Shown here in pieces: positions 1-64,000 of a stretch of DNA of 64,000 bases. The position numbers and the translations under genes are program-made. The stretch is taken from the NCBI GenBank assembly GCA_024761205.1, contig JAMASS010000004.1, positions 248,001-312,000 of the forward strand, read 5' to 3'. The notes under the pieces were generated by a model. It saw only the letters and a list, made by a program, of their open reading frames with translations. It did not search any database and was not told where the DNA came from. Source of the stretch: Limisphaerales bacterium. GTDB lineage: Bacteria; Verrucomicrobiota; Verrucomicrobiia; Limisphaerales; AAA164-E04. The number at the start of each line of letters is the position of its first letter. Position 1 is the stretch's first letter.

Positions 1-330
1 GCTCCGAAGATGTTGGCCGAGGGCCTCCTCGCGATTTTCCTGTTGCGGCTGAGTATGTTTGTCAACGATCGGGCCATTTTATCCGGATTCTCCATCACCA
101 AGGAGATTTGCCGAGGATCGGAATCTCGGTGTGGGGCGAGGTGCCGGCTTCAATAATTGACCATCGGGTTTCTTTTGATACCGGGAAGTATCTTCCGGGC
201 GAAACGTCATCGGCTGCATTTACGGAATTCTGATCTTTTGTCCGGCGTCGTGGCGTAGGGACAAGATGGCGTTCGGGCTTGTTTGAGGGGGACTGTCCCA
301 ATTGCTCGGTTCCGATTGCATTGACCTGAT
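1..330. other. No intact gene; eroded DNA at the left edge
   Basis: Only short frames are present and none has a recognisable domain. A minus-strand frame at 95-301 has protein-like composition (it includes YFPVSKETRW) but is broken on both sides. I cannot name it. It may be the tail of an eroded gene that begins outside the window. Confidence 0.4.
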
Positions 331-1320
331 GTGGGGGCGAGTTTTTTGGGGCTACAATTTGGAATCAATGTACGATTGAACCGAAGATATTTTTTCGTGA
401 ACTGGGATATCGATGGCCCTTATTGGAAGAGCCAGGAGACTCAGCGAGGCTTCGGCTGGAAGCTTGGACGCTACGTAAAGGGAGTGAGGTTCGGTGAAAT
501 CGGCGGATTCGTTTAGCGTTCGCTGACTCGAGCGTCCTACGTGGTTGAGTTGGAGACAGCGGTCGATTTTGAGTCGGAGATGGAGGCGGGCGGTAAAATT
601 TCCGTGACGGCGGCGAAGTTGAATTTCGCTGGGGCGGGGACATTCATCGACTTGCCTTGGCCGCCGAACACTGACAACAAGAGGCGGTTTTCAACCGCTT
701 CAGTATTTGGAATCAGGAAACGAGCGGCAACGGATTGGCGTTGTGGCTCGGTGATTTAGTCATTAACGGGACGCACTTTGATTTTGACACCGATCCCAAT
801 TGGCTAGGGGTTAGGAACCAGACCCGATTTGTTGAGCGAGTCATCCGGCTATATCATTGGCATGGGAATCTCTCAGAAAGTGATGCCGCCATTCAGTCAA
901 AGGTGCACATCGGAGGGGGGAGATTTGGCGAGACGAACACATCAAGGAGAGAACCGTGATCAGCAACGAAACTGTTTGGCGGTCCTGTCGGAGGCGCTCT
1001 AGCCCGGATTCCTCGCTAGTAGAGATGGCCAGATGACTACCATGAGACGACGGCTAAGATTTTGAGGGCTTCTCGAGGATGGGGCGGCGGCCCAGCCTGT
1101 CCGCACTCCCTTCGGCATGGCTGGCCAAACCGGCAATCAACGACTAAGACCTCCAGTCCAAAGTCAAGGACACCGGTCACTTTCAGAATTTTGTACCGCA
1201 AATGGTCGGCGAGTTTCACCTCAAACGATCAGACACCTATCGTCTGACGATTAAACCGATTCGCAAGGCACGAGGCACCATCATGGATATTACGTCGGAT
1301 TCGGCTGATTCCCTTGGCGA
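331..1320 (+). pseudogene. Eroded exported or carbohydrate-binding-like protein
   Basis: Pieces in different plus-strand frames read like one former protein. One piece runs from about 690 to 960 (GLALWLGDLVINGTHFDF, then NWLGVRNQTRF). Another runs from about 1190 to 1290 (MVGEFHLKRSDTYRLTIKP, then GTIMDI). The second resembles the end of secreted sulfatase- or sugar-binding-type proteins, where a beta-strand segment such as LTVKP followed by an MDI/MNL motif closes the fold. Several stops and frame changes separate the pieces, and no start or signal peptide is left. The family is inferred from motif memory only. Confidence 0.35.
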
Positions 1321-1350
1321 AATAGTGGCAGATCATTCCCCGTGCTCCAG

Positions 1351-1840
1351 TCAGTCCTCGAGGTTCAACAACTGCTTCCAGGAAAGTCCGTCAGAGAATC
1401 CACCCTCCTTTGCATTCGCGGCCAAAACCCGATGACAAGGTACAATCAAGGGAATGGGATTGGCCCCGCAAGCACGAGCGACGGCGCGATCCCCTCCCGG
1501 ACAATTCACTCGTTCCGTAACTTGTCTATAGCTCAAAGCCCAACCACAGGGAATCGTCCGCTGGGCTTCCCATACATTGAGCTAAAAGGCGACGCACCCG
1601 AAGATCAAGTGGCGGCAATTCTCCCATCGGTAAGGCTTGCAGCCCCTGTTTCAGAGCGGCAATCGCCTGATCGAGCCATTCTTTCGAATCACGGCCGGGG
1701 CTCCGTATTCGCAGGAAGCCGCAGCGCATGCACCCGATTTCGCACCGTTTAATCCAGAAATTTGACAGCGCACAAACCGCACTCGGAAAGCTCGACTCGG
1801 GAAAATGCCATCACTAGTTGGAACCCGATAGGTGGCCATC
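1351..1840 (-). pseudogene. ogt: Frameshifted methylated-DNA-[protein]-cysteine S-methyltransferase (Ogt/MGMT)
   Basis: The C-terminal half is clear on the minus strand (1351-1536 and just upstream). It has SYRQVTERV, then the active-site motif IVPCHRVL with the alkyl-accepting Cys, then GGFSDGLSWKQLLNLE before the stop. Just upstream, WEAQRTIPCGWALSYRQ lies in the same frame, while the preceding LPPLDLR and WLDQAIAAL lie in another. At least one frameshift therefore falls near 1570-1590. A second break near 1730 separates the N-terminal MATYRVPTSDGIF segment. An intact Ogt would be about 160-180 residues and repair O6-alkylguanine. The conserved active site shows that loss was recent. Confidence 0.8.
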
Positions 1841-1859
1841 TCCAGTGCCGTCTACACGC

Positions 1860-2366
1860 CTAGAACTGTCCCTGCAACAAGGCAAAGATGCCGAACAAAA
1901 GCACGAGCAAGAAAGCAAAGAGCATCAAAAAGCGGTTTCTAGCAATGCGTCGTTCATAACGCAGCGGCCGAATCCCTTGAATGCTCCCGGCCACTAGGTA
2001 GTTCACAAATTTTGACTGCGCGGTGGGTGAGTGTCGAAAAAGCGCCTGGGCTCGACGCCACAGCTGGACCAGATCGAGCTTTTTGACACCATGTTCGTTG
2101 TAGTGAGCGGAAGAGATATCCAACGATTCAGGTGCCTTGATTGGTTCCTTATCCACCGGTTCAAAGACCAACTCCTGATTCGAAGAAAAGGGGTTACGAG
2201 CCGGGATCTCTCGCGGGCGTATCGTGGAACGGACGCGGGGAAACCGCTCGGTTTCCCGCGCTTCGACATCAAGTGCGGTGATCTGACTCTCGAGCGCGCG
2301 AAGTTGCTTCTGCAAGGCTCGCTCCCGTTCCCTGATTGGATCGCTCCGACGCTGAAAGACTCCCAT
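1860..2366 (-). CDS. Coiled-coil protein with a C-terminal membrane anchor
   Basis: This is a 168-residue protein of unknown family. The start chosen is the ATG giving MGVFQRRSDPIRERERAL, because the open frame upstream has no protein-like composition and runs into the neighbouring gene. The N-terminal third is a charged heptad-like helix (residues about 10-45, RERERALQKQLRALESQ). A basic linker follows (SDPIRERERAL to RFPRVRSTIRP), then a globular middle ending in LWRRAQALFRHSPT. The last 30 residues are a basic stretch (RRIARNRFL) and one membrane helix (LMLFAFLLVLLFGIFALL). It follows the gene at 2408-3106 on the same strand after a 41-base gap, so the two probably form an operon. The paired architecture suggests partner proteins, possibly a tethered coiled-coil complex. 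That is inference. Confidence 0.75.
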   Translation of the reverse strand: MGVFQRRSDPIRERERALQKQLRALESQITALDVEARETERFPRVRSTIRPREIPARNPFSSNQELVFEPVDKEPIKAPESLDISSAHYNEHGVKKLDLVQLWRRAQALFRHSPTAQSKFVNYLVAGSIQGIRPLRYERRIARNRFLMLFAFLLVLLFGIFALLQGQF

Positions 2367-2407
2367 GCTGACCTCGGCACCAATGAAACAATTGAATCCG
2401 TTAGTGG

Positions 2408-3106
2408 CTAAAATATCCGCCAAGCCAGCACTCCAACCGTAAGCAGGCCGATCAGCACCAGCGGCCAGGTCAAAGCAAATCCCAATCGACACAACTGCCC
2501 AAAAGACAGCCCAGCCATTGATACAAGATTCGAAGATTGGCCCTTCGCCCTTTGATCGCCAGCAGCCGTGGACATCTCCTTGCCATTGAGAAAAGACCAC
2601 TTGATGCGCGCAGCATTCCACTCCATTCGGGCATTTTCGATCGCCGTTAACGCTCGAGTCAGCTCCACTTCCACATTCTCCGCAGTCCAAGATTCTTCGG
2701 AAAAAGCACTAATTTTCTCAAGTGCCTCGCGGAAATCCACCAACGCCTTGCCCATCTGCGTGGCGTCCCGCCGAACCGACAATTCAGCCTCCTCCAAAAG
2801 CGCAATCCCGCGAGTCAAATGCTGGACCATCTCGGATTTTCCATCATGGAACTCCTTTCGTCGTCGTCGAGTCTCTTCGAGCGCAACTCGTTGCTGCTCC
2901 AGTTCCTCCTGTTGGCGCTTGAGTTGCAAAAGACGCAAATGTGTATCTCCTACCTTGGCCTCCAGCTCCTGCCGCGTCGGCAAGGCACTGGTCGGTTGCG
3001 CCGGAGTGCTTTCCCTCATCTCTTTCAGTGAACCGGTCAGAGCTGTCTGTTGGGACTGTTGAAACTCACGATCTATGAAATCCGTATCATCGAACTGCGA
3101 AGCCAT
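2408..3106 (-). CDS. Coiled-coil protein with a C-terminal transmembrane helix
   Basis: This is a 232-residue protein of unknown family. The start chosen is the second in-frame ATG (MASQFDDTDFID). A longer start six codons upstream is possible. Residues about 45-100 form a long coiled coil (LEAKVGDTHLRLLQLKRQQ and the EELEQQRVALEETRRR region). A second helical segment follows (LTRGIALLEEAELSVRRD). The C-terminus has a hydrophobic helix (LTWPLVLIGLLTVGVLAWRIF region) that should anchor it in the inner membrane with the bulk in the cytoplasm. It lies upstream of the 168-residue coiled-coil gene, and both have the same coil-then-anchor layout. No signal peptide or catalytic motif is visible. The frame is clean, unlike the surrounding DNA, which argues that the protein is still used. 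Confidence 0.8.
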   Translation of the reverse strand: MASQFDDTDFIDREFQQSQQTALTGSLKEMRESTPAQPTSALPTRQELEAKVGDTHLRLLQLKRQQEELEQQRVALEETRRRRKEFHDGKSEMVQHLTRGIALLEEAELSVRRDATQMGKALVDFREALEKISAFSEESWTAENVEVELTRALTAIENARMEWNAARIKWSFLNGKEMSTAAGDQRAKGQSSNLVSMAGLSFGQLCRLGFALTWPLVLIGLLTVGVLAWRIF

Positions 3107-3124
3107 GAGCGTAATGTATTCCAA

Positions 3125-3539
3125 AGCCGTCCGTCTGTAAAGCCGCGGCTGGAAACTGGCTCAAAAAAACCGGCCGGCGCTGGCTGTGCGCAAAGCGCAT
3201 CCGTCCGAGGGCTCTTTCGAACGATTTCCTCTCTCAACCACAGGATTTTAAATCCGACTCACTCTTGATGACAGCGAATTGAAACATACACTACCTGCTC
3301 ATTTCCAATGAGTTATCTATCGAATCTCGTTTCCACGCCCGACGGAAGTGATAGAGGACGGCGAGCAAAGGGCGAAAAAGACTTGCCAACGGCTAGGTTT
3401 TCCCTTGATTGCAGTGTGCGGCGTCTCCACGTCGGGTCGCTCACCCCATGCAATAGCCTGAATCAAAGCATTGGGGGCAAGCTTCTCCCAGTGCTCGGGC
3501 GAAAAGGTGGGAACGTTTTGCGTTTACCTGCGCACTGTA
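3125..3539. other. Stretch without a recognisable gene
   Basis: This holds the upstream region of the coiled-coil operon, followed by short plus-strand frames with no identifiable motif. Part of it may belong to the eroded gene that is recognisable from about 3540. Confidence 0.3.
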
Positions 3540-4140
3540 ATCAACGGCCCGATGCCATACACTCAGCGGCGTCGGTCGTTATTGGAAAATTCCAAACGGT
3601 TACAGCGAACAACGATATGAATATCTCCATTACCTGCTTCAAGCGCTAGCGAATGCCGGCCACCAAACCCTTCAAGCCGCCCTTCCAATCTTCGGCAAGA
3701 CTTCAGCCTGTAGCATCATCATTGCTATTTTGTCGGTCCGGACAGCCAATAATGTGGACACGGGTTGGGACAGTTATTATGACGATGTGAAGCGCGCGAA
3801 CTTTCGTTGAACAGGTCTGCTTAAACCTAGAAGCAAGCGATTACGCTCAGGCAAAGCTGGATGTCGCAAACGGTTTGCAAACGTGCTCTACGGCAGTCGG
3901 GATTGCCTTGGTTAGTTGCGTCGGGTTACCGCAACTTAGCGCCGTGTTACCCTACTACCCGGGGCCGTTGCCCATCCTGCCTCCTGCTGCCGGGCCTCCT
4001 AAGTTTCCAGTTAAAATTACAGTGCCTTCTTTTGGCGCCGCTTTAGCCGAGCAGGCGGTTTGCTGAGCGGTCTATTATGACGACCTAAAAGACAAAAACG
4101 CCGTTGCCAGACGACTCGCAACATGCAAGTCAGTGAACGC
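3540..4140 (+). pseudogene. Eroded plus-strand gene of unknown family
   Basis: One frame reads well from about 3545 to 3808 (LSGVGRYWKIPNGYSEQ, later SYYDDVKRANF) and ends in a TGA. Another frame at 3875-4066 encodes hydrophobic sequence rich in Pro and Gly (PYYPGPLPILPPAAGPPKF). A third at about 4070-4140 reads VYYDDLKDKNAVARRLATC. The tag YYDD(V/L)K occurs twice, about 300 bases apart, which suggests a duplicated Cys-containing module around a hydrophobic centre. Several frame changes are required to join the parts. The function is unknown. Confidence 0.4.
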
Positions 4141-4230
4141 CGCTCGACGGTGGGATGCGCGCATCCCCTGACACTTCCTCAATCAACGCCGAAGCCGGTG
4201 ACTTCAAAGCCGACGAGATAGGACCGAAAA

Positions 4231-4800
4231 ATGAAGCAGCTCATCGAACGGTTCCAAGAAGATTTCCGAGATTTCGTCAAAGCGCTCAAAGAACTGAACT
4301 CTTAACGCTTGGATTTGCGTGGCTTTGCACACCTTTCTCGTCGTCTTCATCGTTCGCTGGAGCTTTCAAAACCATCAACTCGGCAAGGAGAACCGTGAGG
4401 AAATCCAAAAGCTCGATGAATGGGAGCGGCGTCTCGAACGGGAGAAGAACGAACTGGAGAGAAACCGTCAGGGCATCGCTCGGGACGAGGAGCAAGCGAA
4501 TGGCGAGCAACGGGACCGGCTCACCGCTCCCGCTATCCGAGGTGAACCCGAATCGTCTCCAACCGGAGGCAGCAGCGGATACACCGCCGCAAGCATTTGA
4601 CAGGGAAGCCGCCATGGAGGAAGCCTTAACGCAAATGCCTGCGGAGGAGCGGCATATGATCGGATGAGGTCGGAGGCGCAAAACTACGCAAGTGGCAAAC
4701 CAACTGCGGCTCGAAAAGGAGGCGACCAAAGAGCGCGAAGGCAGGTAGAGGCGTTCGCGCAAGAACAAGCAGTCTTTTTATCGGACTGCGCCGTCCGTTC
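4231..4800 (+). pseudogene. Frameshifted small membrane coiled-coil protein
   Basis: The gene opens with ATG at 4231 (MKQLIERFQEDFRDFVKAL) and stops after 24 codons. Changing frame at that point gives a continuous product: a membrane helix (LHTFLVVFIVRWSFQNHQL), then a strongly charged helix (DEWERRLEREKNELERNRQ) up to 4600. A further charged helix in another frame (NQLRLEKEATKEREGR) follows near 4690-4740. One membrane segment plus a coiled coil recalls the intact pair at 1860-3106, but no sequence similarity is obvious. It is probably dead because at least two frame changes are needed. Confidence 0.45.
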
Positions 4801-5020
4801 CAAGCAACAAAAATCTCGAACCACTCTCTCTAGGTATTTTGTATCCTCTGCAAGGATTCGGGGTTTATTTTTTAGCAGCGGTCGGAGCAAACTCGCTTCC
4901 TTGTGTGCGGATGCACCCATCCATCAAAACAATAAATCCTCCTTGAAATACCATATAAAATAGTGCAAGTCTCTCGTTTAGGAACAGTGAAGTGCTAATA
5001 TAACGGCGCACTTAAATATT

Positions 5021-5390
5021 ATGAGTACAGCAATCGGTATCTATGATAAATTAATAGAGCATGCTAGTTATCAAGGTGCAGATAGAGATGCCACCGCTCC
5101 TAAGAGGAAATACCGCATTCATCGCTCTTCAGCAAGCGGTTGAGGAACTGACTCGTTCAGCGCCAGCAGATCACGGCGTGATGATTGATGCCTTCAATAT
5201 TTCAGTCGAAAATGTCAGCTATTATAAGCCACATACGCTTTGATTCGACGGCATCAATCACGAGAGGCATCAAACTTCCGTAGTCTGTCATTTTAGACAA
5301 CTAGTGGCCCGAGTGATCCATCGTCCGAAGGATGCGGGCCGAGGGCGAATCATTACGGCTTCAAGGCGGGCACTGAGTGAAGATGTCCCG
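5021..5390 (+). pseudogene. Eroded small conserved hypothetical protein
   Basis: A good ATG start at 5021 gives MSTAIGIYDKLIEHASYQG and stops after about 40 codons. Moving to the frame that opens at 5061 gives a protein-like run: LQQAVEELTRSAPADHGVM, then FNISVENVSYYKPHTL. A TGA follows, and the same frame continues FDGINHERHQTSVVCHFRQL and VARVIHRPK. One frameshift plus one stop breaks what was probably a protein of about 120 residues. I do not recognise the family. Confidence 0.4.
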
Positions 5391-5415
5391 ATTTTCCATC
5401 CCCACCCGCCTCTGC

Positions 5416-6237
5416 TCATTGAGCCGAGGCAGTTTGAGAAAGCGGAATGTTGACTACTTGGCCAATTTTAAGTGCCTTGGGTCGGAGACCGGGATTGACC
5501 TTTTGTATTGCATTCACCTGCAACCGATACTGCCGAGCCAACGAATAGAACGTATCCCCCGAACGCAGCACATGTTTGAGGAACATGCGCTGTTGTCTCG
5601 GAGCCGGGTGAGTCGCGTTTTGGGAGGTTGCCGCCGTCCGAAGTTCGCCGTCCCGTGTGGGCCGTGGATTGCTCGGCGAAGTTCTCGAAGGAGCGTTCTC
5701 TCGTGAACTCGACGCCGTCCCACTCGAGGACACTCCCTGAGCCAATGCCCGTTTAAGCTTGGAGATTTGTCCCTGAAGTTGTGACACGATGTTCGTCAAT
5801 CTTTGATTGTCCTTGAGCAGCGCCTTCATGTCAGTCTCGAACCTCTGATTCACCGGTGGCAGGGTGACTTCGCTCGCGATCGCCATTTTGCAGGCATGAA
5901 TGTGGTCCCTAATCTGTTCCGCCATAGGATGATCCTTCTGAAAGCTCAGCATCTTCTCGAAGTGATAAATAGCCTGTGCGTAATTCCCAAACTGCTTGGA
6001 ATTGAGGTAGCCCAACTCCAGGTGAGCGGCGGCCGAAGCCGGAATGACCAACAATGACTTCTCAAACGCCTCCGCTGCTCCACGATAATCGTAGCTGTAG
6101 AGACGTTTCTTCCCCATCAAATAGTGGGTTTCCTTTTCCTCATCCACGGAAGAAGTCGTGAAACGTCCACAACCTCCCCCAGAGACCATTAACATCGCGA
6201 ACAACAAGAGAGTTCCGATCTGAGTGCGCCAATTCAT
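5416..6237 (-). CDS. LysM- and TPR-containing exported lipoprotein (putative)
   Basis: This is a 273-residue envelope protein. The N-terminus is a signal peptide (TQIGTLLLFAMLMVSGGGC) with Cys24 as the likely lipidated residue, although Gly at -3 is a weak lipobox. Residues about 40-105 carry TPR-like helices (AAEAFEKSLLVIPASAAAH and NYAQAIYHFEKML). A coiled-coil stretch follows (MKALLKDNQRLTNIVSQLQ), then a low-complexity Ser/Thr/Pro linker. The LysM domain lies at about residues 220-268 (VLRSGDTFYSLARQYRL, VNPGLRPKALKIGQVVNIP). LysM binds peptidoglycan, so the protein probably links the outer membrane or periplasm to the cell wall. It is transcribed divergently from the ABC exporter gene that starts near 6418. 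An SD-like TAAGG lies just before the ATG. Confidence 0.85.
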   Translation of the reverse strand: MNWRTQIGTLLLFAMLMVSGGGCGRFTTSSVDEEKETHYLMGKKRLYSYDYRGAAEAFEKSLLVIPASAAAHLELGYLNSKQFGNYAQAIYHFEKMLSFQKDHPMAEQIRDHIHACKMAIASEVTLPPVNQRFETDMKALLKDNQRLTNIVSQLQGQISKLKRALAQGVSSSGTASSSRENAPSRTSPSNPRPTRDGELRTAATSQNATHPAPRQQRMFLKHVLRSGDTFYSLARQYRLQVNAIQKVNPGLRPKALKIGQVVNIPLSQTASAQ

Positions 6238-6417
6238 GGGCCTTACAATAATCCATTCTTATCGTGAATGCAATGCACCGATCTCAGCGTGGCTCAATTT
6301 CCGGCCCTCAAGGAGATTTTTCTCATTGCCCCCAGGGATATATTCTCACTCTCCGAGGTGCCACCGGCAAAAACACCTATTGAACAATCCCCCCATAATC
6401 ACCATGATGCCCAGTCT

Positions 6418-8235
6418 GTGAGGCATCACCACGGTTCACAATCGCCACTCCAAGCCACTTACCGCGCCCATCGTCGCTCTACCTGGGAGATTTTAAAACG
6501 GGTGTCCCATTATATTCGCCCCTACAAGTTAATGGCTGTCGGCACAGTCGGCTGTGCCATCCTCTCGCTCGGATTTACTTTCGTTTACCCTAAGCTCACC
6601 CAATACATTATTGACGAAGTGGTCGGCAATCAACGGGCCGACCAGCTCCCCGCGGTGATCGCCGGTCTCATCGGCGCCTTTTTTCTGCGGGAGTTTTTCA
6701 ACAGTCTGCGAATCATGATCAATAATCATTTCGAGCAGAACGTGATCTTTGACATGCGCCTGGAAGTCTACGAACGGTTGCAACGCCTTCCCGTCCAATA
6801 CTTTGATCAAAGGGCCTCTGGTGATCTGATGACCCGAGTCATTGAAGACGTCAATGCGGTGGAACGGGTGCTGATCGACGGCACCGAACAGGGCACAGTC
6901 GCGTTTCTCAGCGTCGTTGGCGTGCTCACCATCTTGTTTTTCCAAAACGCCACCCTAGCCCTAGTCACGGTGATCACCTTCCCTTTCCTGATCGCCGGCG
7001 CCCTGATTTACACACTGACCGCGCATGGCCGTTATCGACGACAACGGGAAGCAGCCTCCGCCATGAACTCCCTACTCATGGACAATCTCCAGGGCATTCG
7101 TCAAATCAAGGCTTTTGGTCGGCTTGACCACGAAGACGCTCGCTTCGCCGATCAGGCCGATGGTCTCCGACAAGGAACCCTAGGGGTGATGAGGGCTTGG
7201 GCCATGTATTCACCCTCCATGTCCTTTATTAATTCCTTGGGTACGGCCCTAGTTCTCTGGGTTGGCGGCGGCCAAGTGATCGCCGGTGAAATGTTGATCG
7301 GTGAACTCGTTGGCTTCGTGCTCTTTTTGGCCTTGCTCTACGATCCGGTTTCCCGCCTGCACGGTCTCAACCAAATGATGCAGGCCGCACGGGCCGCCGG
7401 AGAACGAGTGTTCGATATTCTCGACCAGGACAGGGAACGTCCCGACCGTACCGGCACACTCCGTTTGCCGATCCAGGGTGCCATTCGCTACCAGGACGCG
7501 GGCTTCAACTACACGGAAGAACGAAACACCTTGCAGTCTGTCAACCTCAAAGCCGACCCCGGCGAGATGATCGCCTTGGTCGGTCCCACTGGCGCCGGCA
7601 AGTCGTCCCTAGTTAATCTGCTCCCCGCCTTCTATGAGCTTTCCAGCGGCAAGATCACGATCGACGAACAAGACATTTCCAACCTTTCCCTCACGTCGCT
7701 TCGTTCGGCCATCAGCGTGGTCAGCCAAGAATCTTTTCTCTTTAATGGCACCGTCAGGGAAAATATCCTGTATGGCAAGCTCGAGGCGACTGAGAAGGAA
7801 CTCCTCGCCGCGACCAAGGCGGCCAATTGCCACCAATTCATCACCGAACTTCCGGACGGCTACGACTCACACGTAGGTGAGCGCGGCGTCAAGCTCAGCG
7901 TCGGTGAAAAACAACGCATTAGCATTGCCCGCGCCCTCCTCAAGGACAGTCCCATCCTCATTCTCGACGAGGCTACCGCCAGCGTGGATACAGCCACCGA
8001 AAAGCTCATTCAAGAAGCCCTCGAACGCTTGATGTCAGGCCGAACATCCTTTGTCATCGCTCACCGGCTCAGCACGATTCGCAACGCCGATCAGATCTTG
8101 GTCATGAACAATGGCCGCATTATTGAACAGGGCACCCACGAATCGCTAATCCAACAAGAAGGCGTGTACGCCAAACTAGCGCAGATTCAAAACACGACTT
8201 TCATCGAGGAAAGCTTTGACAAGCTCTCGCTCTAG
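6418..8235 (+). CDS. ABC exporter, MsbA/lipid-A-exporter-like (fused membrane and ATPase domains)
   Basis: This is a type IV ABC half-transporter that should act as a homodimer in the inner membrane. The membrane domain covers about residues 25-310 and has the usual helices (MAVGTVGCAILSLGFTFVY, LALVTVITFPFLIAGALIY). The nucleotide-binding domain has Walker A GPTGAGKSS (about residue 389), Q-loop (SVVSQESFLFNGT), signature LSVGEKQR (about 493), Walker B ILILDEATA and H-loop IAHRLST. The frame is open back to an ATG at 6268. I prefer the GTG at 6418, which gives 605 residues, close to MsbA length, and leaves room for a promoter before the divergent lipoprotein gene at 6237. Neither start has a strong SD. 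The substrate cannot be read from sequence. Lipid A/lipid or peptide export is a family-based guess. Confidence 0.85.
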   Translation: MRHHHGSQSPLQATYRAHRRSTWEILKRVSHYIRPYKLMAVGTVGCAILSLGFTFVYPKLTQYIIDEVVGNQRADQLPAVIAGLIGAFFLREFFNSLRIMINNHFEQNVIFDMRLEVYERLQRLPVQYFDQRASGDLMTRVIEDVNAVERVLIDGTEQGTVAFLSVVGVLTILFFQNATLALVTVITFPFLIAGALIYTLTAHGRYRRQREAASAMNSLLMDNLQGIRQIKAFGRLDHEDARFADQADGLRQGTLGVMRAWAMYSPSMSFINSLGTALVLWVGGGQVIAGEMLIGELVGFVLFLALLYDPVSRLHGLNQMMQAARAAGERVFDILDQDRERPDRTGTLRLPIQGAIRYQDAGFNYTEERNTLQSVNLKADPGEMIALVGPTGAGKSSLVNLLPAFYELSSGKITIDEQDISNLSLTSLRSAISVVSQESFLFNGTVRENILYGKLEATEKELLAATKAANCHQFITELPDGYDSHVGERGVKLSVGEKQRISIARALLKDSPILILDEATASVDTATEKLIQEALERLMSGRTSFVIAHRLSTIRNADQILVMNNGRIIEQGTHESLIQQEGVYAKLAQIQNTTFIEESFDKLSL

Positions 8236-8249
8236 CCCAAAGGCAATAT

Positions 8250-9270
8250 CCTTAGCAATGTGCCCGCTTTGCGGCCTCCGTTCGAGCTTGAACCTGCTCT
8301 CCGAACAACCTCAAAGCAGTCCTGATTCCCTTGACATGCACATCTTCGGAACCACAGGACGACGTCTGCGACACTACATACTCCAAACTTGCTACCCGCT
8401 TTTTCCTGCAACAAAGCATCGAGCATGGAGTCCTGTTACCGGATGGCGATCTCGGCTGCATTCGCGGATTCAAGCACTGCCTTCCTCCTCGGCTTGAGCT
8501 GTAAATCGGCAACCAGTTTTCGTCAGTCCCGAGCATCCATCAATCCCACCCGCTTGATCTCAGCACGCCGCACCTCCCGCTGTGCGGCACCAACCACATC
8601 GCCCGAGATGATAAATAAAAGCTCGTCGGCACCTAAGTCGTAAACACCTCTGATCCTGCTGAGAACACCCTCTTAGATATTCCCAACGACATTGATGTTT
8701 TCCACGGTCTCTTGGATCCGCTCTTCGAGCAACTTCTTCCTAAAATACAATTCACATCCAAATGGGCGGCGTGCTTTTTGACGACAATCTCCTTCCCCAA
8801 CGCCTTCAAGCATCCCCCCCAACGAAAGAGGAATTATATCGACAGCTTGGCGTGCTGTCTTGGATTTGCTGCTACTTCGGACACGAAATGAGAAGAGTCT
8901 ACCCGCATAAAAGCACCGGGAAAAGGGATGCCGCCGACAGTGTCACGGTCATCGAGTTGATGAATATGTCCCCCCACTTGAGGCAGCGGCCGCCAAGTGG
9001 TTTGAAGCGCAAGTATAGGCCAAAGTCCGCCATTGCAGTCACTGCAGAGGCACGAGCGCGCGCAAGACTCCCACCGCCAAGCCGATGCCTACTAATGCCC
9101 GCAGATTGCCGAAGCGACCTCAGCGTGCGCACCGGCACGGCTTGGAGCGTTCCAAAGTGCGCCGCAAATGGGCAATCGCCGTTACCTGTGTTTGACCGAG
9201 CCTCAAGGGCGGGGCGAGCAATGAAACCGCACCGAGAATATCGGCGTCAGCCAAAAGACCGCCTGCTTCA
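8250..9270 (-). pseudogene. Eroded minus-strand gene of unknown family
   Basis: Minus-strand frames contain protein-like blocks in successive frames. About 8690-8540 reads RIRGVYDLGADELLFIISG, then DVVGAAQREVRRAEIKRVG. About 8540-8380 reads LVADLQLKPRRKAVLESA and DSMLDALLQEKAGSKFGV. About 8380-8260 reads SLEYVVSQTSSCGSEDVHV and GIRTALRLFGEQVQARTEA. In-frame stops and shifts separate the blocks. Another run at 8899-9138 (GLYLRFKPLGGRCLKWGDI) may belong to the same gene or to its neighbour. I do not recognise the family. Confidence 0.4.
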
Positions 9271-9299
9271 GGCTTAGGCCGTGCGAAGGCAAGGACGCC

Positions 9300-9905
9300 C
9301 CGTTCTCCGGCCCGGGCTGAGGCGGATGAAACTTACTTTAGCGGGAAACAGGCCAACATGAGCAACGCTCGCCGAAGGCCGCTTAAAGGCGCCGGATGCG
9401 GGCGCCGTGAGCAAAAGAGAGGGAGGGGGGCGGCATGAAAGTTTTGCGCTCGGTTAGGAACCCGGAACCGCCAAGGGCGGGCGCCGTGGGCAAGCGGGCG
9501 GCGGGAAAGACCGGACGAAGGCGGCGGGGTGCTTCACCTTGGCAGCGCTTCAAGGATTCGTCATTTGAGCACACGACTCCGGGGGCGGCGGGCTGCACGG
9601 ACGAGGCAGCGGCTTATGCGGGATTCGCCCATGAAGGAGATCAATCACTCCGAATATGTGTGCGGCACGATGCACCCGAACGGCGTGGAATCCTTCTGGC
9701 CCATGCTGAAACGGGCATATAGGGGCACGTTTCACAAAATCTCCCCTAGGCACCTGAATCAGTGCATTCAAGGATTTTCGTCGGCAAGCTCGGGTCTTCG
9801 CCAAGCGGACACGCTGGCGCAAATGACTGCGCTGGCCGTCGGCTTTGTTGGCCGTCGGCACGGCCCTTTCATCGCTGATAACGGACTGCCTCTCGGGAAG
9901 CGGAG
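9300..9905 (+). mobile_element. IS1595-family (ISXO2-like) transposase remnant, copy 1
   Basis: Only the C-terminal half of the transposase is left. The frame at 9435-9600 carries the second catalytic region (TTPGAAGCTDEAAAYAGF, Asp of the DDE triad). The frame from about 9610 continues YVCGTMHPNGVESFWPMLKR with the catalytic Glu, then RGTFHKISPRHLNQCIQ, QADTLAQMTALAVGFVGRR and a tail ending about 9905. A frameshift lies near 9600. The zinc-ribbon N-terminus and the first Asp region are missing or unreadable. It adjoins the 3' end of the PSCyt/DUF1592 pseudogene, so its arrival may have helped truncate that gene. It is not active. Confidence 0.75.
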
Positions 9906-10229
9906 GCATGAGCGGAGTCCACGCTTCAAGGGCGTGACGCCCGAGGCATTGGCCCGAGCCTGGCTTCGGGCGATCAAGTTTCTGAGCGTCATCGCGCTCG
10001 TTGGTGAGGCGAGCGGTTACCAACGCATCCTCAGAGAAGCGCCCCGAGAGCGGTTATCCTTGAGAAATTCCTCGCCGCCGGGCCTCAGCCTTGGACGTTG
10101 CCCTTCGGGTTTCATCGGCAGCCGGCTCGGGGCTTGGTTTGGAGTGCATGGGACAAATCGGCCATCTGTGATGGGACCTTGCACCAATCATGCTGCGCGC
10201 GCACTTAAACCCGGGCGTGCCGGAAGAAC

Positions 10230-12170
10230 TGCGCCACCGCAGTCTAGTGATGCCGGAAGTCGAGTCAGTTGGCCTCAAATTCAACGGCGAGTCCGAGGAT
10301 TCGCTCGTCTTGCAGCATGCGGGTGTCTGCGCGATGAGCGTGGGCGGTTGGGTGAGGCGTCTTGCCGCCGCCAAGTCCATGAGGGTGCCATCATCGGGGG
10401 CCATGCTGCCCAAAGGAAGTAGCTGAGTCGGGATGCCAGGGTGAAATCGGAGAGTGGCTCAATCGGCCTTCGGTTCGGAGCGTATGATAGAATTCCAGGA
10501 GCTCGCTCTGTTCGGTCGCAGTGAGCGGATGGTGATAGTTTCCTCCGAGTGGTGAAGCGAAGCAGGCCATGTAAATGACTCGGTTTCGCATCCCGGTGGG
10601 ATTTCTCCAGCCATCGGAGGCGGCTGTTCATTCGATTAAAGTAGTCTTCAATGGCTTCCAAAGGCATTTTGCTGGTGCCGCTCCGGATCGCCTTGTCCAG
10701 ATAAACCTTGGCGAGTCAGCTCACCTTGACTTCCGAGGTCGCGTCCTTGTCTTCAGCCTGAGCGAATTCGAAGATGGCATCGGTCATAGAACGAGAGTCC
10801 GTGCGTTCGAACCAGAGGAATCCTTGATATTGGCGAACCGGAGTGTGTGTGACGAAATCGAGATCGTCCCAGAGTGCGTCGAAATCTTTTTGTTGGCTTC
10901 ATCGAGGATGCGGTCATAGAGCGGCCGGTCATCTCTGTAGTAGCCCATTATACTGTGAAAACCGGCACTGAGAGGACGCCCCTTTTTCTGTTTTTGCGGG
11001 CGACGCCGAGATAGTTGCGACTGCGCTCGGCCACGTAAAAGGCGTCGGGAAGGGTCTTGGCGAAAACGGGCAAAGGCTTGGTAGCCTGGTTGTGAGTTTC
11101 GGGCAGTGCGAGATCGGGATGAGGGCAATTGAATACAGGTGGCTAGTCTCGGTTGCGAACGTTTTTTGCCTTGGCTTTCTCCCGTGCTTTTTGCGCCGTG
11201 CAGACTTTCTCGTCGATTTGACTTCGAGTCATTAAGGCGCCAGGATCGCATCTCGGTTGGCGGTATGTTGATCGTTCTTCCAGAGTAAGAATGGTGGGAT
11301 CCCTTATTAGATGCCTCGCGCATGAAGATTGTTGCCCCGGAGTTCAATTTGGCAGCGGAGGGTCTGGATGTAGGTGCTGATTTCCTCACGACGCTTGCGT
11401 ACGGTTTTGGTACTCTCGAGGGGTGGCAAGGCCCGCTATGATTCCTAAATCTTTCGAACAGGGTCGACGGGTTCTGCGGGTTCCTGCAACGTTTTCCATG
11501 TCTATTTGAGAAATTTCAGACTTGCGCGGGCTCGCAGTCTGTTCGCTGGGCTGAGAATCCGAGAGGCGGGGGTGTTGCCAGGCTGTGAAAAGCTACTTGG
11601 TGTAGCCGGTAGGCTACGCCGATGGAAGTCAACAATGCGAAGGATGGCATATTGGCATACTTAACGCGGTCGGTCTCGGTGACGGTCGGATGCTGCTCTA
11701 GGTGAAGCCGTTGGGCTTTTCGAGAACAAATGCTCGGTTACTTTTCGGGCAACTTGAAGATATTTGTTGAGCAGAACAGGAGAGAGGGCGAGAGATTGCT
11801 CCGAGTTATCAAATCCGGCTTGGTTCATTGCGCCCACTGGGGAACTCTTTCATCGGTTGGCTATCGGCATCTGTGAGATCGCGAATGGTGTGGTCTCTAC
11901 TCCGCATTGCTCAGGTGGCGGGCAAGCACGATCCCGGTATCTCCTGCATTCCGCAGTGCTTTTTGGCGACGCACCCATTCGTGCCAGCGGACCCGCTCAC
12001 GACTCGGTTGTCACTCCGCCTCTTCTGATGGTATTTCGACAGTTGTCAGTTTTTCTGAGATAATCTCCCAATGTTTGTGTCCGTTGATGACATCGTTGAA
12101 TCGTTGAAATGGCGCGATACTGTATTTCGCTTTGGGCTTGTCGCTTCCGTGGCACTCGATGCAGAAGGAT
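10230..12170 (-). pseudogene. Planctomycete/verrucomicrobial cytochrome (PSCyt, DUF1587/DUF1592) protein, heavily eroded
   Basis: Reading the minus strand from 12170 downward through several frames rebuilds the order of this family. First comes a cytochrome c-type motif (SFCIECHGSDKPKAKYSI). A DUF1587-like segment follows (IVLARHLSNAEY, then TIRDLT, FPSGQ, FDNSEQSLALSPVLLNKYL). A conserved middle reads GYYRDDRPLYDRILDEAN, FVTHTPVRQYQGFLWFERT and MPLEAIEDYFNRMNSRLRWLE in pieces. The DUF1592 block is FTLASRLSYFLWAAWP, then FEANWLDFRHH. Intact members are exported multi-domain haem proteins of about 700-1000 residues, usually paired with a DUF1552 protein; their role is poorly defined. At least six frame changes or stops are present and the DUF1588/DUF1585 end is missing. 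Confidence 0.75.
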
Positions 12171-12234
12171 TCGAGGAACGGCTTTATGGGTCGGTAAATT
12201 GATTAGCGAGTTTAATTCGTGAGCTCTCGGTGTT

Positions 12235-12978
12235 CAAGAGGCTATTCGGAGCGACTTTTCACCTCGGCAGGGTTTTACCCTAGTCGAATTCCTGGTCGTC
12301 ATCGCCATCATTACGATTTTGGCGGGAATGCTGTTGCCCGCTCTTGGCAAAGCCAAGGAGAAGGCCAAAGGGATCAAATGCATTAGCAACAAACGGCAAC
12401 TGGGAATCGCCACGCTGTTGTATAAGGACAACAACGAAGAATCGCTGGTTCCGCTGGCGGTAGATGATCCGGATCTGACGGACAAATTTGTCGAGGACGA
12501 CCGAGAGGGGGGCATCCGTTGGTGGCCGGATCTACTGGAGGTCTACACGCAGGATCGTCACGTCAACCAGTGCCCTTCGGTGAAATCGCAGGATGCTTTC
12601 GGTATCGGCCTCGACTATCATGAATTGAGTGTCTGGCGTCCCAAGCCAGGACAAGAAATCAAGTTTGCCACGGTGAATCAGCCCGTGGCGACCGTGCATC
12701 TCGCCGACTCGGCCGTCATCTCGAATCCGTCAGAGGAAGATGCGAACAAGTGGAAACCACCGACGGACCCGAGCAAACAATGGACGGTGTTCCGAACCGT
12801 ATTTTTTCGGACGCCAAACAATGGTTCCTACAATTCCTTGCCCTCCAGGATCGGCAATCGGCACGGCGGGCGAGCGTCGATGCTTTGGGGCGACGGGCAT
12901 GCTAGTGCGGAAACCGCGGGTAGCGTCGGCTTCAATTTGCCGCGTGGGCACGATCGGGCGTTTTGGGATCGCGGGTGA
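12235..12978 (+). pseudogene. Prepilin-type protein with an FTLVE leader, lacking a start codon
   Basis: The body is clean from about 12250 to the stop at 12978. A type IV-pilin-like leader ([19 protein letters not shown]) includes the Gly-Phe cleavage site and Glu at +5. A globular domain follows, with [19 protein letters not shown] near the end matching the H-x9-DG C-terminal motif. This family is abundant in Verrucomicrobiota and Planctomycetota. The leader frame runs back to a TGA at about 12224 without any ATG or GTG codon. Only an ATT or the TTG inside the hydrophobic helix could serve, and the latter would destroy the leader. I therefore call it a start-less pseudogene. It could be recently dead, since the rest is intact. 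Confidence 0.65.
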
Positions 12979-13073
12979 ATGTAGCCCTAAACAGACATGT
13001 CCACGCGCTCGCGTGCCTCAATCACAAAGGCTTCTTCAGGTGCTTTGACGAGCCGATTGAGTAGGCAGCGAAG

Positions 13074-13712
13074 TCAACCAAACTTAGTGAGAGCAACGCC
13101 AATGACCACTTTCCGGCACACTTCGCCGATTACGAAGAGAGCCGACAAGGTGACCGTGGAGATCACGAGGGCGAAGACCGCACCTCCGAGGTTTAGGGGA
13201 CTGTGGCAGGGGCGTTTGATGTGGGGCAGTCGCAGCAGAATGCAGGAAAGCATCTGTAACATGTAAGCGATCACGGCGCCGAACACTACCATGTTCAAGA
13301 GGGCAGCACCCACGGTCTTCTCGTCTCCCATATAGTGAATCACCAGGGCGGCGATGCCCGGGCCGCTACCGGCGATGAGTGCAATATGGGATTTTGACAC
13401 CGATGATGTTGAGTCCGAAGCAAGGCGTAGGCACCGATCCACCAGAACGGGCGCCCAGCTATTTGGTATTCCGAAAATCACGCCGAGGCAACCGCCGATG
13501 TCAAAGATGTACCCCATGTTTTCCGCGCGGCTAGTGATATAGCCGCCCTCCGAGGCCCCATGGAAGATCGGGCAAAGGAGTAAGCGCCTCCGGTGTGCGT
13601 AAGCACCGCCGTCATCTCCGTGATGCTGAACAAAGCCCGGCGCATATGAGCGTAATGTGACTGTAGCAATGAGCAATCCCCGAAGCCTCAGGAAGCGATG
13701 CCGAAATTCCAA
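13074..13712 (-). pseudogene. APC-family permease (ethanolamine/amino-acid type), truncated and frameshifted
   Basis: The C-terminal part is in one frame: IFDIGGCLGVIFGIPN, GPGIAALVIHYMGDEKTVG, then helices (AALLNMVVFGAVIAYMLQML), a loop RLPHIKRPCHSPLNLGGAV, and a last helix (VFALVISTVTLSALFVIGEV). Upstream, a second frame at 13478-13669 gives the conserved GGAYSFARSSMGP motif of amino acid/ethanolamine permeases. The N-terminal helices are gone and at least two frameshifts separate the blocks. A full permease would have about 12 helices and 450-500 residues. The substrate assignment rests on resemblance of the GGxYSFARxxxGP motif to ethanolamine permeases. Confidence 0.65.
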
Positions 13713-13789
13713 CCGAAGAAATCACCGGAGATCGCCGTTCCTACGCTCAGCGCCCAGAAGTGGACGCATGTGCAAACTTTCGTAGCTTC

Positions 13790-15990
13790 CACTGTTGGAA
13801 ATAGGCGTCGTCAACCGCCGCAACGCCGCCGTGTTGTTCGGGTTCGAACCCGACACGAGGTCGGAAGCGAGACAAGGGAATTGGGGGTAAGGATTGAATT
13901 GATGAGTCCGTCGTTGTCGCCTAAGATGACGAAACTTGCCTCCCAGTGGGATGGATCGCCGGCAAAACCGTCGGTTTGGGCGCGGCTCAGCATTTGAGGA
14001 TATCTTGACTGAGTCCCGGCCAAGGTGCGCTGGGGCAGTAGGGAATATCCTCGACGGTTTGGAAGGTCCTAGGATTCCGGTGTCATCAATGTCTAGTTCC
14101 GGCGCAGGAGTTTGATGCGTTCGCCGGCATTATTGAGTGCGCCTCGCCAAGGGCCGAGGATAACGGCGGTCTCTGGGATGCTGTGCTCGTTCCTAAAATC
14201 ACTCAAGCGGAACGGATCGGGATTGAAACCGACGATGGTGGCCAAGGCATGTGCAGGCAGGGCGCCACCCGGTGGGAAAAATGAAAGTCGACTGCACCTC
14301 AGAGTTTCCAGGGCAGATCCTGGCGGGTCGGAGCGAACAAGGGCATCGGTTGATTGGAAATGTTTGGCACTTCAATGAATTCAAAGCTGATGTTGTTGAT
14401 CCCGTCACGATCAAGGGCGTTGTAATTGATGCTCCAGACAACCACCGGGGTGGGTAGTGGTGTGAGGTTCGGTGCCACAAAGGTTTGCAACGGCAGGAGA
14501 ACAAAGCATTTTTGCCCATTGTTGTCAACGTGTCGATCGTAATTTTGATCCAGGCCACCGCCGTGAAAGGTCCATCTGTGAGTCCAGACGGTGAGGCGTC
14601 CCTCTTAGTGCGTCGATAGTAAGGCGATCTCGTCACCCAGTCGATTGATCTCAAGTGTGGCGTCGGCGCTAGGTGAGGGGGATGTTGAATCGGTGATGGG
14701 GTGTTCATTGCCGGGAACTGCAAGGTTAGGTTGAAGACGATGCTTGCGAGGGGAAGCGAGATTGTCGGTGAGAAACCAACCCGATGGGTCTACGGAATTC
14801 GTGGTTGGATTGTAGAGTTCAATGCGGTCATTGGCCTAGTTCGAGTGAAAGGCTTGGACTTCATTGATGCAAATTGATAGTGCTGATGAGGGAGGGGGCT
14901 CTGATTGTCCTGCGGATCCCTCCGTAGAGACGCTTTTGGCCTATGCGTCGGATGTGTACGAGGCGGTTTGATGGGTGGGGTTGTCTTCATTCAAGACTAT
15001 CGAAAAGCCGGGGCCGTCGACCAAAGGCGCACTCAGACATCCCGATGCGTGTTTATTAATCGTACTAATGCGGTCCAAACCGTTGCCGAAACTCCCGCTG
15101 AAGTTGCCGACGACCGCTCGTTGACCGGGAAGCAGTTCAATGATGGCGAGATTCGTGGTGAACTCGAAGGTGGTGCCGTTGATGAACCTGAGCCCGGGTA
15201 ACTGCACTGGCGACGAGTCCACATTCTGGAGTTCGAGGAACTCTTGACTCGTTCTGCCCGGCAGTTGGTGGATCGAGCCGCCGGATGAAACATAATCTCC
15301 GTGACAATTTCGATTGGTCCAGTGTAGCGCAGTGAGCCGGAGGTCGGCAGGCGGCCGTTAAGGGTATATCAAATGGTGGCGTCGGCCATGGGCAGGGAAA
15401 GAGCAAGTTCGAAGTTTTTCCAGAAAGGTGCCGCTGGTCCGGGAAAACTGGACATCTGGGGCAAAACCGGCACCGCCGGCCTTGTTCGGTGTTTCTGGTG
15501 TCGGATCGGTAAAGTAACCGAGCCCTGGCGTCAGCGCCGGGTACGATGCCATGGGAAACATCGGCAAATTACTTTGGAAAGGCAGCGGCAAACTCTGAGG
15601 TTTTTAAATCCGCAGGTGTCGCTAGTGCCAGGTATTTGCTCGCTCAGACAGCTTGAAGTTGGTTTGAAGCTCGCCAAATCGTTCATTGTGGTTCTTGCCG
15701 GAAGCGAAGACAGGAGGGCAATCGCCGGCGGGTAGAATAATATTCGGGAATTGCTATTTGTTGGGTTGGAGCGGCGAGTCGGTTAGTGTCTAATTTTGCA
15801 GAGCGATATCTGCTTCCGAGGCATGGTATATTTCAATCCAATCCGAACGGCCGCTGTTTTCATCCCTGGTGCATCCATCGTTGCGAGCCATGATCTCATT
15901 AATTCGAACTTCAGGGAGCGCAATTTCGGGGTCCAAGTTACAATGCCACGGTTTGCCGGTGAACGCATTGCGCACAAGATCGGCGATCTC
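13790..15990 (-). pseudogene. Large lamin-tail-domain surface protein, heavily eroded
   Basis: Minus-strand blocks in changing frames rebuild a repeated lamin-tail-domain (LTD) protein. At about 15980-15790 the blocks are VRINEIMARNDG, SDWIEIYHASEADIALQN, then LTDSPLQPNK. At about 15600-15370, GLGYFTDPTPETPNKAG and FSRTSGTF match the chitobiase-type domain that often follows LTDs. At about 15220-14940 they are FTTNLAIIELLPGQRAVVGN and FSIVLNEDNP. At about 14490-14300, NNISFEFIEVPNISNQP and LFAPTRQDLPWKL belong to another LTD repeat. At about 14830-14700, SVDPSGWFLTDNLASPRK is a third. Intact proteins of this type are very long, exported and CotH-associated in Verrucomicrobiota. Many stops are present. 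Confidence 0.65.
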
Positions 15991-17090
15991 GTGGTTGACC
16001 GCCTAGGTCACCGGGACGTTACCAGTGGTCGGTGGGATGGGTTCAAAGAACGTGCTGGGCGTCGTTGATAAGAGTTGGACTTGCAGCGATCCGGTCGTTA
16101 ATCAGGTAGAGCCTCGGCATCGATTCCGGAAACCGGACCATCAAAGAAGATTCAATCGTGTTGAGTTGTGTGATCGTCCGCTCAACGGCCGGCAATATGC
16201 TTGTCCTCTTGGAGGCGGAGATTCGTCGAGATTTGCCTGCAGATGCACTTTGAAGAGAAAGTTGGAACCTAGCCGAAAGATGGGAAGTGTTAAGGCATGA
16301 ACCGCAGGGCGTTTTTGCCCGTGCATAAAACACCTCTGGGGCCGCTAATGGGGTAATCAACGAATGATGCCGCCTCTCGCAGATTTCTGGAGACCTGGTC
16401 GTTGAATCTTAGTTCACCGTTAGGAACACAGTGCACCGGCAAGGAAGTCCGCTTGGAAGGCATCGCCACTCAAATCGAACGCAACTATCACTGGTATTTG
16501 AAACAAGACCGATCCCCCAACGCTTGGATGGAGAACTACCTGAAGAAGATGATAGCTGAATACCACTGCCCCCATGACAGCCAAGGCCAAACCCACCCCA
16601 CGATCTCCGGTCGCATGAAAATATAGCCGAAAACCGTCTTTCAACGCCCCTGTTTCTTCGTCCACCACAAGAACCCCACCCGGCGGACCCTCTTCGAATT
16701 AATCCCATCCAATCTCAACATTTGGACGCCCGACTAATTGCCCCAAGCACCATACCCCAAGCCATCCAGGATCATCGTCGGGCGATCCGAAATAACCGCG
16801 CCAATCGATGCGACCGGCGATGCTACCACATCAAACAAAGAGGCCATGTTGACCCGGCTCCCAGCACCTCAAAATTGATCCAGAGCCATGCAGCCGAGCC
16901 CAGGCCAACGCCCACGGTCCCACTACATCATCGGCCACCTCCAGAGACCGCCACCATCCCAACGAAGGGTCACCGCACTCCCTTTACAAACGAGCACATC
17001 GCGCCCCGGACATCAGCCACACCGAACAGCCCCACCAACAGTAAGACCACCGCCCAACGCACCCCCTTTCAAACCCTCATCCTCCCCTTA
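15991..17090. other. Eroded stretch without an assignable gene
   Basis: A minus-strand frame at 16420-16668 encodes a hydrophobic segment (GLALAVMGAVVFSYHLLQVV) after EETGALKDGFRLYFHATGD and looks like a membrane-protein remnant. The stretch 16722-17090 is biased and low in complexity, with Gly/Val-rich minus frames and no clear motif. Short minus frames at 16043-16360 may be the N-terminal end of the lamin-tail pseudogene. No intact gene is present. Confidence 0.35.
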
Positions 17091-17591
17091 TTAGTGAGCG
17101 CAAATGCAGGCATACTCCGTCAGCTTACATTCGGAGCAAGTAGAAAAATCGACATTGAACTTCTCTGAAACCAATTCACCGGTTGGACTCGCCATGATGT
17201 CCAAAATCACCGGCACGACATCTCCCCCCGGCAGTGCTCCGTCCGAGATCAATACATTACCCGCCTTGTCAAAGGCCAACTCCGTTGGCGCCGAACGATC
17301 CCCTCCAATCAATGAAATTACTGCATCCGTGACTTCAATAGGCTTTGCCTCTCCGTCGACGAAGGTCAACCGCACCTTCCGATCCTCCAACACCAGGAAC
17401 TCAAAGTTCGGTTCAACACTCGTAATCAATCGCCCCCCATTGGGTCCAGGCGTTTTGAGCTCATGGACGTGGGTGTCTGGACCATGTGTGTGCCCGTGTT
17501 CAGTCGTCACCGTGTCGACAGGGTTCTGACCGCAGCCCGCCAAACTCGCCGCTAACAACATCCCCACCACTCTCAACCAATACGTTTTCAC
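17091..17591 (-). CDS. Cys/His-rich lipoprotein of a metal-efflux operon
   Basis: This is a 166-residue protein starting at a GTG. The signal peptide ends in a good lipobox (LLAASLAGC, Cys20), so it should be a periplasmic lipoprotein. A His-rich stretch follows (HGHTHGPDTHVHELKTPGP, residues about 32-50), which can bind zinc, cobalt, nickel or copper. Next comes a beta-rich domain (NGGRLITSVEPNFEFLVLED) like those found beside CzcCBA systems. The C-terminus is Cys-rich (CSECKLTEYACIC). It is the last gene of the operon, 47 bases after the RND pump. It may act as a metal chaperone or sensor-like binding protein for the pump; that role is inferred from composition and position. Confidence 0.8.
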   Translation of the reverse strand: MKTYWLRVVGMLLAASLAGCGQNPVDTVTTEHGHTHGPDTHVHELKTPGPNGGRLITSVEPNFEFLVLEDRKVRLTFVDGEAKPIEVTDAVISLIGGDRSAPTELAFDKAGNVLISDGALPGGDVVPVILDIMASPTGELVSEKFNVDFSTCSECKLTEYACICAH

Positions 17592-17638
17592 TATTTTCTA
17601 TCCTTTCCTTATTCAGTATTCATTTCCTCTCTCCTCAA

Positions 17639-20600
17639 TCACACCGTTGCCGGAGTAGCCTCCGCCACCGCCCGTTCAGCCGCTCGCCGACCAAACAAAT
17701 AAAACACCGCCGGCGTCACTCCGAGCCCTAAAAAAGTCGAGGTCAACAGTCCGCCCACGATCACCACCGCCACCGGATGCAAGATCTCCTTCCCGGGAGC
17801 CTCCGCCGCTAAAACCAAGGGCAACAAAGCAATCCCCGCTGAAAGCGCGGTCATGAGCACCGGCACGAGACGCTCCAAGGTACCGCGCTCGATCATGGCT
17901 CGGCTAAACCGTTCCCCTTCATGGCGCATCAAATGCAGATAATGAGACAACATCATCACACTGTTCCGCGCCGCAATACCGGCCACCGCAATCATCCCGA
18001 CCAGACTCGCGATGCTGATGTTATTGACTACCATCCAAGTCAGCGCCAGACCACCAACAAGGGCCAAGGGGACATCAAACAACACCTGAGCGGCAAAGAA
18101 GCCCGCGCCAAAATAGCTGCGCAGCAAAAAGGTCATCACTAAAATTACAAGACCACTGAGGATCGCTATCCGCCGACTCGCAGCTTGCTGCGCTCGATAT
18201 TCCCCTTCAAAACTCACATGATAACCCTCAGGAATGGAGACCTTTGCGGCCACTTCATCCTGCAATCGCGCAACCAGGGAAACCAAGTCCTGTTTAGTCG
18301 GATTCACACTGACCACAAATCGACGCTCCATGTTCTCCCGCATAATCACATTCGGACCGGTCGCTTCACGGATCATCGCGACCAATCCCAGGGGAATTCG
18401 ATGCGCATCCACGGTATCAATATACATCTCAGACAAACGCTCCGGAGACTCGCGCCAAGACTCGGGCAATCTTACGACCAAGTCGATCCTCCGTTGCCCC
18501 TCATAGAGTTGGCCGACCACATCACCCCCCATCAGCGCCGACAACTGCTGATTCAACGCGCCGGCAGTCACCCCATAAGCCAAAGCGCGTTCCCGATCCA
18601 TTTCAATTCGCAGCTGCGGGATCAGCGCCTGCTGTTCGATCCGAGCCGCCTCCAACCCAGGAATCTCCTGAGCTATCCCCTGGATAGCCGCTCCAATGCG
18701 TCGAATCTCGCCCAGTTCTGGACCATAAATCTTCACTGCCACCTTAGCCGAAACCCCGCTCAACATATGCCCGATTCGATCCGCCAAAGGCCCGCTCAAG
18801 GCCGAGAACGTCCCGGGGATCTTGCTCAACTTTTCACGAATCTCGGCCATCACCTCGGCTCGAGGACGTTCCCCTGACTTGATCTCAACATCGAATTCAA
18901 CCGTTGACACAGGAACCACATGATCCCCTCGCTCAGCTCGCCCCAAACGCCGCCCCACCTTGTGGACTTCCGGCACAGACAACAACAACTTGTCGGCGAT
19001 GCCAGCCAGCTCACTAGTTTGCCGCAACGAAGTCCCCGGAGCCGCCGTCAAAGCGACCAACAACATTTCTTCTCGAAACACCGGCAAGAACTCCTTCCCC
19101 ATTCTCGGATAAAGCGCCACGGCAATTGCCAACAACACCCCAGCCACCAAAAGCACCACAAACGGCGCATCCAGCGCCAAGCACAGCCAAGTCCTTTGCA
19201 ACCCCGACTTCATGACCCGCACCAACCAACCATCACGAAGCACATCCCCCGCTTTTGGCCGAAGAATCAGCGAACACAACACCGGAATCACCGTTAAAGA
19301 AACCAAAAACGAAGCGGCCATACTTAAGATCGTCGCGATCGCAATCGGAGTGAACAATCTACCCGGAACCCCCTGAAGTCCCAGTAGCGGCAGAAAGACC
19401 AAGATGATAAACAAGGTGGCATACAAAATCGAATTCCGCACCTCGGCCGAGGCTCCCGCGATCACCGCCAACCGAGACCTTGGATTCCCCGAAGCCGCAT
19501 TTTCCCGCAGCCGGCGGAACACATTCTCGACATCGACAATCGCGTCATCCACCACCATGCCAATCGCGACCGCCAGCCCTCCTAAAGTCATGGAGTTGAC
19601 CCCGATTCCCAAAAACTTGAACGTCATCAACGTCATCGCAAACGACAACGGAATCGCCGTGAGCGTGATCACCGTAGTCCGGACATTGAGCAAGAAAAGA
19701 AAGAGCACGATGGCCACCATCACCCCACCGTCGCGAATCGCCTCCTTGAGATTACTCGTGGCATGTTCAATGAAGTCCGCCTGGCGAAACAGAGAAACCA
19801 ACTCCACACCCTCCGGCAAGCTCGGGCGCAAATCCGCCAACACTTGCTCAACCGCCGCCGTCAGACTCAAGGTATCAAACCCCGGCGCCTTCGTGACGCT
19901 GAGAATGACCCCCGGCGTGCCATTCACCGCCGCATCCCCACGCATCGGCTCCACATCCCAAACCACCTCTGCCACATCGTCAATGGTGATCGGACGATCA
20001 TCCACATGCTTGATGACCGCCGAGCCAATCGCCTTCAATTCGGTTGTCATCGCAAGGTTTCGCACCATGATCTCTTGCGCCGCCCCGGACAGAAACCCGC
20101 CCGTGCTGCTGCTAGCCGCCTGCGCCGCCGCCGCCCACAATTCGGCAAAACTCACCTTCAAAGCCTGCATCCGCTGCGGATCGGGCTGCACTTGAACCTG
20201 CTTCACACCCCCGCCCATGGCGAGCACCTCCGCCACGCCTGGAATGCCCTGCAATCGACGCCGCACTGTCCAATCGGCCATCGTGCGCAAATCACGCGCC
20301 GACACTTTCCCATCCGTGCTGCGCATGCCCACCAACATGATCTCGCCCATGAGGGAAGCGACCGGCGTTAAGTAGGGTGTCACCCCTTCGGGCAGCGCGT
20401 CCTCGACCGATTGCAATCGCTCCTGAACCAATTGCCGCGCTCGATAGATATCCGTCCCCCAATCGAACTCCACATAAACCAACGATAACGACACATCAGA
20501 TATCGATCGCAAACGGGTCAATCCCGGCGTTCCCATCAAGGTCCCTTCCAGGGGAAGAGTGACCCACGCCTCCACCTCCTCCGGCGCCAAACCAGGTGCT

Positions 20601-20755
20601 TCGGTCAACAACGTCACCGTGGGTTTGGTGAGGTCAGGCAACACATCCACGGGCAGATCGCGACCGATTTGGAAACCCAGAACCAAAACCACTAAAGCGG
20701 CCACCACGATGAAGGCACGGTGCGCCAGTGAAAATCGGATCAGGCGATTAAGCAT
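17639..20755 (-). CDS. Heavy-metal efflux RND transporter, CzcA/CusA family
   Basis: This 1038-residue inner-membrane proton antiporter is the pump subunit of a tripartite metal-efflux system. It has the RND layout: the first helix (RAFIVVAALVVLVLGFQIG), a large periplasmic loop, six helices, a second loop and the last helices. The TM4 motif is GMVVDDAIVDVENVFRRL (about residue 400), with paired Asp residues for proton relay. It differs from the VDGAVVIVEN form of the best-known CzcA pumps and from the VDAAIV form of CusA, so the metal cannot be assigned. The start overlaps the end of the membrane-fusion gene by 8 bases, showing translational coupling. The frame is clean throughout and the length is normal. 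Confidence 0.93.
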   Translation of the reverse strand: MLNRLIRFSLAHRAFIVVAALVVLVLGFQIGRDLPVDVLPDLTKPTVTLLTEAPGLAPEEVEAWVTLPLEGTLMGTPGLTRLRSISDVSLSLVYVEFDWGTDIYRARQLVQERLQSVEDALPEGVTPYLTPVASLMGEIMLVGMRSTDGKVSARDLRTMADWTVRRRLQGIPGVAEVLAMGGGVKQVQVQPDPQRMQALKVSFAELWAAAAQAASSSTGGFLSGAAQEIMVRNLAMTTELKAIGSAVIKHVDDRPITIDDVAEVVWDVEPMRGDAAVNGTPGVILSVTKAPGFDTLSLTAAVEQVLADLRPSLPEGVELVSLFRQADFIEHATSNLKEAIRDGGVMVAIVLFLFLLNVRTTVITLTAIPLSFAMTLMTFKFLGIGVNSMTLGGLAVAIGMVVDDAIVDVENVFRRLRENAASGNPRSRLAVIAGASAEVRNSILYATLFIILVFLPLLGLQGVPGRLFTPIAIATILSMAASFLVSLTVIPVLCSLILRPKAGDVLRDGWLVRVMKSGLQRTWLCLALDAPFVVLLVAGVLLAIAVALYPRMGKEFLPVFREEMLLVALTAAPGTSLRQTSELAGIADKLLLSVPEVHKVGRRLGRAERGDHVVPVSTVEFDVEIKSGERPRAEVMAEIREKLSKIPGTFSALSGPLADRIGHMLSGVSAKVAVKIYGPELGEIRRIGAAIQGIAQEIPGLEAARIEQQALIPQLRIEMDRERALAYGVTAGALNQQLSALMGGDVVGQLYEGQRRIDLVVRLPESWRESPERLSEMYIDTVDAHRIPLGLVAMIREATGPNVIMRENMERRFVVSVNPTKQDLVSLVARLQDEVAAKVSIPEGYHVSFEGEYRAQQAASRRIAILSGLVILVMTFLLRSYFGAGFFAAQVLFDVPLALVGGLALTWMVVNNISIASLVGMIAVAGIAARNSVMMLSHYLHLMRHEGERFSRAMIERGTLERLVPVLMTALSAGIALLPLVLAAEAPGKEILHPVAVVIVGGLLTSTFLGLGVTPAVFYLFGRRAAERAVAEATPATV

Positions 20756-21884
20756 CCGAGGCGCCTTCCTTCGCCAGCTCTCGCTTGCCGCTCAGCTGAC
20801 TCAATACCAGCAGCACCAACAACACCACACAAAACACACCGAGAAAAAGCGTCAGCCCTTGCCCTTTCCCCCCGTGGGCATAGGCTTGCCCTGCCGCCTG
20901 CTGCGCGGCCGTCATCTCCGAACCATCTTCATTGTGTTCGTGACCATGAGCTGCATCCAAGGCATCCTTCAGTGAAATCGTTCCCTCGCCTGCATAGGCC
21001 AAAGGGTAAGCCCCCTTGATCACGACATCATCACCTGGAAACAAACCCTTAATAATTTCCACATCAGCGTCGTTCCGCATCCCTATCTCCACATTGGCGC
21101 GTACGAATGTGTTTTCGAGATCAAAATCCTTCACAAACACATAATCACCCTGGGGATCACTCAACAGCGCCGACCGAGGCACCGCCAACACATGCTCCCG
21201 CTTGCGCAAGATGATGGAAAACTCAGCACGCATATCCGGCCGAATCAACCCCTCAAAATTCGACAACAGAAAGACTGCCTCCAGCGTGCCGCTATCGCGG
21301 TCGGCAGCCGTGCCGAAACGCAATAGCTCACCCTTAAACACCGCATTCGGCAGCGCCGCGATTCGGATCCGCGCCCGCATCCTCGGTTGCAACTCCCCGA
21401 CCCGATCCTCCGGAATCTGCGCCACCGCATAAACCTCGGACAAATCAAGAATCTCCAAAATCTCCTTTGTGGGCTCGACCGGTTCACCGAGACTCGCATG
21501 CCCATGAGCCACGAGCCCCCCCAAGGGCGCCACCAATTCGGTTCTCGGCGGCGGATTCCCCGGCTGTCGACTTTCAACCACGGCGACCACCGCCCCCTTT
21601 TCCACCGTGTCCCCCTCCAAAACCCTCAACGCCGCTATCCGGCCGGGTATCCGGCTGCTAACCATCGCCCGTCGGTCCGGAATCACCTCGACCCGACCCA
21701 AGACAAACAAAGTGTCCTCAAAATTCGTCCGAGCCACCCTAGCCGTTTCAATGCTTAAATTAGCCACACTCACCGGATCGAGAATGACTCGCCGTAGGAC
21801 AGCCTCAGCCGGCTTCGCAACCTGCACCAAAACCGAAACTCCCAACCACAAGACCGCCCAACAAATCCCTCTTTTCATCATCAT
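20748..21884 (-). CDS. RND efflux membrane-fusion protein (CzcB/CusB type) with a C-terminal helix
   Basis: This periplasmic adaptor has 378 residues. The start is the first of three consecutive ATGs at 21884-21876, 4 bases after the stop of the outer-membrane gene. Upstream in-frame sequence overlaps that gene and is ignored. A signal peptide comes first (WAVLWLGVSVLVQVAKPAEA). Barrel-sandwich and beta-barrel blocks follow (GRVEVIPDRRAMVSSRIPG, LRVLEGDTVEKGAVVAVVES, MRARIRIAALPNAVFKGEL). The end is unusual. After the last adaptor domain come a His-rich linker (DAAHGHEHNEDGSEM, about residues 310-324) and a hydrophobic helix (LFLGVFCVVLLVLLVLSQL, about 345-364). This should anchor the C-terminus in the inner membrane. 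The gene ends inside the start of the pump gene. Confidence 0.9.
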   Translation of the reverse strand: MMMKRGICWAVLWLGVSVLVQVAKPAEAVLRRVILDPVSVANLSIETARVARTNFEDTLFVLGRVEVIPDRRAMVSSRIPGRIAALRVLEGDTVEKGAVVAVVESRQPGNPPPRTELVAPLGGLVAHGHASLGEPVEPTKEILEILDLSEVYAVAQIPEDRVGELQPRMRARIRIAALPNAVFKGELLRFGTAADRDSGTLEAVFLLSNFEGLIRPDMRAEFSIILRKREHVLAVPRSALLSDPQGDYVFVKDFDLENTFVRANVEIGMRNDADVEIIKGLFPGDDVVIKGAYPLAYAGEGTISLKDALDAAHGHEHNEDGSEMTAAQQAAGQAYAHGGKGQGLTLFLGVFCVVLLVLLVLSQLSGKRELAKEGASDA

Positions 21885-21888
21885 TTCA

Positions 21889-23148
21889 TCAGTCAAATTT
21901 CCCAATCGCCGTTTCGTAGCGCACTCGGGCCAAATAGTAATCTCGCACAGCATCCAGCAGCCGAATCTCAATCTCAATCTGCTGATTCCGCCCTCTCAAC
22001 AAAGTTTGCAAATCAACTAACCCGCTTCGATAAGCCGTATCAATCTGCCTTACATGTTCACTCACCGCGGGCAACAACTCGCTCTGAATTTCTCCGACGT
22101 GCATCGCTAAGATAGTCATCATTTCACCCGCAGAAGCGGTGTCATTGCGAATCTCATTCTCCAGAGCCCGAATCGACTGCTCCAGCCGAGCCGCTTGGGC
22201 GGTTTTCCCTTCGATCGCTCCCTCGTTCTTGTTCCAGAGAGGAAGCGGCATGGAAAGTTGAATCCCAACCCGAGGCTCCGTTTGGAATCCCTGCGGAACG
22301 TCCTCCTCTCGGACATGCCTCCCAAAGAGCCCCAGCGTTGCGTCCCGCCATCGCCTCGCCCGCTCCAGTTGAATCTCATGCGACGCCGCCTCAGCCAATC
22401 GCTTTGCCGCCTGATAGTCAGGCCGCCGCTCGAGCTCCAAAGTCCCCTCGGCAATCACAGTAGGTGCGGGAAGCCCACCGGTCATCTTAATGACCACCGA
22501 GGGATCCAGACCCAGCAATTGCTTGAGATCCCCTTGGATACGCTGCGCCTCATGATCTTGATGGTGTATCTCAAGTTTCAACTGAGTCTCTTCCAATCGG
22601 GCATGTCCCGTATCCAAAGGCGATCCCTCGCCTTTGGCGCTAGCCTGCTCGGCAAAAGAAGTCAACTCCCGAGCGATCTCAAGCTGCCGCTCACGCAGAC
22701 GCTTCTGTTCTGCCAAAGCCAAAACCTTCACGGCAACCGTCTTTGCCACCGCAATCAGCAGTCGCTCTTCATTCGCGACCTCCATTGTCGCTGCGGCCAA
22801 AAGCGAAGCCGAAACTTCTTTCTCAAGACGCAATCGACTGGTAATCGGAAACGCCTGATTCAAACCAATGCCGGCGCTAAATTCGGCCCTATTCGGATCA
22901 TCTTGGTAATCGGTCTGGACCGTAGGATTCTGCCAACGACCAGCCACTTTGAGGCGAGCGCGGGCCTCCTCAATTCGAAAACGGGCGCCCTTCAGCCGCA
23001 AATTTCCCTGCCGCACCACATCCGGGAGTCCTGCCAAGTTTAACGACAGGACGGTCGATGGCGGTGACTCGATTGTATTGGTTTTGTTGCCGCAAAGCGC
23101 CATACCAACGCCCCCCAGCAGTATGCTAATCAAAATGATCGGTTTCAC
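21889..23148 (-). CDS. TolC-like outer-membrane factor of metal efflux (CzcC type)
   Basis: This is the outer-membrane channel subunit of the tripartite pump. The open frame extends to a TTG at 23190. I prefer the GTG at 23148 because it places the signal peptide first (VKPIILISILLGGVGMALC) and gives about 419 residues, normal for CzcC. It has two outer-membrane-efflux repeats with long alpha-helical heptads, for example RLEKEVSASLLAAATMEVAN and RLEETQLKLEIHHQDHEAQR, and the repeat motif VGIQLSMPLPLWNKNEGAI at about residue 280. The product should trimerise into a beta-barrel plus periplasmic tunnel. The stop lies 4 bases before the start of the membrane-fusion gene. Confidence 0.9.
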   Translation of the reverse strand: MKPIILISILLGGVGMALCGNKTNTIESPPSTVLSLNLAGLPDVVRQGNLRLKGARFRIEEARARLKVAGRWQNPTVQTDYQDDPNRAEFSAGIGLNQAFPITSRLRLEKEVSASLLAAATMEVANEERLLIAVAKTVAVKVLALAEQKRLRERQLEIARELTSFAEQASAKGEGSPLDTGHARLEETQLKLEIHHQDHEAQRIQGDLKQLLGLDPSVVIKMTGGLPAPTVIAEGTLELERRPDYQAAKRLAEAASHEIQLERARRWRDATLGLFGRHVREEDVPQGFQTEPRVGIQLSMPLPLWNKNEGAIEGKTAQAARLEQSIRALENEIRNDTASAGEMMTILAMHVGEIQSELLPAVSEHVRQIDTAYRSGLVDLQTLLRGRNQQIEIEIRLLDAVRDYYLARVRYETAIGKFD

Positions 23149-23225
23149 TGAACTTTTCAAATTGCTCGACAACAAACCCAAAATGGGCAACAGCCCATCG
23201 CCTGCTTACCCAACAAAGAGAAAAT

Positions 23226-23767
23226 TCAAATCAGAAGTCGGACCGTCATCCGATACGCCAAAAAGGAAGAACTGAACGAAGGTGGTGGTTGGGCCTGTCC
23301 TCGGCCAAAGGCCAGAGACCACGCCTGTTCCCACAACAACTCAGGCAACACCGCTTCCAAAGCCGAAAGCATCCGGACCAAGTCGGCATCCGCTGAGTTG
23401 AGTCGAGCGTCTTCCAGCTCAAGGGCAAAATTGACACAATCGCCGCAGCAAACCGGCTGCGAATGGCATTCGATCCCTGTGTCCTCATGACCATGACCAA
23501 TAGGGCTTGATCGCAAGAATGCTCGGCCTCACAACACCCATCACGCCCCGTTACGATCGCCGCATGTCCGTCATACCCCACACACAACACCGATACCGGA
23601 CCGCCCAATAAAAAGAGAGGAAGCAACAGCAAACTAACCAGAGTTGTGATTACCGAACTCAAACGCACAATAAAACTAATAAAAACAGCCCAACCAAATT
23701 TCAACCGTAAACATGGACTAAGGCTTAAGGTCCAAGGCTTGATAGAAAGATTTCCCCACCTTAACAT
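23226..23767 (-). pseudogene. Frameshifted Cys/His-rich exported protein heading the efflux operon
   Basis: The ATG at 23767 follows an AGGAGG ribosome-binding site 13 bases upstream. The first frame gives a hydrophobic segment (RLSSVITTLVSLLLLPLFLL), then GYDGHAAIVTGRDGCCEAEH. The conserved continuation lies in another frame: GHGHEDTGIECHSQPVCCGD, CVNFALELEDA, ending at 23226. One frameshift near 23500 splits a Cys/His-rich protein of about 180 residues. In this setting it was probably a periplasmic metal-binding protein co-transcribed with the pump. A single sequencing or assembly error could explain the break, since the rest is well conserved and the downstream operon is intact. Confidence 0.65.
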
Positions 23768-23790
23768 CGCTGTACGAGCGCCTCCTAAAA

Positions 23791-23810
23791 ACTAAGCCTT
23801 AAACCTTAGT
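23791..23810 (-). promoter_or_regulatory. Operator-like dyad upstream of the metal-efflux operon
   Basis: Read on the minus strand, a TTGACT hexamer runs directly into a dyad with 6-base arms ACTAAG and CTTAGT around an 8-base centre. It lies just upstream of the AGGAGG and start codon of the first operon gene. A dyad placed immediately after a -35-like element is the layout of MerR-family promoters with a long spacer, which often control metal-efflux operons. A related half-site (ACTAAGGCTTAAGG on the plus strand) is at 23717-23730. I see no good -10 element at 19-20 bases, so regulation is only suggested. Confidence 0.4.
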
Positions 23811-23862
23811 CAAAAGCTCTTGACTCGGCGGCGGAAGCTCGCTAAGATTGCCTATCCACGGC

Positions 23863-23939
23863 GCACCCGTAGCTCAATTGGATAGAGCATCTGACTACGG
23901 ATCAGAAGGTTGGGCGTTCGAATCGCTCCGGGTGTACCA
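23863..23939 (+). tRNA. tRNA-Arg (anticodon ACG)
   Basis: This is a full cloverleaf with encoded CCA. The acceptor stem GCACCCG pairs with CGGGTGT (one G-U at the end). The D arm follows TAGCTC. The anticodon stem TCTGA/TCAGA encloses loop CTACGGA with anticodon ACG, and the T arm has TTCGAAT. ACG is normally deaminated to ICG and reads CGU, CGC and CGA. It lies alone on the plus strand between the efflux operon and an eroded stretch. No integrase gene is visible beside it. Confidence 0.95.
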
Positions 23940-24169
23940 CCCTCTCCCAGCAAACCATGCTAAAGTGTGCTCACTCAACTGCGACAAAACAGACGAGACT
24001 CAAATCCTCTCCCCAATCGTTCACCCGACGCCGGTCTTATCGAACATGGATTACAAGATAGTCAAATTACCACAGATTTCCTCATCCTGTTGAGCCTGTC
24101 CATCCATGTTGAGCCACGAACACCCCGCTCTCCGGTGAAACGGGATATCCCAACCGCTCAGATTTATTC

Positions 24170-24420
24170 ATGTCAAACGAATGATGGACAAACCACTTCT
24201 CCTTTGCCCCAAACACCAAACCCCAAGAGCCCAACATTTACATATTCTGCGGGCACGGGGACGGCTGAGACAGTCAACGTGCCGCCACTGAGGTTTCCGC
24301 CGGGTCCGTTGAACGCAAACGGTTCCATTCAAAGACAAATCGAGCGAGAACAATCAAGCTGTGCTCCTCGTATAGCCAAAAATAGCTCCATCCGGCCAAG
24401 TTTAGGATTCCGCCTGATCG
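24170..24420 (-). pseudogene. Fragment resembling a PEP-CTERM protein C-terminus
   Basis: A minus-strand frame reads FAFNGPGGNLSGGTLTVSAV, then PVPAEYVNVGLLGFGVWG. This matches the usual end of PEP-CTERM proteins: a Gly/Thr-rich strand, a VPxPAE-type motif and a short hydrophobic segment. The normal basic tail is missing, the helix is short, and stops lie directly upstream (near 24320-24350). PEP-CTERM proteins are sorted by exosortase in Gram-negative biofilm formers, including many Verrucomicrobiota. No exosortase is seen in this window. The assignment rests on motif resemblance only. Confidence 0.35.
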
Positions 24421-24429
24421 ATGACTAGC

Positions 24430-25146
24430 TCAACATGGCTGAATGTCGCGCTATAATCAAATTATCGAGACCGGTGCCCGACGTTTTCGTCACCGCCATG
24501 CTGCTATTATACACCCAGAACTGAACATGGAGTTGCCGTTTTCCACTACCTCATTCAAGGGCAGGCCCGTTCCGGGATCCTACGGTATCCCCTTTAAAGC
24601 CCTCTCGTTGCGAACCACTCAGAGAGATGTCAGCACTGTTGGCGATATTGCTGTCATTATCGCTCAACATCGGAAAGGATAGGCGACGTCGCCGAATGGC
24701 TCAAAAAGAGCACACCGTATTCCGACTCGGGAACCTCCACTGAAATGGGCGAATATCGTGGATCAACAAATCCGACGCCCTCTTTTGCTACAACCGATCA
24801 TTTGATAGAGCCATCCTATTCTTTCCGACGCGCAGGGGTGCAAAGCAGCAGCACTGCTCGCACTCCAAAAGCTCCCCTTGCTCTGCTAGTTTTCCCGAGA
24901 ATCAAAGCGGCAACAAAGACTAGACGAGAACCACTTTTCCTGCATCCTGCCACATTTGTACCTACAGTGTTTCTCTTTGCAGCCGAAGTTTTTAGTTAGA
25001 CTGTGCGAATGGAGAAGGGCAACAATTCGCTAAGTCGAATATATTCATTGCCTCGCTGCGCTCCGGCAAGCGGCTCGAGAGACTCTCTCCCCGCCTTGAA
25101 AGCCCGTATTAGTTTTCTCTTCTGGCCAGCCCTTGGATTCGCCAGA
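24430..25146. other. Eroded or intergenic stretch before der
   Basis: Only short frames without recognisable motifs are present. The open frame of der extends back to about 25003, but that extension has no family similarity and is probably untranslated leader. Confidence 0.35.
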
Positions 25147-26703
25147 ATGACCTCAATGGATCGCGTTATCGCCATCGTAGGAAGACCGAACGTTGGGAAA
25201 TCCGCCTTGTTCAATCGAATGGTCAGGCGCCGAATCGCGATCGTTCACGATCAACCGGGCGTCACTAGAGACCGCATCAGCGCAGTAGTTGATTGGCACG
25301 GGAGACCTCTCACCCTCGTTGATACTGGCGGGATTGGCCTCCTCGCTGGACAACGGTCCAAAGACGTAATCACGGACGCCACTCTGGATCAAGCACGGGT
25401 GGCGATTGAAGCAGCGAGTATCATCGTCTTGGTAGTCAGCATTAAGGACGGCGTCCTGCCGCTCGATTCAGAAGTGGCCCAACGCCTCAGAACATCCGGC
25501 AAGCCAGTGATTGTCGCTGCGAACAAAGCCGATGATCACAATGACACGCTCGCGGCCGGGGAATTCGATCAATTGGGCTTTGGCACCATCGTTCCCGTCT
25601 CAGCCATCCATAACCGCGGTATCCAAGACTATTATCATGCGATCGACAAAGCGTTGAAGACACTCAGACCATCGGAATCACAGTCGGATTCCGAACCCGG
25701 TTCACACACGGGCGCCGAGCCCCTGAAGCTGGCCATCGTAGGCCGCCCCAATGTCGGCAAATCATCCATCGTCAACGCTTTTGACGAAACCCAGCGGGTC
25801 ATTGTCAGCCCCGTCCCGGGCACCACCCGGGACTGTATTGACGTGCCCCTCACTATTGAGACAGACGGCGAGATCGAGAACTACCTCCTGATCGATACGG
25901 CAGGCATCCGCAAACGTCGGCGCGTCAATGACTCCATCGAATTCTTCAGCGTCAAGCGCAGCGAAGACGCTATCGCCCGCGCGGACCTAGTGATTCACGT
26001 CTTCGATGCGCAGGATGGAGTGACGGTTCAGGACAAGAAAATCGCCGACGTCATCGTTGAACAACGCAAGGCGTGTGTCATGGTGGTGAACAAGTGGGAC
26101 CTCTACGCCAATGCCCTCAGAGAGGCGCAAGCCAAAGAAAATAATAAACTTAAGGGATCGCGCAAGCGACACGGAGGCGAAAACTCGGCGACCGACCCAT
26201 CCATGTTTGGTGCCTGGGTGCAGGAACAAATGTTTTTCTTGGATTACGCTCCCGTCATTTTTACCTCAGCCCAGAACGGATTTCACATGGACCGCCTGCT
26301 CGAAGCCATTCGTTACGTAGCGGGCCAACTCAGACAATCAATTCCGACCTCGGTACTGAATCGAACGTTGCACGATGCCATCCACAAACGCCACCCCACA
26401 GGCAAGTCCGGATCGCGCTTAAAATTCTACTATGCCACTCAAGTCAAACAGACACCTCCCACCTTTCTTCTTTTCGTAAATCGCAAAGAACTCTTTACCC
26501 ATCAATACGAGAAGTACCTGGCACGGGCGATTCGAAAAGTTTTTGGTTACGAGGGATGTCCGATCATTCTGGTCCCCAAGGCCCGTCCCAAGAAGGTCGA
26601 ATCGATCCGCAGGGCCCGTAAACCACGCGCCAAGCAGGCATTCGGCAACAAAGCCAAATCTCTGCCAAAGAGGCGAGCTAAGACTGCGACACCAAGACGA
26701 TAA
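25147..26703 (+). CDS. der: Ribosome-assembly GTPase Der (EngA)
   Basis: This essential double-GTPase takes part in 50S subunit maturation. The first G domain has GRPNVGKSALFN (residues about 11-22), DTGGIGLL and NKAD. The second has GRPNVGKSSIVN (about 199-210), PGTTRD, DTAGIRKR and NKWD. A C-terminal KH-like domain and a basic tail rich in Lys/Arg follow. An insert of about 30 residues after NKWDLYANAL (KLKGSRKRHGGENSATDP region) lengthens the second domain; it is charged and may contact rRNA. The start is one of two close ATGs (25147 or 25156), just before the conserved DRVIAIVGRPN. Its 3' end overlaps the convergent zinc-ribbon gene by 26 bases. Confidence 0.93.
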   Translation: MTSMDRVIAIVGRPNVGKSALFNRMVRRRIAIVHDQPGVTRDRISAVVDWHGRPLTLVDTGGIGLLAGQRSKDVITDATLDQARVAIEAASIIVLVVSIKDGVLPLDSEVAQRLRTSGKPVIVAANKADDHNDTLAAGEFDQLGFGTIVPVSAIHNRGIQDYYHAIDKALKTLRPSESQSDSEPGSHTGAEPLKLAIVGRPNVGKSSIVNAFDETQRVIVSPVPGTTRDCIDVPLTIETDGEIENYLLIDTAGIRKRRRVNDSIEFFSVKRSEDAIARADLVIHVFDAQDGVTVQDKKIADVIVEQRKACVMVVNKWDLYANALREAQAKENNKLKGSRKRHGGENSATDPSMFGAWVQEQMFFLDYAPVIFTSAQNGFHMDRLLEAIRYVAGQLRQSIPTSVLNRTLHDAIHKRHPTGKSGSRLKFYYATQVKQTPPTFLLFVNRKELFTHQYEKYLARAIRKVFGYEGCPIILVPKARPKKVESIRRARKPRAKQAFGNKAKSLPKRRAKTATPRR

Positions 26704-27778
26704 TCCCCACCGCAATCAGAATACCAATCACCAAAAACAGAATCTTCCAGACACTCTTCGGATAGCGTCCGGCAATCTCCCCGGTAACACCGTTTACGAT
26801 CACCTGAAAATTTTTCTTACCGTGACGATAAGTCAGCAGCCAAATGGGTACTAAGATATGTTTGAAGGTTTGGCCATGATAGTGCGACCGGACCTTGAGG
26901 AAGCGATGCGTATCCCCGGGCACTTGGGAAGCACACAGAGACTCGAGTTTTTTCCCCATAGTGGCATGAGATCTCTGTGCCGCGGAAATTAGATCAATCT
27001 GGTACTGCTCGACCAACCATCCGGAGAGATATCCCGGATCGTAGGCGACGAGCTTTTTCGTCGGAAACGGTTCCACTTGGGCTAACAACTCACCATCGAC
27101 ACCTTGAGTTCCTGCCACCAGTTCATCATCAAAAAAGTGATCCAGCGAACCACTGGAATTCTGCCATCGGATTTTTCGAACCTGACGGGTCTGAGCCTTC
27201 CCCTCGGCATCCAGATAAGTCTCCGAAACATAATAGTAGTAACCGGACTGTGCCGTCCAATCCGCATGGGACTGGGCGTCAAAGGTCCAGTAAGGAATGT
27301 ACACGCCCTTGACGGTATCGGTCAGCGCATCCTTCTTCAGGCGATTCGGTGCGAACCAGCGGGTGTGGTACCATTGCCGCATGGATTCGCGGACCCGACT
27401 TTCCGAAACTTCCAAAGGCAGCAAGCTCTCCGGAGAGATGGGTGCTTTCCGTTGTTCGTACGGCAAAATTTGGGTCGAGCCACAGAACTCGCACTGCTTC
27501 GCCGTCATTTGGGCCTGAAAGACGGAAATCGCCTCACAGCTTTGGCATTTCACTGAAACCCGGTCTGACTTCCAACCGCGCGCGTCGTTGTCCAGTTCAC
27601 GCAAGGCCGTCACCAAATCAATCTCCCTGACCTCGCCGGAGCTCTTGTCAAGCTCTCCTGGAGCATTCGTCCCGCAGTAAGCGCACACGAGCGCCTTTTT
27701 GGTGGGGTTCCAATGGGAATCACCGCCGCAGGCGGGGCAGGCGTATTTCTCCTTGGCGACCGTAGGTTCTGACGCCAT
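26678..27778 (-). CDS. Zinc-ribbon, tail-anchored membrane protein (YdjG-like)
   Basis: This 366-residue protein has two N-terminal zinc ribbons: CPACGG with CAYCG (residues 14-35) and CQSCE with CEFCGS (about 77-99). A long beta-rich domain follows (GVYIPYWTFDAQSHADWTAQ, then SGYYYYVSETY). A C-terminal membrane helix (ILFLVIGILIAVGIIVLVSQ, about 346-365) ends the chain, so the ribbons face the cytoplasm. It is transcribed 8 bases after the SPFH gene. This pairing recalls Bacillus subtilis YdjG (zinc ribbon) and YdjI (SPFH), which help recruit PspA to stressed membranes. No PspA gene is in the window. A role in membrane-stress scaffolding is therefore inferred from architecture and pairing. 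Confidence 0.8.
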   Translation of the reverse strand: MASEPTVAKEKYACPACGGDSHWNPTKKALVCAYCGTNAPGELDKSSGEVREIDLVTALRELDNDARGWKSDRVSVKCQSCEAISVFQAQMTAKQCEFCGSTQILPYEQRKAPISPESLLPLEVSESRVRESMRQWYHTRWFAPNRLKKDALTDTVKGVYIPYWTFDAQSHADWTAQSGYYYYVSETYLDAEGKAQTRQVRKIRWQNSSGSLDHFFDDELVAGTQGVDGELLAQVEPFPTKKLVAYDPGYLSGWLVEQYQIDLISAAQRSHATMGKKLESLCASQVPGDTHRFLKVRSHYHGQTFKHILVPIWLLTYRHGKKNFQVIVNGVTGEIAGRYPKSVWKILFLVIGILIAVGIIVLVSQS

Positions 27779-27786
27779 GGCTTTGA

Positions 27787-28851
27787 TTAACTATTGATGA
27801 AGGCTTCCAGATTGGAGCGAGTAATACGGTAGGTCGAACCAATCTTTTTCGCCTTGAGATCTCCTACTTCAATGGTGGCAATCACATCCGCCTCAGACAC
27901 CCCTAACAACTGCGCCGCCTCGGCCGCTCCCACCAGATTAAACACGGGAGCCGCACTGACCGGGGCGGCCGTCGGCGCTCCTACTGCTGCATTCGGATTG
28001 GGCACCATTCCCTGTTGTAACATCTGCTGCGCCAAGGCCATTCCCACAGCCATCTCGGTGGCCATCCCCCCGGTGCTGCTGCTGCCGCGTTCCATGCCTT
28101 GCGCCATTTGGAATTTGACATAGTCGTTCAGATTGCCAATGGCTGACATGCTGGAGCGCTTGTCAATCGCCTCCTCAACTTCGGGAGGCACAGAGACATT
28201 CTCAATGACAAAGGCCGTGAACTCCAGACCATATTTGGCCACCATCACAGCGTTGATCAAGGGCATCAGGGACTCACCCAGCTCCGAATATCGAGTTGCC
28301 ACATCCAAGACGGGAACATTCGATTCCGCCAAAGCTTCGCTGAAGACGCTGACGATCCGGGACCGCATGGTCTCGGCAAACTCATCCAAACGAAAATGGT
28401 GATCGGTACCCGCCACCTCCTTGAGGAAAAGCCGGGGATTCACGATCTTGAAATCATAGGTTCCAAAGGCACGGGCGCGCACGATCCCAAAATCCTGATC
28501 CCGCATCATCACCGGGTTGGAGGTTCCCCATTTGTTTCCCGTAAACGCGCGAGTGATGACGTAGTAGACATCCGCCTTAAAAGGTGACTCAAAACCATAC
28601 TTCCATGACTTCAGAGTCGTTAGAATGGGAATATTATCCGTCGACAAATCATGTTTACCGGGGCCGAAGGAATCACCAAATTCACCGAGGTAAATGAATT
28701 GGACCATCTGGGACTCACGCACGATGAGCTGTGCACCGCGTTTGATCTCACGATCTTCGTCCGGAAAACGATAGGACAGCGTATCTCTCGAATCATCCTC
28801 CCAGTCGATGATCTCCAACAATTGCCCGCGTATAAAATTCAGTATGCCCAT
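27787..28851 (-). CDS. SPFH-domain protein with a C-terminal excisionase-type HTH (YdjI-like)
   Basis: This 354-residue protein of the virion-core-protein-like/YdjI branch has an SPFH/band-7 fold at about residues 30-235 (IKRGAQLIVRESQMVQFIY, then FGIVRARAFGTYDFKIVNP and VIENVSVPPEVEEAIDKRS). A helical oligomerisation stretch rich in Met/Gln follows (ALAQQMLQQGMVPNPNAAV), then an Ala/Pro linker. The last 46 residues (about 309-354) look like an excisionase-family helix-turn-helix (AAQLLGVSEADVIATIEVGD, LKAKKIGSTYRITRSNLEAF). SPFH proteins form ring- or cage-like membrane scaffolds. Here the HTH-like end may bind a partner or act as a protein-interaction module rather than bind DNA. It is first of a two-gene operon with the zinc-ribbon gene. 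Confidence 0.82.
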   Translation of the reverse strand: MGILNFIRGQLLEIIDWEDDSRDTLSYRFPDEDREIKRGAQLIVRESQMVQFIYLGEFGDSFGPGKHDLSTDNIPILTTLKSWKYGFESPFKADVYYVITRAFTGNKWGTSNPVMMRDQDFGIVRARAFGTYDFKIVNPRLFLKEVAGTDHHFRLDEFAETMRSRIVSVFSEALAESNVPVLDVATRYSELGESLMPLINAVMVAKYGLEFTAFVIENVSVPPEVEEAIDKRSSMSAIGNLNDYVKFQMAQGMERGSSSTGGMATEMAVGMALAQQMLQQGMVPNPNAAVGAPTAAPVSAAPVFNLVGAAEAAQLLGVSEADVIATIEVGDLKAKKIGSTYRITRSNLEAFINS

Positions 28852-29013
28852 AAGCCTGTTCTACTCGTTGTGATTCTCAACTCTCTTGCAAACGACGGAA
28901 TGATATTCGATGCCCGCTTTTGTGAATTATAAACCTCTCTCTGGACATAATTGGATTCCTTTAGAGAAGGCCGCAGCCAACGCCCCCTTGGGGCAAACCT
29001 ACCGTCAAATCGA

Positions 29014-30909
29014 TTAGTCTCCGGGAACTGCCGGAACAGATTCTAGCTGGCCGATGCCCAGCATCCGCTTCGCCTGCTCAAGCCAATCCTTTTGTTCGGG
29101 AAACAGATGAGTTTCATTGATATCCAGCAACGCTCTCTCCGCTTTTTCGCGATTCCCTTGAAGGAAATAAAGTTCAAACCAGCCCAAACCAAGAGAGGTC
29201 AACAGCTCCGTCCGCATCTGATTCGGATTTAAGGAACGAAACAATCTTTCCGCTTCCTGCTGCCGTCCATTCTGCAACAATGCCAAGGCGTGATTGAGGA
29301 CAAAGCCCGGGACGGACGGGTCTCGATTATAGAGCTGCAAGGTGTAGCCAATGGCTTCCTCCGGCTTGTCTCGTCTCACCAAAAGAGCCGCTGCGAAATT
29401 ATTGATGCTGAGGACATTGCTGGGGTCTAGGTCCATCATTCGCTTGGCGGCGTCGAGAATGAGATCGGCCCGCTTCAATTTGTAGGCGCCGGCGAAGGTA
29501 ATCACCCAATACTTGAGATTCGATTCCAGATCCGCTCGATAGTTCTCAATCAAGCGAGAGGAAATTTCGGGATAACCGATGTTATACACTTGCCAAGCCA
29601 TCTCTATCGCTTGCTCAATGGTCAGATTCGCCTCCGCCTCTAAAACAGAATCAAAGGCCCTGCCGGCATTATAGGTCCACCCCTGGCCAGCGTCCGCCAA
29701 GCCCTCTAAGTAATAACTGTACGCTCGTATTACCCGAGAATTAAAATCATCATTGCGGGTCTTCAGAGCGAGGATTCTCAACTCCTCCCATTTCTCCTGA
29801 TTCACCAAGACCGAACCGTATGCCGCCCAATATTCCGTGAACCGCGAGAATTCCCCCTCGAAAGACTTGAAGAGGTCCAGAGCGCGTCCTGGCAGACCAA
29901 TCTGATTATAGGCTTTAGCCACAGTGGCAAACTCGATCGCTGACGTCATGGGTTTTCTGATCAAGTTAAGCCAGTAGTCCTCCGCCTGATGACGCGCAAC
30001 GTTCGGACGATTCGCCTCAAAAAGTAATACCCAATAGGCAGCGTGATGGAAGTGGGCTGCTTGCCCCTCATTGCGGAGGCGCTCCAACACTTCCCCGTAC
30101 GCGTCTACCTTACGGCCCTGTTTGTAGACGTCTAACAATAATTGGGAAGCCAGTAACTGATCATTTCCCGAAGCTGAAGCTTGTTGCAAACGTTCCAAAG
30201 CCTCCAAACTTTTTTGGTCAATCTTACCCCAACCGGCTATAAAGGCGTCGTGATAAAGCCGTATCTCGGCATCACTACGAGCCTCATCGCTCATTTCAGT
30301 CCAAAGTTTCCTCATCTCGCTTGGCCGTCTTAGCTTGAAGAAGGCTTTGTACAGGATGCCCTGCTGGGATGCCGGGAGCTGGCCTCGCCTTGGTTCCAAC
30401 AACTCCAGAATCAAGGAGATTAAATTTCGTTTATCACAAAACTGGGAAACTCGTTCCACCGACACTTCATTCGTCTGCGCGAGGTGCAGATATCGTCTGG
30501 CGTACACCAAGGAGTCCCCCAGCCATTCCCAATTCTGTGTGTCCGCAGCAAAGCTGTTTTCCAACGCTCCTCGGGTTATCTCGAGGTCCCCCGGGCTTCT
30601 CCACAGCGCGGCTTTCCACAAGTAATTCGCCCTTTCATATTCACCCTTTGCGAACGCCTCCTCGGCGTTTTTTTGAAAGCGAGAAGCCTGGATCAAATCA
30701 AGCCCGCTGACACGAAGAACCGGTGTCACCCCGTCCGGTGAACTCTGAAAAAGAGGCAATAAAGCAATGCCCACGCCGACAACTATGAGGCAGCAAAACA
30801 AAACCGCCAGTTGAAACCAGACACTCGACAACAACAGCCGCAGGAATCTGGATCGCTCAGCTTGCTTCGCAAATTTTCCCTGTAGCCTTTTTCGTCTTTG
30901 CCTTGGCAT
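29014..30909 (-). CDS. TPR-repeat protein with an N-terminal membrane anchor (paralogue A)
   Basis: This 631-residue protein has a basic cytoplasmic N-terminus (MPRQRRKRLQGKFAKQAERS) followed by one helix (FQLAVLFCCLIVVGVGIALL, about residues 32-51). The remainder is a periplasmic array of TPR-like helix pairs, for example AEEAFAKGEYERANYLWKAA, MTSAIEFATVAKAYNQIGLP and PEEAIGYTLQLYNRDPSVPG. The protein at 48601-50484 shares the layout and several aligned blocks: EKWEELRILALKTR here against KQWGDLVGLALDIR there, AYSYYLEGLA against AFSYFIEGVG, and YNIGYPE against WELGYPE. The two are paralogues about 18 kb apart. It may scaffold an envelope complex. The gene stands alone, with manA 160 bases upstream. 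Confidence 0.85.
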   Translation of the reverse strand: MPRQRRKRLQGKFAKQAERSRFLRLLLSSVWFQLAVLFCCLIVVGVGIALLPLFQSSPDGVTPVLRVSGLDLIQASRFQKNAEEAFAKGEYERANYLWKAALWRSPGDLEITRGALENSFAADTQNWEWLGDSLVYARRYLHLAQTNEVSVERVSQFCDKRNLISLILELLEPRRGQLPASQQGILYKAFFKLRRPSEMRKLWTEMSDEARSDAEIRLYHDAFIAGWGKIDQKSLEALERLQQASASGNDQLLASQLLLDVYKQGRKVDAYGEVLERLRNEGQAAHFHHAAYWVLLFEANRPNVARHQAEDYWLNLIRKPMTSAIEFATVAKAYNQIGLPGRALDLFKSFEGEFSRFTEYWAAYGSVLVNQEKWEELRILALKTRNDDFNSRVIRAYSYYLEGLADAGQGWTYNAGRAFDSVLEAEANLTIEQAIEMAWQVYNIGYPEISSRLIENYRADLESNLKYWVITFAGAYKLKRADLILDAAKRMMDLDPSNVLSINNFAAALLVRRDKPEEAIGYTLQLYNRDPSVPGFVLNHALALLQNGRQQEAERLFRSLNPNQMRTELLTSLGLGWFELYFLQGNREKAERALLDINETHLFPEQKDWLEQAKRMLGIGQLESVPAVPGD

Positions 30910-31068
30910 AAGTCAGATGCAGCTAATACTAAAGCACCCTCCAAAGAATGCTTGCGCTCATATCAAAGCCTCAAAACAAAATAACATTTTCAAAGGCGTT
31001 TCAAGTCTAATTCCGCCACCTGAATACTGATCGAACAATAAAAAGCACCGGCCCCCTCCGTTTACCAC

Positions 31069-32055
31069 CTATTGCGCGGTGGCCACCAGAAATTCACTCT
31101 CATCACTCTCCGACCAGACACCGATCTCCACCACCGCCGGGAGCAAAACGAAGGACCCGGCTCGCAGAAACAAGACCGAACCATTGCCCTCACAGCGTAG
31201 CGCCCCAGACACGACTCCCAAAACCCGCACCGCCTCTCCCGATTCCCACCGAATCGCCGCCTCACCTCTGATTCGCCGATGATCCACCCGGAACAAATCA
31301 CAAATAGCCATGGTCCGACTAAAGACACCGTCATCAATCTCGACCAGGCTTCCCTCAACCAAAGAAGGCTCATGATCCTCAAAATCAATGCTCTGCAGTG
31401 AAGACTCCACATGCAGCTCCCTCGGTTGGCCATCAAGCCCCACGCGATTCCAGTCAAACACGCGGTAGGTCGTATCGGAGTTCTGTTGAATCTCAAAAAT
31501 CACATTGCCGGCCCCAATAGCATGCAACCGCCCACTCGGCAGAAACATCGAGTCGCCCCGCTTCACCGGAATCCGGTGAAAACACTCGGCCACCAAACCG
31601 GAACGCATCTTTTCTTCGAACGATGACCGAGTGACATTGGTTTTTAGCCCCACATAAATATCCGCACCGGGGCGGCAGTCCGCCACAAACCACATCTCCG
31701 TCTTCGGCTCTCCTTTAAGCACCTCAGCAACCCTTGCGGGAGGATGGACCTGCAGCGAAAGCCTTTCCTGAGCATCCAAGATTTTGACGAGCAGCGGAAA
31801 CCGACCATGACAAAGCCGAGCTGATCCCATAATTTCCGAACCTCGCTCCTCAATCAACTGACACAATGATCGTCCGGCCAAACTTCCGCGATCGACCACA
31901 CTTACATCTCCCGGTCGATCGGAAATCTCCCACGACTCGCCAATCTGCTTTTCCCTAGGCAGCGCCTTTCCGAACAGCGTCCCGATGTTCCTGCCTCCCC
32001 ACACCCGCTCTTTGAAAAGGGGATGAAAAGTCAGTGGATACAACGGCTCCCTCAT
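31069..32055 (-). CDS. manA: Mannose-6-phosphate isomerase, class I
   Basis: This zinc enzyme interconverts mannose 6-phosphate and fructose 6-phosphate and feeds GDP-mannose and polysaccharide synthesis. The 328-residue length fits the short bacterial form. Motifs: an N-terminal block LTFHPLFKERVWGGRNIGTL, Zn ligands in LSLQVHPP (Gln, His) and KTEMWFV (Glu), and the distal ligand in SGRLHAIGAG (His). The Arg region QQNSDTTYRVFDWNRVG is also present. It lies 48 bases after accA on the same strand, at the end of the zwf-pgl-accA run. The name follows family convention; some relatives act on other sugar phosphates. Confidence 0.9.
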   Translation of the reverse strand: MREPLYPLTFHPLFKERVWGGRNIGTLFGKALPREKQIGESWEISDRPGDVSVVDRGSLAGRSLCQLIEERGSEIMGSARLCHGRFPLLVKILDAQERLSLQVHPPARVAEVLKGEPKTEMWFVADCRPGADIYVGLKTNVTRSSFEEKMRSGLVAECFHRIPVKRGDSMFLPSGRLHAIGAGNVIFEIQQNSDTTYRVFDWNRVGLDGQPRELHVESSLQSIDFEDHEPSLVEGSLVEIDDGVFSRTMAICDLFRVDHRRIRGEAAIRWESGEAVRVLGVVSGALRCEGNGSVLFLRAGSFVLLPAVVEIGVWSESDESEFLVATAQ

Positions 32056-32103
32056 CCTGATTTCACCAATTAAGCGGTACGGTAGGAAACATGGAATGCT
32101 GTC

Positions 32104-33117
32104 CTAAGCCTCAACCCCGGGCTTTTCCGCCTCAGACTGATCGGCTTCAGCCACCGTCGCCTCAAGAAACCACCCGATCGAACGGAACTTTTGATACCGT
32201 TTTTCCATGAGCTGAGCGGCCGAATTCTGTCGCAGTTCGGACAAAGTCCCGAGTAACGCACGCCGTATCTCACCGGAGATTGTGGCCAGATCTTGATGAG
32301 CACCGCCCAGTGGTTCCGGGACCACCTGATCCACCAGTTCCAAACTCAACAGATTGGCGGCCGTAATCTTGAGGGCCTCCGCCGCCTTCGGAGTTGCCGA
32401 ACGATCCTTCCAAAGAATGGAAGCGCAGCCCTCCGGACTAATCACCGAATAATAAGCGTTCTCAAGGATTAAAACTTGATCCGCCACCCCGATACCCAAA
32501 GCGCCCCCTGAACCACCTTCTCCGATGATCAAGGCAATGATCGGAACCTCCAACAACATCATCTCCCGAAGATTGACCGCAATAGCCTCCGCGATATGAC
32601 GTTCCTCAGCCCCGATTCCCGGGTAAGCCCCCGCAGTGTCAATGATCGAAATAATGGGCAGACCAAACTTCGCCGCCAACTTCATAAGCCGCTTGGCCTT
32701 GCGGTAGCCATCTGGATGCGCCGAACCAAAGTTCCGTCGGATTTTTTCCTTTGTGTCGCGTCCCTTCTGCGTGCCCACCACCATGACCCGCTCGCTACCT
32801 AGGCGGGCGAATCCGCCGATCATCGCTTGATCATCGGCAAAGAGCCGGTCGCCGCACAGCTCCGAAAACCCATGGAAGACCGTCTGCAGATAATCGAGCG
32901 CAAACGGACGCTGCGGATGTCGCGCCAATTGGACTCGCTGAATGGCGGTTAAATTGGAAAAAACCTCTCGTCTTGTCGCCTCAAGCTTCTTTTCAATCCG
33001 GTTGATCTCATCGCCGATGCTCACCCTTACCCCCCCACCATCGGCATCCAAACGAAGCTCCTCAAGCTTGCGCTGCAACTCCGCAATCGGTTTCTCAAAT
33101 TCAAGATAAAAATTCAT
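32104..33117 (-). CDS. accA: Acetyl-CoA carboxylase carboxyltransferase subunit alpha
   Basis: The alpha subunit of the heteromeric carboxyltransferase transfers CO2 from biotin carrier protein to acetyl-CoA, giving malonyl-CoA for fatty acid synthesis. The start is the ATG giving MNFYLEFEKPIAELQRKLEE, the standard beginning; the open frame 18 codons upstream is unrelated. The product is 337 residues. The core blocks HPQRPFALDYLQTVFHGFSE, GTQKGRDTKEKIRRNFGSAH and IGEGGSGGALGIGVADQVLI are all present, followed by YSVISPEGCASILWKD. The partner subunit accD is not in the window. A dispersed repeat (33211-33295) fills the 160-base gap to pgl upstream. Confidence 0.95.
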   Translation of the reverse strand: MNFYLEFEKPIAELQRKLEELRLDADGGGVRVSIGDEINRIEKKLEATRREVFSNLTAIQRVQLARHPQRPFALDYLQTVFHGFSELCGDRLFADDQAMIGGFARLGSERVMVVGTQKGRDTKEKIRRNFGSAHPDGYRKAKRLMKLAAKFGLPIISIIDTAGAYPGIGAEERHIAEAIAVNLREMMLLEVPIIALIIGEGGSGGALGIGVADQVLILENAYYSVISPEGCASILWKDRSATPKAAEALKITAANLLSLELVDQVVPEPLGGAHQDLATISGEIRRALLGTLSELRQNSAAQLMEKRYQKFRSIGWFLEATVAEADQSEAEKPGVEA

Positions 33118-33210
33118 ACCGGAAACTCCCGAACAAACGGAGATTCTAGGGAGTTTACAAACCGCCATCAATTGCCAAGTTCTCCACAGACATGATTCAA
33201 ATCGGGAGAG

Positions 33211-33295
33211 GTGGGGCGAGACTCCCTCAGTCCGCTATCACCGAGGTCGAAACCACGGTATGAACGGGTGCCTTTCATCAGCCACGCAACGCAAT
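33211..33295 (-). repeat. Dispersed repeat, copy A
   Basis: On the minus strand this runs from the last codons of pgl (GCGTTGCGTGGCTGA region) through GCACCCGTTCATACC, TGGTTTCGACCTCGG and GAGTCTCGCCCCAC. The same blocks in the same order occur at 43677-43764, and the first part again at 54435-54500. It fills the gap between pgl and accA and overlaps the end of pgl. No ORF of its own is recognised. Confidence 0.65.
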
Positions 33296-34015
33296 GTCTG
33301 TGAAAATCTTCGTGGAAGATCGCAGAGAAAGGAGATGGGCCACCGGTGTGCCGCCCGTGCTCTGAATGGCTTGTGAGAGAGGCGCCGCCTTGCCTTGGCC
33401 AGAGATGACCAACCAGACTTCTCTCGCCGCCGCCAAGACACCATAGCTCAAGGTGATGCGATTTGGGGGCGGTTTGCTGACGATTACATCGTAACAAGCC
33501 TCCAATCGCTGTTGATCCACAGAAAAATTCCCAGGAAACAACGACGCAACATGGCCATCCTCCCCCATACCTAGAAGCACCAAATCAAAAACAGGCACTT
33601 GTTGATCAGCAACGTCGAATTGTTCCCGAAGCATCCGCAAACCGCCCTCCGCCAGAGTTGACGGGGACCCATCCCCTCCAAAGGGAAACGTTTGCTGTTC
33701 CAAAACCCCAAGAGGATCGAACAACAATTCCCTAGCCAAGCGGTAATTACTCGCAGAATCATCAAGTGGCACACATCGTTCATCAGCCCAGAAAAATCTG
33801 AGTTTCTCGACGACGGATGCAGCACCCAATGCCTTCGAAGCAATCTGAGCAAACAACCTCTCGGTGATCCGCCCGCCCGACAAGCCCACCGAAAGCAGTC
33901 GATTCGCGCCTGCGACGAACTCAAGCCACCGCTCAGCCACCGCAATAGCTAAAGCATCTGCCGATTCAAATTCACTGATCACGCAGCGCTTCCCGTGCCA
34001 GATATGCTCCTTCAT
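33278..34015 (-). CDS. pgl: 6-phosphogluconolactonase (DevB type)
   Basis: This enzyme hydrolyses 6-phosphogluconolactone to 6-phosphogluconate, the second step of the oxidative pentose phosphate pathway. The 245-residue length is normal. Conserved blocks: LLSVGLSGGRITERLF (phosphate-binding loop), LRFFWADERCVPLDDSASNY, LVLLGMGEDGHVASLFPGN, and RITLSYGVLAAAREVWLVIS. The start ATG lies 10 bases after the zwf stop, so the two are co-transcribed and act in sequence. The last few codons and the stop lie within the dispersed repeat, so the natural C-terminus may have been slightly rewritten. The active-site regions are untouched. Confidence 0.93.
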   Translation of the reverse strand: MKEHIWHGKRCVISEFESADALAIAVAERWLEFVAGANRLLSVGLSGGRITERLFAQIASKALGAASVVEKLRFFWADERCVPLDDSASNYRLARELLFDPLGVLEQQTFPFGGDGSPSTLAEGGLRMLREQFDVADQQVPVFDLVLLGMGEDGHVASLFPGNFSVDQQRLEACYDVIVSKPPPNRITLSYGVLAAAREVWLVISGQGKAAPLSQAIQSTGGTPVAHLLSLRSSTKIFTDIALRG

Positions 34016-34025
34016 CGGGAAACCG

Positions 34026-35594
34026 CTAATCGTGTTTCAACTCCTGTGGATTAATCCACCGATGGTTACATTGGGAGAGCAGAGCGTCCGCGGCTTCCGG
34101 GCCCCAAGTCCCGGCTGCATAAAATTCCCGGTTGCTCAACGGTTGTTCTCCCCATGCCGCCCGGATACCATCGACAAACGCCCAAGACGTTTCGACCTCA
34201 TCGCGGCGAATAAAAAGCGTCGAATCTCCAGCCATCGCTTCCAACAGGAGACGTTCATACGCCTCCGGAGTGTAGGCACCAAAACCAGTATCATAGCGAA
34301 AATCCATCAAAACCCGTCCCAGACGGGAACTGCTGCCAGGAAACTTGCCGTTGAATCCCAAGCAGATGCTTTCATTCGGTTGCAAACGGAGGACAATCGA
34401 ATTGGCGTCGACCGCCGCATCAGGATTCGCAGCAAAGAGCACATTAGGGATAGGCCGAAACTGAACACGAACTTCACTGGCGCTTAAAGGAAGATTCTTG
34501 CCAGTGCGCAAGTAAAACGGCACGCCAGACCAACGCCAGTTGTCAATCCAAACCTGCATGGCTACATAGGTTTCCACATTCGATGCCGGATCGACCCTGT
34601 CCTCGCCACGGTAAGCCGGTCGTTGCTGTCCATCCACCCTGCCACCAAAATACTGCCCGCGAATGACCTGCTTGGCCATGTCCTCGGCTGCCAAGGGGCG
34701 AATAGATCGCAGCAACTTCACCTTCTCATCTCGGATCGCTTCCGCATCCAGAGACACCGGCGGTTCCATAGCCACCAACGACAGCACCTGCAACAGGTGG
34801 TTCTGCACCATGTCTCGTAACGCCCCCGACTCCTCGTAATAACCCCCGCGGCTGCCCACACCCAGCTTTTCACTGACCGTAATCTGCACATGATCAACCG
34901 AGTCTCGCGTCCAGAGGTTCTCAAAAATGGCGTTCGAGAATCGGAAGGCCAAAATATTTTGGACGGTCTCTTTACCCAAATAATGATCAATCCGAAACAC
35001 CTGCTTCTCGTGCAGATACCCCGTAATCTCACGGTTCAAACGCTGCGCTGAATCCAAATCATGACCAAAAGGCTTCTCAATCACCACCCGCTGCCAATGC
35101 TGCTCCTGAGATTCCTTCTGCACCAAGCCTTGGCCATGCAGCCGCTTCACCACCTCGGAAAATTGACTCGGGAAAATGGCCAAATAGAAAAGCAAGTTCT
35201 TGGACAACTGAGCATCCTCAAAATCCTTCAATCGTTCCCGCAATGACTGATAAGCCGCCGAATCCATAAGATCACCCTGGCAATAGGAAATCAACTTTTC
35301 AAATCGCTCCCATTCGGCAGCGTCAACCGGACCTGAACGGGCAAACTCAACGAGCGCTGCACGAAGTTCCGCGCGCCAGGACTCATCAGTTTTCTCCCGC
35401 CTCGCCACGCCGACGATTCGGCACGGTTCCGGGAGTTGCTTCCCAAGAAACAAGTGGTAGAGGGCCGGAACCAACTTCCGCGACGTCAGATCACCGCTAG
35501 CGCCGAAGATTACAATGGTGCAAGGCGCCACATCGCGTCGCTCTCCGCCACTTCGGCAACTCAGGATCTCATCCAGTTGGTTCAACTCTTCCAT
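34026..35594 (-). CDS. zwf: Glucose-6-phosphate 1-dehydrogenase
   Basis: This 522-residue enzyme is the entry to the oxidative pentose phosphate pathway and makes NADPH and 6-phosphogluconolactone. The nucleotide-binding motif GASGDLTSRKLVPALYHLF lies at about residues 31-49. The substrate block VIEKPFGHDLDSAQRLNREI precedes the active-site motif RIDHYLGKE (about residue 199, with the catalytic His after Asp). The C-terminal domain is complete. The gene is the first of a zwf-pgl pair and lies about 150 bases downstream of the FMN reductase gene. A gnd or edd/eda gene is not in the window, so the onward route (pentose phosphate or Entner-Doudoroff) cannot be told. Confidence 0.95.
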   Translation of the reverse strand: MEELNQLDEILSCRSGGERRDVAPCTIVIFGASGDLTSRKLVPALYHLFLGKQLPEPCRIVGVARREKTDESWRAELRAALVEFARSGPVDAAEWERFEKLISYCQGDLMDSAAYQSLRERLKDFEDAQLSKNLLFYLAIFPSQFSEVVKRLHGQGLVQKESQEQHWQRVVIEKPFGHDLDSAQRLNREITGYLHEKQVFRIDHYLGKETVQNILAFRFSNAIFENLWTRDSVDHVQITVSEKLGVGSRGGYYEESGALRDMVQNHLLQVLSLVAMEPPVSLDAEAIRDEKVKLLRSIRPLAAEDMAKQVIRGQYFGGRVDGQQRPAYRGEDRVDPASNVETYVAMQVWIDNWRWSGVPFYLRTGKNLPLSASEVRVQFRPIPNVLFAANPDAAVDANSIVLRLQPNESICLGFNGKFPGSSSRLGRVLMDFRYDTGFGAYTPEAYERLLLEAMAGDSTLFIRRDEVETSWAFVDGIRAAWGEQPLSNREFYAAGTWGPEAADALLSQCNHRWINPQELKHD

Positions 35595-35744
35595 ATCCGT
35601 TCAGCATAATTCTGGGCAAATTGCGAGGCGAACCCCGCATAATGAAAACAACTATTCGAAACCATGAACCCTCTGAATTGGCACCAAAATCGTTTCATCA
35701 TCAGGTCCGCACCCAATGTGACAAGCAAAGCCGCTCCATACATA

Positions 35745-36374
35745 CTAAGCACGATAGCGAGCCATGAATCCCTCATAGTCAGCGGATAAATCGCGTGCCC
35801 GTTGAGCCGCCAAAACCCCGCCATATCGGGCCACATCCCCGGCCATCATTTTCAGGCGTGATTCGAGGGCTTCACCCACTGCCTTGGACTCGGTAAAGTC
35901 CGAGCGCTCGTGGAACGAAATCCCATAAGGCAAAGTCCACGCATAACACTGCCGCGCAACAGTACGGATTTGATCGTGGACCGTGAGCCCCTTTTCGTGT
36001 GACCCCACAATCGAAACGATCAATTTCCCGGCGTACTCGGTCCAAAAATGATCCAAAAAATTCTTCATCGCGCTGCTCACGCTACCATGGTAGTCAGGCG
36101 ACCCGAGGGCAAAGACATCCGCACTTTTAACCCGCGCTTTGATGGAGGCAAAGGCCGGGCGGAAATAAGCGGTCTCAACATTAAACAACGGAAGGTCCTC
36201 CGACGCACAATCAAAGACATCGACCTCACAGCCCTCGCCTTCAAGCAGCTCCTTGGCCCGATACAGAACCGTCCGAGTGGCCGAGTCCTCCGCACAATTC
36301 CCCACCACAAGCAGGACTTGCAACTTATTCACTTGCTTCACCCATGATCTTAATGCTTCTCTCTCAAACGCCAC
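35745..36374 (-). CDS. NAD(P)H-dependent FMN reductase-family flavoprotein
   Basis: This 209-residue flavodoxin-fold protein has a first beta-strand and loop LQVLLVVGNCAEDSATRTVL (phosphate-binding region for FMN). The FMN ring-contact motif is ALGSPDYHGSVSSAMKNFLD at about residues 93-112, typical of the SsuE/ArsH/NADPH-dependent FMN reductase group. The third strand is KLIVSIVGSHEKG. The start used is a GTG 12 bases after the zinc alcohol dehydrogenase stop; an internal GTG (VNKLQ) is an alternative that would remove about 14 residues. The electron acceptor is unknown. It could be a quinone reductase. Confidence 0.82.
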   Translation of the reverse strand: MAFEREALRSWVKQVNKLQVLLVVGNCAEDSATRTVLYRAKELLEGEGCEVDVFDCASEDLPLFNVETAYFRPAFASIKARVKSADVFALGSPDYHGSVSSAMKNFLDHFWTEYAGKLIVSIVGSHEKGLTVHDQIRTVARQCYAWTLPYGISFHERSDFTESKAVGEALESRLKMMAGDVARYGGVLAAQRARDLSADYEGFMARYRA

Positions 36375-36386
36375 TTGAACTGCTAC

Positions 36387-37412
36387 CTAGCTGACCTCGA
36401 CAATTGCCTTGATCACACCCGTTTCGGGAAGCGTGTAAGAGGGAAAATTCGCCACCAATTCCTCAAACCCCGATCGATGCGTGATCCACGGACGGGTGTC
36501 AATCACGCCCTCCTCGATCAGTTGAATAACTCTCGAAAAATCCTTTGGCAACGCATTGCGCGAAGAAAGCAGCGTCATCTCCCGACAATGAACCAAAGGA
36601 TGATAAAAACCCACCTCCTGAGTCGTGATCCCGACAAACACAAGCCGCCCCGTATGGCCGACATAGTTCACCGCCTGAGACATCGACCGATTACTCCCGG
36701 TGGCATCCAAGACGAGCGTGAACAGACCGCCATCCGTCATGCGCTCCAGCTCTCGAAGATCAGAACGGCTCTCTTTTCCCTGAATCACGCGGTCCACGCC
36801 CATCGTCTCTTTGCAAAACCGGAGCCGCTGTTCATTTAGATCGAGCAGAGTGATCTTCGCTTTGGCCACTCGAGCAAACTCAATCACCGAAAGACCGATC
36901 GGCCCCGCACCAATGACCAATACATTTTCCCCTTCCCGCGCCGCGCCGCGATCGACCGCGTGACAGCCGATGGCCAAAGTCTCCACCAAGGCCAACTGCT
37001 CGTAAGTCATCTTCGTCGCCACATGCAATTTGCGAGCCGGCACGACAAATTCCGGCCGCAACCCGCCGTCCGTGTGCACGCCCAAGACCTCGAGATTCTC
37101 ACAACAGTTGCTCCGGCCCAGACGACTCGAAAAACTTTCCGGATTGTTCATGTAGGGCTCCACCGAGCATTGATCTCCCGGTTTCACGTTAGTTACTGAC
37201 TCGCCAACCGCCAACACCTCAACGCCCAACTCATGCCCAGGAATGACTGGATAATTGAAGAATGGCATCCTTCCGAGATAACCGGAGATATCCGTCCCGC
37301 AAACCCCCACGCGATGCACCCGAATCAAAGCCTCATCTGCTCTCAGGGGCTTCGGCGGTGCGATCTCAGCAATGGAGAATTTCTTGGGGGCCTCCAATAC
37401 AATCGCCTTCAT
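36387..37412 (-). CDS. Zinc-dependent alcohol/sugar-alcohol dehydrogenase (MDR family)
   Basis: This 341-residue medium-chain dehydrogenase has catalytic zinc residues in VGVCGTDISGYLGRMP (Cys) and PVIPGHELGVEV (His-Glu). In place of the usual four-Cys structural zinc loop it has RLGRSNCCENLEVLGVHTD, a form seen in a sorbitol/threonine/galactonate-type subgroup. The Rossmann motif is VIGAGPIGLSVIEFARVA, followed by TLLDLNEQRL, where Asp favours NAD over NADP. The substrate is not determined; a polyol or hydroxy acid is likely from the subgroup. The gene is followed 12 bases later by the FMN reductase gene and preceded by the zinc-finger gene, on the same strand. Confidence 0.88.
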   Translation of the reverse strand: MKAIVLEAPKKFSIAEIAPPKPLRADEALIRVHRVGVCGTDISGYLGRMPFFNYPVIPGHELGVEVLAVGESVTNVKPGDQCSVEPYMNNPESFSSRLGRSNCCENLEVLGVHTDGGLRPEFVVPARKLHVATKMTYEQLALVETLAIGCHAVDRGAAREGENVLVIGAGPIGLSVIEFARVAKAKITLLDLNEQRLRFCKETMGVDRVIQGKESRSDLRELERMTDGGLFTLVLDATGSNRSMSQAVNYVGHTGRLVFVGITTQEVGFYHPLVHCREMTLLSSRNALPKDFSRVIQLIEEGVIDTRPWITHRSGFEELVANFPSYTLPETGVIKAIVEVS

Positions 37413-37456
37413 CCCTTGATTCCGTCCCTGGGGGGTAACGCCAAAGCAACAAAAAC

Positions 37457-37777
37457 CTACCTAGTCAGTCGTTGGAATTCCCCTCCGTCGAGCCAAACTC
37501 CATTGCATTGCGAACAGCGATCCACCACAACGGACCGATTCTGCTTACTATAAATCCGAAGCAACCGCCCCCCATCCCGGGGACAATTTCCGGGTTTGCC
37601 ATCCAGACCAGAATCGGATCCTACGAAGCTACGAGCTCCAGCACCCTTGCCCTCAAGCACAGCCGTCAACTCGCTCTCGTCAAACCACAATCCACCACGC
37701 CGCTCACATCGATCTACCTCAACACTGGCAACCGTCTTGGCCCGCAAGGCATCGCCCTCGCATTTGGAACACTTCAT
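37457..37777 (-). CDS. TFIIB-type zinc-ribbon protein (zf-TFIIB), two repeats
   Basis: This is a small protein of 106 residues with two zf-TFIIB units. The first is MKCSKCEG, then VEVDRCERRGGLWFDESEL. The second is GNCPRDGGRLL, then VVVDRCSQCNGVWLDGGEF. Each unit normally binds one zinc through two CxxC pairs. In the first unit the distal pair is CERR instead of CxxC, so one ligand is missing. In the second the proximal pair is CPRD, a variant common in this family. Zinc binding by the first unit may therefore be weak. The function of this family is unknown. It is the first gene of the minus-strand run and the upstream 260 bases carry no gene. Confidence 0.78.
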   Translation of the reverse strand: MKCSKCEGDALRAKTVASVEVDRCERRGGLWFDESELTAVLEGKGAGARSFVGSDSGLDGKPGNCPRDGGRLLRIYSKQNRSVVVDRCSQCNGVWLDGGEFQRLTR

Positions 37778-38044
37778 GCCCGGGTTCTAACCGGACAGCA
37801 GTAATCATTCAAGTCACACCTTGCCGCCGCCATCCTTTCAGTAGGTTCTCTCCCGTTAATAATATTGATCCTCTCGGTGCTAGGGCGAACAGGTGAGGCT
37901 TCTTCAATTTCTCACTGATATTGGGTAACAAGGCCCGGTGCGAGTGTGTATTTTAGTCGTTATCCCAAAACTTGAATGACTGATAATGAAATCAAATAAT
38001 GTGCACCATCCAAGCTCATCCAACAAAATGAAACCACCCGCCGC

Positions 38045-38416
38045 CTCTTTCTGGCGAGCCTTCTCCTCCTCGGAACAGCATTGACTCCGGTGAAGGTTCA
38101 GCTTGGAATTGATTTTGAAAATTGGGTGGACATGTTAGCCGTCTATGTCGCCTCTTCATCTTATATTCAGAGGAACACTGAGTACACCGAGGCGGCACCC
38201 GGACACGCACTCGTGAATCTTCCTGAGGACACCAACACACTCATTGACAGTCAAGGCGGGGGCTACTTTGAAGGTGTTGTGTCTCAGAGCGGTGAGTTAA
38301 TGGAAAAGCAACTCTTAAGGGTTTCGAACATTGTAGTACAAAGCGACTGGAGCGGACATGTCCGCCATTCACGGACTTATGATCAAGGATCATTACCCGC
38401 CAAGGATATCACTTAG
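38045..38416 (+). pseudogene. Small exported protein with a frameshift right after the start
   Basis: One frame encodes a clean signal-like N-terminus (TRRLFLASLLLLGTALTPVK) followed by VQLGIDFENWVDMLAVYVAS and about 90 further residues to a TAG at 38416. The only good ATG just upstream (about 38029) is one base out of frame with it, so a single-base insertion in the run of A or C after the start would have broken the gene. Alternatively it starts later, at 38081 on a TTG inside the signal peptide. The family is unknown. The RR before the hydrophobic core is suggestive of Tat export but lacks the full motif. Confidence 0.45.
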
Positions 38417-39204
38417 CCTCGGGTTGCCATGCTGGCCATGATTATGAAAATGAGGCCGAGCCCGATTTTAAGCAAAACCCGCTACATCCGTATTTTGGGG
38501 AAGTGGAGTTGATGCCGCTATGAGGTGCTGGATTCCTTGGCTCAGGGAACCGGTTCCATGCGCAAGGGTTCGGACTCCGTAACCTTCAAAACCGGGAAAA
38601 AAGGCCGAGTCACTTATTCCCTGCCCTGGCTCACTGTGCTGCTACATTGCTCCACTTGGTGAGAGGGGTTCCCCACGACATTGGCGCAGAATTAGCGTCC
38701 CGCAACCCCTTGAACCGAGCGGCGCGTTCGGAACATAAAACCGGTGCGACGTCAGCTTTGTCCGAATTATCTGAAACATCATTGCCATGACGAACGAAAA
38801 TTTCACCGACTGCCCGTGGCGGCCATCACGGTGGCGGCTTTTTTACTGGGGTTCCTGTTTCAAGAGGCGCGAGAACAGGGCGACCGCGCCTCGAGCCAAG
38901 GCAAGCCAAAATGAAACGGCCCTCATCCCGAGAGATTTCCACAGCGAGAGCCAATCAGGAGCAGCTCATCCGGGAGTTTCCTGATCAAATACTACGACCC
39001 CGACAGACGCGATCCCAATTACCGAAAAAAGGGAACTACTATCACGCATCGTCGCCTTCCTGCACTCCTCGCCCCGAGACACTCCCTCCGCTTCCGCCGA
39101 TGCTGAAAAACAATCACGGCATCGAAGATTTGGGAGCGCGTGGTGGCTAGTTTGATGAGGCATTACAGTCCGCAATGATAAATTATGGGCATGGCTGGTA
39201 GCGG
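38417..39204. other. Eroded stretch without an assignable gene
   Basis: Around 38790-38900 a plus frame encodes a probable membrane helix (VAAITVAAFLLGFLFQEARE) after an ATG in another frame (MTNENFTDCP). This looks like a small frameshifted membrane protein. The stretch 38450-38700 has protein-like blocks without recognisable motif. No intact gene is present. Confidence 0.35.
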
Positions 39205-40081
39205 GTGATGCTTCACCTCGGGCACGCGGATGAGGGCGCGCTTGTGAATCTGTTGACCATATTCCAACGCTTTCCGGATCAGGAAGCCTGCCTTGCGCAT
39301 TGGGTGCGGGTGGACTGGAGTGATGAACCCCGCTGCCCCCATTGCGCCAGTGGCAAGGTGGCCTGCAAAGCCGACAACCTCCGTATTGGACGCTGGACCT
39401 GCCATGTCTGCAAGTCTAGTTTTAACGTCTTGGCGGGAACTCTTTTTAAGAAAACCAGGGTCCCGCTCCAGAGATGGTTCATGGCTATGGGCATCCCGAT
39501 CAACGCCAAGAAGAGCTTATCCCGCCACCAATTGGCCCGCGACCTCGGGCTAACGCAGCCCGCCGCCCTGCGCTTGCAACGGCTTCCAGGTCGGGGGAAG
39601 CAGGCCCGTCTTGCAAGGCATCGCCGAGACCGACGAGACTTACGTGGGCGGCAAACCGCGCAAAGGGAGCAGCCCCAAGAGTCCCGCTACCAATACCCCT
39701 TCCCCCCCGAGACGAGGCCGAGGCACCCGTAAAACTCCGGTCATTGGTGCTGTAGAACGGGGCGGAAGGGATTGTCGCCTCGCGTTGCCGAGTCCCTGTC
39801 CGGCAAGGGGCTGTTGAAAAGTAGGGCACCCTTCCGATTACCAATGAATACCGCGCCTATCGCCCCGCTCCGGTTTTCGGCCCGCCGTCATCAATCACGC
39901 CCTCGCTTATGCGGAAGGGCTCGTCAACACGATTGAAGGCCAAGCCCTGATAAAACGAGCACGGCTCGCACCACCACTACAGCAAACGTCGGATGCTGCT
40001 TTTCATCGCTGAGGCGGTCTGGAAATACAACCATCGAAAGGGGATCACCTTTGCTTGCTTGATGCGGAGGGCGCTCGCGTG
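39205..40081 (+). mobile_element. IS1595-family (ISXO2-like) transposase remnant, copy 2
   Basis: The N-terminal half is in one frame: FQRFPDQEACLAHWVRVDWS, zinc ribbon CPHCASGKVACKADN with CHVCKSSFNVLAGTLF, then SLSRHQLARDLGLTQPAALR. After a frameshift near 39570-39600 the first DDE Asp region follows in another frame (LQGIAETDETYVGGKPRKG), and later RGTRKTPVIGAVERGG. Further blocks up to 40081 correspond to NEYRAYRP, AVINHARAYAEGLVNTIEG and the family's usual end. At least four frameshifts are present, so it is inactive. Flanking inverted repeats were not identified. Confidence 0.8.
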
Positions 40082-40397
40082 AGCCGGATCAATCAGCTCT
40101 ACTACGCCGACATGGTCGGCCTGATCCTCATGCGCAAACTAAAGCCGCGCCGGAAAGCCACCTTCAGCCGCGAGATGGCGACGGTCGGAGAGATGAAAGC
40201 CAATGGCAAACGCTACCCGGCCTGCAACTCCTGAGCGTGCCGGACATATTGGCGGGGCGTTGCTTCGAGCTACCGGGCGTGCCCGTTACCCGCAGCTCCA
40301 GACAGACGCAGCTCCCCCTCCCCGCCGAAGCCTCTCCATGCCCTTAACTTATCCTTCTGTTCACATAAAAAACTCCGCTCTCTCCCATTCAAAAATC
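40082..40397. other. Stretch between the transposase remnant and the hydroxyproline operon
   Basis: A plus frame reads RINQLYYADMVGLILMRKLK and then FSREMATVGEMKANGKRYPA before a stop, which looks like a fragment of an unknown protein. The rest has no recognisable gene. The 3' end of the hydroxyproline operon lies to the right. Confidence 0.3.
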
Positions 40398-41651
40398 CTA
40401 TAAAAACCGACTCGGGCTAAACGGGCTCGCATCGATATGCGGCGCTTCGCCGGACAGGATTTCTGCCACCAAACGACCGGTTGCCGGTGCCAGACTTAAC
40501 CCGAGCATGTTATGCCCCGTTGCCAAGAAGGCATTACCCAACCTCGGAACCCGACCAACAATGGGCAGGCTATCCCACGTCATGGGGCGCCATCCAAACC
40601 ATTCCTCCCGTGTCCCTGAGGTGTGCGGCTCCAAAAGATACACCTCCGCCGAAGTCCGCAGTTGTCGAATCCGCTTCTCGGGAATCGTGGCATCAAACCC
40701 GGCAAACTCCATCATCGATCCCAAACGGTATTCCCCTTTAAAAGGAGTCACACCGACTTTATGCTCCGGAAACAACATCGGATGGGTCGGACAAATCGAA
40801 GGGCGCCGCATGGTCACAGAATATCCCTTCCCGGGCTCCACTGGAATCGGGCACCGTAACTCCCTTCCCAACTTCGAACTCCAAGCCCCCATCGCAAACA
40901 CGTAGTGATCCGCTCGCATCTCCCCGCCCGCAGTCTGCAAAACAAATACCCGTTGTCCTTCCTTCCTCACCTGCTGCAATTCGCAACCAGTGACAAACCG
41001 AACACCCTCTTCCCGCAATCGTGCTCCCCAACTCCGATTAAGCAAATCCGGCCGCAGATGTGTGTCCCCCTCATAAAAGAAAGCACCGGCTAAATCCGAT
41101 CGCAGCGCCGGCTCAAACTCCGATAAATCCTTGCCCTCAATGCTGCGAGCAGCGATACCAAACTCCTTAGTTAGCAAATCATCGTTCCGCCCGAAGTCCT
41201 GCACCCCTTTCTCAGTGCGTAGCACGTACAACAGCCCCTCCTCTTGCCACTCGCAGTGAAGATTTTCGTCATCGACCAGATGCCGATACTCCCTCATCGA
41301 CGAATCCAACATCGCTTTCAAATGAACCCCGGCGCGCAGCATCGGCTCACGCCGGCAACATCGAGCAAACTGCCACATCCAATGCCACAATGCCGGACTA
41401 AGACGCGGACGCACGCGAAAAGGCGCGTTCGGCTTTAACAGCGACTTCAGCGCCGCCCGAACAGCTCCAGGCTCGGTCAGGGGCAACACATGACTCGGAC
41501 AAACAAACCCACAGTTCCCGTGGGAACAAGCTCCGGCTAACCTCCCTTTTTCAATGACCGTCACCCGGTAGCCGGCACGGAAGAGATAATGAGCACAAGC
41601 AATACCCACGACTCCGCCGCCGACAATGATTACCGAATCCGTGCGCGCCAT
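40398..41651 (-). CDS. FAD-dependent D-amino-acid (cis-4-hydroxy-D-proline) dehydrogenase
   Basis: This is a 417-residue DadA/glycine-oxidase-type flavoprotein. The FAD dinucleotide-binding motif is SVIIVGGGVVGIACAHYLFR (residues 6-25), followed by VTVIEKG. The core block CGFVCPSHVLPL and the substrate-domain end GWRPMTWDSLPIVGRVPRLG, then ATGHNMLGLSLAPATGRLVA, are complete. Next to a 4-hydroxyproline epimerase and a DHDPS-family deaminase it most likely oxidises cis-4-hydroxy-D-proline to 1-pyrroline-4-hydroxy-2-carboxylate, passing electrons to the respiratory chain. The start lies 9 bases after the epimerase stop. The substrate is inferred from the operon; sequence alone gives only D-amino-acid dehydrogenase. 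Confidence 0.88.
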   Translation of the reverse strand: MARTDSVIIVGGGVVGIACAHYLFRAGYRVTVIEKGRLAGACSHGNCGFVCPSHVLPLTEPGAVRAALKSLLKPNAPFRVRPRLSPALWHWMWQFARCCRREPMLRAGVHLKAMLDSSMREYRHLVDDENLHCEWQEEGLLYVLRTEKGVQDFGRNDDLLTKEFGIAARSIEGKDLSEFEPALRSDLAGAFFYEGDTHLRPDLLNRSWGARLREEGVRFVTGCELQQVRKEGQRVFVLQTAGGEMRADHYVFAMGAWSSKLGRELRCPIPVEPGKGYSVTMRRPSICPTHPMLFPEHKVGVTPFKGEYRLGSMMEFAGFDATIPEKRIRQLRTSAEVYLLEPHTSGTREEWFGWRPMTWDSLPIVGRVPRLGNAFLATGHNMLGLSLAPATGRLVAEILSGEAPHIDASPFSPSRFL

Positions 41652-41660
41652 TTGAAATCC

Positions 41661-42593
41661 TTATGCGATGCCCTCTCGAAACGGATCATCCGGATGCTGC
41701 AACAAAGTCGCCTCGCTGTAGACATAGGCCCGACCGGTAATTCGCGGAATCACTCGACCGGATTCATCCAACCGATAGCTGCCCTCAAACCGGCCTCCGG
41801 AAATGCTCTCTTGGATCCAGGAATTCTCGGGCCGCAATTTTCCCGATGCCGCCAAACAAGCCAACTTCGCACTCGTGCCGGTACCACACGGAGACCGGTC
41901 GTAGGCATTTCCCGGACAGAGCACAAAGTTGCGACTGTCAGCACCCGAAGACTCCGGTGGCCCAAAAAACTCCACATGATCGATCTCACCTCCATCATCC
42001 CCGGTGATGCCCTGATTCCGCAGCGCGTCTTTAATTCGCTGTGCCGCCTCGGTTAGTCTTTTGGCGTTCGTTAGCTTCAACTCACAAGGAGCGTCAGCTA
42101 CGAGAAAGAACCAATTCCCCCCCCAAGCGAGGTCCCCCGTCACGGTTCCCATCTCGGGAACCACTAATGACAACGCTTCGTAAAAACGATAGCTGGGGAC
42201 ATTCTCAACGGTCACCTCATTGGGACTCCTCAACTCGACGCTCACCACGCCAACCGGTGTCTCTAATCGATGGATCCCCAGCGACATCCGTCCCTGATAC
42301 GCCAGTGAAACCGCCACCCCGATCGTTCCGTGCCCGCACATCCCGAGATACCCCACGTTATTGAAAAATACGACCCCGGCCACGCAGGTTGAATCTTCCG
42401 GCTCGCACAACAAGGCGCCGACCAAAATATCGGACCCCCGAGGCTCCAAGATCGCCGTTCGCCGATAGACATCGAAACTCTGAGCGAAACGCTTCCGTCG
42501 CTCAACCAACGGTCCCTGTCCCAGGTCCGGCCCTCCTTCGATGATGAGACGGGTTGGTTCGCCCTCAGTATGGGAGTCAATGACCCGCATCAT
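41661..42593 (-). CDS. 4-hydroxyproline 2-epimerase (proline racemase family)
   Basis: This 310-residue enzyme converts trans-4-hydroxy-L-proline to cis-4-hydroxy-D-proline with two acid/base thiols. Both are present: Cys in NVGYLGMCGHGTIGVAVSL (about residue 88) and Cys in DRSPCGTGTSAKLACLAASG (about residue 236). The substrate block GGNWFFLVAD and the N-terminal RVIDSHTEGEPTRLIIEG fit the 4-hydroxyproline epimerase clade rather than proline racemase or the Thr-containing dehydratase clade. The start ATG ATG overlaps the end of the deaminase gene by 17 bases, so translation is coupled. Confidence 0.9.
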   Translation of the reverse strand: MMRVIDSHTEGEPTRLIIEGGPDLGQGPLVERRKRFAQSFDVYRRTAILEPRGSDILVGALLCEPEDSTCVAGVVFFNNVGYLGMCGHGTIGVAVSLAYQGRMSLGIHRLETPVGVVSVELRSPNEVTVENVPSYRFYEALSLVVPEMGTVTGDLAWGGNWFFLVADAPCELKLTNAKRLTEAAQRIKDALRNQGITGDDGGEIDHVEFFGPPESSGADSRNFVLCPGNAYDRSPCGTGTSAKLACLAASGKLRPENSWIQESISGGRFEGSYRLDESGRVIPRITGRAYVYSEATLLQHPDDPFREGIA

Positions 42594-43536
42594 ACGATCT
42601 TCCTGACCAAGCGGACCACCAATCCTTAAACACCTTCAGTTGGTTGATGGCAAAAGTCTCTTGGCTGGGGCTCAAGCCATCTGACTCATTGAAGTGTAAC
42701 TCGAATGCAGCGTGCCCCTGCTCCACCATCAAGCGTTTGTAATATAGAACTAAGTCTGGCCCCTCATCAAAGCGGGACAGAACCGTCAGCGCCTGATCCA
42801 ATTCCCAGGCGTAGCGCCGGGCCTCCGGGTCCCCGGCCGCAGCGCGTTCGCACAGAGAAACGAAATGCAAAATCTCTCGGGGGATCACATTCCCGATTCC
42901 TGTGATGGCGCCAACCGCACCACAATTGACGAAGCCATGAAACACCTGCGTATCCACCCCCACCAACAAGACCAAGCCCTCATCACGATGCGTGATGAGC
43001 TCTGCCGCATAGCTCAATGAAGCGGCACCGCCAAACTCCTTGAACCCCACCAGCACCGGAAATTCCGCCTGCAAATCAAAAAACAAATCCGCCTTGGTTT
43101 CGAAACCATAATAAGGACTATTATAGATAATGGACGGCAACCCCCCACCAGCCCGCAAAATGCCCGCAAAATGTGCTCGCTGTGCCGCTGGAGACGTTCC
43201 TCGCGACAACATCCTCGGAATCAGCATCAGTCCCTTCGCACCTACTTCTCGAGCATGGGCCGCATGCGCTGCTGCCGTCTTCGGATTTTGCGCTCCAGTC
43301 CCGACGATCACCGGCACTCCCGCCTGAACCAGTCGCCGGACACCTTCCTGCCGTTGCGCATCCGTCAACAAAGGCCAATCCCCCATCGAGCCACAGTAGA
43401 CAACCGCCCCCATTCCGGCATCAATCAAAGAAACAGCAGTCGACACCAACACCTTGTAATCCGGCTCCCGTTCAGCGGTACAAGGCGTCATCACAGCGGG
43501 AATACAACCCTGAAAAACACTCGCATCAATCCTCAT
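42577..43536 (-). CDS. 1-pyrroline-4-hydroxy-2-carboxylate deaminase (DHDPS family)
   Basis: This 319-residue TIM-barrel aldolase/deaminase has the Schiff-base Lys in VLVGFKEFGG and the catalytic Tyr in IIYNSPYYGFETKADLFFDL, the arrangement of DapA-type enzymes. The N-terminus (GCIPAVMTPCTAEREPDYKV, then YCGSMGDWPLLTDAQR) resembles hydroxyproline-pathway members, which have GSMGDWPLL instead of the DapA GTTGE loop. In the pathway it turns 1-pyrroline-4-hydroxy-2-carboxylate into 2-oxoglutarate semialdehyde, releasing ammonia. The final step, 2-oxoglutarate semialdehyde dehydrogenase, is not in the window. It is the first gene of the three-gene operon. Confidence 0.88.
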   Translation of the reverse strand: MRIDASVFQGCIPAVMTPCTAEREPDYKVLVSTAVSLIDAGMGAVVYCGSMGDWPLLTDAQRQEGVRRLVQAGVPVIVGTGAQNPKTAAAHAAHAREVGAKGLMLIPRMLSRGTSPAAQRAHFAGILRAGGGLPSIIYNSPYYGFETKADLFFDLQAEFPVLVGFKEFGGAASLSYAAELITHRDEGLVLLVGVDTQVFHGFVNCGAVGAITGIGNVIPREILHFVSLCERAAAGDPEARRYAWELDQALTVLSRFDEGPDLVLYYKRLMVEQGHAAFELHFNESDGLSPSQETFAINQLKVFKDWWSAWSGRSYDAGH

Positions 43537-43676
43537 AAATTTCCGAAAAAACTACCCAGGAATAACGGCTCGGAGCAAGAACCATAAGCCGTGGCCGAGA
43601 GGGGTATATGATCGGACCTGATGCGCCCATATGCAGTGAGGCGAGAGTCTCTCGTTCGAACCACGCAGGCTGGAAC

Positions 43677-43764
43677 TTCGCTGCGTGGCGTGGTTGGCCA
43701 CAAGCACCCGCTCATGCCAGGTTTCGATCTTGGCGATAACGGCTCGGCGGCGTCTCGCCCCACC
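43677..43764 (+). repeat. Dispersed repeat, copy B
   Basis: Plus-strand blocks in order are TTCGCTGCGTGGC, CACAAGCACCCGCTCATGCC, GGTTTCGATCTTGGCGATAA and GTCTCGCCCCACC. They match copy A (reverse strand, 33211-33295) and the start of copy C (54435-54500). It lies about 140 bases upstream of the hydroxyproline operon. Apparent ORFs on either strand across it are repeat translations. Confidence 0.65.
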
Positions 43765-43943
43765 GCACCTCAGCATGCTGAGGCATTTCAACCGCAAACG
43801 CAGGATCATCAACAGTAATTCCAGGCACCCCTCCGGGACTTAACCCTCCAAAACCTGCAATTAATCGCCACCCTATCATCTGATTCCCATTACCGACACC
43901 ATCAATCTGCGGACACACCCTGCCCTCACGCCGACACTCTGGC

Positions 43944-44735
43944 CTATAACGCTTCAACAAATCCCGAAAGACCATTAGCAGTCTGAATTCCATCTCTGTG
44001 GCCGGATACACCAACCCAGAGACCGAATTCGAGAACTATCCAGATAGTCTCTCGGCGTCTCTCCTCAATCTCCACTTTCTCCCATCCAATTCTCCCACAA
44101 TAATCAAAAGCGGATGCAACCTTTTCCGCCACATCGTGAACTCCCACGGAAACGCCGCTGCCAACGTTGCAGATTGGATACGGATTTTTGGCGCGAAACA
44201 CCGCCAAGCAAGCATCCACCAAATCTTCCACACACACAACTCCCGCCCCCCCGGCGCTTCGCAGTAAACAAACGACTGGCCCTTCAAAACTTAGCCGGCA
44301 GCATTTTGTGCATCAGCAGTTGGATCATTTCGGAGCCGTCCCCACCACAGTGATCTTCGGGGTCCATAGAGGTGAGATGGAAGAAGCGAGACAAAGCGGG
44401 TACGAGCTTGTGGAATCCAAGGTCTGGCAAAACTTCATACAAAGCGCCTTGGCAGCCGCATACCCCTACCCACATTTGGCAAAACGCCGACGGCGAGCAA
44501 CCGGTCTTCCGACACAAGCAAACGACCATCGCATGTTACAAAGCCCCAAACATCCCAGATAGACGGACTTTTCAACTTCGAACTCGTCCGCCGCTTCAAT
44601 AACGTTGGTGCCAATAGCCAAACCCTCCCCAAGCTGTTCGGAGCGAAACTTATAGCCGGGAACAATGCCACCTCCAGCGTCCGCACATATGAGCACATAC
44701 TCAAACCTGACCCTCCGAAAGTAGCTCCACACATC
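43944..44735 (-). pseudogene. NAD-dependent sugar-nucleotide epimerase (GDP-L-fucose synthase-like), eroded
   Basis: The N-terminal part on the minus strand reads MWSYFRRVRFEYVLICADAG, then GEGLAIGTNVIEAADEFEVE and KSVYLG, a short-chain epimerase core of GDP-fucose synthase type. A middle frame gives LYEVLPDLGFHKLVPALSRF. The C-terminus reads VCVEDLVDACLAVFRAKNPY, PICNVGSGVSVGVHDVAEKV and IGWEKVEIEERRRETIW, ending about 43944. At least three frame changes separate them, and the catalytic YxxxK region is not readable. The gene probably belonged to a surface-polysaccharide pathway. Confidence 0.7.
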
Positions 44736-44829
44736 CTGACAACCCTCAAATCAAGTTCCGACTTCATCCTTGGTAAAAAGGAAAGGGGATTACATACTTG
44801 ATGCCACAAGGGGAGGCTGTTTTCATAGA

Positions 44830-45235
44830 AATTTAGGGGGTTAGCTGAGGGTAGCCGGCCCAGCAGGAGGCTTGGGCCATGGGCTTGCCGGTGAAGGGGT
44901 CGGCTAGCGGGGGGAGTTTGGGCATTTGCTGTTCCTCGAAGTATTCTTTCATGCTCCAGGCTTGGAGACGGGGATAGGTGTTGGGGGAGTCTATTCATGG
45001 GGGAAGGTGCCGGGTTCATCTTTGCTTCAATACGCCCCTCCGAGATGAGATGGTCTCTACGGTGATGAGGATGCCTTGCGGCGGCTTTTTCTTTGCCGAT
45101 GGTGTGGCAGAATGCCCGAATCTGGTCAGCGGCGGGTTGGGCGCTCTTGACTTGGGCCACGACTTTGCGCGTGTGTTGGATGGGCTCGCTCAGGAGGTAG
45201 CCTTCCCTCTCTACCCCGCCATCGCCTATCTATAG
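44830..45235 (-). pseudogene. C-terminal remnant of a site-specific DNA methyltransferase (putative)
   Basis: Minus-strand blocks read VAQVKSAQPAADQIRAFCHT, IGKEKAAAGILITVE (with a frame change), NTYPRLQAWSMKEYFEEQQM, then PKLPPLADPFTGKP. This order resembles the end of adenine-specific DNA methyltransferases of restriction-modification systems. In these a VQVKSG block is followed by an AxxGxxITLE strand and a YPRIQILTxEELL segment. The catalytic DPPY domain is not present in readable form. The similarity is from memory of the family; nothing here is functional. Confidence 0.45.
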
Positions 45236-45660
45236 CGCAGGGTTTAGCGGCTCGTTTAAGTTCCGGCGGATGCGATGCTGCTGGTCAGGAATGGGGGGCA
45301 TAGGTGCTTGGTTTTTCAGGTTTTCCGTCAGCCCTTCAGTCTTCCAAAATACCAGGGGGCGATGCCTTTGCTCAGCACGGGCTGCTTCGTGAGCGAGCCC
45401 GTCTCTTGGCGGGCTTTGGCTGGCGCACCGGTGTTTCCCCTGGGCGACTGTCGGAAGAGAGCACCCAAGGTCCGCTTCATCTGTTCTGCGATATCGGCAC
45501 TCATGGTTCAGTTTTTTTTGTGTTGTCGTTTGTCGTCGGTGTGGTGATTTATTTGGTGAGCATCGCCCCGGTCAACCGCTTGCCAAAAGTCCCTCGACAC
45601 ACCGTGCCCAGCCAATCTTCAGCCGTGTTCACACTTTGATTGATGCGCCAGGCGAACTCG
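45236..45660. other. Eroded stretch beside the methyltransferase remnant
   Basis: No intact gene or clear motif. It may hold more of the former methyltransferase gene or the lost end of transposase copy 3. Confidence 0.3.
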
Positions 45661-45661
45661 T

Positions 45662-46400
45662 TCAGATACCGGGAGCAATGCCTGCAGCTCCAATGGTGCC
45701 GTAAAATCCCCGCTTCAACACGGCCCAAACGCTCTCAATGCCCTTGGTGCGGACCTGCCCTTCCGCATATTGCCGGGCGGAATGATTCACCCGGCGCTGC
45801 CGATACCAGAGCCTCTCCGGCCCCGTGTAAGAGGGGAAGTCATCCGTGTAAATGGGGGAGCCACGCGGCGGCGGATGAGAGCGAACATGACAGGCTTGGC
45901 TCACCCTCTCCGCCGGGAATAGCAAGACCCGTCCGTTTCTTTCCCGCATCCCCGCCACGGGCATCTTGCCCGCCGGGCCGCGTCCCGCCCGTTTTTTCTG
46001 GGAGAAATGCCGGTTCTTTTCCTTGCCGCCTAGGTAGGTTTCATCTATCTCAATGACGCCTTCGAGGTAAATTTTAGCCTCCTCACAGGCCTCGCCAATG
46101 CGCTGCTCCATGAACCACGCCGTCTTGTGTGTCACTCCCAAGACCCTGGAAAGCTGCCATGAAGAGACACCCTTGCGCCCCATGTTCAGCAGATAGACGG
46201 TGCAAGGCCATGTTTGCAAGGAGACATGGCCGCGCTCGAACACCGAGCCGATCCGCACGGTGAAATCCTTCCGGCAACGCCAAACGCCCGGGCGCGTGCG
46301 CCGTTCTGCGGCTTGTTTTTGGGCGTGGCACTTGGGGCACTCCACGCCGTGTTTCCATCGCTCCTCTTCGAATAAAACACTTTGTCGACTTTTTTTATGA
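45662..46400 (-). mobile_element. IS1595-family (ISXO2-like) transposase, copy 3, truncated
   Basis: This is the best preserved of the three copies. One frame runs from the N-terminal block (SVLFEEERWKHGVECPKCHA) through KGVSSWQLSRVLGVTHKTAW and all three DDE regions: VIEIDETYLGGKEKNRHFSQ (first Asp), IYTDDFPSYTGPERLWY (second Asp) and RTKGIESVWAVLKRGFYGT (Glu). It ends abruptly with GAAGIAPGI, where the family continues with H-x(4-6)-RYVxEF and a DxxxQM helix. The zinc ribbon has lost its second CxxC (the CRKDF region has only one Cys). It is truncated at the C-terminus and probably inactive. No terminal inverted repeats were identified. Confidence 0.8.
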
Positions 46401-46762
46401 AACAGCCTTCCCTTATGGCATCAAGTATGTAATTCCCCGATGAATGAATCTGATCCTTGACGTGGAGGTTGACAGAGTTGGGAAAAATCGGGGAGAGGCG
46501 GAGGGTCCTAGTGATTGTTGACGATCCGATTGATAGCCTCAATTTTAATAGATCGGCCGCGCAGTTGCCCGTCCAACGCCCGCAGCGCATAGACGCCTCC
46601 CCCTTTGCAACTATCCCGGGCGCCGACCTAGGCGCGATGGTTTTCACGGATGTGACCTTGGTCCCCTAGAATTCTCAGAACGTGTAAATTGGCATTAAAG
46701 CCGCGTTTCCCTCGGTGTTGTGGTGAATATTGTTCGTCAAAAACCGAGAGATCCGCGGGGAG

Positions 46763-47265
46763 CTAACGAAGACCGCTTCCAATCCCTCTATCCTTGAGAA
46801 TTCGCTCGATATCATCAAGCGCCTCGCGAGGTTCAATCAGCGGGATGATCAGCATCTCCTCATTGGCAATCTTCAAATAATCCTGAAAACCCAACCCTCG
46901 CTTGATTGCCCGCCCACCTCCAACGCTTCGGGTCTCTCGCGGCAGATCACGACCAAAACGGAACCCCCGTTCCACATCCTCAGCCGACCGAGCCAAAAAC
47001 AACAACACACCGTGCGCCCCCATATATCCAAAGCCTGCTTGATCGTATCCTTCCGAATCATCGAAACCCACACGAGAACGCTAGTATCCACGCCCCGTAC
47101 AGCCCGAATATGATCCATCCCCTCGCGATGCCTCAAACAGCCATGCTCCATATCGGCCACCACCCAATCCATCCCTATGGCCACCATGATCTTAGTTACC
47201 GAAGCACATCCAACAGTCACCCACAGTTCTAAGATGGCCTGACCGGACGTCAGTTTTTTCCTCAA
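46763..47265 (-). pseudogene. HpcH/HpaI aldolase (2-dehydro-3-deoxyglucarate aldolase family), frameshifted
   Basis: The first frame gives LTSGQAILELWVTVGCASVT, then MDWVVADMEHGCLRHREGM and VRGVDTSVLVWVSMIRKDTI. The second, from about 47030, gives MGAHGVLLFLARSAEDVERG, FRFGRDLP and LKIANEEMLIIPLIEPREAL. Together they rebuild the first two thirds of an HpcH/HpaI class II aldolase, including the DMEHG metal/substrate motif. One frameshift lies near 47040-47060 and the C-terminal third with the GPADLS motif is lost. Confidence 0.78.
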
Positions 47266-47289
47266 CGGATTTCACGAAATACCCGTGGG

Positions 47290-48055
47290 AGAAACCAAAG
47301 GCGCTGCGGCAGAAGTCCAAGATTGAGCGGATCATTGGCCCGGTGAAAACGACCGAGCCGTCTCGTGCGATCCACGTGTTGTGGGTCCGGGTTTTGACAA
47401 GTGGCACGAACTAGAGGCACATGACTATGAGCGAGTCCGAGATTTCCTGATCGGTTTGCTAAAGAAAGTCCCAAGGGTCACGACAGAATCCCTGTATAGC
47501 TCCCGTCCAAAGAGCAATTTGAGAAAGCCGATCTCGTCTGCCTGTTTCGAAGGCGTCGGCAGGGTCGTATCGATTCACAAAACCTGTATCATGCGATCAT
47601 CGCAGGACAGTTTGAAGCTAACACATTGCTTAGGACGCGCTTGGGGATGATGAGCGGTCAGAATGGGGCGCCATATTTCACCGATCTATGGCATCGACAA
47701 TTCCCATGAGATCCTCCACGAATTCCCCAGCACGCTAAAGATCGTGGACGAATTCTACTGGAACCTGCACGAGAAAAAGAAAGGCGTTTGCCATTTAGCA
47801 CAGGTCAGAGTCGGCCCCCCGGATGACAGTCGTGGCCCGGTCCCACTAGAGAAACTTAGCCGTCACGAGTGCTCGGTGATTTGGACACACCTCATGGACC
47901 AAGGACGGATCTATTGTAACGAGCACCGGCCACAACACTTTCAGTTCCTACGATCCCGAGTTGAGAATCATCCTCTTTCGAGCCCTGGCCTGGACCGCCC
48001 AAGAAAAGGCGGATCCGTTCATGTCGCTCGTCTTTGATGAAATTACCGACGCCTA
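47290..48055 (+). pseudogene. ThuA-like domain protein, frameshifted
   Basis: One frame at 47381-47650 reads GPGFDKWHELEAHDYERVRD and FLIGLLKKVPRVTTES. Further on come LVVLF-like and QNLYHAIIAGQFEAN pieces in other frames. From 47663 a frame reads HISPIYGIDNSHEILHEFPS and VEKLSR-like blocks, then VIWTHLMDQGRIYCN, with the end FRALAWTAQEKADPFMSLVF in another frame, stopping at 48055. The HPIxxGIxDxxEI, WTHExGxGR and LFRxxAWTA pattern is that of ThuA-like (class I glutamine-amidotransferase-like) proteins common in Verrucomicrobiota. At least three frame changes are present. Confidence 0.65.
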
Positions 48056-48069
48056 GTGAATGGTTGGAA

Positions 48070-48530
48070 CAACCAAAACCACTTGCGGCCACAGCAAGAG
48101 TGGCGGTTTGGCGATTAATTCCGGGGCCAACTTTACATTCTGGCGGTCATCGTAAAGATACTTTCAGCCCCCGCAGTTCCCAGTTTCGCACGCTTGCCGG
48201 ATACTCGGCTCGCATTGTTTCCAGGGGCAGATCCTTCCGAGGTATTGCCCTCTCGGATATCATAGAAACACATCAGCGCCACACGAGTCGCCAATTTGCA
48301 ATGTCTGTCCTCGCTGCTGCCGCCCGCTTTCGCAATTGAATCGAGCGCGAATCTATCCTGTACTTCGACGAGCAAGTCTACATCCTTAGGAAAGCGTTTA
48401 TCCGTAGTGAGGGATCCAACCAGCGAGATCACAGTGGCTCCGGGATACATTGCAATCACCCGAATTTTCCCGAAACCCACTCAATCGCAGTTGACCGGAT
48501 AAAGCTGATAACGAGATGGCTGCTGAGACA
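48070..48530 (-). pseudogene. Nucleotidyltransferase-domain protein, with a stop and a frameshift
   Basis: The start ATG at about 48530 gives MSQQPSRYQLYPVNCD and then TGA, which would be CGA or similar in an intact gene. The frame continues VISLVGSLTTDKRFPKDVDL and LVEVQDRFALDSIA, carrying the GS-x(8-9)-D-x-D signature of the Pol-beta-like nucleotidyltransferase fold. After a frameshift the family end (CPWKQCEPSIRQACETGNCG, then KYLYDD) is in another frame. The former gene may have been of the standalone nucleotidyltransferase type rather than part of a toxin pair; no HEPN partner is seen. Confidence 0.6.
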
Positions 48531-48600
48531 TGCGAACTTGACTTTCTTGACCGGCACTGGCTATTGTCAGTCAACTACAAGGACAAAAATAACCATTACA

Positions 48601-50484
48601 ATGATTCTTTTGACTCGTTCTATCCTGAAACGCCTCAAATTCTCGGATAATCGATTCCTTTTTCTGTTTTCTACCAGTCCTTGGTTTCGCCGTGGATTTG
48701 CCCTCTGCCTGATCATCGCCATCGGCGTTCCCTTGACGACCGTCAAGCTTCTTAACTCGACACCTCCCGGCACTAATACCCAGTACATGATAAGCGTGAT
48801 TGACTGGTTGCAGGCGCAGGCATTGGCCCGAACAGCCCGCACAATGGACGAGAATGCTGACCCCGAACAACGATTCATCAACTGGCGAATGGCAATTGGA
48901 AATAACCCGGGCAGCCTTGATCTCAATCGTTCATACCTCAAGGCGCTAATCACCTACGACACCCAACGCAAATCGTGGCAGAGCGCTATTCGCACCTCAC
49001 TATGGCTTCAGGAACTCTCACGGACCAATCTGATCGATCTCGAACTCTCCTGCCGCACTTTCGAATATTACCACTTCAACCACATGGTCATTAACTCGGT
49101 CAAGGCCTATGAAGGATCACCATCACCAGTCTTGGAGCAAAGCTACCTCCGGGCTCTTTTCCGCACAGGACAGCTTGAAGACTTCAGGACGCACTGGCAG
49201 CAGGCCACCGCTAAAACACGGGAAAGCCCGTCACTTGAGCTTTACCGAGCCGCGTCAGACGCAACCTCGGACCGCCAAAATGTCGCCGAGAAAGGACAAG
49301 CGATATTGGACGAAGCAAAACGCTCATTAGACACCGGGGAACTAGCCCACCGCCTTCAACTGCGCGTAAGCCACGAGCGCGGTGACTTGCCGAGCTTCAC
49401 TGCGTCCTGGACGCATCTAACCGAAAACTTCGCAGACATCACTGCCGATCACCTGCTCTACTGGGATTTGCTCCGTCAGCTCGGCCGCGTGGAAGAAGCA
49501 AAGGCAGCGGCTCAAGATTATGTCCATCGGCCACGCACTTCGCATGAAGCCATCGAGATTGCCGATGCATTTACCAAGCTGGGTCTGGGAAAGATCGCAT
49601 CACGCTACTTGAAAGCCCATGCCGCCGAATCTGGCTCTACTAGCGAATCAAACTGGCAAGCACAAGCCGAGCATCTGATCTATGAAAAACAATGGGGTGA
49701 TCTCGTAGGTTTGGCCCTAGATATACGGACCTCGAAGACGGTTTCCTCGCACATGATGGCCTTCAGCTACTTCATCGAGGGTGTAGGAGAGTTCGAAAGA
49801 AACCGACTAGCCGCCGCAGCTGAGGCCTTCGCACAAATCAAGGAGTTTTCCATGGTTGAAAGCAAATTCGGACTCTACATCGGTGCCAACCTTTGGGAAC
49901 TTGGATATCCCGAAGTTGCCTATGCCGTGCTCTGGCCGGAGCAGGAACGCTATCAGAATCGATACACCTATTGGGAACTCCTATTCGACATCAGCTTAGC
50001 GTTAAGACGTCAGGAACCCATGTTCATTGCGGCTGAAAATCTCTACCGCCTGAATCCCGATTCGATGCGGTATAAAGCGAACTATGCCTCCCTGCTGATT
50101 TCACAACGGATTCAACTAGAAAAAGCACTCGCCCTGACATTTGAGGCCTATACCAAATACCCCAACAACATTCCGGTCCGAGTCAACTACGGACAAGCAC
50201 TGCTCCTCAACGATCGTGAACAGGAAGCCAGAGACGTGTTCGGAACCGTCGACGAAAGAAACCTTAACACCACACAACGTCAAGGATACTACTCAGCCTT
50301 GACGGAATTGCTGTTCCGTGAAGGGAAATATCAAGAGGCACAGGTTGTGGCACAGGAAGTCATTCCCGACCTTCTCCTTCCAGGGGATCGATTCTTCTTC
50401 GAAGCCATCTTCGACAAACTAGCCGTGGAACTCGACGACCAAATAGAATCAGACGCCGAAGCAAAATCGGACTCGGAGGCATAG
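48601..50484 (+). CDS. TPR-repeat protein with an N-terminal membrane anchor (paralogue B)
   Basis: The start is the first ATG in the frame (48601), giving 627 residues, close to paralogue A (631). A TTG 63 bases upstream is less likely. A basic N-terminus (ILKRLKFSDNRF) and one membrane helix (GFALCLIIAIGVPLTTVKLL) are followed by TPR-like helix pairs to the end, for example HEAIEIADAFTKLGLGKIAS and AAAAEAFAQIKEFSMVESKF. An acidic tail (ELDDQIESDAEAKSDSEA) closes it. Collinear blocks with paralogue A occur throughout the C-terminal half (KQWGDLVGLALDIR, AFSYFIEGVG, ELGYPEVAY, NPDSMRYKANYASLL). The gene is surrounded by pseudogenes yet intact. Its role is unknown; an envelope scaffold is plausible. 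Confidence 0.85.
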   Translation: MILLTRSILKRLKFSDNRFLFLFSTSPWFRRGFALCLIIAIGVPLTTVKLLNSTPPGTNTQYMISVIDWLQAQALARTARTMDENADPEQRFINWRMAIGNNPGSLDLNRSYLKALITYDTQRKSWQSAIRTSLWLQELSRTNLIDLELSCRTFEYYHFNHMVINSVKAYEGSPSPVLEQSYLRALFRTGQLEDFRTHWQQATAKTRESPSLELYRAASDATSDRQNVAEKGQAILDEAKRSLDTGELAHRLQLRVSHERGDLPSFTASWTHLTENFADITADHLLYWDLLRQLGRVEEAKAAAQDYVHRPRTSHEAIEIADAFTKLGLGKIASRYLKAHAAESGSTSESNWQAQAEHLIYEKQWGDLVGLALDIRTSKTVSSHMMAFSYFIEGVGEFERNRLAAAAEAFAQIKEFSMVESKFGLYIGANLWELGYPEVAYAVLWPEQERYQNRYTYWELLFDISLALRRQEPMFIAAENLYRLNPDSMRYKANYASLLISQRIQLEKALALTFEAYTKYPNNIPVRVNYGQALLLNDREQEARDVFGTVDERNLNTTQRQGYYSALTELLFREGKYQEAQVVAQEVIPDLLLPGDRFFFEAIFDKLAVELDDQIESDAEAKSDSEA

Positions 50485-50580
50485 CCGTAGTGTTGGCCCC
50501 CATGAAAGCGAAGTCACTCTCCCTGCCACGCATCTTCTTCAGCCTCGCAGATTGCATCACGCCCCAGTCGGGCCGCCCGC

Positions 50581-51351
50581 TCACAAAACCTTCGACATAA
50601 CTCCCCCATCGACAGTCAATACCGCACCCGTAATATAACTTCCAGCATCGCTCGCCAACAGCAAAGCAGGCCCGGCAATCTCTTCGGGACGGCCCCAACG
50701 CTCAAGAGCCGTCCGATCTGAAAAACCCTGTTGCTGTTCCGAGGTGAGGATACTCTTCGGCAAATCCGTCAGAAAAGGCCCTGGGGCGATACTGTTGACC
50801 GTAACATTATATGGCCCCAAATCCAATGCTGTCGCGTAGGTGAGTCCAAGCAAACCTGCCTTCGAACTAGAGTATATCCCTCGCCCCTCCTTTCCGCCGA
50901 GGCCTAACACCGATGAAATATGAATGATTCGCCCCCACCGTCGTTCTTTCATCCCCGGCACCAAGGCCCGGGTGAGTCTCATGATGTTGGTCAAGTTGAG
51001 TTCCATGATTTGATCCCAATCCGCGTCCTGAATGACATCGATCGCCTGAGGACAGTTGGACCCCGCATTATTCACCAAAATATCGACTCGCCCAAATCGT
51101 TCCAATGCCGCTTGAGCCAAAAGATCCACCTGATCGCGTTCCACCAAGTCACACGCCAGAAAAGCCACTCGATCCGATTCGCCTCCACTGATATCGCCGA
51201 CTGCGGCGAATAACTGTGCCTCATGCCGACCGCAGATAAACACCTGAGCTCCAGCTTCGACGAAAATCCGGGCGATCTCTTTGCCCAAGCCCTTGCTCCC
51301 GCCCGTTACCAAGGCTGCCTTGCCTTCCAAACCAAATCTTTGCTTGAACAT
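50581..51351 (-). CDS. Short-chain dehydrogenase/reductase (SDR, classical)
   Basis: This is a protein of 256 residues (259 from the ATG at 51360). The start at 51351 is preferred because AGGA lies about 11 bases upstream. Classical SDR motifs: the nucleotide loop ALVTGGSKGLGKEIARIFVE, the structural NNAG (DILVNNAGSN), catalytic Ser in IIHISSVLGLG, and the YSSSK active site. The C-terminal end is GSYITGAVLTVDGG. ICGRHE after the second strand, with Arg after Gly, favours NADP(H). Members include gluconate 5-dehydrogenase, glucose dehydrogenase and 3-oxoacyl-ACP reductase. The N-terminal FGLEGKAALVTGG resembles gluconate dehydrogenase-type enzymes, but substrate is undetermined. It follows hemB on the same strand after 36 bases. 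Confidence 0.85.
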   Translation of the reverse strand: MFKQRFGLEGKAALVTGGSKGLGKEIARIFVEAGAQVFICGRHEAQLFAAVGDISGGESDRVAFLACDLVERDQVDLLAQAALERFGRVDILVNNAGSNCPQAIDVIQDADWDQIMELNLTNIMRLTRALVPGMKERRWGRIIHISSVLGLGGKEGRGIYSSSKAGLLGLTYATALDLGPYNVTVNSIAPGPFLTDLPKSILTSEQQQGFSDRTALERWGRPEEIAGPALLLASDAGSYITGAVLTVDGGVMSKVL

Positions 51352-51387
51352 AACGATCATTTCCTACTCACACACCGCGAACTCAAA

Positions 51388-52401
51388 TCAAACACTCATC
51401 TCCTGTGCAACTTCCTTGGCAAAATAAGACAAGATCAAATCCGCCCCCGCCCGCTTGATTGCCAAAAGGGATTCATCCCGCATCCGCTCATACTCCAGCC
51501 AACCCAGCTGAGCTGCAGCATGGACTTGAGAAAACTCTCCAGAAACTTGATAAGCCGCCAGAGGCAACACAGTAACCTCTCTCAACCGAGAAATGATATC
51601 GAGATAGGCTCCCGCTGGCTTCACCATGAGCAAATCGGCGCCTTCCTCCTCATCGAGTAAGGCATCCCGAACGGCCTCCCGAGAATTCGCGGGATTCAAC
51701 TGATAAGTGCCCTTGTCAAGATACTTCCCGCCAGTGGCCTTCTTGCTCCCAATGGCATCACGGAACGGACCGTAGTATGCCGAATTAAACTTCGCCGAAT
51801 ACGCCAGGATCGCCACGGATGTCAGTTCGGTCTCGTCCAATGCCCTTCGAATAGCACCGACCCGGCCGTCCATCATATCTGACGGTGCCACCCAATCACA
51901 TCCGGCCTGACCCAGAACAACAGCCATTTCCGAAAGAATTTCGACCGTTGCATCATTGTCCACATCAGCCTCGTCCTCTGATAACACCCCATCGTGTCCA
52001 TGACTGGTGTACGGGTCCAACGCGACATCACAAATCGTGATCAAATCAAGTGCCGCCTGCTTCATGCTCCGAACAACGCTCGGCACGAGACCGTCAGGAT
52101 TAAGCGCCTCAGATCCCCGCGCATCCTTAACTTCCGCGTGGGTGCAGGGAAACAGCGCCACCGCCTTGATCCCCAATTCGCGCAATGCCCGGCACTCCTC
52201 CACGATCCCTTCCGGTGAATACCGAAAGATACCCGGCATCGAGGAAATCGGTTCCGGCTCCGTGATTCCCGCCTTCACAAACAAAGGCATAATCAAATCG
52301 CTCACACCCACACGACATTCGCAAACAAGATCGCGAATATTAGGCGAACGCCGCAAACGACGCATCCTCACGGGCAACTGATGCAGGTGATTCACTTCCA
52401 T
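51388..52401 (-). CDS. hemB: Delta-aminolevulinic acid dehydratase (porphobilinogen synthase)
   Basis: This 337-residue enzyme condenses two 5-aminolevulinate molecules to porphobilinogen in haem synthesis. The start is the ATG giving MEVNHLHQLPVRMRRLRRSP; the 14 codons upstream are not conserved. Two Schiff-base lysines are present: SVAILAYSAKFNSAYYGPFR and LLMVKPAGAYLDI. The metal-site region reads DVALDPYTSHGHDG with Asp in place of the Cys cluster of zinc-dependent enzymes, so it should be a magnesium- or potassium-type, zinc-independent enzyme. The gene leads a probable operon with the SDR gene. Confidence 0.95.
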   Translation of the reverse strand: MEVNHLHQLPVRMRRLRRSPNIRDLVCECRVGVSDLIMPLFVKAGITEPEPISSMPGIFRYSPEGIVEECRALRELGIKAVALFPCTHAEVKDARGSEALNPDGLVPSVVRSMKQAALDLITICDVALDPYTSHGHDGVLSEDEADVDNDATVEILSEMAVVLGQAGCDWVAPSDMMDGRVGAIRRALDETELTSVAILAYSAKFNSAYYGPFRDAIGSKKATGGKYLDKGTYQLNPANSREAVRDALLDEEEGADLLMVKPAGAYLDIISRLREVTVLPLAAYQVSGEFSQVHAAAQLGWLEYERMRDESLLAIKRAGADLILSYFAKEVAQEMSV

Positions 52402-52479
52402 GATCGAAACCTCATAGCCTAGGGTTTCTGATCCCAATCGCAAGCCAGAGCCGGGAATGCGTTACAATCAAAAAACGTC

Positions 52480-53505
52480 CCTTAAGATCTGAAGGAAGTC
52501 TTCCGTCTTGGATATCGAAGATTCAGATACATCAAGACAACCACCCAACCACTCATCAACCCGCGCAAACTCCTTCGGAGGACAGGACGCCGCATTGAAT
52601 TTCATGATTATAGGGCAGCAAGAACCCATTGTCAGTACCGTGGGAGCAATGCCACGCCACACCCATTGGATACTCCAACGCCATGTAACCACGGTGGCCG
52701 CAAGTTCAAAAAGACGAGATAGGCTAGAGTCGCCGTCAGCGCCATGCAACCCTTAGCATCATAATGGTGGGCTCTAAAACCGCCCGCTCGAAATATTTTC
52801 CCACCAGATGGATCGTCCTCTCAGCGATCAAATCACCCATGAGGTTACTTCCTGAATAAGGAATAGACTGTTCTTGAGGCACGTTGACCACTGAATAATC
52901 GATCGCCGCATACCCTCGATCACATGGATTAAGGCGTCGATTCCGCTACCTGCCACCACCCGCTTCGGGCACGTATCCGCCGTGCCGGGGCGCCCAAGCC
53001 CAGGGCCAAGGACGGACGCAGATGAGGGTTCAGCGTGCTCATCTTCAAACCCGGATCCGTAAAAACTGTGGCGTGAGAAACCTCACTCCTATACCGGACG
53101 CAGTGAGCGCACAAGCAATAGACAGCACCGGACCCGGCACGCGATTGAAGTGAAAGTAACCCCTTGGCCACCCGCTATGAGACAGAAGAATTACGAGTAT
53201 TTTGGCCAAGCCCATGTTACCTCCTTCACCCTAGGTCGATGACAACGTCCGAGCGAACCGATCGAGCAACTTCATACCCGGTCATTGCCATGACAATCGA
53301 CGGTTCCGCCTCGCCGCCAGTAAAAATATATCCACCTGAATTGCTGCCGCAACGAGCGGCTCTCGAAGGCGATCGGCCAATCCAACTGATTCCAGGACAA
53401 ATGATTATACCACCCCTCATTTCAGAGGAGGGTGGCATTTCCACTATAATCTTATCCCCCAACTTTGCTTTTCGTTCCAACTCCAAATTCCTCGCCACGT
53501 CCATT
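52480..53505 (-). pseudogene. Iron-containing alcohol dehydrogenase, eroded
   Basis: The minus-strand order is as follows. The N-terminal region reads IFTGGEAEPS, then YEVARSVRSDVVIDLG (cofactor-domain strand). SEVSHATVFTDPGLKMSTLN follows after a shift. Then come VAGSGIDALIHVIEGYAAID, with the metal-binding Asp/His helix, and the last block ALEYPMGVAWHCSHGTDNGF and LLPYNHEI. The final frame ends VDEWLGGCLDVSESSISKTE near 52480. The GGGSxxDxAK loop and the TAGTGSE motif have decayed, and at least four frame changes or stops are present. Confidence 0.7.
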
Positions 53506-53639
53506 TTCCGCGGCAGCTATAGCTCTAACCCACGCGCGGCTTTTGCTCCGCACCAGTGTGTAACAGTTGTAACATCCGGCTACTTGCTGAGTACAATTAG
53601 TCTCAGTCCCGACTCTTTCAATTGCTAATATCATTTCAA

Positions 53640-54345
53640 TTTATTCCCAACCACTACCTTTATATCTATGTCCTTTTCATCTGATCTGATTAATACTCGC
53701 AGCTTCCACAATTGTAGCACGGTCAATAATCACGTCTTGGCGCATATCGCCGCGCCGGTTGGTTACTTCCAAAACCAACTCTTATGGATAGATCGCTTTG
53801 AGAATTCCGCTATAAATAAGATGGCAAGGAGGTTGGGAAAGCATAGGGATTACCCTCATGGCCACACCGTCCCCTCCGCTGCTGTGCCTTCCGCTGGCAA
53901 GCCGCCGCCGATTTTGCGGACGGTTTGAGCCAGCCGCGCCGGAACGCTGCCCGGGGCATTTTCGCTTGGGTTCGACCGGGCCCACCATCTGGCAGCGGCG
54001 TGAACGTGCCAGGCCCTGAGCCCGGGGGGTGTCCAGAGGGGAAACGCCTCAAGGAATGACCGCCGGACTTGCCGGCCAACCGCACCAGCCCGCGCCGCTC
54101 CGTCCTCGAAAAGCCCTCAAAATCTCAACCGCCTCATGGCGGACATTTCTATTGGCGAGAAAGCGCTGTTGATTTCCATCATTGGCCCTTGGCGATCGGA
54201 GGGGGGAGAGTCACCTTCGGGATTGGCAAGCGCGGCTTCAAGGGAAGGCAGCAGCTAGGGGACAGGCGCCCCGAATTCGTCGAGCCAAGGGGAGCCCCAT
54301 AAGTGTGGCGCCCTCCCCCAAATTGCCATCCAACCACCGGAAAGG
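53640..54345. other. Eroded stretch, partly GC-rich, without an assignable gene
   Basis: The stretch 53640-53840 is AT-rich and looks intergenic. From about 53860 to 54300 the composition turns GC-rich, with long overlapping frames on both strands but no recognisable motif. A plus frame reads MADISIGEKALLISIIGPWR. This change of composition may mark an old insertion. Confidence 0.3.
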
Positions 54346-54382
54346 CGAAGTGATTCACCCCTCAATCGGGTGAATCACTTCG
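54346..54382. repeat. Perfect 15-bp inverted repeat (hairpin)
   Basis: The left arm CGAAGTGATTCACCC (54346-54360) and right arm GGGTGAATCACTTCG (54368-54382) are exact complements around a 7-base loop. No T-run follows on either strand, so it is not a typical intrinsic terminator. It lies about 50 bases before dispersed repeat copy C and 200 bases before the phosphatase gene. It may be an element end, an operator or a stem in an mRNA leader. Confidence 0.7.
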
Positions 54383-54434
54383 GACAGGCAATTGCGTGCC
54401 CCTCAAGCCGACGGCCCTCTGTGCGGGCCGATAG

Positions 54435-54500
54435 TTCGCTGCGTTGCTCAGTCGCCCAAAAGCACCCGATCATACCATGGTTTCGAGTTTGCCTATCTCA
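54435..54500 (+). repeat. Dispersed repeat, copy C (partial)
   Basis: Blocks TTCGCTGCGTTGCTC, AAAAGCACCCGATCATACC and ATGGTTTCGAGTTT match the first part of copies A and B. The last part (GTCTCGCCCCACC block) is missing. It lies about 80 bases upstream of the PPP-phosphatase start and is spanned by a spurious upstream extension of that open frame. Confidence 0.6.
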
Positions 54501-54582
54501 GGCAGACAAACGAAATTTACCTTTCACCAGCCCTCGTTATCTGCGTAACCTCTCGCTATTCAAACACAGGAACTATCATCCC

Positions 54583-56112
54583 ATGATGCTGAAAGCAGCG
54601 ACTTACTCCCTGACCTTGCTCCTCGTAACAGCATCGTGCGGACAGGCTACCGACCAATCATCGTTACCAGAGGACTCAGATAACGACCTTCAATTCGCTG
54701 TCCCTGCTTTCGCAGCAGATCCGTCCCTTTCTCAAAGGGACACCAGCACATGGACCTATGAAACCTTTGATGACTGGAAGCAAGCCTGCGACCTGCTCCC
54801 GGCCAATAGAACGCTCAACCGAAGATTCCCGCCTCCAAACCTCCTTCCATTTAAGACCTCACAGGAGTTTGATCAAGCGCTTGAAGCAGCGTTTGATCAT
54901 TTCAAGAACGGCAAGCTAACGGAGGCTGACCTCTGGTTGAACGGCGGACCAGAGCCCTCGACTTTCTTTGACACCTCGCGCGTTTATTTTGAGAGGAACG
55001 GACTTCCCTTTCGTCTCTTCGCTCAAAGATTGGAGGTGCCACCGAATTCGAAATTGTTCGTTCACGGAGATTTTCACGGCGATATTCACTCTTTCATTGC
55101 TTATCTCTCGAAACTGAATGAGCAGAAGGTCTTAGATGGCTTCAAATTAATTGTCCCCGATACTTCCTTCCTTTTTTTGGGCGACTACACAGACCGTGGT
55201 GTCTATGGCGTTGAGGTGATCTACACACTTCTGCGACTTCTACTGGCCAATCCGGAAAATGTTCATCTGGCCCGTGGTAATCATGAAGACATCACCCTCA
55301 CGGCAAAATACGGATTCACCACCGAACTCGCGTTTAAATTCGGGCGGAACTACGACATTCGTAAACCGATGCGGCTTTACGATTTTCTGCCCGTGGTCCT
55401 GTATCTTGGCTGTGGGGACAACTATGTCCAATGCAACCATGGCGGCATGGAACCCGGCTACAACCCTGCTCAGCTGTTAGAGGAAGCCAATCCGATTGGA
55501 TTTCAGCTGCTCGGTTCCCTCCAACAGAAAAGTTACTTTAACAAACACCCTGACTTTCTCGAGTCCCTGGATCCTCTGACCCGTCGGCAGTTTGGTTCCC
55601 AACTCCGAGATTTCACACCGGCTGACCCGGTGACGCCCGTCGTACTGGGATTTATGTGGAACGACTTTTCTATCCTGCGAAGTGACCCGCCTCTTGCGTA
55701 TGATCCAAACCGCGCCTGGGTGTATGGAAAGTCAGCCACTGAACACATTCTCACCCACTCCAGCACTGATTCGCACAAACTCCGCGCGGTCATCCGCGCG
55801 CATCAGCATTCCAGCCTCCTCAATCCCATGATGCGCCGCCTAGTCGCTTGCAATGGCGTCCACCGCCACTGGCAGGAAGGAGACAACCCTGCCTTGTTGA
55901 ACGCAGACCCTGAGATACTACGAGCATCCTTGGAAACCGACCCAATCCGTCCGCTCGTCGACGGCAGTGTTTTCACCTTGAACGTCGCTCCGGACAGCGC
56001 TTACGGAATCGGCTGCAATTACAGTTTTGACACGTACGCCATCGTCACTACGGCTGAGGAATTCTCTGACTGGACTCTCGAGGTCCACAATGTCAACGCG
56101 CCCAAGTGGTAA
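54583..56112 (+). CDS. Exported PPP-family (eukaryote-type) metallophosphatase
   Basis: This 509-residue protein starts at MMLKAATYSLTLLLVTASC, a signal peptide with Cys19 as possible lipidation site (weak lipobox). The frame extends upstream over the dispersed repeat, but that part is not protein-like. The four PPP signatures are complete: VHGDFHGDIHSF (GDxHG), FLGDYTDRGVYG (GDxxDRG), LARGNHEDITL (GNHE) and VIRAHQHSS as the late His, with CNHGGMEPGY between. These bind two metals and are those of Ser/Thr phosphatases such as PP1/PP2A/PP2B and the bacterial relatives. Location outside the cytoplasm suggests action on envelope or external phospho-substrates. No kinase is nearby. The gene is an intact island in eroded surroundings. 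Confidence 0.85.
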   Translation: MMLKAATYSLTLLLVTASCGQATDQSSLPEDSDNDLQFAVPAFAADPSLSQRDTSTWTYETFDDWKQACDLLPANRTLNRRFPPPNLLPFKTSQEFDQALEAAFDHFKNGKLTEADLWLNGGPEPSTFFDTSRVYFERNGLPFRLFAQRLEVPPNSKLFVHGDFHGDIHSFIAYLSKLNEQKVLDGFKLIVPDTSFLFLGDYTDRGVYGVEVIYTLLRLLLANPENVHLARGNHEDITLTAKYGFTTELAFKFGRNYDIRKPMRLYDFLPVVLYLGCGDNYVQCNHGGMEPGYNPAQLLEEANPIGFQLLGSLQQKSYFNKHPDFLESLDPLTRRQFGSQLRDFTPADPVTPVVLGFMWNDFSILRSDPPLAYDPNRAWVYGKSATEHILTHSSTDSHKLRAVIRAHQHSSLLNPMMRRLVACNGVHRHWQEGDNPALLNADPEILRASLETDPIRPLVDGSVFTLNVAPDSAYGIGCNYSFDTYAIVTTAEEFSDWTLEVHNVNAPKW

Positions 56113-56197
56113 TAAGGATGATGACTAGCGATTGGTCATTTATGGATCTTGACAGTGGCAATCACCCTTCAAGAACTACTCACCGCCAATCGCTATT

Positions 56198-57244
56198 TCA
56201 CAACCCGCAGCCGCAATCATCTGATCCGTCGGCACCGTCCTGATTCGGAGTTGTTTTTGACGACGCCATCAACGCCTCAACCTCCGCATACACTTCCGAC
56301 AACTCGATCAGCATTTCCTCCAGCTGAGCGTAATACGCTGCTTCCTCGAAAGATTCCTTCCGATCTCGCAGGCTCAAAACTTTAAGCTCAAGGGCATCCC
56401 GTCGGTCACGGGCGGCTTTCGGCATGTGTTGCTCAAACTCACTCCGAATGAGATGAAATTGATGGGCCCGCCGGCCATCGGGTTCCGCGCCCTCTTTCGA
56501 CTTCTTGATCACGCGAACGCCCCGATACCAATCGACGCTGGTTCCTCTCTGATCCCCGGTGTCATCGATAAGCGCGTGCTCCGAGGCCAGCCTTCCATCC
56601 AAGCTATAATATTCCTCCGTATCGCGGGCCCCTTTTAAAAAGGCCTCCAGCAAGGAAACTTGACCATCCTTATCGAGATCAGCCTCCAAATTACCGATGG
56701 CTTGGGAAACATAGTCTCCAAAACGGGAGTAGTTGAGCTCATAACCGCTTTTTGTCGCCGAAAGGATCACGCGATTCGGAGCTGAGAGCGCGTGAATAAA
56801 AGGAGCACTGGCGGAGAATCCATTCACCACGGCCACCGGGCGTTGACAGGGTTTTAGCCATTCAGCCAGTTCTTCAGCTGAGACATCCGGTCCGACCAGA
56901 TTGAACTTTCCAATCTCCCCATCAAAAGTCCCATGCCCATTGAGCACCAGCCACAGCTGCCCCTCGGTCTTGTTGACCTCGGTTTCCAAAAGCGCATGCA
57001 ACACCTCCTTATCGGTTTGCCCGTCTTGATCGCCACCGCCAATCGCATACACCAAGGCATTCGAACGCTCACCCGCCTCCCGCCAATACTCAGACCAACC
57101 CGCAAACACCGTCTCGTACTCGGCAGCACCGGCAATGCCCGTCACGACGATCAACGTCACCCGATCATCAGCCGGCATTGCCCCGGCACCATCAAGCCTG
57201 ATCGTGGCAAGAAAAAGAACGACAATGAAACCAACCCTCTTCAT
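56198..57244 (-). CDS. Exported caspase-fold protein lacking the catalytic Cys, with EF-hand and coiled coil
   Basis: This is a 348-residue protein. The start ATG overlaps the stop of the upstream gene (ATGA), so the pair is translationally coupled. A signal peptide comes first (VGFIVVLFLATIRLDGAGA). A caspase/legumain-like domain follows, with the catalytic-type His in LWLVLNGHGTFDGEIGKFNL (His104) and the following strand PVAVVNGFSASAPFIHALSA. There the position expected for Cys is occupied by non-Cys residues, then RVILSATKSGYELNYSRFGD. Residues 189-200 form a canonical EF-hand loop (DLDKDGQVSLLE). A long charged helix (residues about 280-330) and a Cys/Gly tail (DDCGCGL) end it. It is probably a pseudo-protease or a divergent enzyme. 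Confidence 0.75.
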   Translation of the reverse strand: MKRVGFIVVLFLATIRLDGAGAMPADDRVTLIVVTGIAGAAEYETVFAGWSEYWREAGERSNALVYAIGGGDQDGQTDKEVLHALLETEVNKTEGQLWLVLNGHGTFDGEIGKFNLVGPDVSAEELAEWLKPCQRPVAVVNGFSASAPFIHALSAPNRVILSATKSGYELNYSRFGDYVSQAIGNLEADLDKDGQVSLLEAFLKGARDTEEYYSLDGRLASEHALIDDTGDQRGTSVDWYRGVRVIKKSKEGAEPDGRRAHQFHLIRSEFEQHMPKAARDRRDALELKVLSLRDRKESFEEAAYYAQLEEMLIELSEVYAEVEALMASSKTTPNQDGADGSDDCGCGL

Positions 57245-59703
57245 GCGAACCCTCGCGTTCGACGAATCCCCCACTCCAGAATAAAACAGCCGATGGCAAG
57301 AGCAAACATCCAGGCCGTGTGCCACATTGGCGACGTCCATTCCTCCATCACCGGAACCTGACGAATCGGCAGGCCCTTGGTGAACTTGCCCAAATCATTG
57401 GCCGCCACCACCTGCCCGCCAGTCTGCCGGGCAATCCGCTCCATCAACTCGCGATCGGGATTGAGTGATCGAAATTCCTCCGCCGCCGGATCAGAACTCC
57501 AGCCGGCTTCCGCCCGTCCCACCGTCAAACCGTTCATATCAGCGACCGTCGCCTCCACCGCATAACCGCCCGTCTGTCGGGGAACAAAAACCGCTTCGTA
57601 CAAGCCGGGTTCGGTAGCCGAGGGTTCTGCAACCAACTGGACGACGTTATTACTGACAGACGCAACCTCACGAATGGATGAATCCACGCCTTCTCGTGGA
57701 TTTTCCAGAGTCAAGGATTTCACACCCAAATTAACCGTAGCATTTTCCATCGGCCAAAACTTCTTGTCCTTAACCCGAACCCCAATAGTCACAAATGGAT
57801 TGGCGTCCGCCGGCACCCGATCAACCGTCATCTCGATCTGCTCCGGTGCGTCCGCAATCAGCCAGCGAATTAATTGGCGCCACGCCTTCCCCTGCTCGCC
57901 CGTCGCCGCCTGATCGTGCATCTGCCAACGCCACAAATCACCGATCATCATCGCCGCCGTCTTTCCCTTCCCGTACCGCTGAACCGCCAATCCCGGATAT
58001 TCTTCACCCGTAGACTCTTCTTTAGCGACGATGAGAACCGTTGCACCCGGTTTCGGAGCGCCCACCTTACTCAACACCTTAAAGGACGTCATCGACTCCA
58101 GCCGTTCCTGCTCTTGGTTTTCGGTGGGGCGCAATCGGATCCAAGGCTCCAGCATCCCCTCACGAGTCAACTCAATCCTCACTGTCTCTACCGGCTTGTC
58201 CGTGAGCGTCCGATTGAGATAGACCGGCAACATCGCGCCGACTGGAGTTCCCTCGTAACCGCCGTCAATCAACGAGTCATATCCCCCCAAAGCCAAAAAA
58301 CCACCGCCACGTTCAGAGACGTACTTCTGCATCAACGACATCTGGTCCATCGTGAAAAAACCAGCCTCCAAATCATCGACGATGATCGCTGCATAACCGT
58401 ACAGGTCTTCCGCCTTCTTGGGAAAACCGCCCACCAACTCGCTTTCGTCCCGGATATTGAGCCGTGTCAAGACCGGCTGATCACGTTGCTCAGTCAAATC
58501 ATCCTGCTTATCAAATCCGCGATACAGAGGATTACTCGTTTCCCCGCGCCGCCCCTTGAACTCAAAGCGTGGGGATCGTTTGGCCAGACGAATCAACCCG
58601 ACCAACTGAACCTGATCATCCTCATCGAGCGCTCGATTCAAAAACTTATACTCCCAGTGGGGTCGGCCAGCGACGTACAGAATCCGGTAAGGACCACCGC
58701 TACGGTTCACAACCAATACACGTTGGTTATTGGCCAAAGTCGCTTCGCTCAAGGCCGCTGCTCCTAGCGTTGCCGGTTCCTCTGAATTTACCAAAGCCAC
58801 TTGAAGCTGATAAAAGGAAACGCCGATTTTCTCCGGACGAAACTGAAACCGGAAATTTAGCGTGGTCCGTTCGCCACTCACCTCTTGGACCTGCTCCTCA
58901 AGATCAAAACCCCCTTGCCTCTCCTTATCCGCCACGGAATCCGACTCGTCCCAATCATTCCATGTCGGCACCAGTTTCGCCGACACCCTCCCTCCCTTGA
59001 ATCCGTTGACGCCGATTTCCGCTGTAATAGTGACCGGGGCATCTTCAAACGCAGTTTCTGTCATCGCCACATTCTGGATCGAAATATCACGCACACGATC
59101 GTCGGTGCCAGAAATCACGGGATAGACGGGCGGTAATCCAGTCAAATCAAGCTCCCCATCCACAAGATCCGTGGCATTTCCATCACTAAATAACAAGATA
59201 CCCGCCAGTGGCTGTCCCTCAAAGCGCTGGGCTAAGGACCTCAATGCCGAACCCAGGCCCGAGGCCCGTCCATCAAAACGCAGATCACCGAAACTCTTGA
59301 TCCCATGCAAGCGGGTGTCAAAGATATAACGCCGCACCTGAAAGTGGGTTTCCAGCTGAACTCGCCACGAAGAGAGTTCATCCACGAGCAGATGAAGCAG
59401 CTGCTCGCCACGGCTCTCAAGCGCCCCTTGATCGCGAATCTGCATCCCCTGACTGTTGTCCGCCAAGATCGCCATGTAATTGGCGCCGGGCTTGGCGCGC
59501 TTTTCAGTCCACAACGGCTCCAGCAAACAGAGCAATAACAAACCAAATCCGAGGACCTTAAGGCAGAAGCAAATCTGTTTAACTCCACGCGAACCATTGA
59601 GGCGCCAATAGGAGAAGAAGAGCAACGCAGCCACAAGCCCCCACCAAACCAAAGCGGGCACCAACCGATCCTGACCGGAAAATACAATATTACCTAATGC
59701 CAT
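57241..59703 (-). CDS. VWA-like membrane protein with periplasmic domain (BatA-operon type)
   Basis: This is an 820-residue protein (836 from the ATG at 59751; the ATG at 59703 is preferred because the membrane helices then follow directly). Two N-terminal helices come first (LVWWGLVAALLFFSYWRL and LKVLGFGLLLLCLLEPLW). A VWA-like domain follows (YMAILADNSQGMQIRDQG and PLAGILLFSDGNATDLVDG), with Asp in place of part of the DxSxS site (DNSQG). A glutamine-amidotransferase-like segment reads YAAIIVDDLEAGFFTMDQM, then ERGGGFLALGGYDSLIDGGY. A last helix sits near the C-terminus (WHTAWMFALAIGCFILEWGI). Such proteins usually sit in MoxR/DUF58/BatA operons of Planctomycetota and Verrucomicrobiota. 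Here only the last two genes remain. Confidence 0.8.
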   Translation of the reverse strand: MALGNIVFSGQDRLVPALVWWGLVAALLFFSYWRLNGSRGVKQICFCLKVLGFGLLLLCLLEPLWTEKRAKPGANYMAILADNSQGMQIRDQGALESRGEQLLHLLVDELSSWRVQLETHFQVRRYIFDTRLHGIKSFGDLRFDGRASGLGSALRSLAQRFEGQPLAGILLFSDGNATDLVDGELDLTGLPPVYPVISGTDDRVRDISIQNVAMTETAFEDAPVTITAEIGVNGFKGGRVSAKLVPTWNDWDESDSVADKERQGGFDLEEQVQEVSGERTTLNFRFQFRPEKIGVSFYQLQVALVNSEEPATLGAAALSEATLANNQRVLVVNRSGGPYRILYVAGRPHWEYKFLNRALDEDDQVQLVGLIRLAKRSPRFEFKGRRGETSNPLYRGFDKQDDLTEQRDQPVLTRLNIRDESELVGGFPKKAEDLYGYAAIIVDDLEAGFFTMDQMSLMQKYVSERGGGFLALGGYDSLIDGGYEGTPVGAMLPVYLNRTLTDKPVETVRIELTREGMLEPWIRLRPTENQEQERLESMTSFKVLSKVGAPKPGATVLIVAKEESTGEEYPGLAVQRYGKGKTAAMMIGDLWRWQMHDQAATGEQGKAWRQLIRWLIADAPEQIEMTVDRVPADANPFVTIGVRVKDKKFWPMENATVNLGVKSLTLENPREGVDSSIREVASVSNNVVQLVAEPSATEPGLYEAVFVPRQTGGYAVEATVADMNGLTVGRAEAGWSSDPAAEEFRSLNPDRELMERIARQTGGQVVAANDLGKFTKGLPIRQVPVMEEWTSPMWHTAWMFALAIGCFILEWGIRRTRGFA

Positions 59704-59839
59704 ACGCTGGAGTCGGTCGTCTCTTGCCAGAATAGCGTGAAGCAATTCCATGAAAAAGCGAATGAAATTTCACTCGCCCGCTATAAAAGATGGGACAGAA
59801 TTCTACGATGGATCGTTACAGCCATTTCCCACGCCGGCG

Positions 59840-60255
59840 GATCAAACTAGCCTCGACGATCCACCCTTAGAAGCCAAACCGCCGCGGTCAATGCCAAGGA
59901 ACCGGGTTTCAAAACAGCCGCAAGAAATCTCCAAACAGCGGGCCCAAGCCTGGGCCGTCCCACAGCGAAAACACAGAACAAAGCTACCTGGCTTCATCGC
60001 GCGGTCGCAGTCCAAAACCCAAGCACAAGCAACCATCCACACAGCAATTCAAACCAAGGCCGGCCGATGGCAACGCTTCGGGCCAACCATCTTGGTGGGA
60101 GGCAATTAATGAGCGTTGACTGCACCCAGAAATTCTACCGGATTGGCGATCTTTGGAACCTCGGCCCAATAACAGAAGAGCAGAGCGCCAAAGAACCGCC
60201 AACCGATCTCCTTCCAAGCGAGCCTGCAGCTTGCCCTTAGTTTCTAGCGAGGACA
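59840..60255 (-). pseudogene. MauE/DoxX-family membrane protein, eroded
   Basis: Minus-strand blocks in alternating frames read DRLAVLWRSALLLLG, PKIANPVEFLGAVNA, LPPTKMVG, then LNCCVDGCLCLGFGLRPRD and TAQAWARCLEISCGCF. The order matches the MauE/DoxX family (A-x-x-KI-x-DP-x-F helix, LLP, LLCG helix, AW-x-RGLEISCGCFG). At least three frame changes are present. It directly follows the rhodanese pseudogene, as in the frequent rhodanese-MauE gene pair. Confidence 0.6.
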
Positions 60256-60640
60256 TCACACTTTCTTCCAAAATGCCTCATCTTACTGCCATCGCTGAAG
60301 ATAGTCCTTATACCCTGCCCTCGTATAGTCACAGGCTTGCGTGGCCAAAATTCATCTCGCAGTTTCACCGGGAGACACTTGGGCTGTTCACAATCTGCGT
60401 CACCGCAATACAGCACCAGAGTGTGACCGGCTGCGTATTGTTGGGCAAAAACATGAAAGGCCTCAGTCGTCAGGAAAGAAAACGGCAAACAAACGGCACA
60501 GGGAAGATGCCCCGCGTCATAACTCCATTGCGCGCGCGCCATCGACCAGCAGGGCGTTCTTCTGTCTTACCAGCTGCTGCGCCTACTCGTCCCGCAAGAC
60601 AATGGGAAAACCCTCCTTAGAGACGGGTCCCGTGCAGGTG
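60237..60640 (-). pseudogene. Rhodanese-like domain protein, eroded
   Basis: One frame reads ARAQWSYDAGHLPCAVCLPF, then FHVFAQQYAAGHTLVLYCGD and ADCEQPKCLPVKLRDEFWPR. This is a rhodanese domain, with the active-site Cys in LVLYCGDADCE. The N-terminal part is in other frames with stops, and the C-terminal glycine-rich end has decayed. It sits upstream of the MauE/DoxX remnant on the same strand, suggesting a former two-gene redox operon. Confidence 0.65.
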
Positions 60641-60799
60641 AATTCTAGCGTTGTTTCTGGAGCGCCCGTGCCTCACCTTTGGATCCCGAGGTAGGCGAAA
60701 CCGACTTCTTGCCCATCTTCCGAGCTTAGGAACAGATCGACTCCCAATGGGCTTGCGGGTTGTACAAATCACCGCCAGTCCTACGCTCAATCTAAACAA

Positions 60800-62180
60800 A
60801 CAAAGAAACTCTCCCAGGACGCTTCGCATTGAAAAATCAGACCTTCCGGTTGGTTTCGGATGTTTCGCTGGGTTGTTTTCTTGACCACGACCGCGTTCGA
60901 GCACCTTCCTAGACGGCCCTTCGAGTGACAGAAGATGGCAACGTGGTGATAAGGATTGGAATCCCACACAAGGGGAAAGCGGCGAAGGAGCGCCGCTTTC
61001 CCCTTCGCATCGGCATCTGTAGTCGAGTTCCCCTCGCTGCCGTCCTTGCAGATCGAAGCGATCTCAACACCGCTCAGACTACGATTCCAGATCACCACAT
61101 CATCAATGCTGCCGGCCAACGGGAATTCGGTTTCGGTCGGTGGCGCCAAAAATCTCACCAGCCCAATAAAGGGCTAAAGTTGCCCCATTCGCGGCAATGT
61201 GATGCCACGAATTCCGTTCAAAATCCGGAGTGAGAGCACACTGACCACTCCCGCTGAGTTCCAACGCCCGTCCAATTTGACCGTCGCCGAATCCAGCGCC
61301 ACCTTCCAAGGAAGCAGCCGGGCCGCTAGCGGAGTCGTCGCCATTGCCGTCAAGCTTGAAGTGAGCGACCAACCCATCGGTGATATCTGGAGATTCGAGG
61401 ATGTTCACGACTGCCGATTGGCTAAGAACACGACCAGCCGCATTCGTCACCGCTGCGGCATGGACACCGGCATCAGACACCGAAAGGGCGCCAACCACAT
61501 ACGGCGAACCCGTGGCCCCCCAATTCGGCTGACCATCCTTAAACCACTGGATACTGGTATCTTGACCTTCGATGCCCAAGGTCAGCTCGATGCCGCTGAC
61601 TTCAACACCGTTGGTTGAAATTGGATTCTGAGTGATCCCCGGCACAGAGGGTGCCTCTGTCGGGTTCACGACCAGCTGAACGATATAATACCCGGTCTCT
61701 GAATGTCTCCGTTAGGCACATAGTATTGCAGGAAGATTTCACCACCAGGAGTCAGCGTCAATCCACTGAAGATCATCATGCTACCCACACTGCGCGTTTT
61801 CACGATCTCAGCACCAGCACAAACCCGGGACGAAGGATTGTACTCGTCGGATTTCTGAGGGCGGATGAATCATCGTTGGGTTCCGTTACCATCCTCCACT
61901 TCAACGTTCATCTCGAAGAATTCCAACGGCACCCGAACCAAATACACGATTAAGGTGTGGGTTTCGGAAGGAACGCCGAAGAAAGCCGCTTCAGGAAACT
62001 CATCATTCTCAGGATCCTTGGTGCTGGTGCGAACCATTACTGTTCAGCATTCGCTGAGTGCCGTCATCCTCACCCATGCCACCATTGACGTTGTTCCAAT
62101 AAGCCTGCGGATGGAATCCAGCAACAATATCCATTGTCTTCAAACAACTGGCCCAGCCTCATTGCGGAAAACCGTCACCA
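60800..62180 (-). pseudogene. LamG/Ig-like surface protein, eroded
   Basis: At 61103-61669 one frame gives an Ig-like segment (GQDTSIQWFKDGQPNW, VSDAGVHAAAVTNAAGRVLS), then a LamG start (GLVAHFKLDGNGDDSASGPA and GRALELSGSGQCA). A second frame from 61158 gives the LamG end (FPLAGSIDDVVIWNRSLSGV). Upstream, frames near 61700-62150 read VAGFHPQAYWNNVNGGMGED, GVPSETHTLIVYLVRVPLEF and LTPGGEIFLQYYVPNGDIQ, a beta-rich exported region. Several stops lie between. Intact proteins of this kind are large exported adhesin- or glycan-binding-like proteins of Verrucomicrobiota. Confidence 0.6.
60970..61005. repeat. Perfect 15-bp GC-rich inverted repeat
   Basis: The arms AAGGGGAAAGCGGCG (60970-60984) and CGCCGCTTTCCCCTT (60991-61005) are exact complements with a 6-base loop. 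Read on the minus strand it lies right after the LamG end (DADAKGKAAL region). It could be the terminator of that former gene read in frame by erosion, although only two T residues follow the stem within the arm. Confidence 0.75.
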
Positions 62181-62205
62181 TTCAGACCGCTCCAGACCGC
62201 CCCGT

Positions 62206-63838
62206 TCACAATGCCCAACTCCGCCAAGGCAACACTACTGAGCTGATCACCATCCATGTCCCATTGCGCCACTCCAGCACCTGTGAGGAGCCCCTTGCGG
62301 ATAACCGCCCGGCGGTTGCCCCGCCTGCGACAAACAAAGCCCGTCTTCCGTTCCCTCGCAGATCACCCAAAGCCAGCCCCCCACCCAATCGAATGCCCTG
62401 AGAAAACTGGAATCGGCCAACTAACCCCAGCGCGGGCCACACCTGATCCCCGGCACCAACGGCCCTCACCCAGCACTCGTATCCCGTGGCGGTGGTCAGC
62501 ACATATCGCTCGCCTTCCGGACTTTGCCAGGCAAGACTCCCAGCCGTGTCAATTGCCATCCCCGGAATGCCACCTAGTCATCGACTCCCAGCCCCCTCAC
62601 CATCCTCAAAGAAGATAACGCCTCTCTGACCTTGAGCCCCACCGGTTGCCAAAACTCTTCATTCTGACCGCCGTAAAAGTCACACCAAGCCAGCCCGGTG
62701 CCACCATGCCCCAACCAAAACAGCAGCAGCAGTTGGCGAAAAAAATCTTCGGCTGGCAGATTGACGTGCCGGTGGCTCAACCTATTCGTCACGTCCGTGA
62801 ACAACGGTCCGGCCGGATCCGAACCGCTCTTCGCTTCCACCTGCTCGACCAACGCCACCCGACGAATCGTGTAAATCCGACTCGACTGACGCTCCCGTTC
62901 CACCATCTCACCACCAAGGCAAAAGCCTCCCGCAAACGCTGCGGATCTTTGATGTGGCCCCATGAACGTTACCAACGCTCGATTTTCAGGCCGGCATCAA
63001 GATCCTGTACGTCCCAAGCATAGCTCGCAGCCACCAGCAAATCGTCATCCCCGTCAAGCTCCACATACAAAAATCCGGCAGCAGATCACTGCCCCACGTC
63101 ACAGAAACTCGCCGTAACCCCCAGTCAATCAGCGTTTTCATCAATGAATCACCGGTCTCGTTCAAAAACTCCCCGGAGACTCAACCGACTTCGGTGAAGA
63201 CTCCAAGCCATCATTAAGGATAGAGATGATCAGGTTCGCCATACTCATTCACCCGGCCACCCACAAAGAACAGGCGATTCTTGAGACGATCAGAGACTAC
63301 CACTTTACCATTTCGACGATCAAGATTCACCCGCCCGCTCTCCCAGATATCATCGGGTCAATAATTGGAAACATACAGATCAGGATAGCCAGCACCCCTC
63401 ACATCGGCCATTACCGCCCCGCAGCAAAAAATCCTGTCACAGTCCACACCCGCCGCCGCTGCCACATTTTCGAAACACCAGTTCCCTAAACTTCGGCAAA
63501 GGGCGTTCGGCAAGTTCAAACCACAGACATATGGGTCAATCCGGTCCGTCAGAATCAAAATTACCCAACACGACACCCGAACCATTAAGCAGCACTCAAT
63601 TGCGGGCGGCATCGATTTCGGTGAGACAATTCACGAAATCAAGGCCTGTCTCATTCGGGCCCCTTCTCAAAACCCACCTCCACTGAGAGTGTAAAGGAGA
63701 GCCATTCAGAGGAGCAGTCGTTGGCTGAGCGCCGGCGCCAGAAGCCAAAAGAGCCGAACATCCAAGCACCAAGACACGCGGCGGCAACTCGGCAAGGCCC
63801 GCTGACAAAGCGAACACTCTCGACTTTCTCTCCATCAC
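62206..63838 (-). pseudogene. FG-GAP/VCBS-repeat protein (CRTAC1/UnbV-like), eroded
   Basis: A start with a signal-like N-terminus is at about 63838 (RVLVLGCSALLASGAGAQ). ETGLDFVNCLTEIDAARN follows, then in shifted frames DPYVCGLNLPNALCRSLGNW and CFENVAAAAGVDCDRIFCCG, then MADVRGAGYPDLYVSNY. These are typical FG-GAP repeats of CRTAC1-like proteins (NxLYRNLGxxxFxDVTxxAGV and DxDxDGxPDLYVSNY). A further block at about 62975-62800 reads FTDVTNRLSHRHVNLPAED. The last frame (62206-62559) has GIRLGGGLALGDLRGNGRRA and LFVAGGATAGR. Many frame changes are present and the calcium-binding Asp runs are partly lost. Confidence 0.7.
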
Positions 63839-63899
63839 AGCAATCGCGCTTCTTGCAGAACCTACCCCCCGTCAGCCCAAGGTCATCATCTCGTTTCCT

Positions 63900-63942
63900 G
63901 GACTGCGACCGCCTCGGGTAAGGCAGCAGGCTGCCGCAGTCC
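63900..63942. repeat. Short inverted repeat with GGACTGCG arms
   Basis: GGACTGCG (63900-63907) and CGCAGTCC (63935-63942) flank a 27-base spacer containing GGCAGCAGGCTGC. The compact palindromic layout resembles REP-like elements. No further copy with both arms was seen in the window, so the call rests on structure only. Confidence 0.4.
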
Positions 63943-64000
63943 AAAGGGTCCGCACTCGGGCACTAAATCTGTCCTACAAAGTCGCGTTTTCATCTGGCAA

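Follow-up and report, generated by a model that had tools for sequence, protein, structure and literature searches.

RESULTS

Two overlapping genes for a predicted caspase-fold protein and a VWA membrane protein

The window, by which we mean the whole 64,000-nucleotide stretch of Limisphaerales DNA analyzed here, carries two adjacent intact genes on the minus strand whose products we call P1 and P2 (Table 1). The P1 frame runs uninterrupted for 348 codons, and its ATG overlaps the stop codon of P2 (gcATGAag), as originally predicted. P2 is 836 codons long from its first ATG and 820 codons long from the ATG at 59703, which lies close to the starts of its homologues. The hydrophobic N-terminal segment of P1 is probably a Sec signal peptide without a lipobox Cys, and from its sequence P1 is predicted to be exported to the periplasm.

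Table 1. Features of the P1-P2 locus. Residue numbers of the N-terminal P2 helices are counted from the ATG at 59751.
Feature	Position	Strand	Basis
P1, 348-aa predicted caspase-fold pseudo-protease	56198..57244	(-)	Intact frame, AF2 model, homologues
P1 hydrophobic N-terminal segment, ~residues 1-23	57176..57244	(-)	Sequence; low pLDDT at residues 10-19
P1 caspase/legumain-fold domain, residues 25-272	56429..57172	(-)	VIA-align, Foldseek, hhalign
P1 LNGHGTFDG with His104, catalytic-His equivalent	56918..56944	(-)	64-member alignment; hhalign to C14 GHG
P1 nucleophile loop VVNGFSASAPF, residues 139-149	56798..56830	(-)	Alignment
P1 canonical 12-residue EF loop DLDKDGQVSLLE, residues 189-200	56645..56680	(-)	Alignment
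P1 second acidic loop DDTGDQ, residues 227-232	56549..56566	(-)	Alignment
P1 C-terminal helical hairpin, residues 276-330	56255..56419	(-)	DSSP of AF2 model
P2, 820-aa BatA/BatB-type VWA membrane protein with Ig-like and GATase1-like inserts	57241..59703	(-)	AF2, VIA-align, Pfam
P2 N-terminal transmembrane helices, residues 27-49 and 55-76	59524..59673	(-)	Hydropathy, AF2 helices
P2 VWA MIDAS-like motif DNSQG	59446..59460	(-)	Alignment
P2 GATase1-like domain inside the VWA fold, residues 353-636	57844..58695	(-)	Pfam, VIA-align
P2 C-terminal transmembrane helix, residues 813-833	57253..57315	(-)	AF2 helix, sequence

Among 58 genomes from its order, 35 keep the P1 frame, at 38 to 72% identity. 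Comparison with congeners gave a pN of ~0.21 to 0.26 and a pS of 0.78 to 0.86, with synonymous sites saturated. These values show that P1 is under purifying selection, as the original prediction held. The same prediction described the pair as intact beside an eroded right flank, and we found positions 59752 to 64000 to be decayed relative to the sister genome G002, which has four intact genes there (encoding a MauE/DoxX protein, a rhodanese, a 1338-aa LamG/Ig protein, and a 1287-aa FG-GAP/UnbV protein); the window keeps only broken pieces of these. Such a flank would suit a P1 that is itself a functionless relic of a decaying region, but the conservation of P1 contradicts this reading: both genes are intact, P1 is present in the 35 genomes, pN is far below pS, and its motifs are invariant, so we consider it scarcely credible.

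P1 received no name from Pfam or NCBIfam. The P1 of the window had no Peptidase_C13 or Peptidase_C14 Pfam match above the gathering score, and C13 matches of any strength appeared in 3 of 48 family members (best E value, 0.007). Sequence searches of the PDB with the P1 protein or its profile returned nothing useful, and a plasmid search gave one match, in Gemmatirosa. The family is well conserved, occurs in many Verrucomicrobiota, and is unnamed in protein databases.

P1 is predicted to have a caspase-hemoglobinase fold

The AF2 model of P1 (pLDDT 89.4, pTM 0.86) was matched by VIA-align to prolegumain (4nol; Z 18.8, rmsd 2.4, 188 aligned), metacaspase (6w8r; Z 17.9), GPI8 (Z 16.2), and caspase-7 (Z 15.7), and Foldseek matched it to MALT1 (E value, 3e-7). 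Profile comparison with C14, a check suggested at the outset, was consistent with the model: hhalign aligned the P1 profile with Cys-bearing C14 caspases at a probability of 92.7 to 94.8 (E value, 4e-7), with GHG on GHG. These results point to an alpha/beta caspase-hemoglobinase fold (clan CD) for P1, in line with the original prediction. Beyond the core, DSSP assigned two helices of the model (residues 276 to 294 and 301 to 330) to the C-terminal hairpin, in which R282, E286, Y304, and E309 are conserved among the 64 aligned members. The hairpin is missing in the short paralogues L033 and L039, which do not adjoin P2, and we propose that it is a P2-docking element.

The P1 family retains the catalytic His and has no conserved Cys nucleophile

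P1 has the caspase-like His, as first noted, in an HG motif where the third core strand ends, and this residue, His104 of the GHG at residues 103 to 105, is invariant in all 64 members. The P1 of the window has no Cys in its nucleophile loop, and on its sequence it appears to lack the Cys that follows the fourth core strand in active C13 and C14 peptidases. Across the family the loop reads [ND][T/C/G][A/S/F]S[A/S]SAPF (n = 64); no Cys is conserved at residues 142 to 146, and position 143 is A, S, F, T, G, or H and never Cys. With no conserved nucleophile-loop Cys across the 64 members, we rejected the idea that P1 is a single mutated copy. We infer a loss of activity from the missing Cys.

Position 142 is Thr in 36 of the 64 members and Cys in 17. 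The alignment fixes the nucleophile column only to within one residue: hhalign places the C14 Cys at 142 by MAC realignment, at 144 by the Viterbi alignment, and at 143 without gaps; because of this, Cys142 may leave room for activity in the members that have it. These members could be active cysteine peptidases, with the window copy coming from a branch that lost Cys142. However, members with the complete operon are among those with Thr142, His104 and the EF loop are equally conserved in the Cys142 and Thr142 members, and the residue preceding the Cys of C14 caspases is also small and often itself Cys (DCCHSG), which fits a noncatalytic position 142. We regard active Cys142 peptidases as quite improbable.

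The loop is also rich in Ser: Ser144 occurs in 56 of the 64 members and Ser146 in 63, and five of six distant relatives keep Ser146. Their location near the invariant His104 could represent retained chemistry, and the Viterbi alignment sets Ser144 on the C14 Cys, with SA/SG on SG. P1 would then be an active hydrolase with a Ser144/His104 or Ser146/His104 dyad that cuts or modifies an envelope substrate presented by P2. We consider this unlikely, since the ungapped register and the strand/helix spacing put the nonconserved residue 143 at the Cys position, and clan CD is not known to include a Ser-type peptidase. Moreover, the Ser pseudo-orthocaspases that have been described are regarded as presumably inactive (PMC6426788).

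P1 has two conserved acidic loops

The EF loop of P1 follows the pattern DxDxDGxhxxxE and leads into a helix (residues 198 to 215), and D189, D193, and E200 are present in all 64 members. It is the only canonical EF loop in P1, the preceding helix is short, and the match to Pfam EF-hand_5 is below the cutoff. The original prediction of a canonical EF loop was borne out, but the view that it had been added to the fold was not, because Cys-bearing bacterial C14 caspases have a similar loop there, with DxNxDG at this position in those of the same phylum. The second acidic loop reads DDNGDG in most homologues, with D231 in 64 of 64 members and D228 in 62 of 64, and is possibly a second metal site. 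EF loops may be purely structural or may bind Mg2+ or nothing; the residues conserved in P1 suggest that it may bind Ca2+.

P2 combines a VWA fold with Ig-like and GATase1-like domains

P2 had been described as a VWA-like membrane protein, which is correct but incomplete. Its AF2 model (pLDDT 80) aligned with 4jdu (Z 16.5), 3ibs (Z 15.6), and 3rht (Z 21.3), the last through the GATase1-like insert, for which Pfam gave a GATase1_like match, and the protein carries Ig-like domains as well. The VWA fold lies between N- and C-terminal transmembrane helices, the arrangement of BatA/BatB-type proteins. The MIDAS-like residues D98, S100, D190, and G191 are invariant, and the last Ser of DxSxS is Gly in most members and Ser in some. 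The insert has LGG at the turn that holds the Cys of class I amidotransferases (RGGGFLxLGG in aligned members) and so has no conserved nucleophile-elbow Cys. Foldseek searches with the whole P2 model returned mostly meaningless multidomain matches to GH2 enzymes.

P1 and P2 are nearly always paired and, in relatives, end a six-gene cluster

A search for the pair in other genomes, also suggested originally, showed a near-obligate association: the gene immediately preceding P1 is P2 at 53 of the 56 loci whose upstream DNA could be read. Among the 58 genomes of the order, 33 have both genes, 2 have P1 without an orthologous P2, and 23 have neither; every genome with an orthologous P2 also has P1 (33/33; Fisher P = 3e-14 for co-occurrence, with each genome counted as independent despite kinship). 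In relatives from other families, P2 and P1 are the last genes of a six-gene cluster, and MoxR-DUF58-BatA-DUF4175-P2-P1 is contiguous in L042, L055, L058, L072, L085, and L086. The original claim that the pair persists without the rest of a MoxR/BatA-type operon did not hold, and we rejected loss of the operon by decay, since intact DUF4175 and BatA genes lie at other loci in the genome of the window. The split cluster is common to the whole family of the window; a DUF4175-like gene is kept in 8 of 9 other members and was not found in G004.

Domains related to P1 also occur without P2, either fused to DUF3857/transglutaminase (L034 to L037) or as short 271-aa forms (L033 and L039). Their existence would fit a noncatalytic P1 that works independently of any P2 complex, perhaps as a Ca2+-dependent binder free in the periplasm or as an inhibitor of other clan CD proteases, with the link to P2 reflecting co-expression only. 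Against this stand the near-perfect pairing and short P1-P2 spacing across many families and the presence of the hairpin where P2 adjoins, and searches of the genome of the window turned up no C13 or C14 peptidase that could be a target. A free P1 seems to us rather unlikely.

DISCUSSION

We favor, with moderate confidence, a reading of P1 as a nonproteolytic, Ca2+-stabilized periplasmic subunit that docks on P2 within a MoxR/VWA envelope machine. P1 would be a catalytically dead exported protein with a structural or ligand-binding role in a complex organized by P2, the inner-membrane BatA/BatB-type VWA component of the MoxR-DUF58-BatA-DUF4175-P2-P1 system. Ca2+ in the EF loop, and perhaps in the DDNGDG loop, would make the caspase core rigid; the His104/Ser-rich cleft, now vestigial, may have been kept as a surface that binds a peptide or envelope ligand; and the hairpin would attach P1 to the VWA/GATase1-like portion of P2 in the periplasm. 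Depending on the state of P1-P2, MoxR, a cytoplasmic ATPase, might then act together with DUF58 and BatA to remodel or sense an envelope client. We infer complex formation, the ligand, and coupling to the ATPase. In the literature, BB0173, a BatA-type protein, is located in the inner membrane and has a periplasmic VWA domain (PMC5700661), and VWA proteins are partners of MoxR ATPases (PMC9976466, PMC13036017). More tentatively, and with some doubt, a broad caspase-fold family may have given up Cys chemistry to become a dedicated periplasmic MoxR/VWA subunit, with sister branches fused to DUF3857/transglutaminase and possibly with new Ser/His chemistry.

MoxR-VWA operons are widespread and their envelope clients are mostly obscure, and a conserved P1 with a defined partner offers a concrete handle on them. 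The pair is open to expression, contact mapping, and a search for a ligand of the dead cleft. With P1, the pseudo-caspases also reach past the orthocaspases described so far and take in a large, Verrucomicrobiota-centered family that has no name and is missed by Pfam C13 and C14.

Pseudo-orthocaspases and MoxR/VWA operons are each known, and their combination appears to be undescribed; a literature search for MoxR and DUF58 in Verrucomicrobia found no paper. The clusters in Bacteroides (bat), Borrelia (bb0170-0176), and Rhizobium leguminosarum (cmdA-D) likewise group MoxR, DUF58, BatA, and membrane VWA genes, and cmd mutants are cited as having envelope and morphology changes (PMC5700661). No caspase-fold subunit is reported in that paper, whereas here a P2 with a GATase1-like insertion is followed by P1. 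NorQ/NorD and CbbQ/CbbO share the principle of a MoxR AAA+ ATPase acting through a VWA protein (PMC9976466, PMC13036017, PMC4660213) but are soluble, have known clients, and are not known to include a caspase-fold component.

Like the C14B-like pseudo-orthocaspases, P1 is a bacterial protein with a fold homologous to that of caspases and with a substituted catalytic dyad that is retained across its group, and some prokaryotic caspase homologues also carry an EF-hand motif (PMC6426788). P1 lacks the HC dyad and has a profile link to C14, and it may be a pseudo-orthocaspase, a class defined also by the absence of p10. Those proteins mostly have YS, YA, FS, QC, or HA dyads, whereas P1 keeps the His; they were identified with a p20 profile, mainly in Cyanobacteria and Alphaproteobacteria, whereas P1 is missed by Pfam C14 and C13, is predicted to be exported, and lies in a VWA operon of Verrucomicrobiota and relatives. 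Legumain/C13 and GPI8, the best structural match, resemble the P1 core (VIA-align Z, 16 to 19), including His104 in HG, but share ~10% identity with P1, which has no catalytic Cys. Where legumain has its prodomain, P1 has the EF loop and the C-terminal hairpin.

Fold of P1 and its calcium-binding-type loop

Direct reading of the window confirmed that P1 is an unbroken gene whose ATG overlaps the stop codon of its upstream partner gene, P2, and that it carries all the motifs originally described. The AlphaFold2 model of P1, built from 33 aligned sequences, had a pLDDT of 89.4 and a pTM of 0.86, and it has the predicted caspase/legumain-type fold: the top Foldseek matches were MALT1 and caspases, while VIA-align ranked legumains first (4nol; Z, 18.8; rmsd, 2.4 over 188 residues), followed by plant metacaspases (Z, 17.9), GPI8 (16.2), and caspase-7 (15.7), with the match spanning residues 25 to 272. 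A profile of 21 Cys-bearing C14 domains found in the phylum matched the P1 profile with probabilities of 92.7 to 94.8 (E, 4e-7), GHG aligning to GHG. In several of these domains, a DxNxDG-type loop closely follows the core (for example, ADANGDGSVTQKE in L102 and ADHDNDGRVSLTD in L118), so the EF-hand loop, which the original prediction regarded as an addition to P1, is judging by these sequences most simply an inherited trait.

Positions of the features discussed
Feature	Sequence	Positions	Strand	Remark
Window	C34	248001-312000		Whole stretch, genome G000
P1	Window	56198-57244	minus	348 codons
P2	Window	57241-59703	minus	Membrane VWA protein
Calcineurin-like phosphoesterase	Window	54370-56112		Convergent to P1
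Decayed region	Window	59752-64000		Pieces of MauE/DoxX, rhodanese, LamG/Ig, and FG-GAP/UnbV genes
Intact counterparts of decayed genes	L081	10550-19856		Sister genome G002
DUF4175-like gene, intact	C10	54801-58412		Window's own genome
BatA with DUF58	C34	615610-618501		Window's own genome

The missing nucleophile

Across 64 aligned P1 members, Gly39, Gly103, His104 (the catalytic-His equivalent), Asn115, Asp120, Asp189, Asp193, Glu200, Glu222, Asp231, and Asp256 are invariant, and the loop at the expected nucleophile place reads [ND]-[T/C/G]-[A/S/F]-S-[A/S/C]-S-[A/G]-P-F. Residue 143 is Cys in none of the 64; at residue 142, 36 members have Thr and 17 have Cys. The model places a strand at 137 to 142, a four-residue loop, and a helix at 147 to 153; this spacing puts residue 143 at what we take to be the position of legumain Cys189, which favors the ungapped register. 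The alignment thus rules out a lone mutated copy among Cys-bearing homologues and makes the loss family-wide, although sequence alone leaves the register of the nucleophile column uncertain by one residue. Ser146 is present in 63 of the 64 members, and Ser-based catalysis by P1 is conceivable but improbable; more probably, the His/Ser cleft would be retained as a binding surface for a peptide or envelope ligand.

Pseudo-orthocaspases are already known, making up 8.6% of bacterial orthocaspases (PMC6426788), and dyad conservation is reduced in Planctomycetes and other groups (PMC3501461).

The P2 partner

P2 (820 residues counted from the ATG at 59703) was correctly called a VWA-like membrane protein: it has two N-terminal transmembrane helices and one C-terminal, and its model matches the VWA fold of Bacteroides Bat proteins (VIA-align; 4jdu, Z 16.5; 3ibs, Z 15.6), with a MIDAS-like motif, DNSx[G/S]. 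Ig-like strands and a GATase1-like domain (3rht; Z, 21.3) interrupt this fold, so that its last helices come only near residues 770 to 800. Pfam GATase1_like was found in 23 of 24 P2 members. This part has LGG at the class I amidotransferase Cys-turn position and is therefore probably inactive, like P1.

Linkage, operon context, and selection

Among genomes of the order, 35 of 58 carry P1 (38 to 72% identity), as do 19 of 289 drawn from across the phylum; a species-level genome collection gave 33 loci. Named relatives come from assemblies labeled Pedosphaera, Limisphaerales, and other Verrucomicrobia, with some records labeled Planctomycetes/Phycisphaerae, Acidobacteria, or Gemmatimonadota; these labels make the host of the window probably a member of Verrucomicrobiota. 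The pair recurs: of the 56 nonduplicate loci where the DNA upstream of P1 could be read, 53 have P2 directly upstream on the same strand. P2 is not in this position at L014, L020, and L043; L043 has a 1.6-kb gap. Among the 58 genomes, kinship ignored, 33 have both orthologues, two have P1 alone (G029 and G048), none has P2 alone, and 23 have neither.

At many loci, the genes 5' of P2 encode a large DUF4175-like membrane protein, BatA, DUF58, and MoxR. The family to which the window belongs has this cluster broken up; the DUF4175-like gene is kept in 8 of 9 other members, and in G001, whose genome is a single contig, about 458 kb separates it from P1. The pair was said to persist without the rest of the operon, which holds for contiguity but not for the genome, where DUF4175-like, BatA, and DUF58 genes lie elsewhere. 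Likewise, the erosion to the right of the pair is real as local decay, with four genes intact in G002 surviving only as fragments, but the decayed genes are not operon members. Compared with congeners, P1 and P2 gave pN of 0.15 to 0.26 and pS of 0.75 to 0.86. Within the window's genus and family, the phosphoesterase keeps its place beside P1 (hits in L002, L003, L005 to L007, L010, L012, and L015).

MoxR-VWA operons are already known. The BatA-type VWA domain of BB0173 faces the periplasm (PMC5700661), and two papers describe MoxR ATPases and VWA proteins acting on client proteins (PMC9976466, PMC13036017). The N terminus of P1 is Sec-like, and in the simplest reading P1 would be a periplasmic, Ca2+-stabilized, nonproteolytic subunit bound to P2. 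A literature search of open-licence papers found no description of a caspase-fold subunit in a MoxR-VWA operon.

Wider family

More distant P1 relatives likewise lack the Cys. In L034 to L037, large Verrucomicrobiota proteins, a Cys-less caspase-fold domain precedes DUF3857 or transglutaminase; L155, L156, and L159, likewise large proteins of this phylum, also join such a domain to one of these. L157, L158, and L160 are separate, distant P1-like forms. L157 and L160 each have a P2-like gene about 1.7 to 2.1 kb upstream and may represent a second version of the pair. The short, 271-residue paralogues L033 and L039 lack the C-terminal hairpin and are not adjacent to P2; from these few cases, we propose that the hairpin is a docking element for P2. 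Both paralogues have GHAN where P1 has GHGT.
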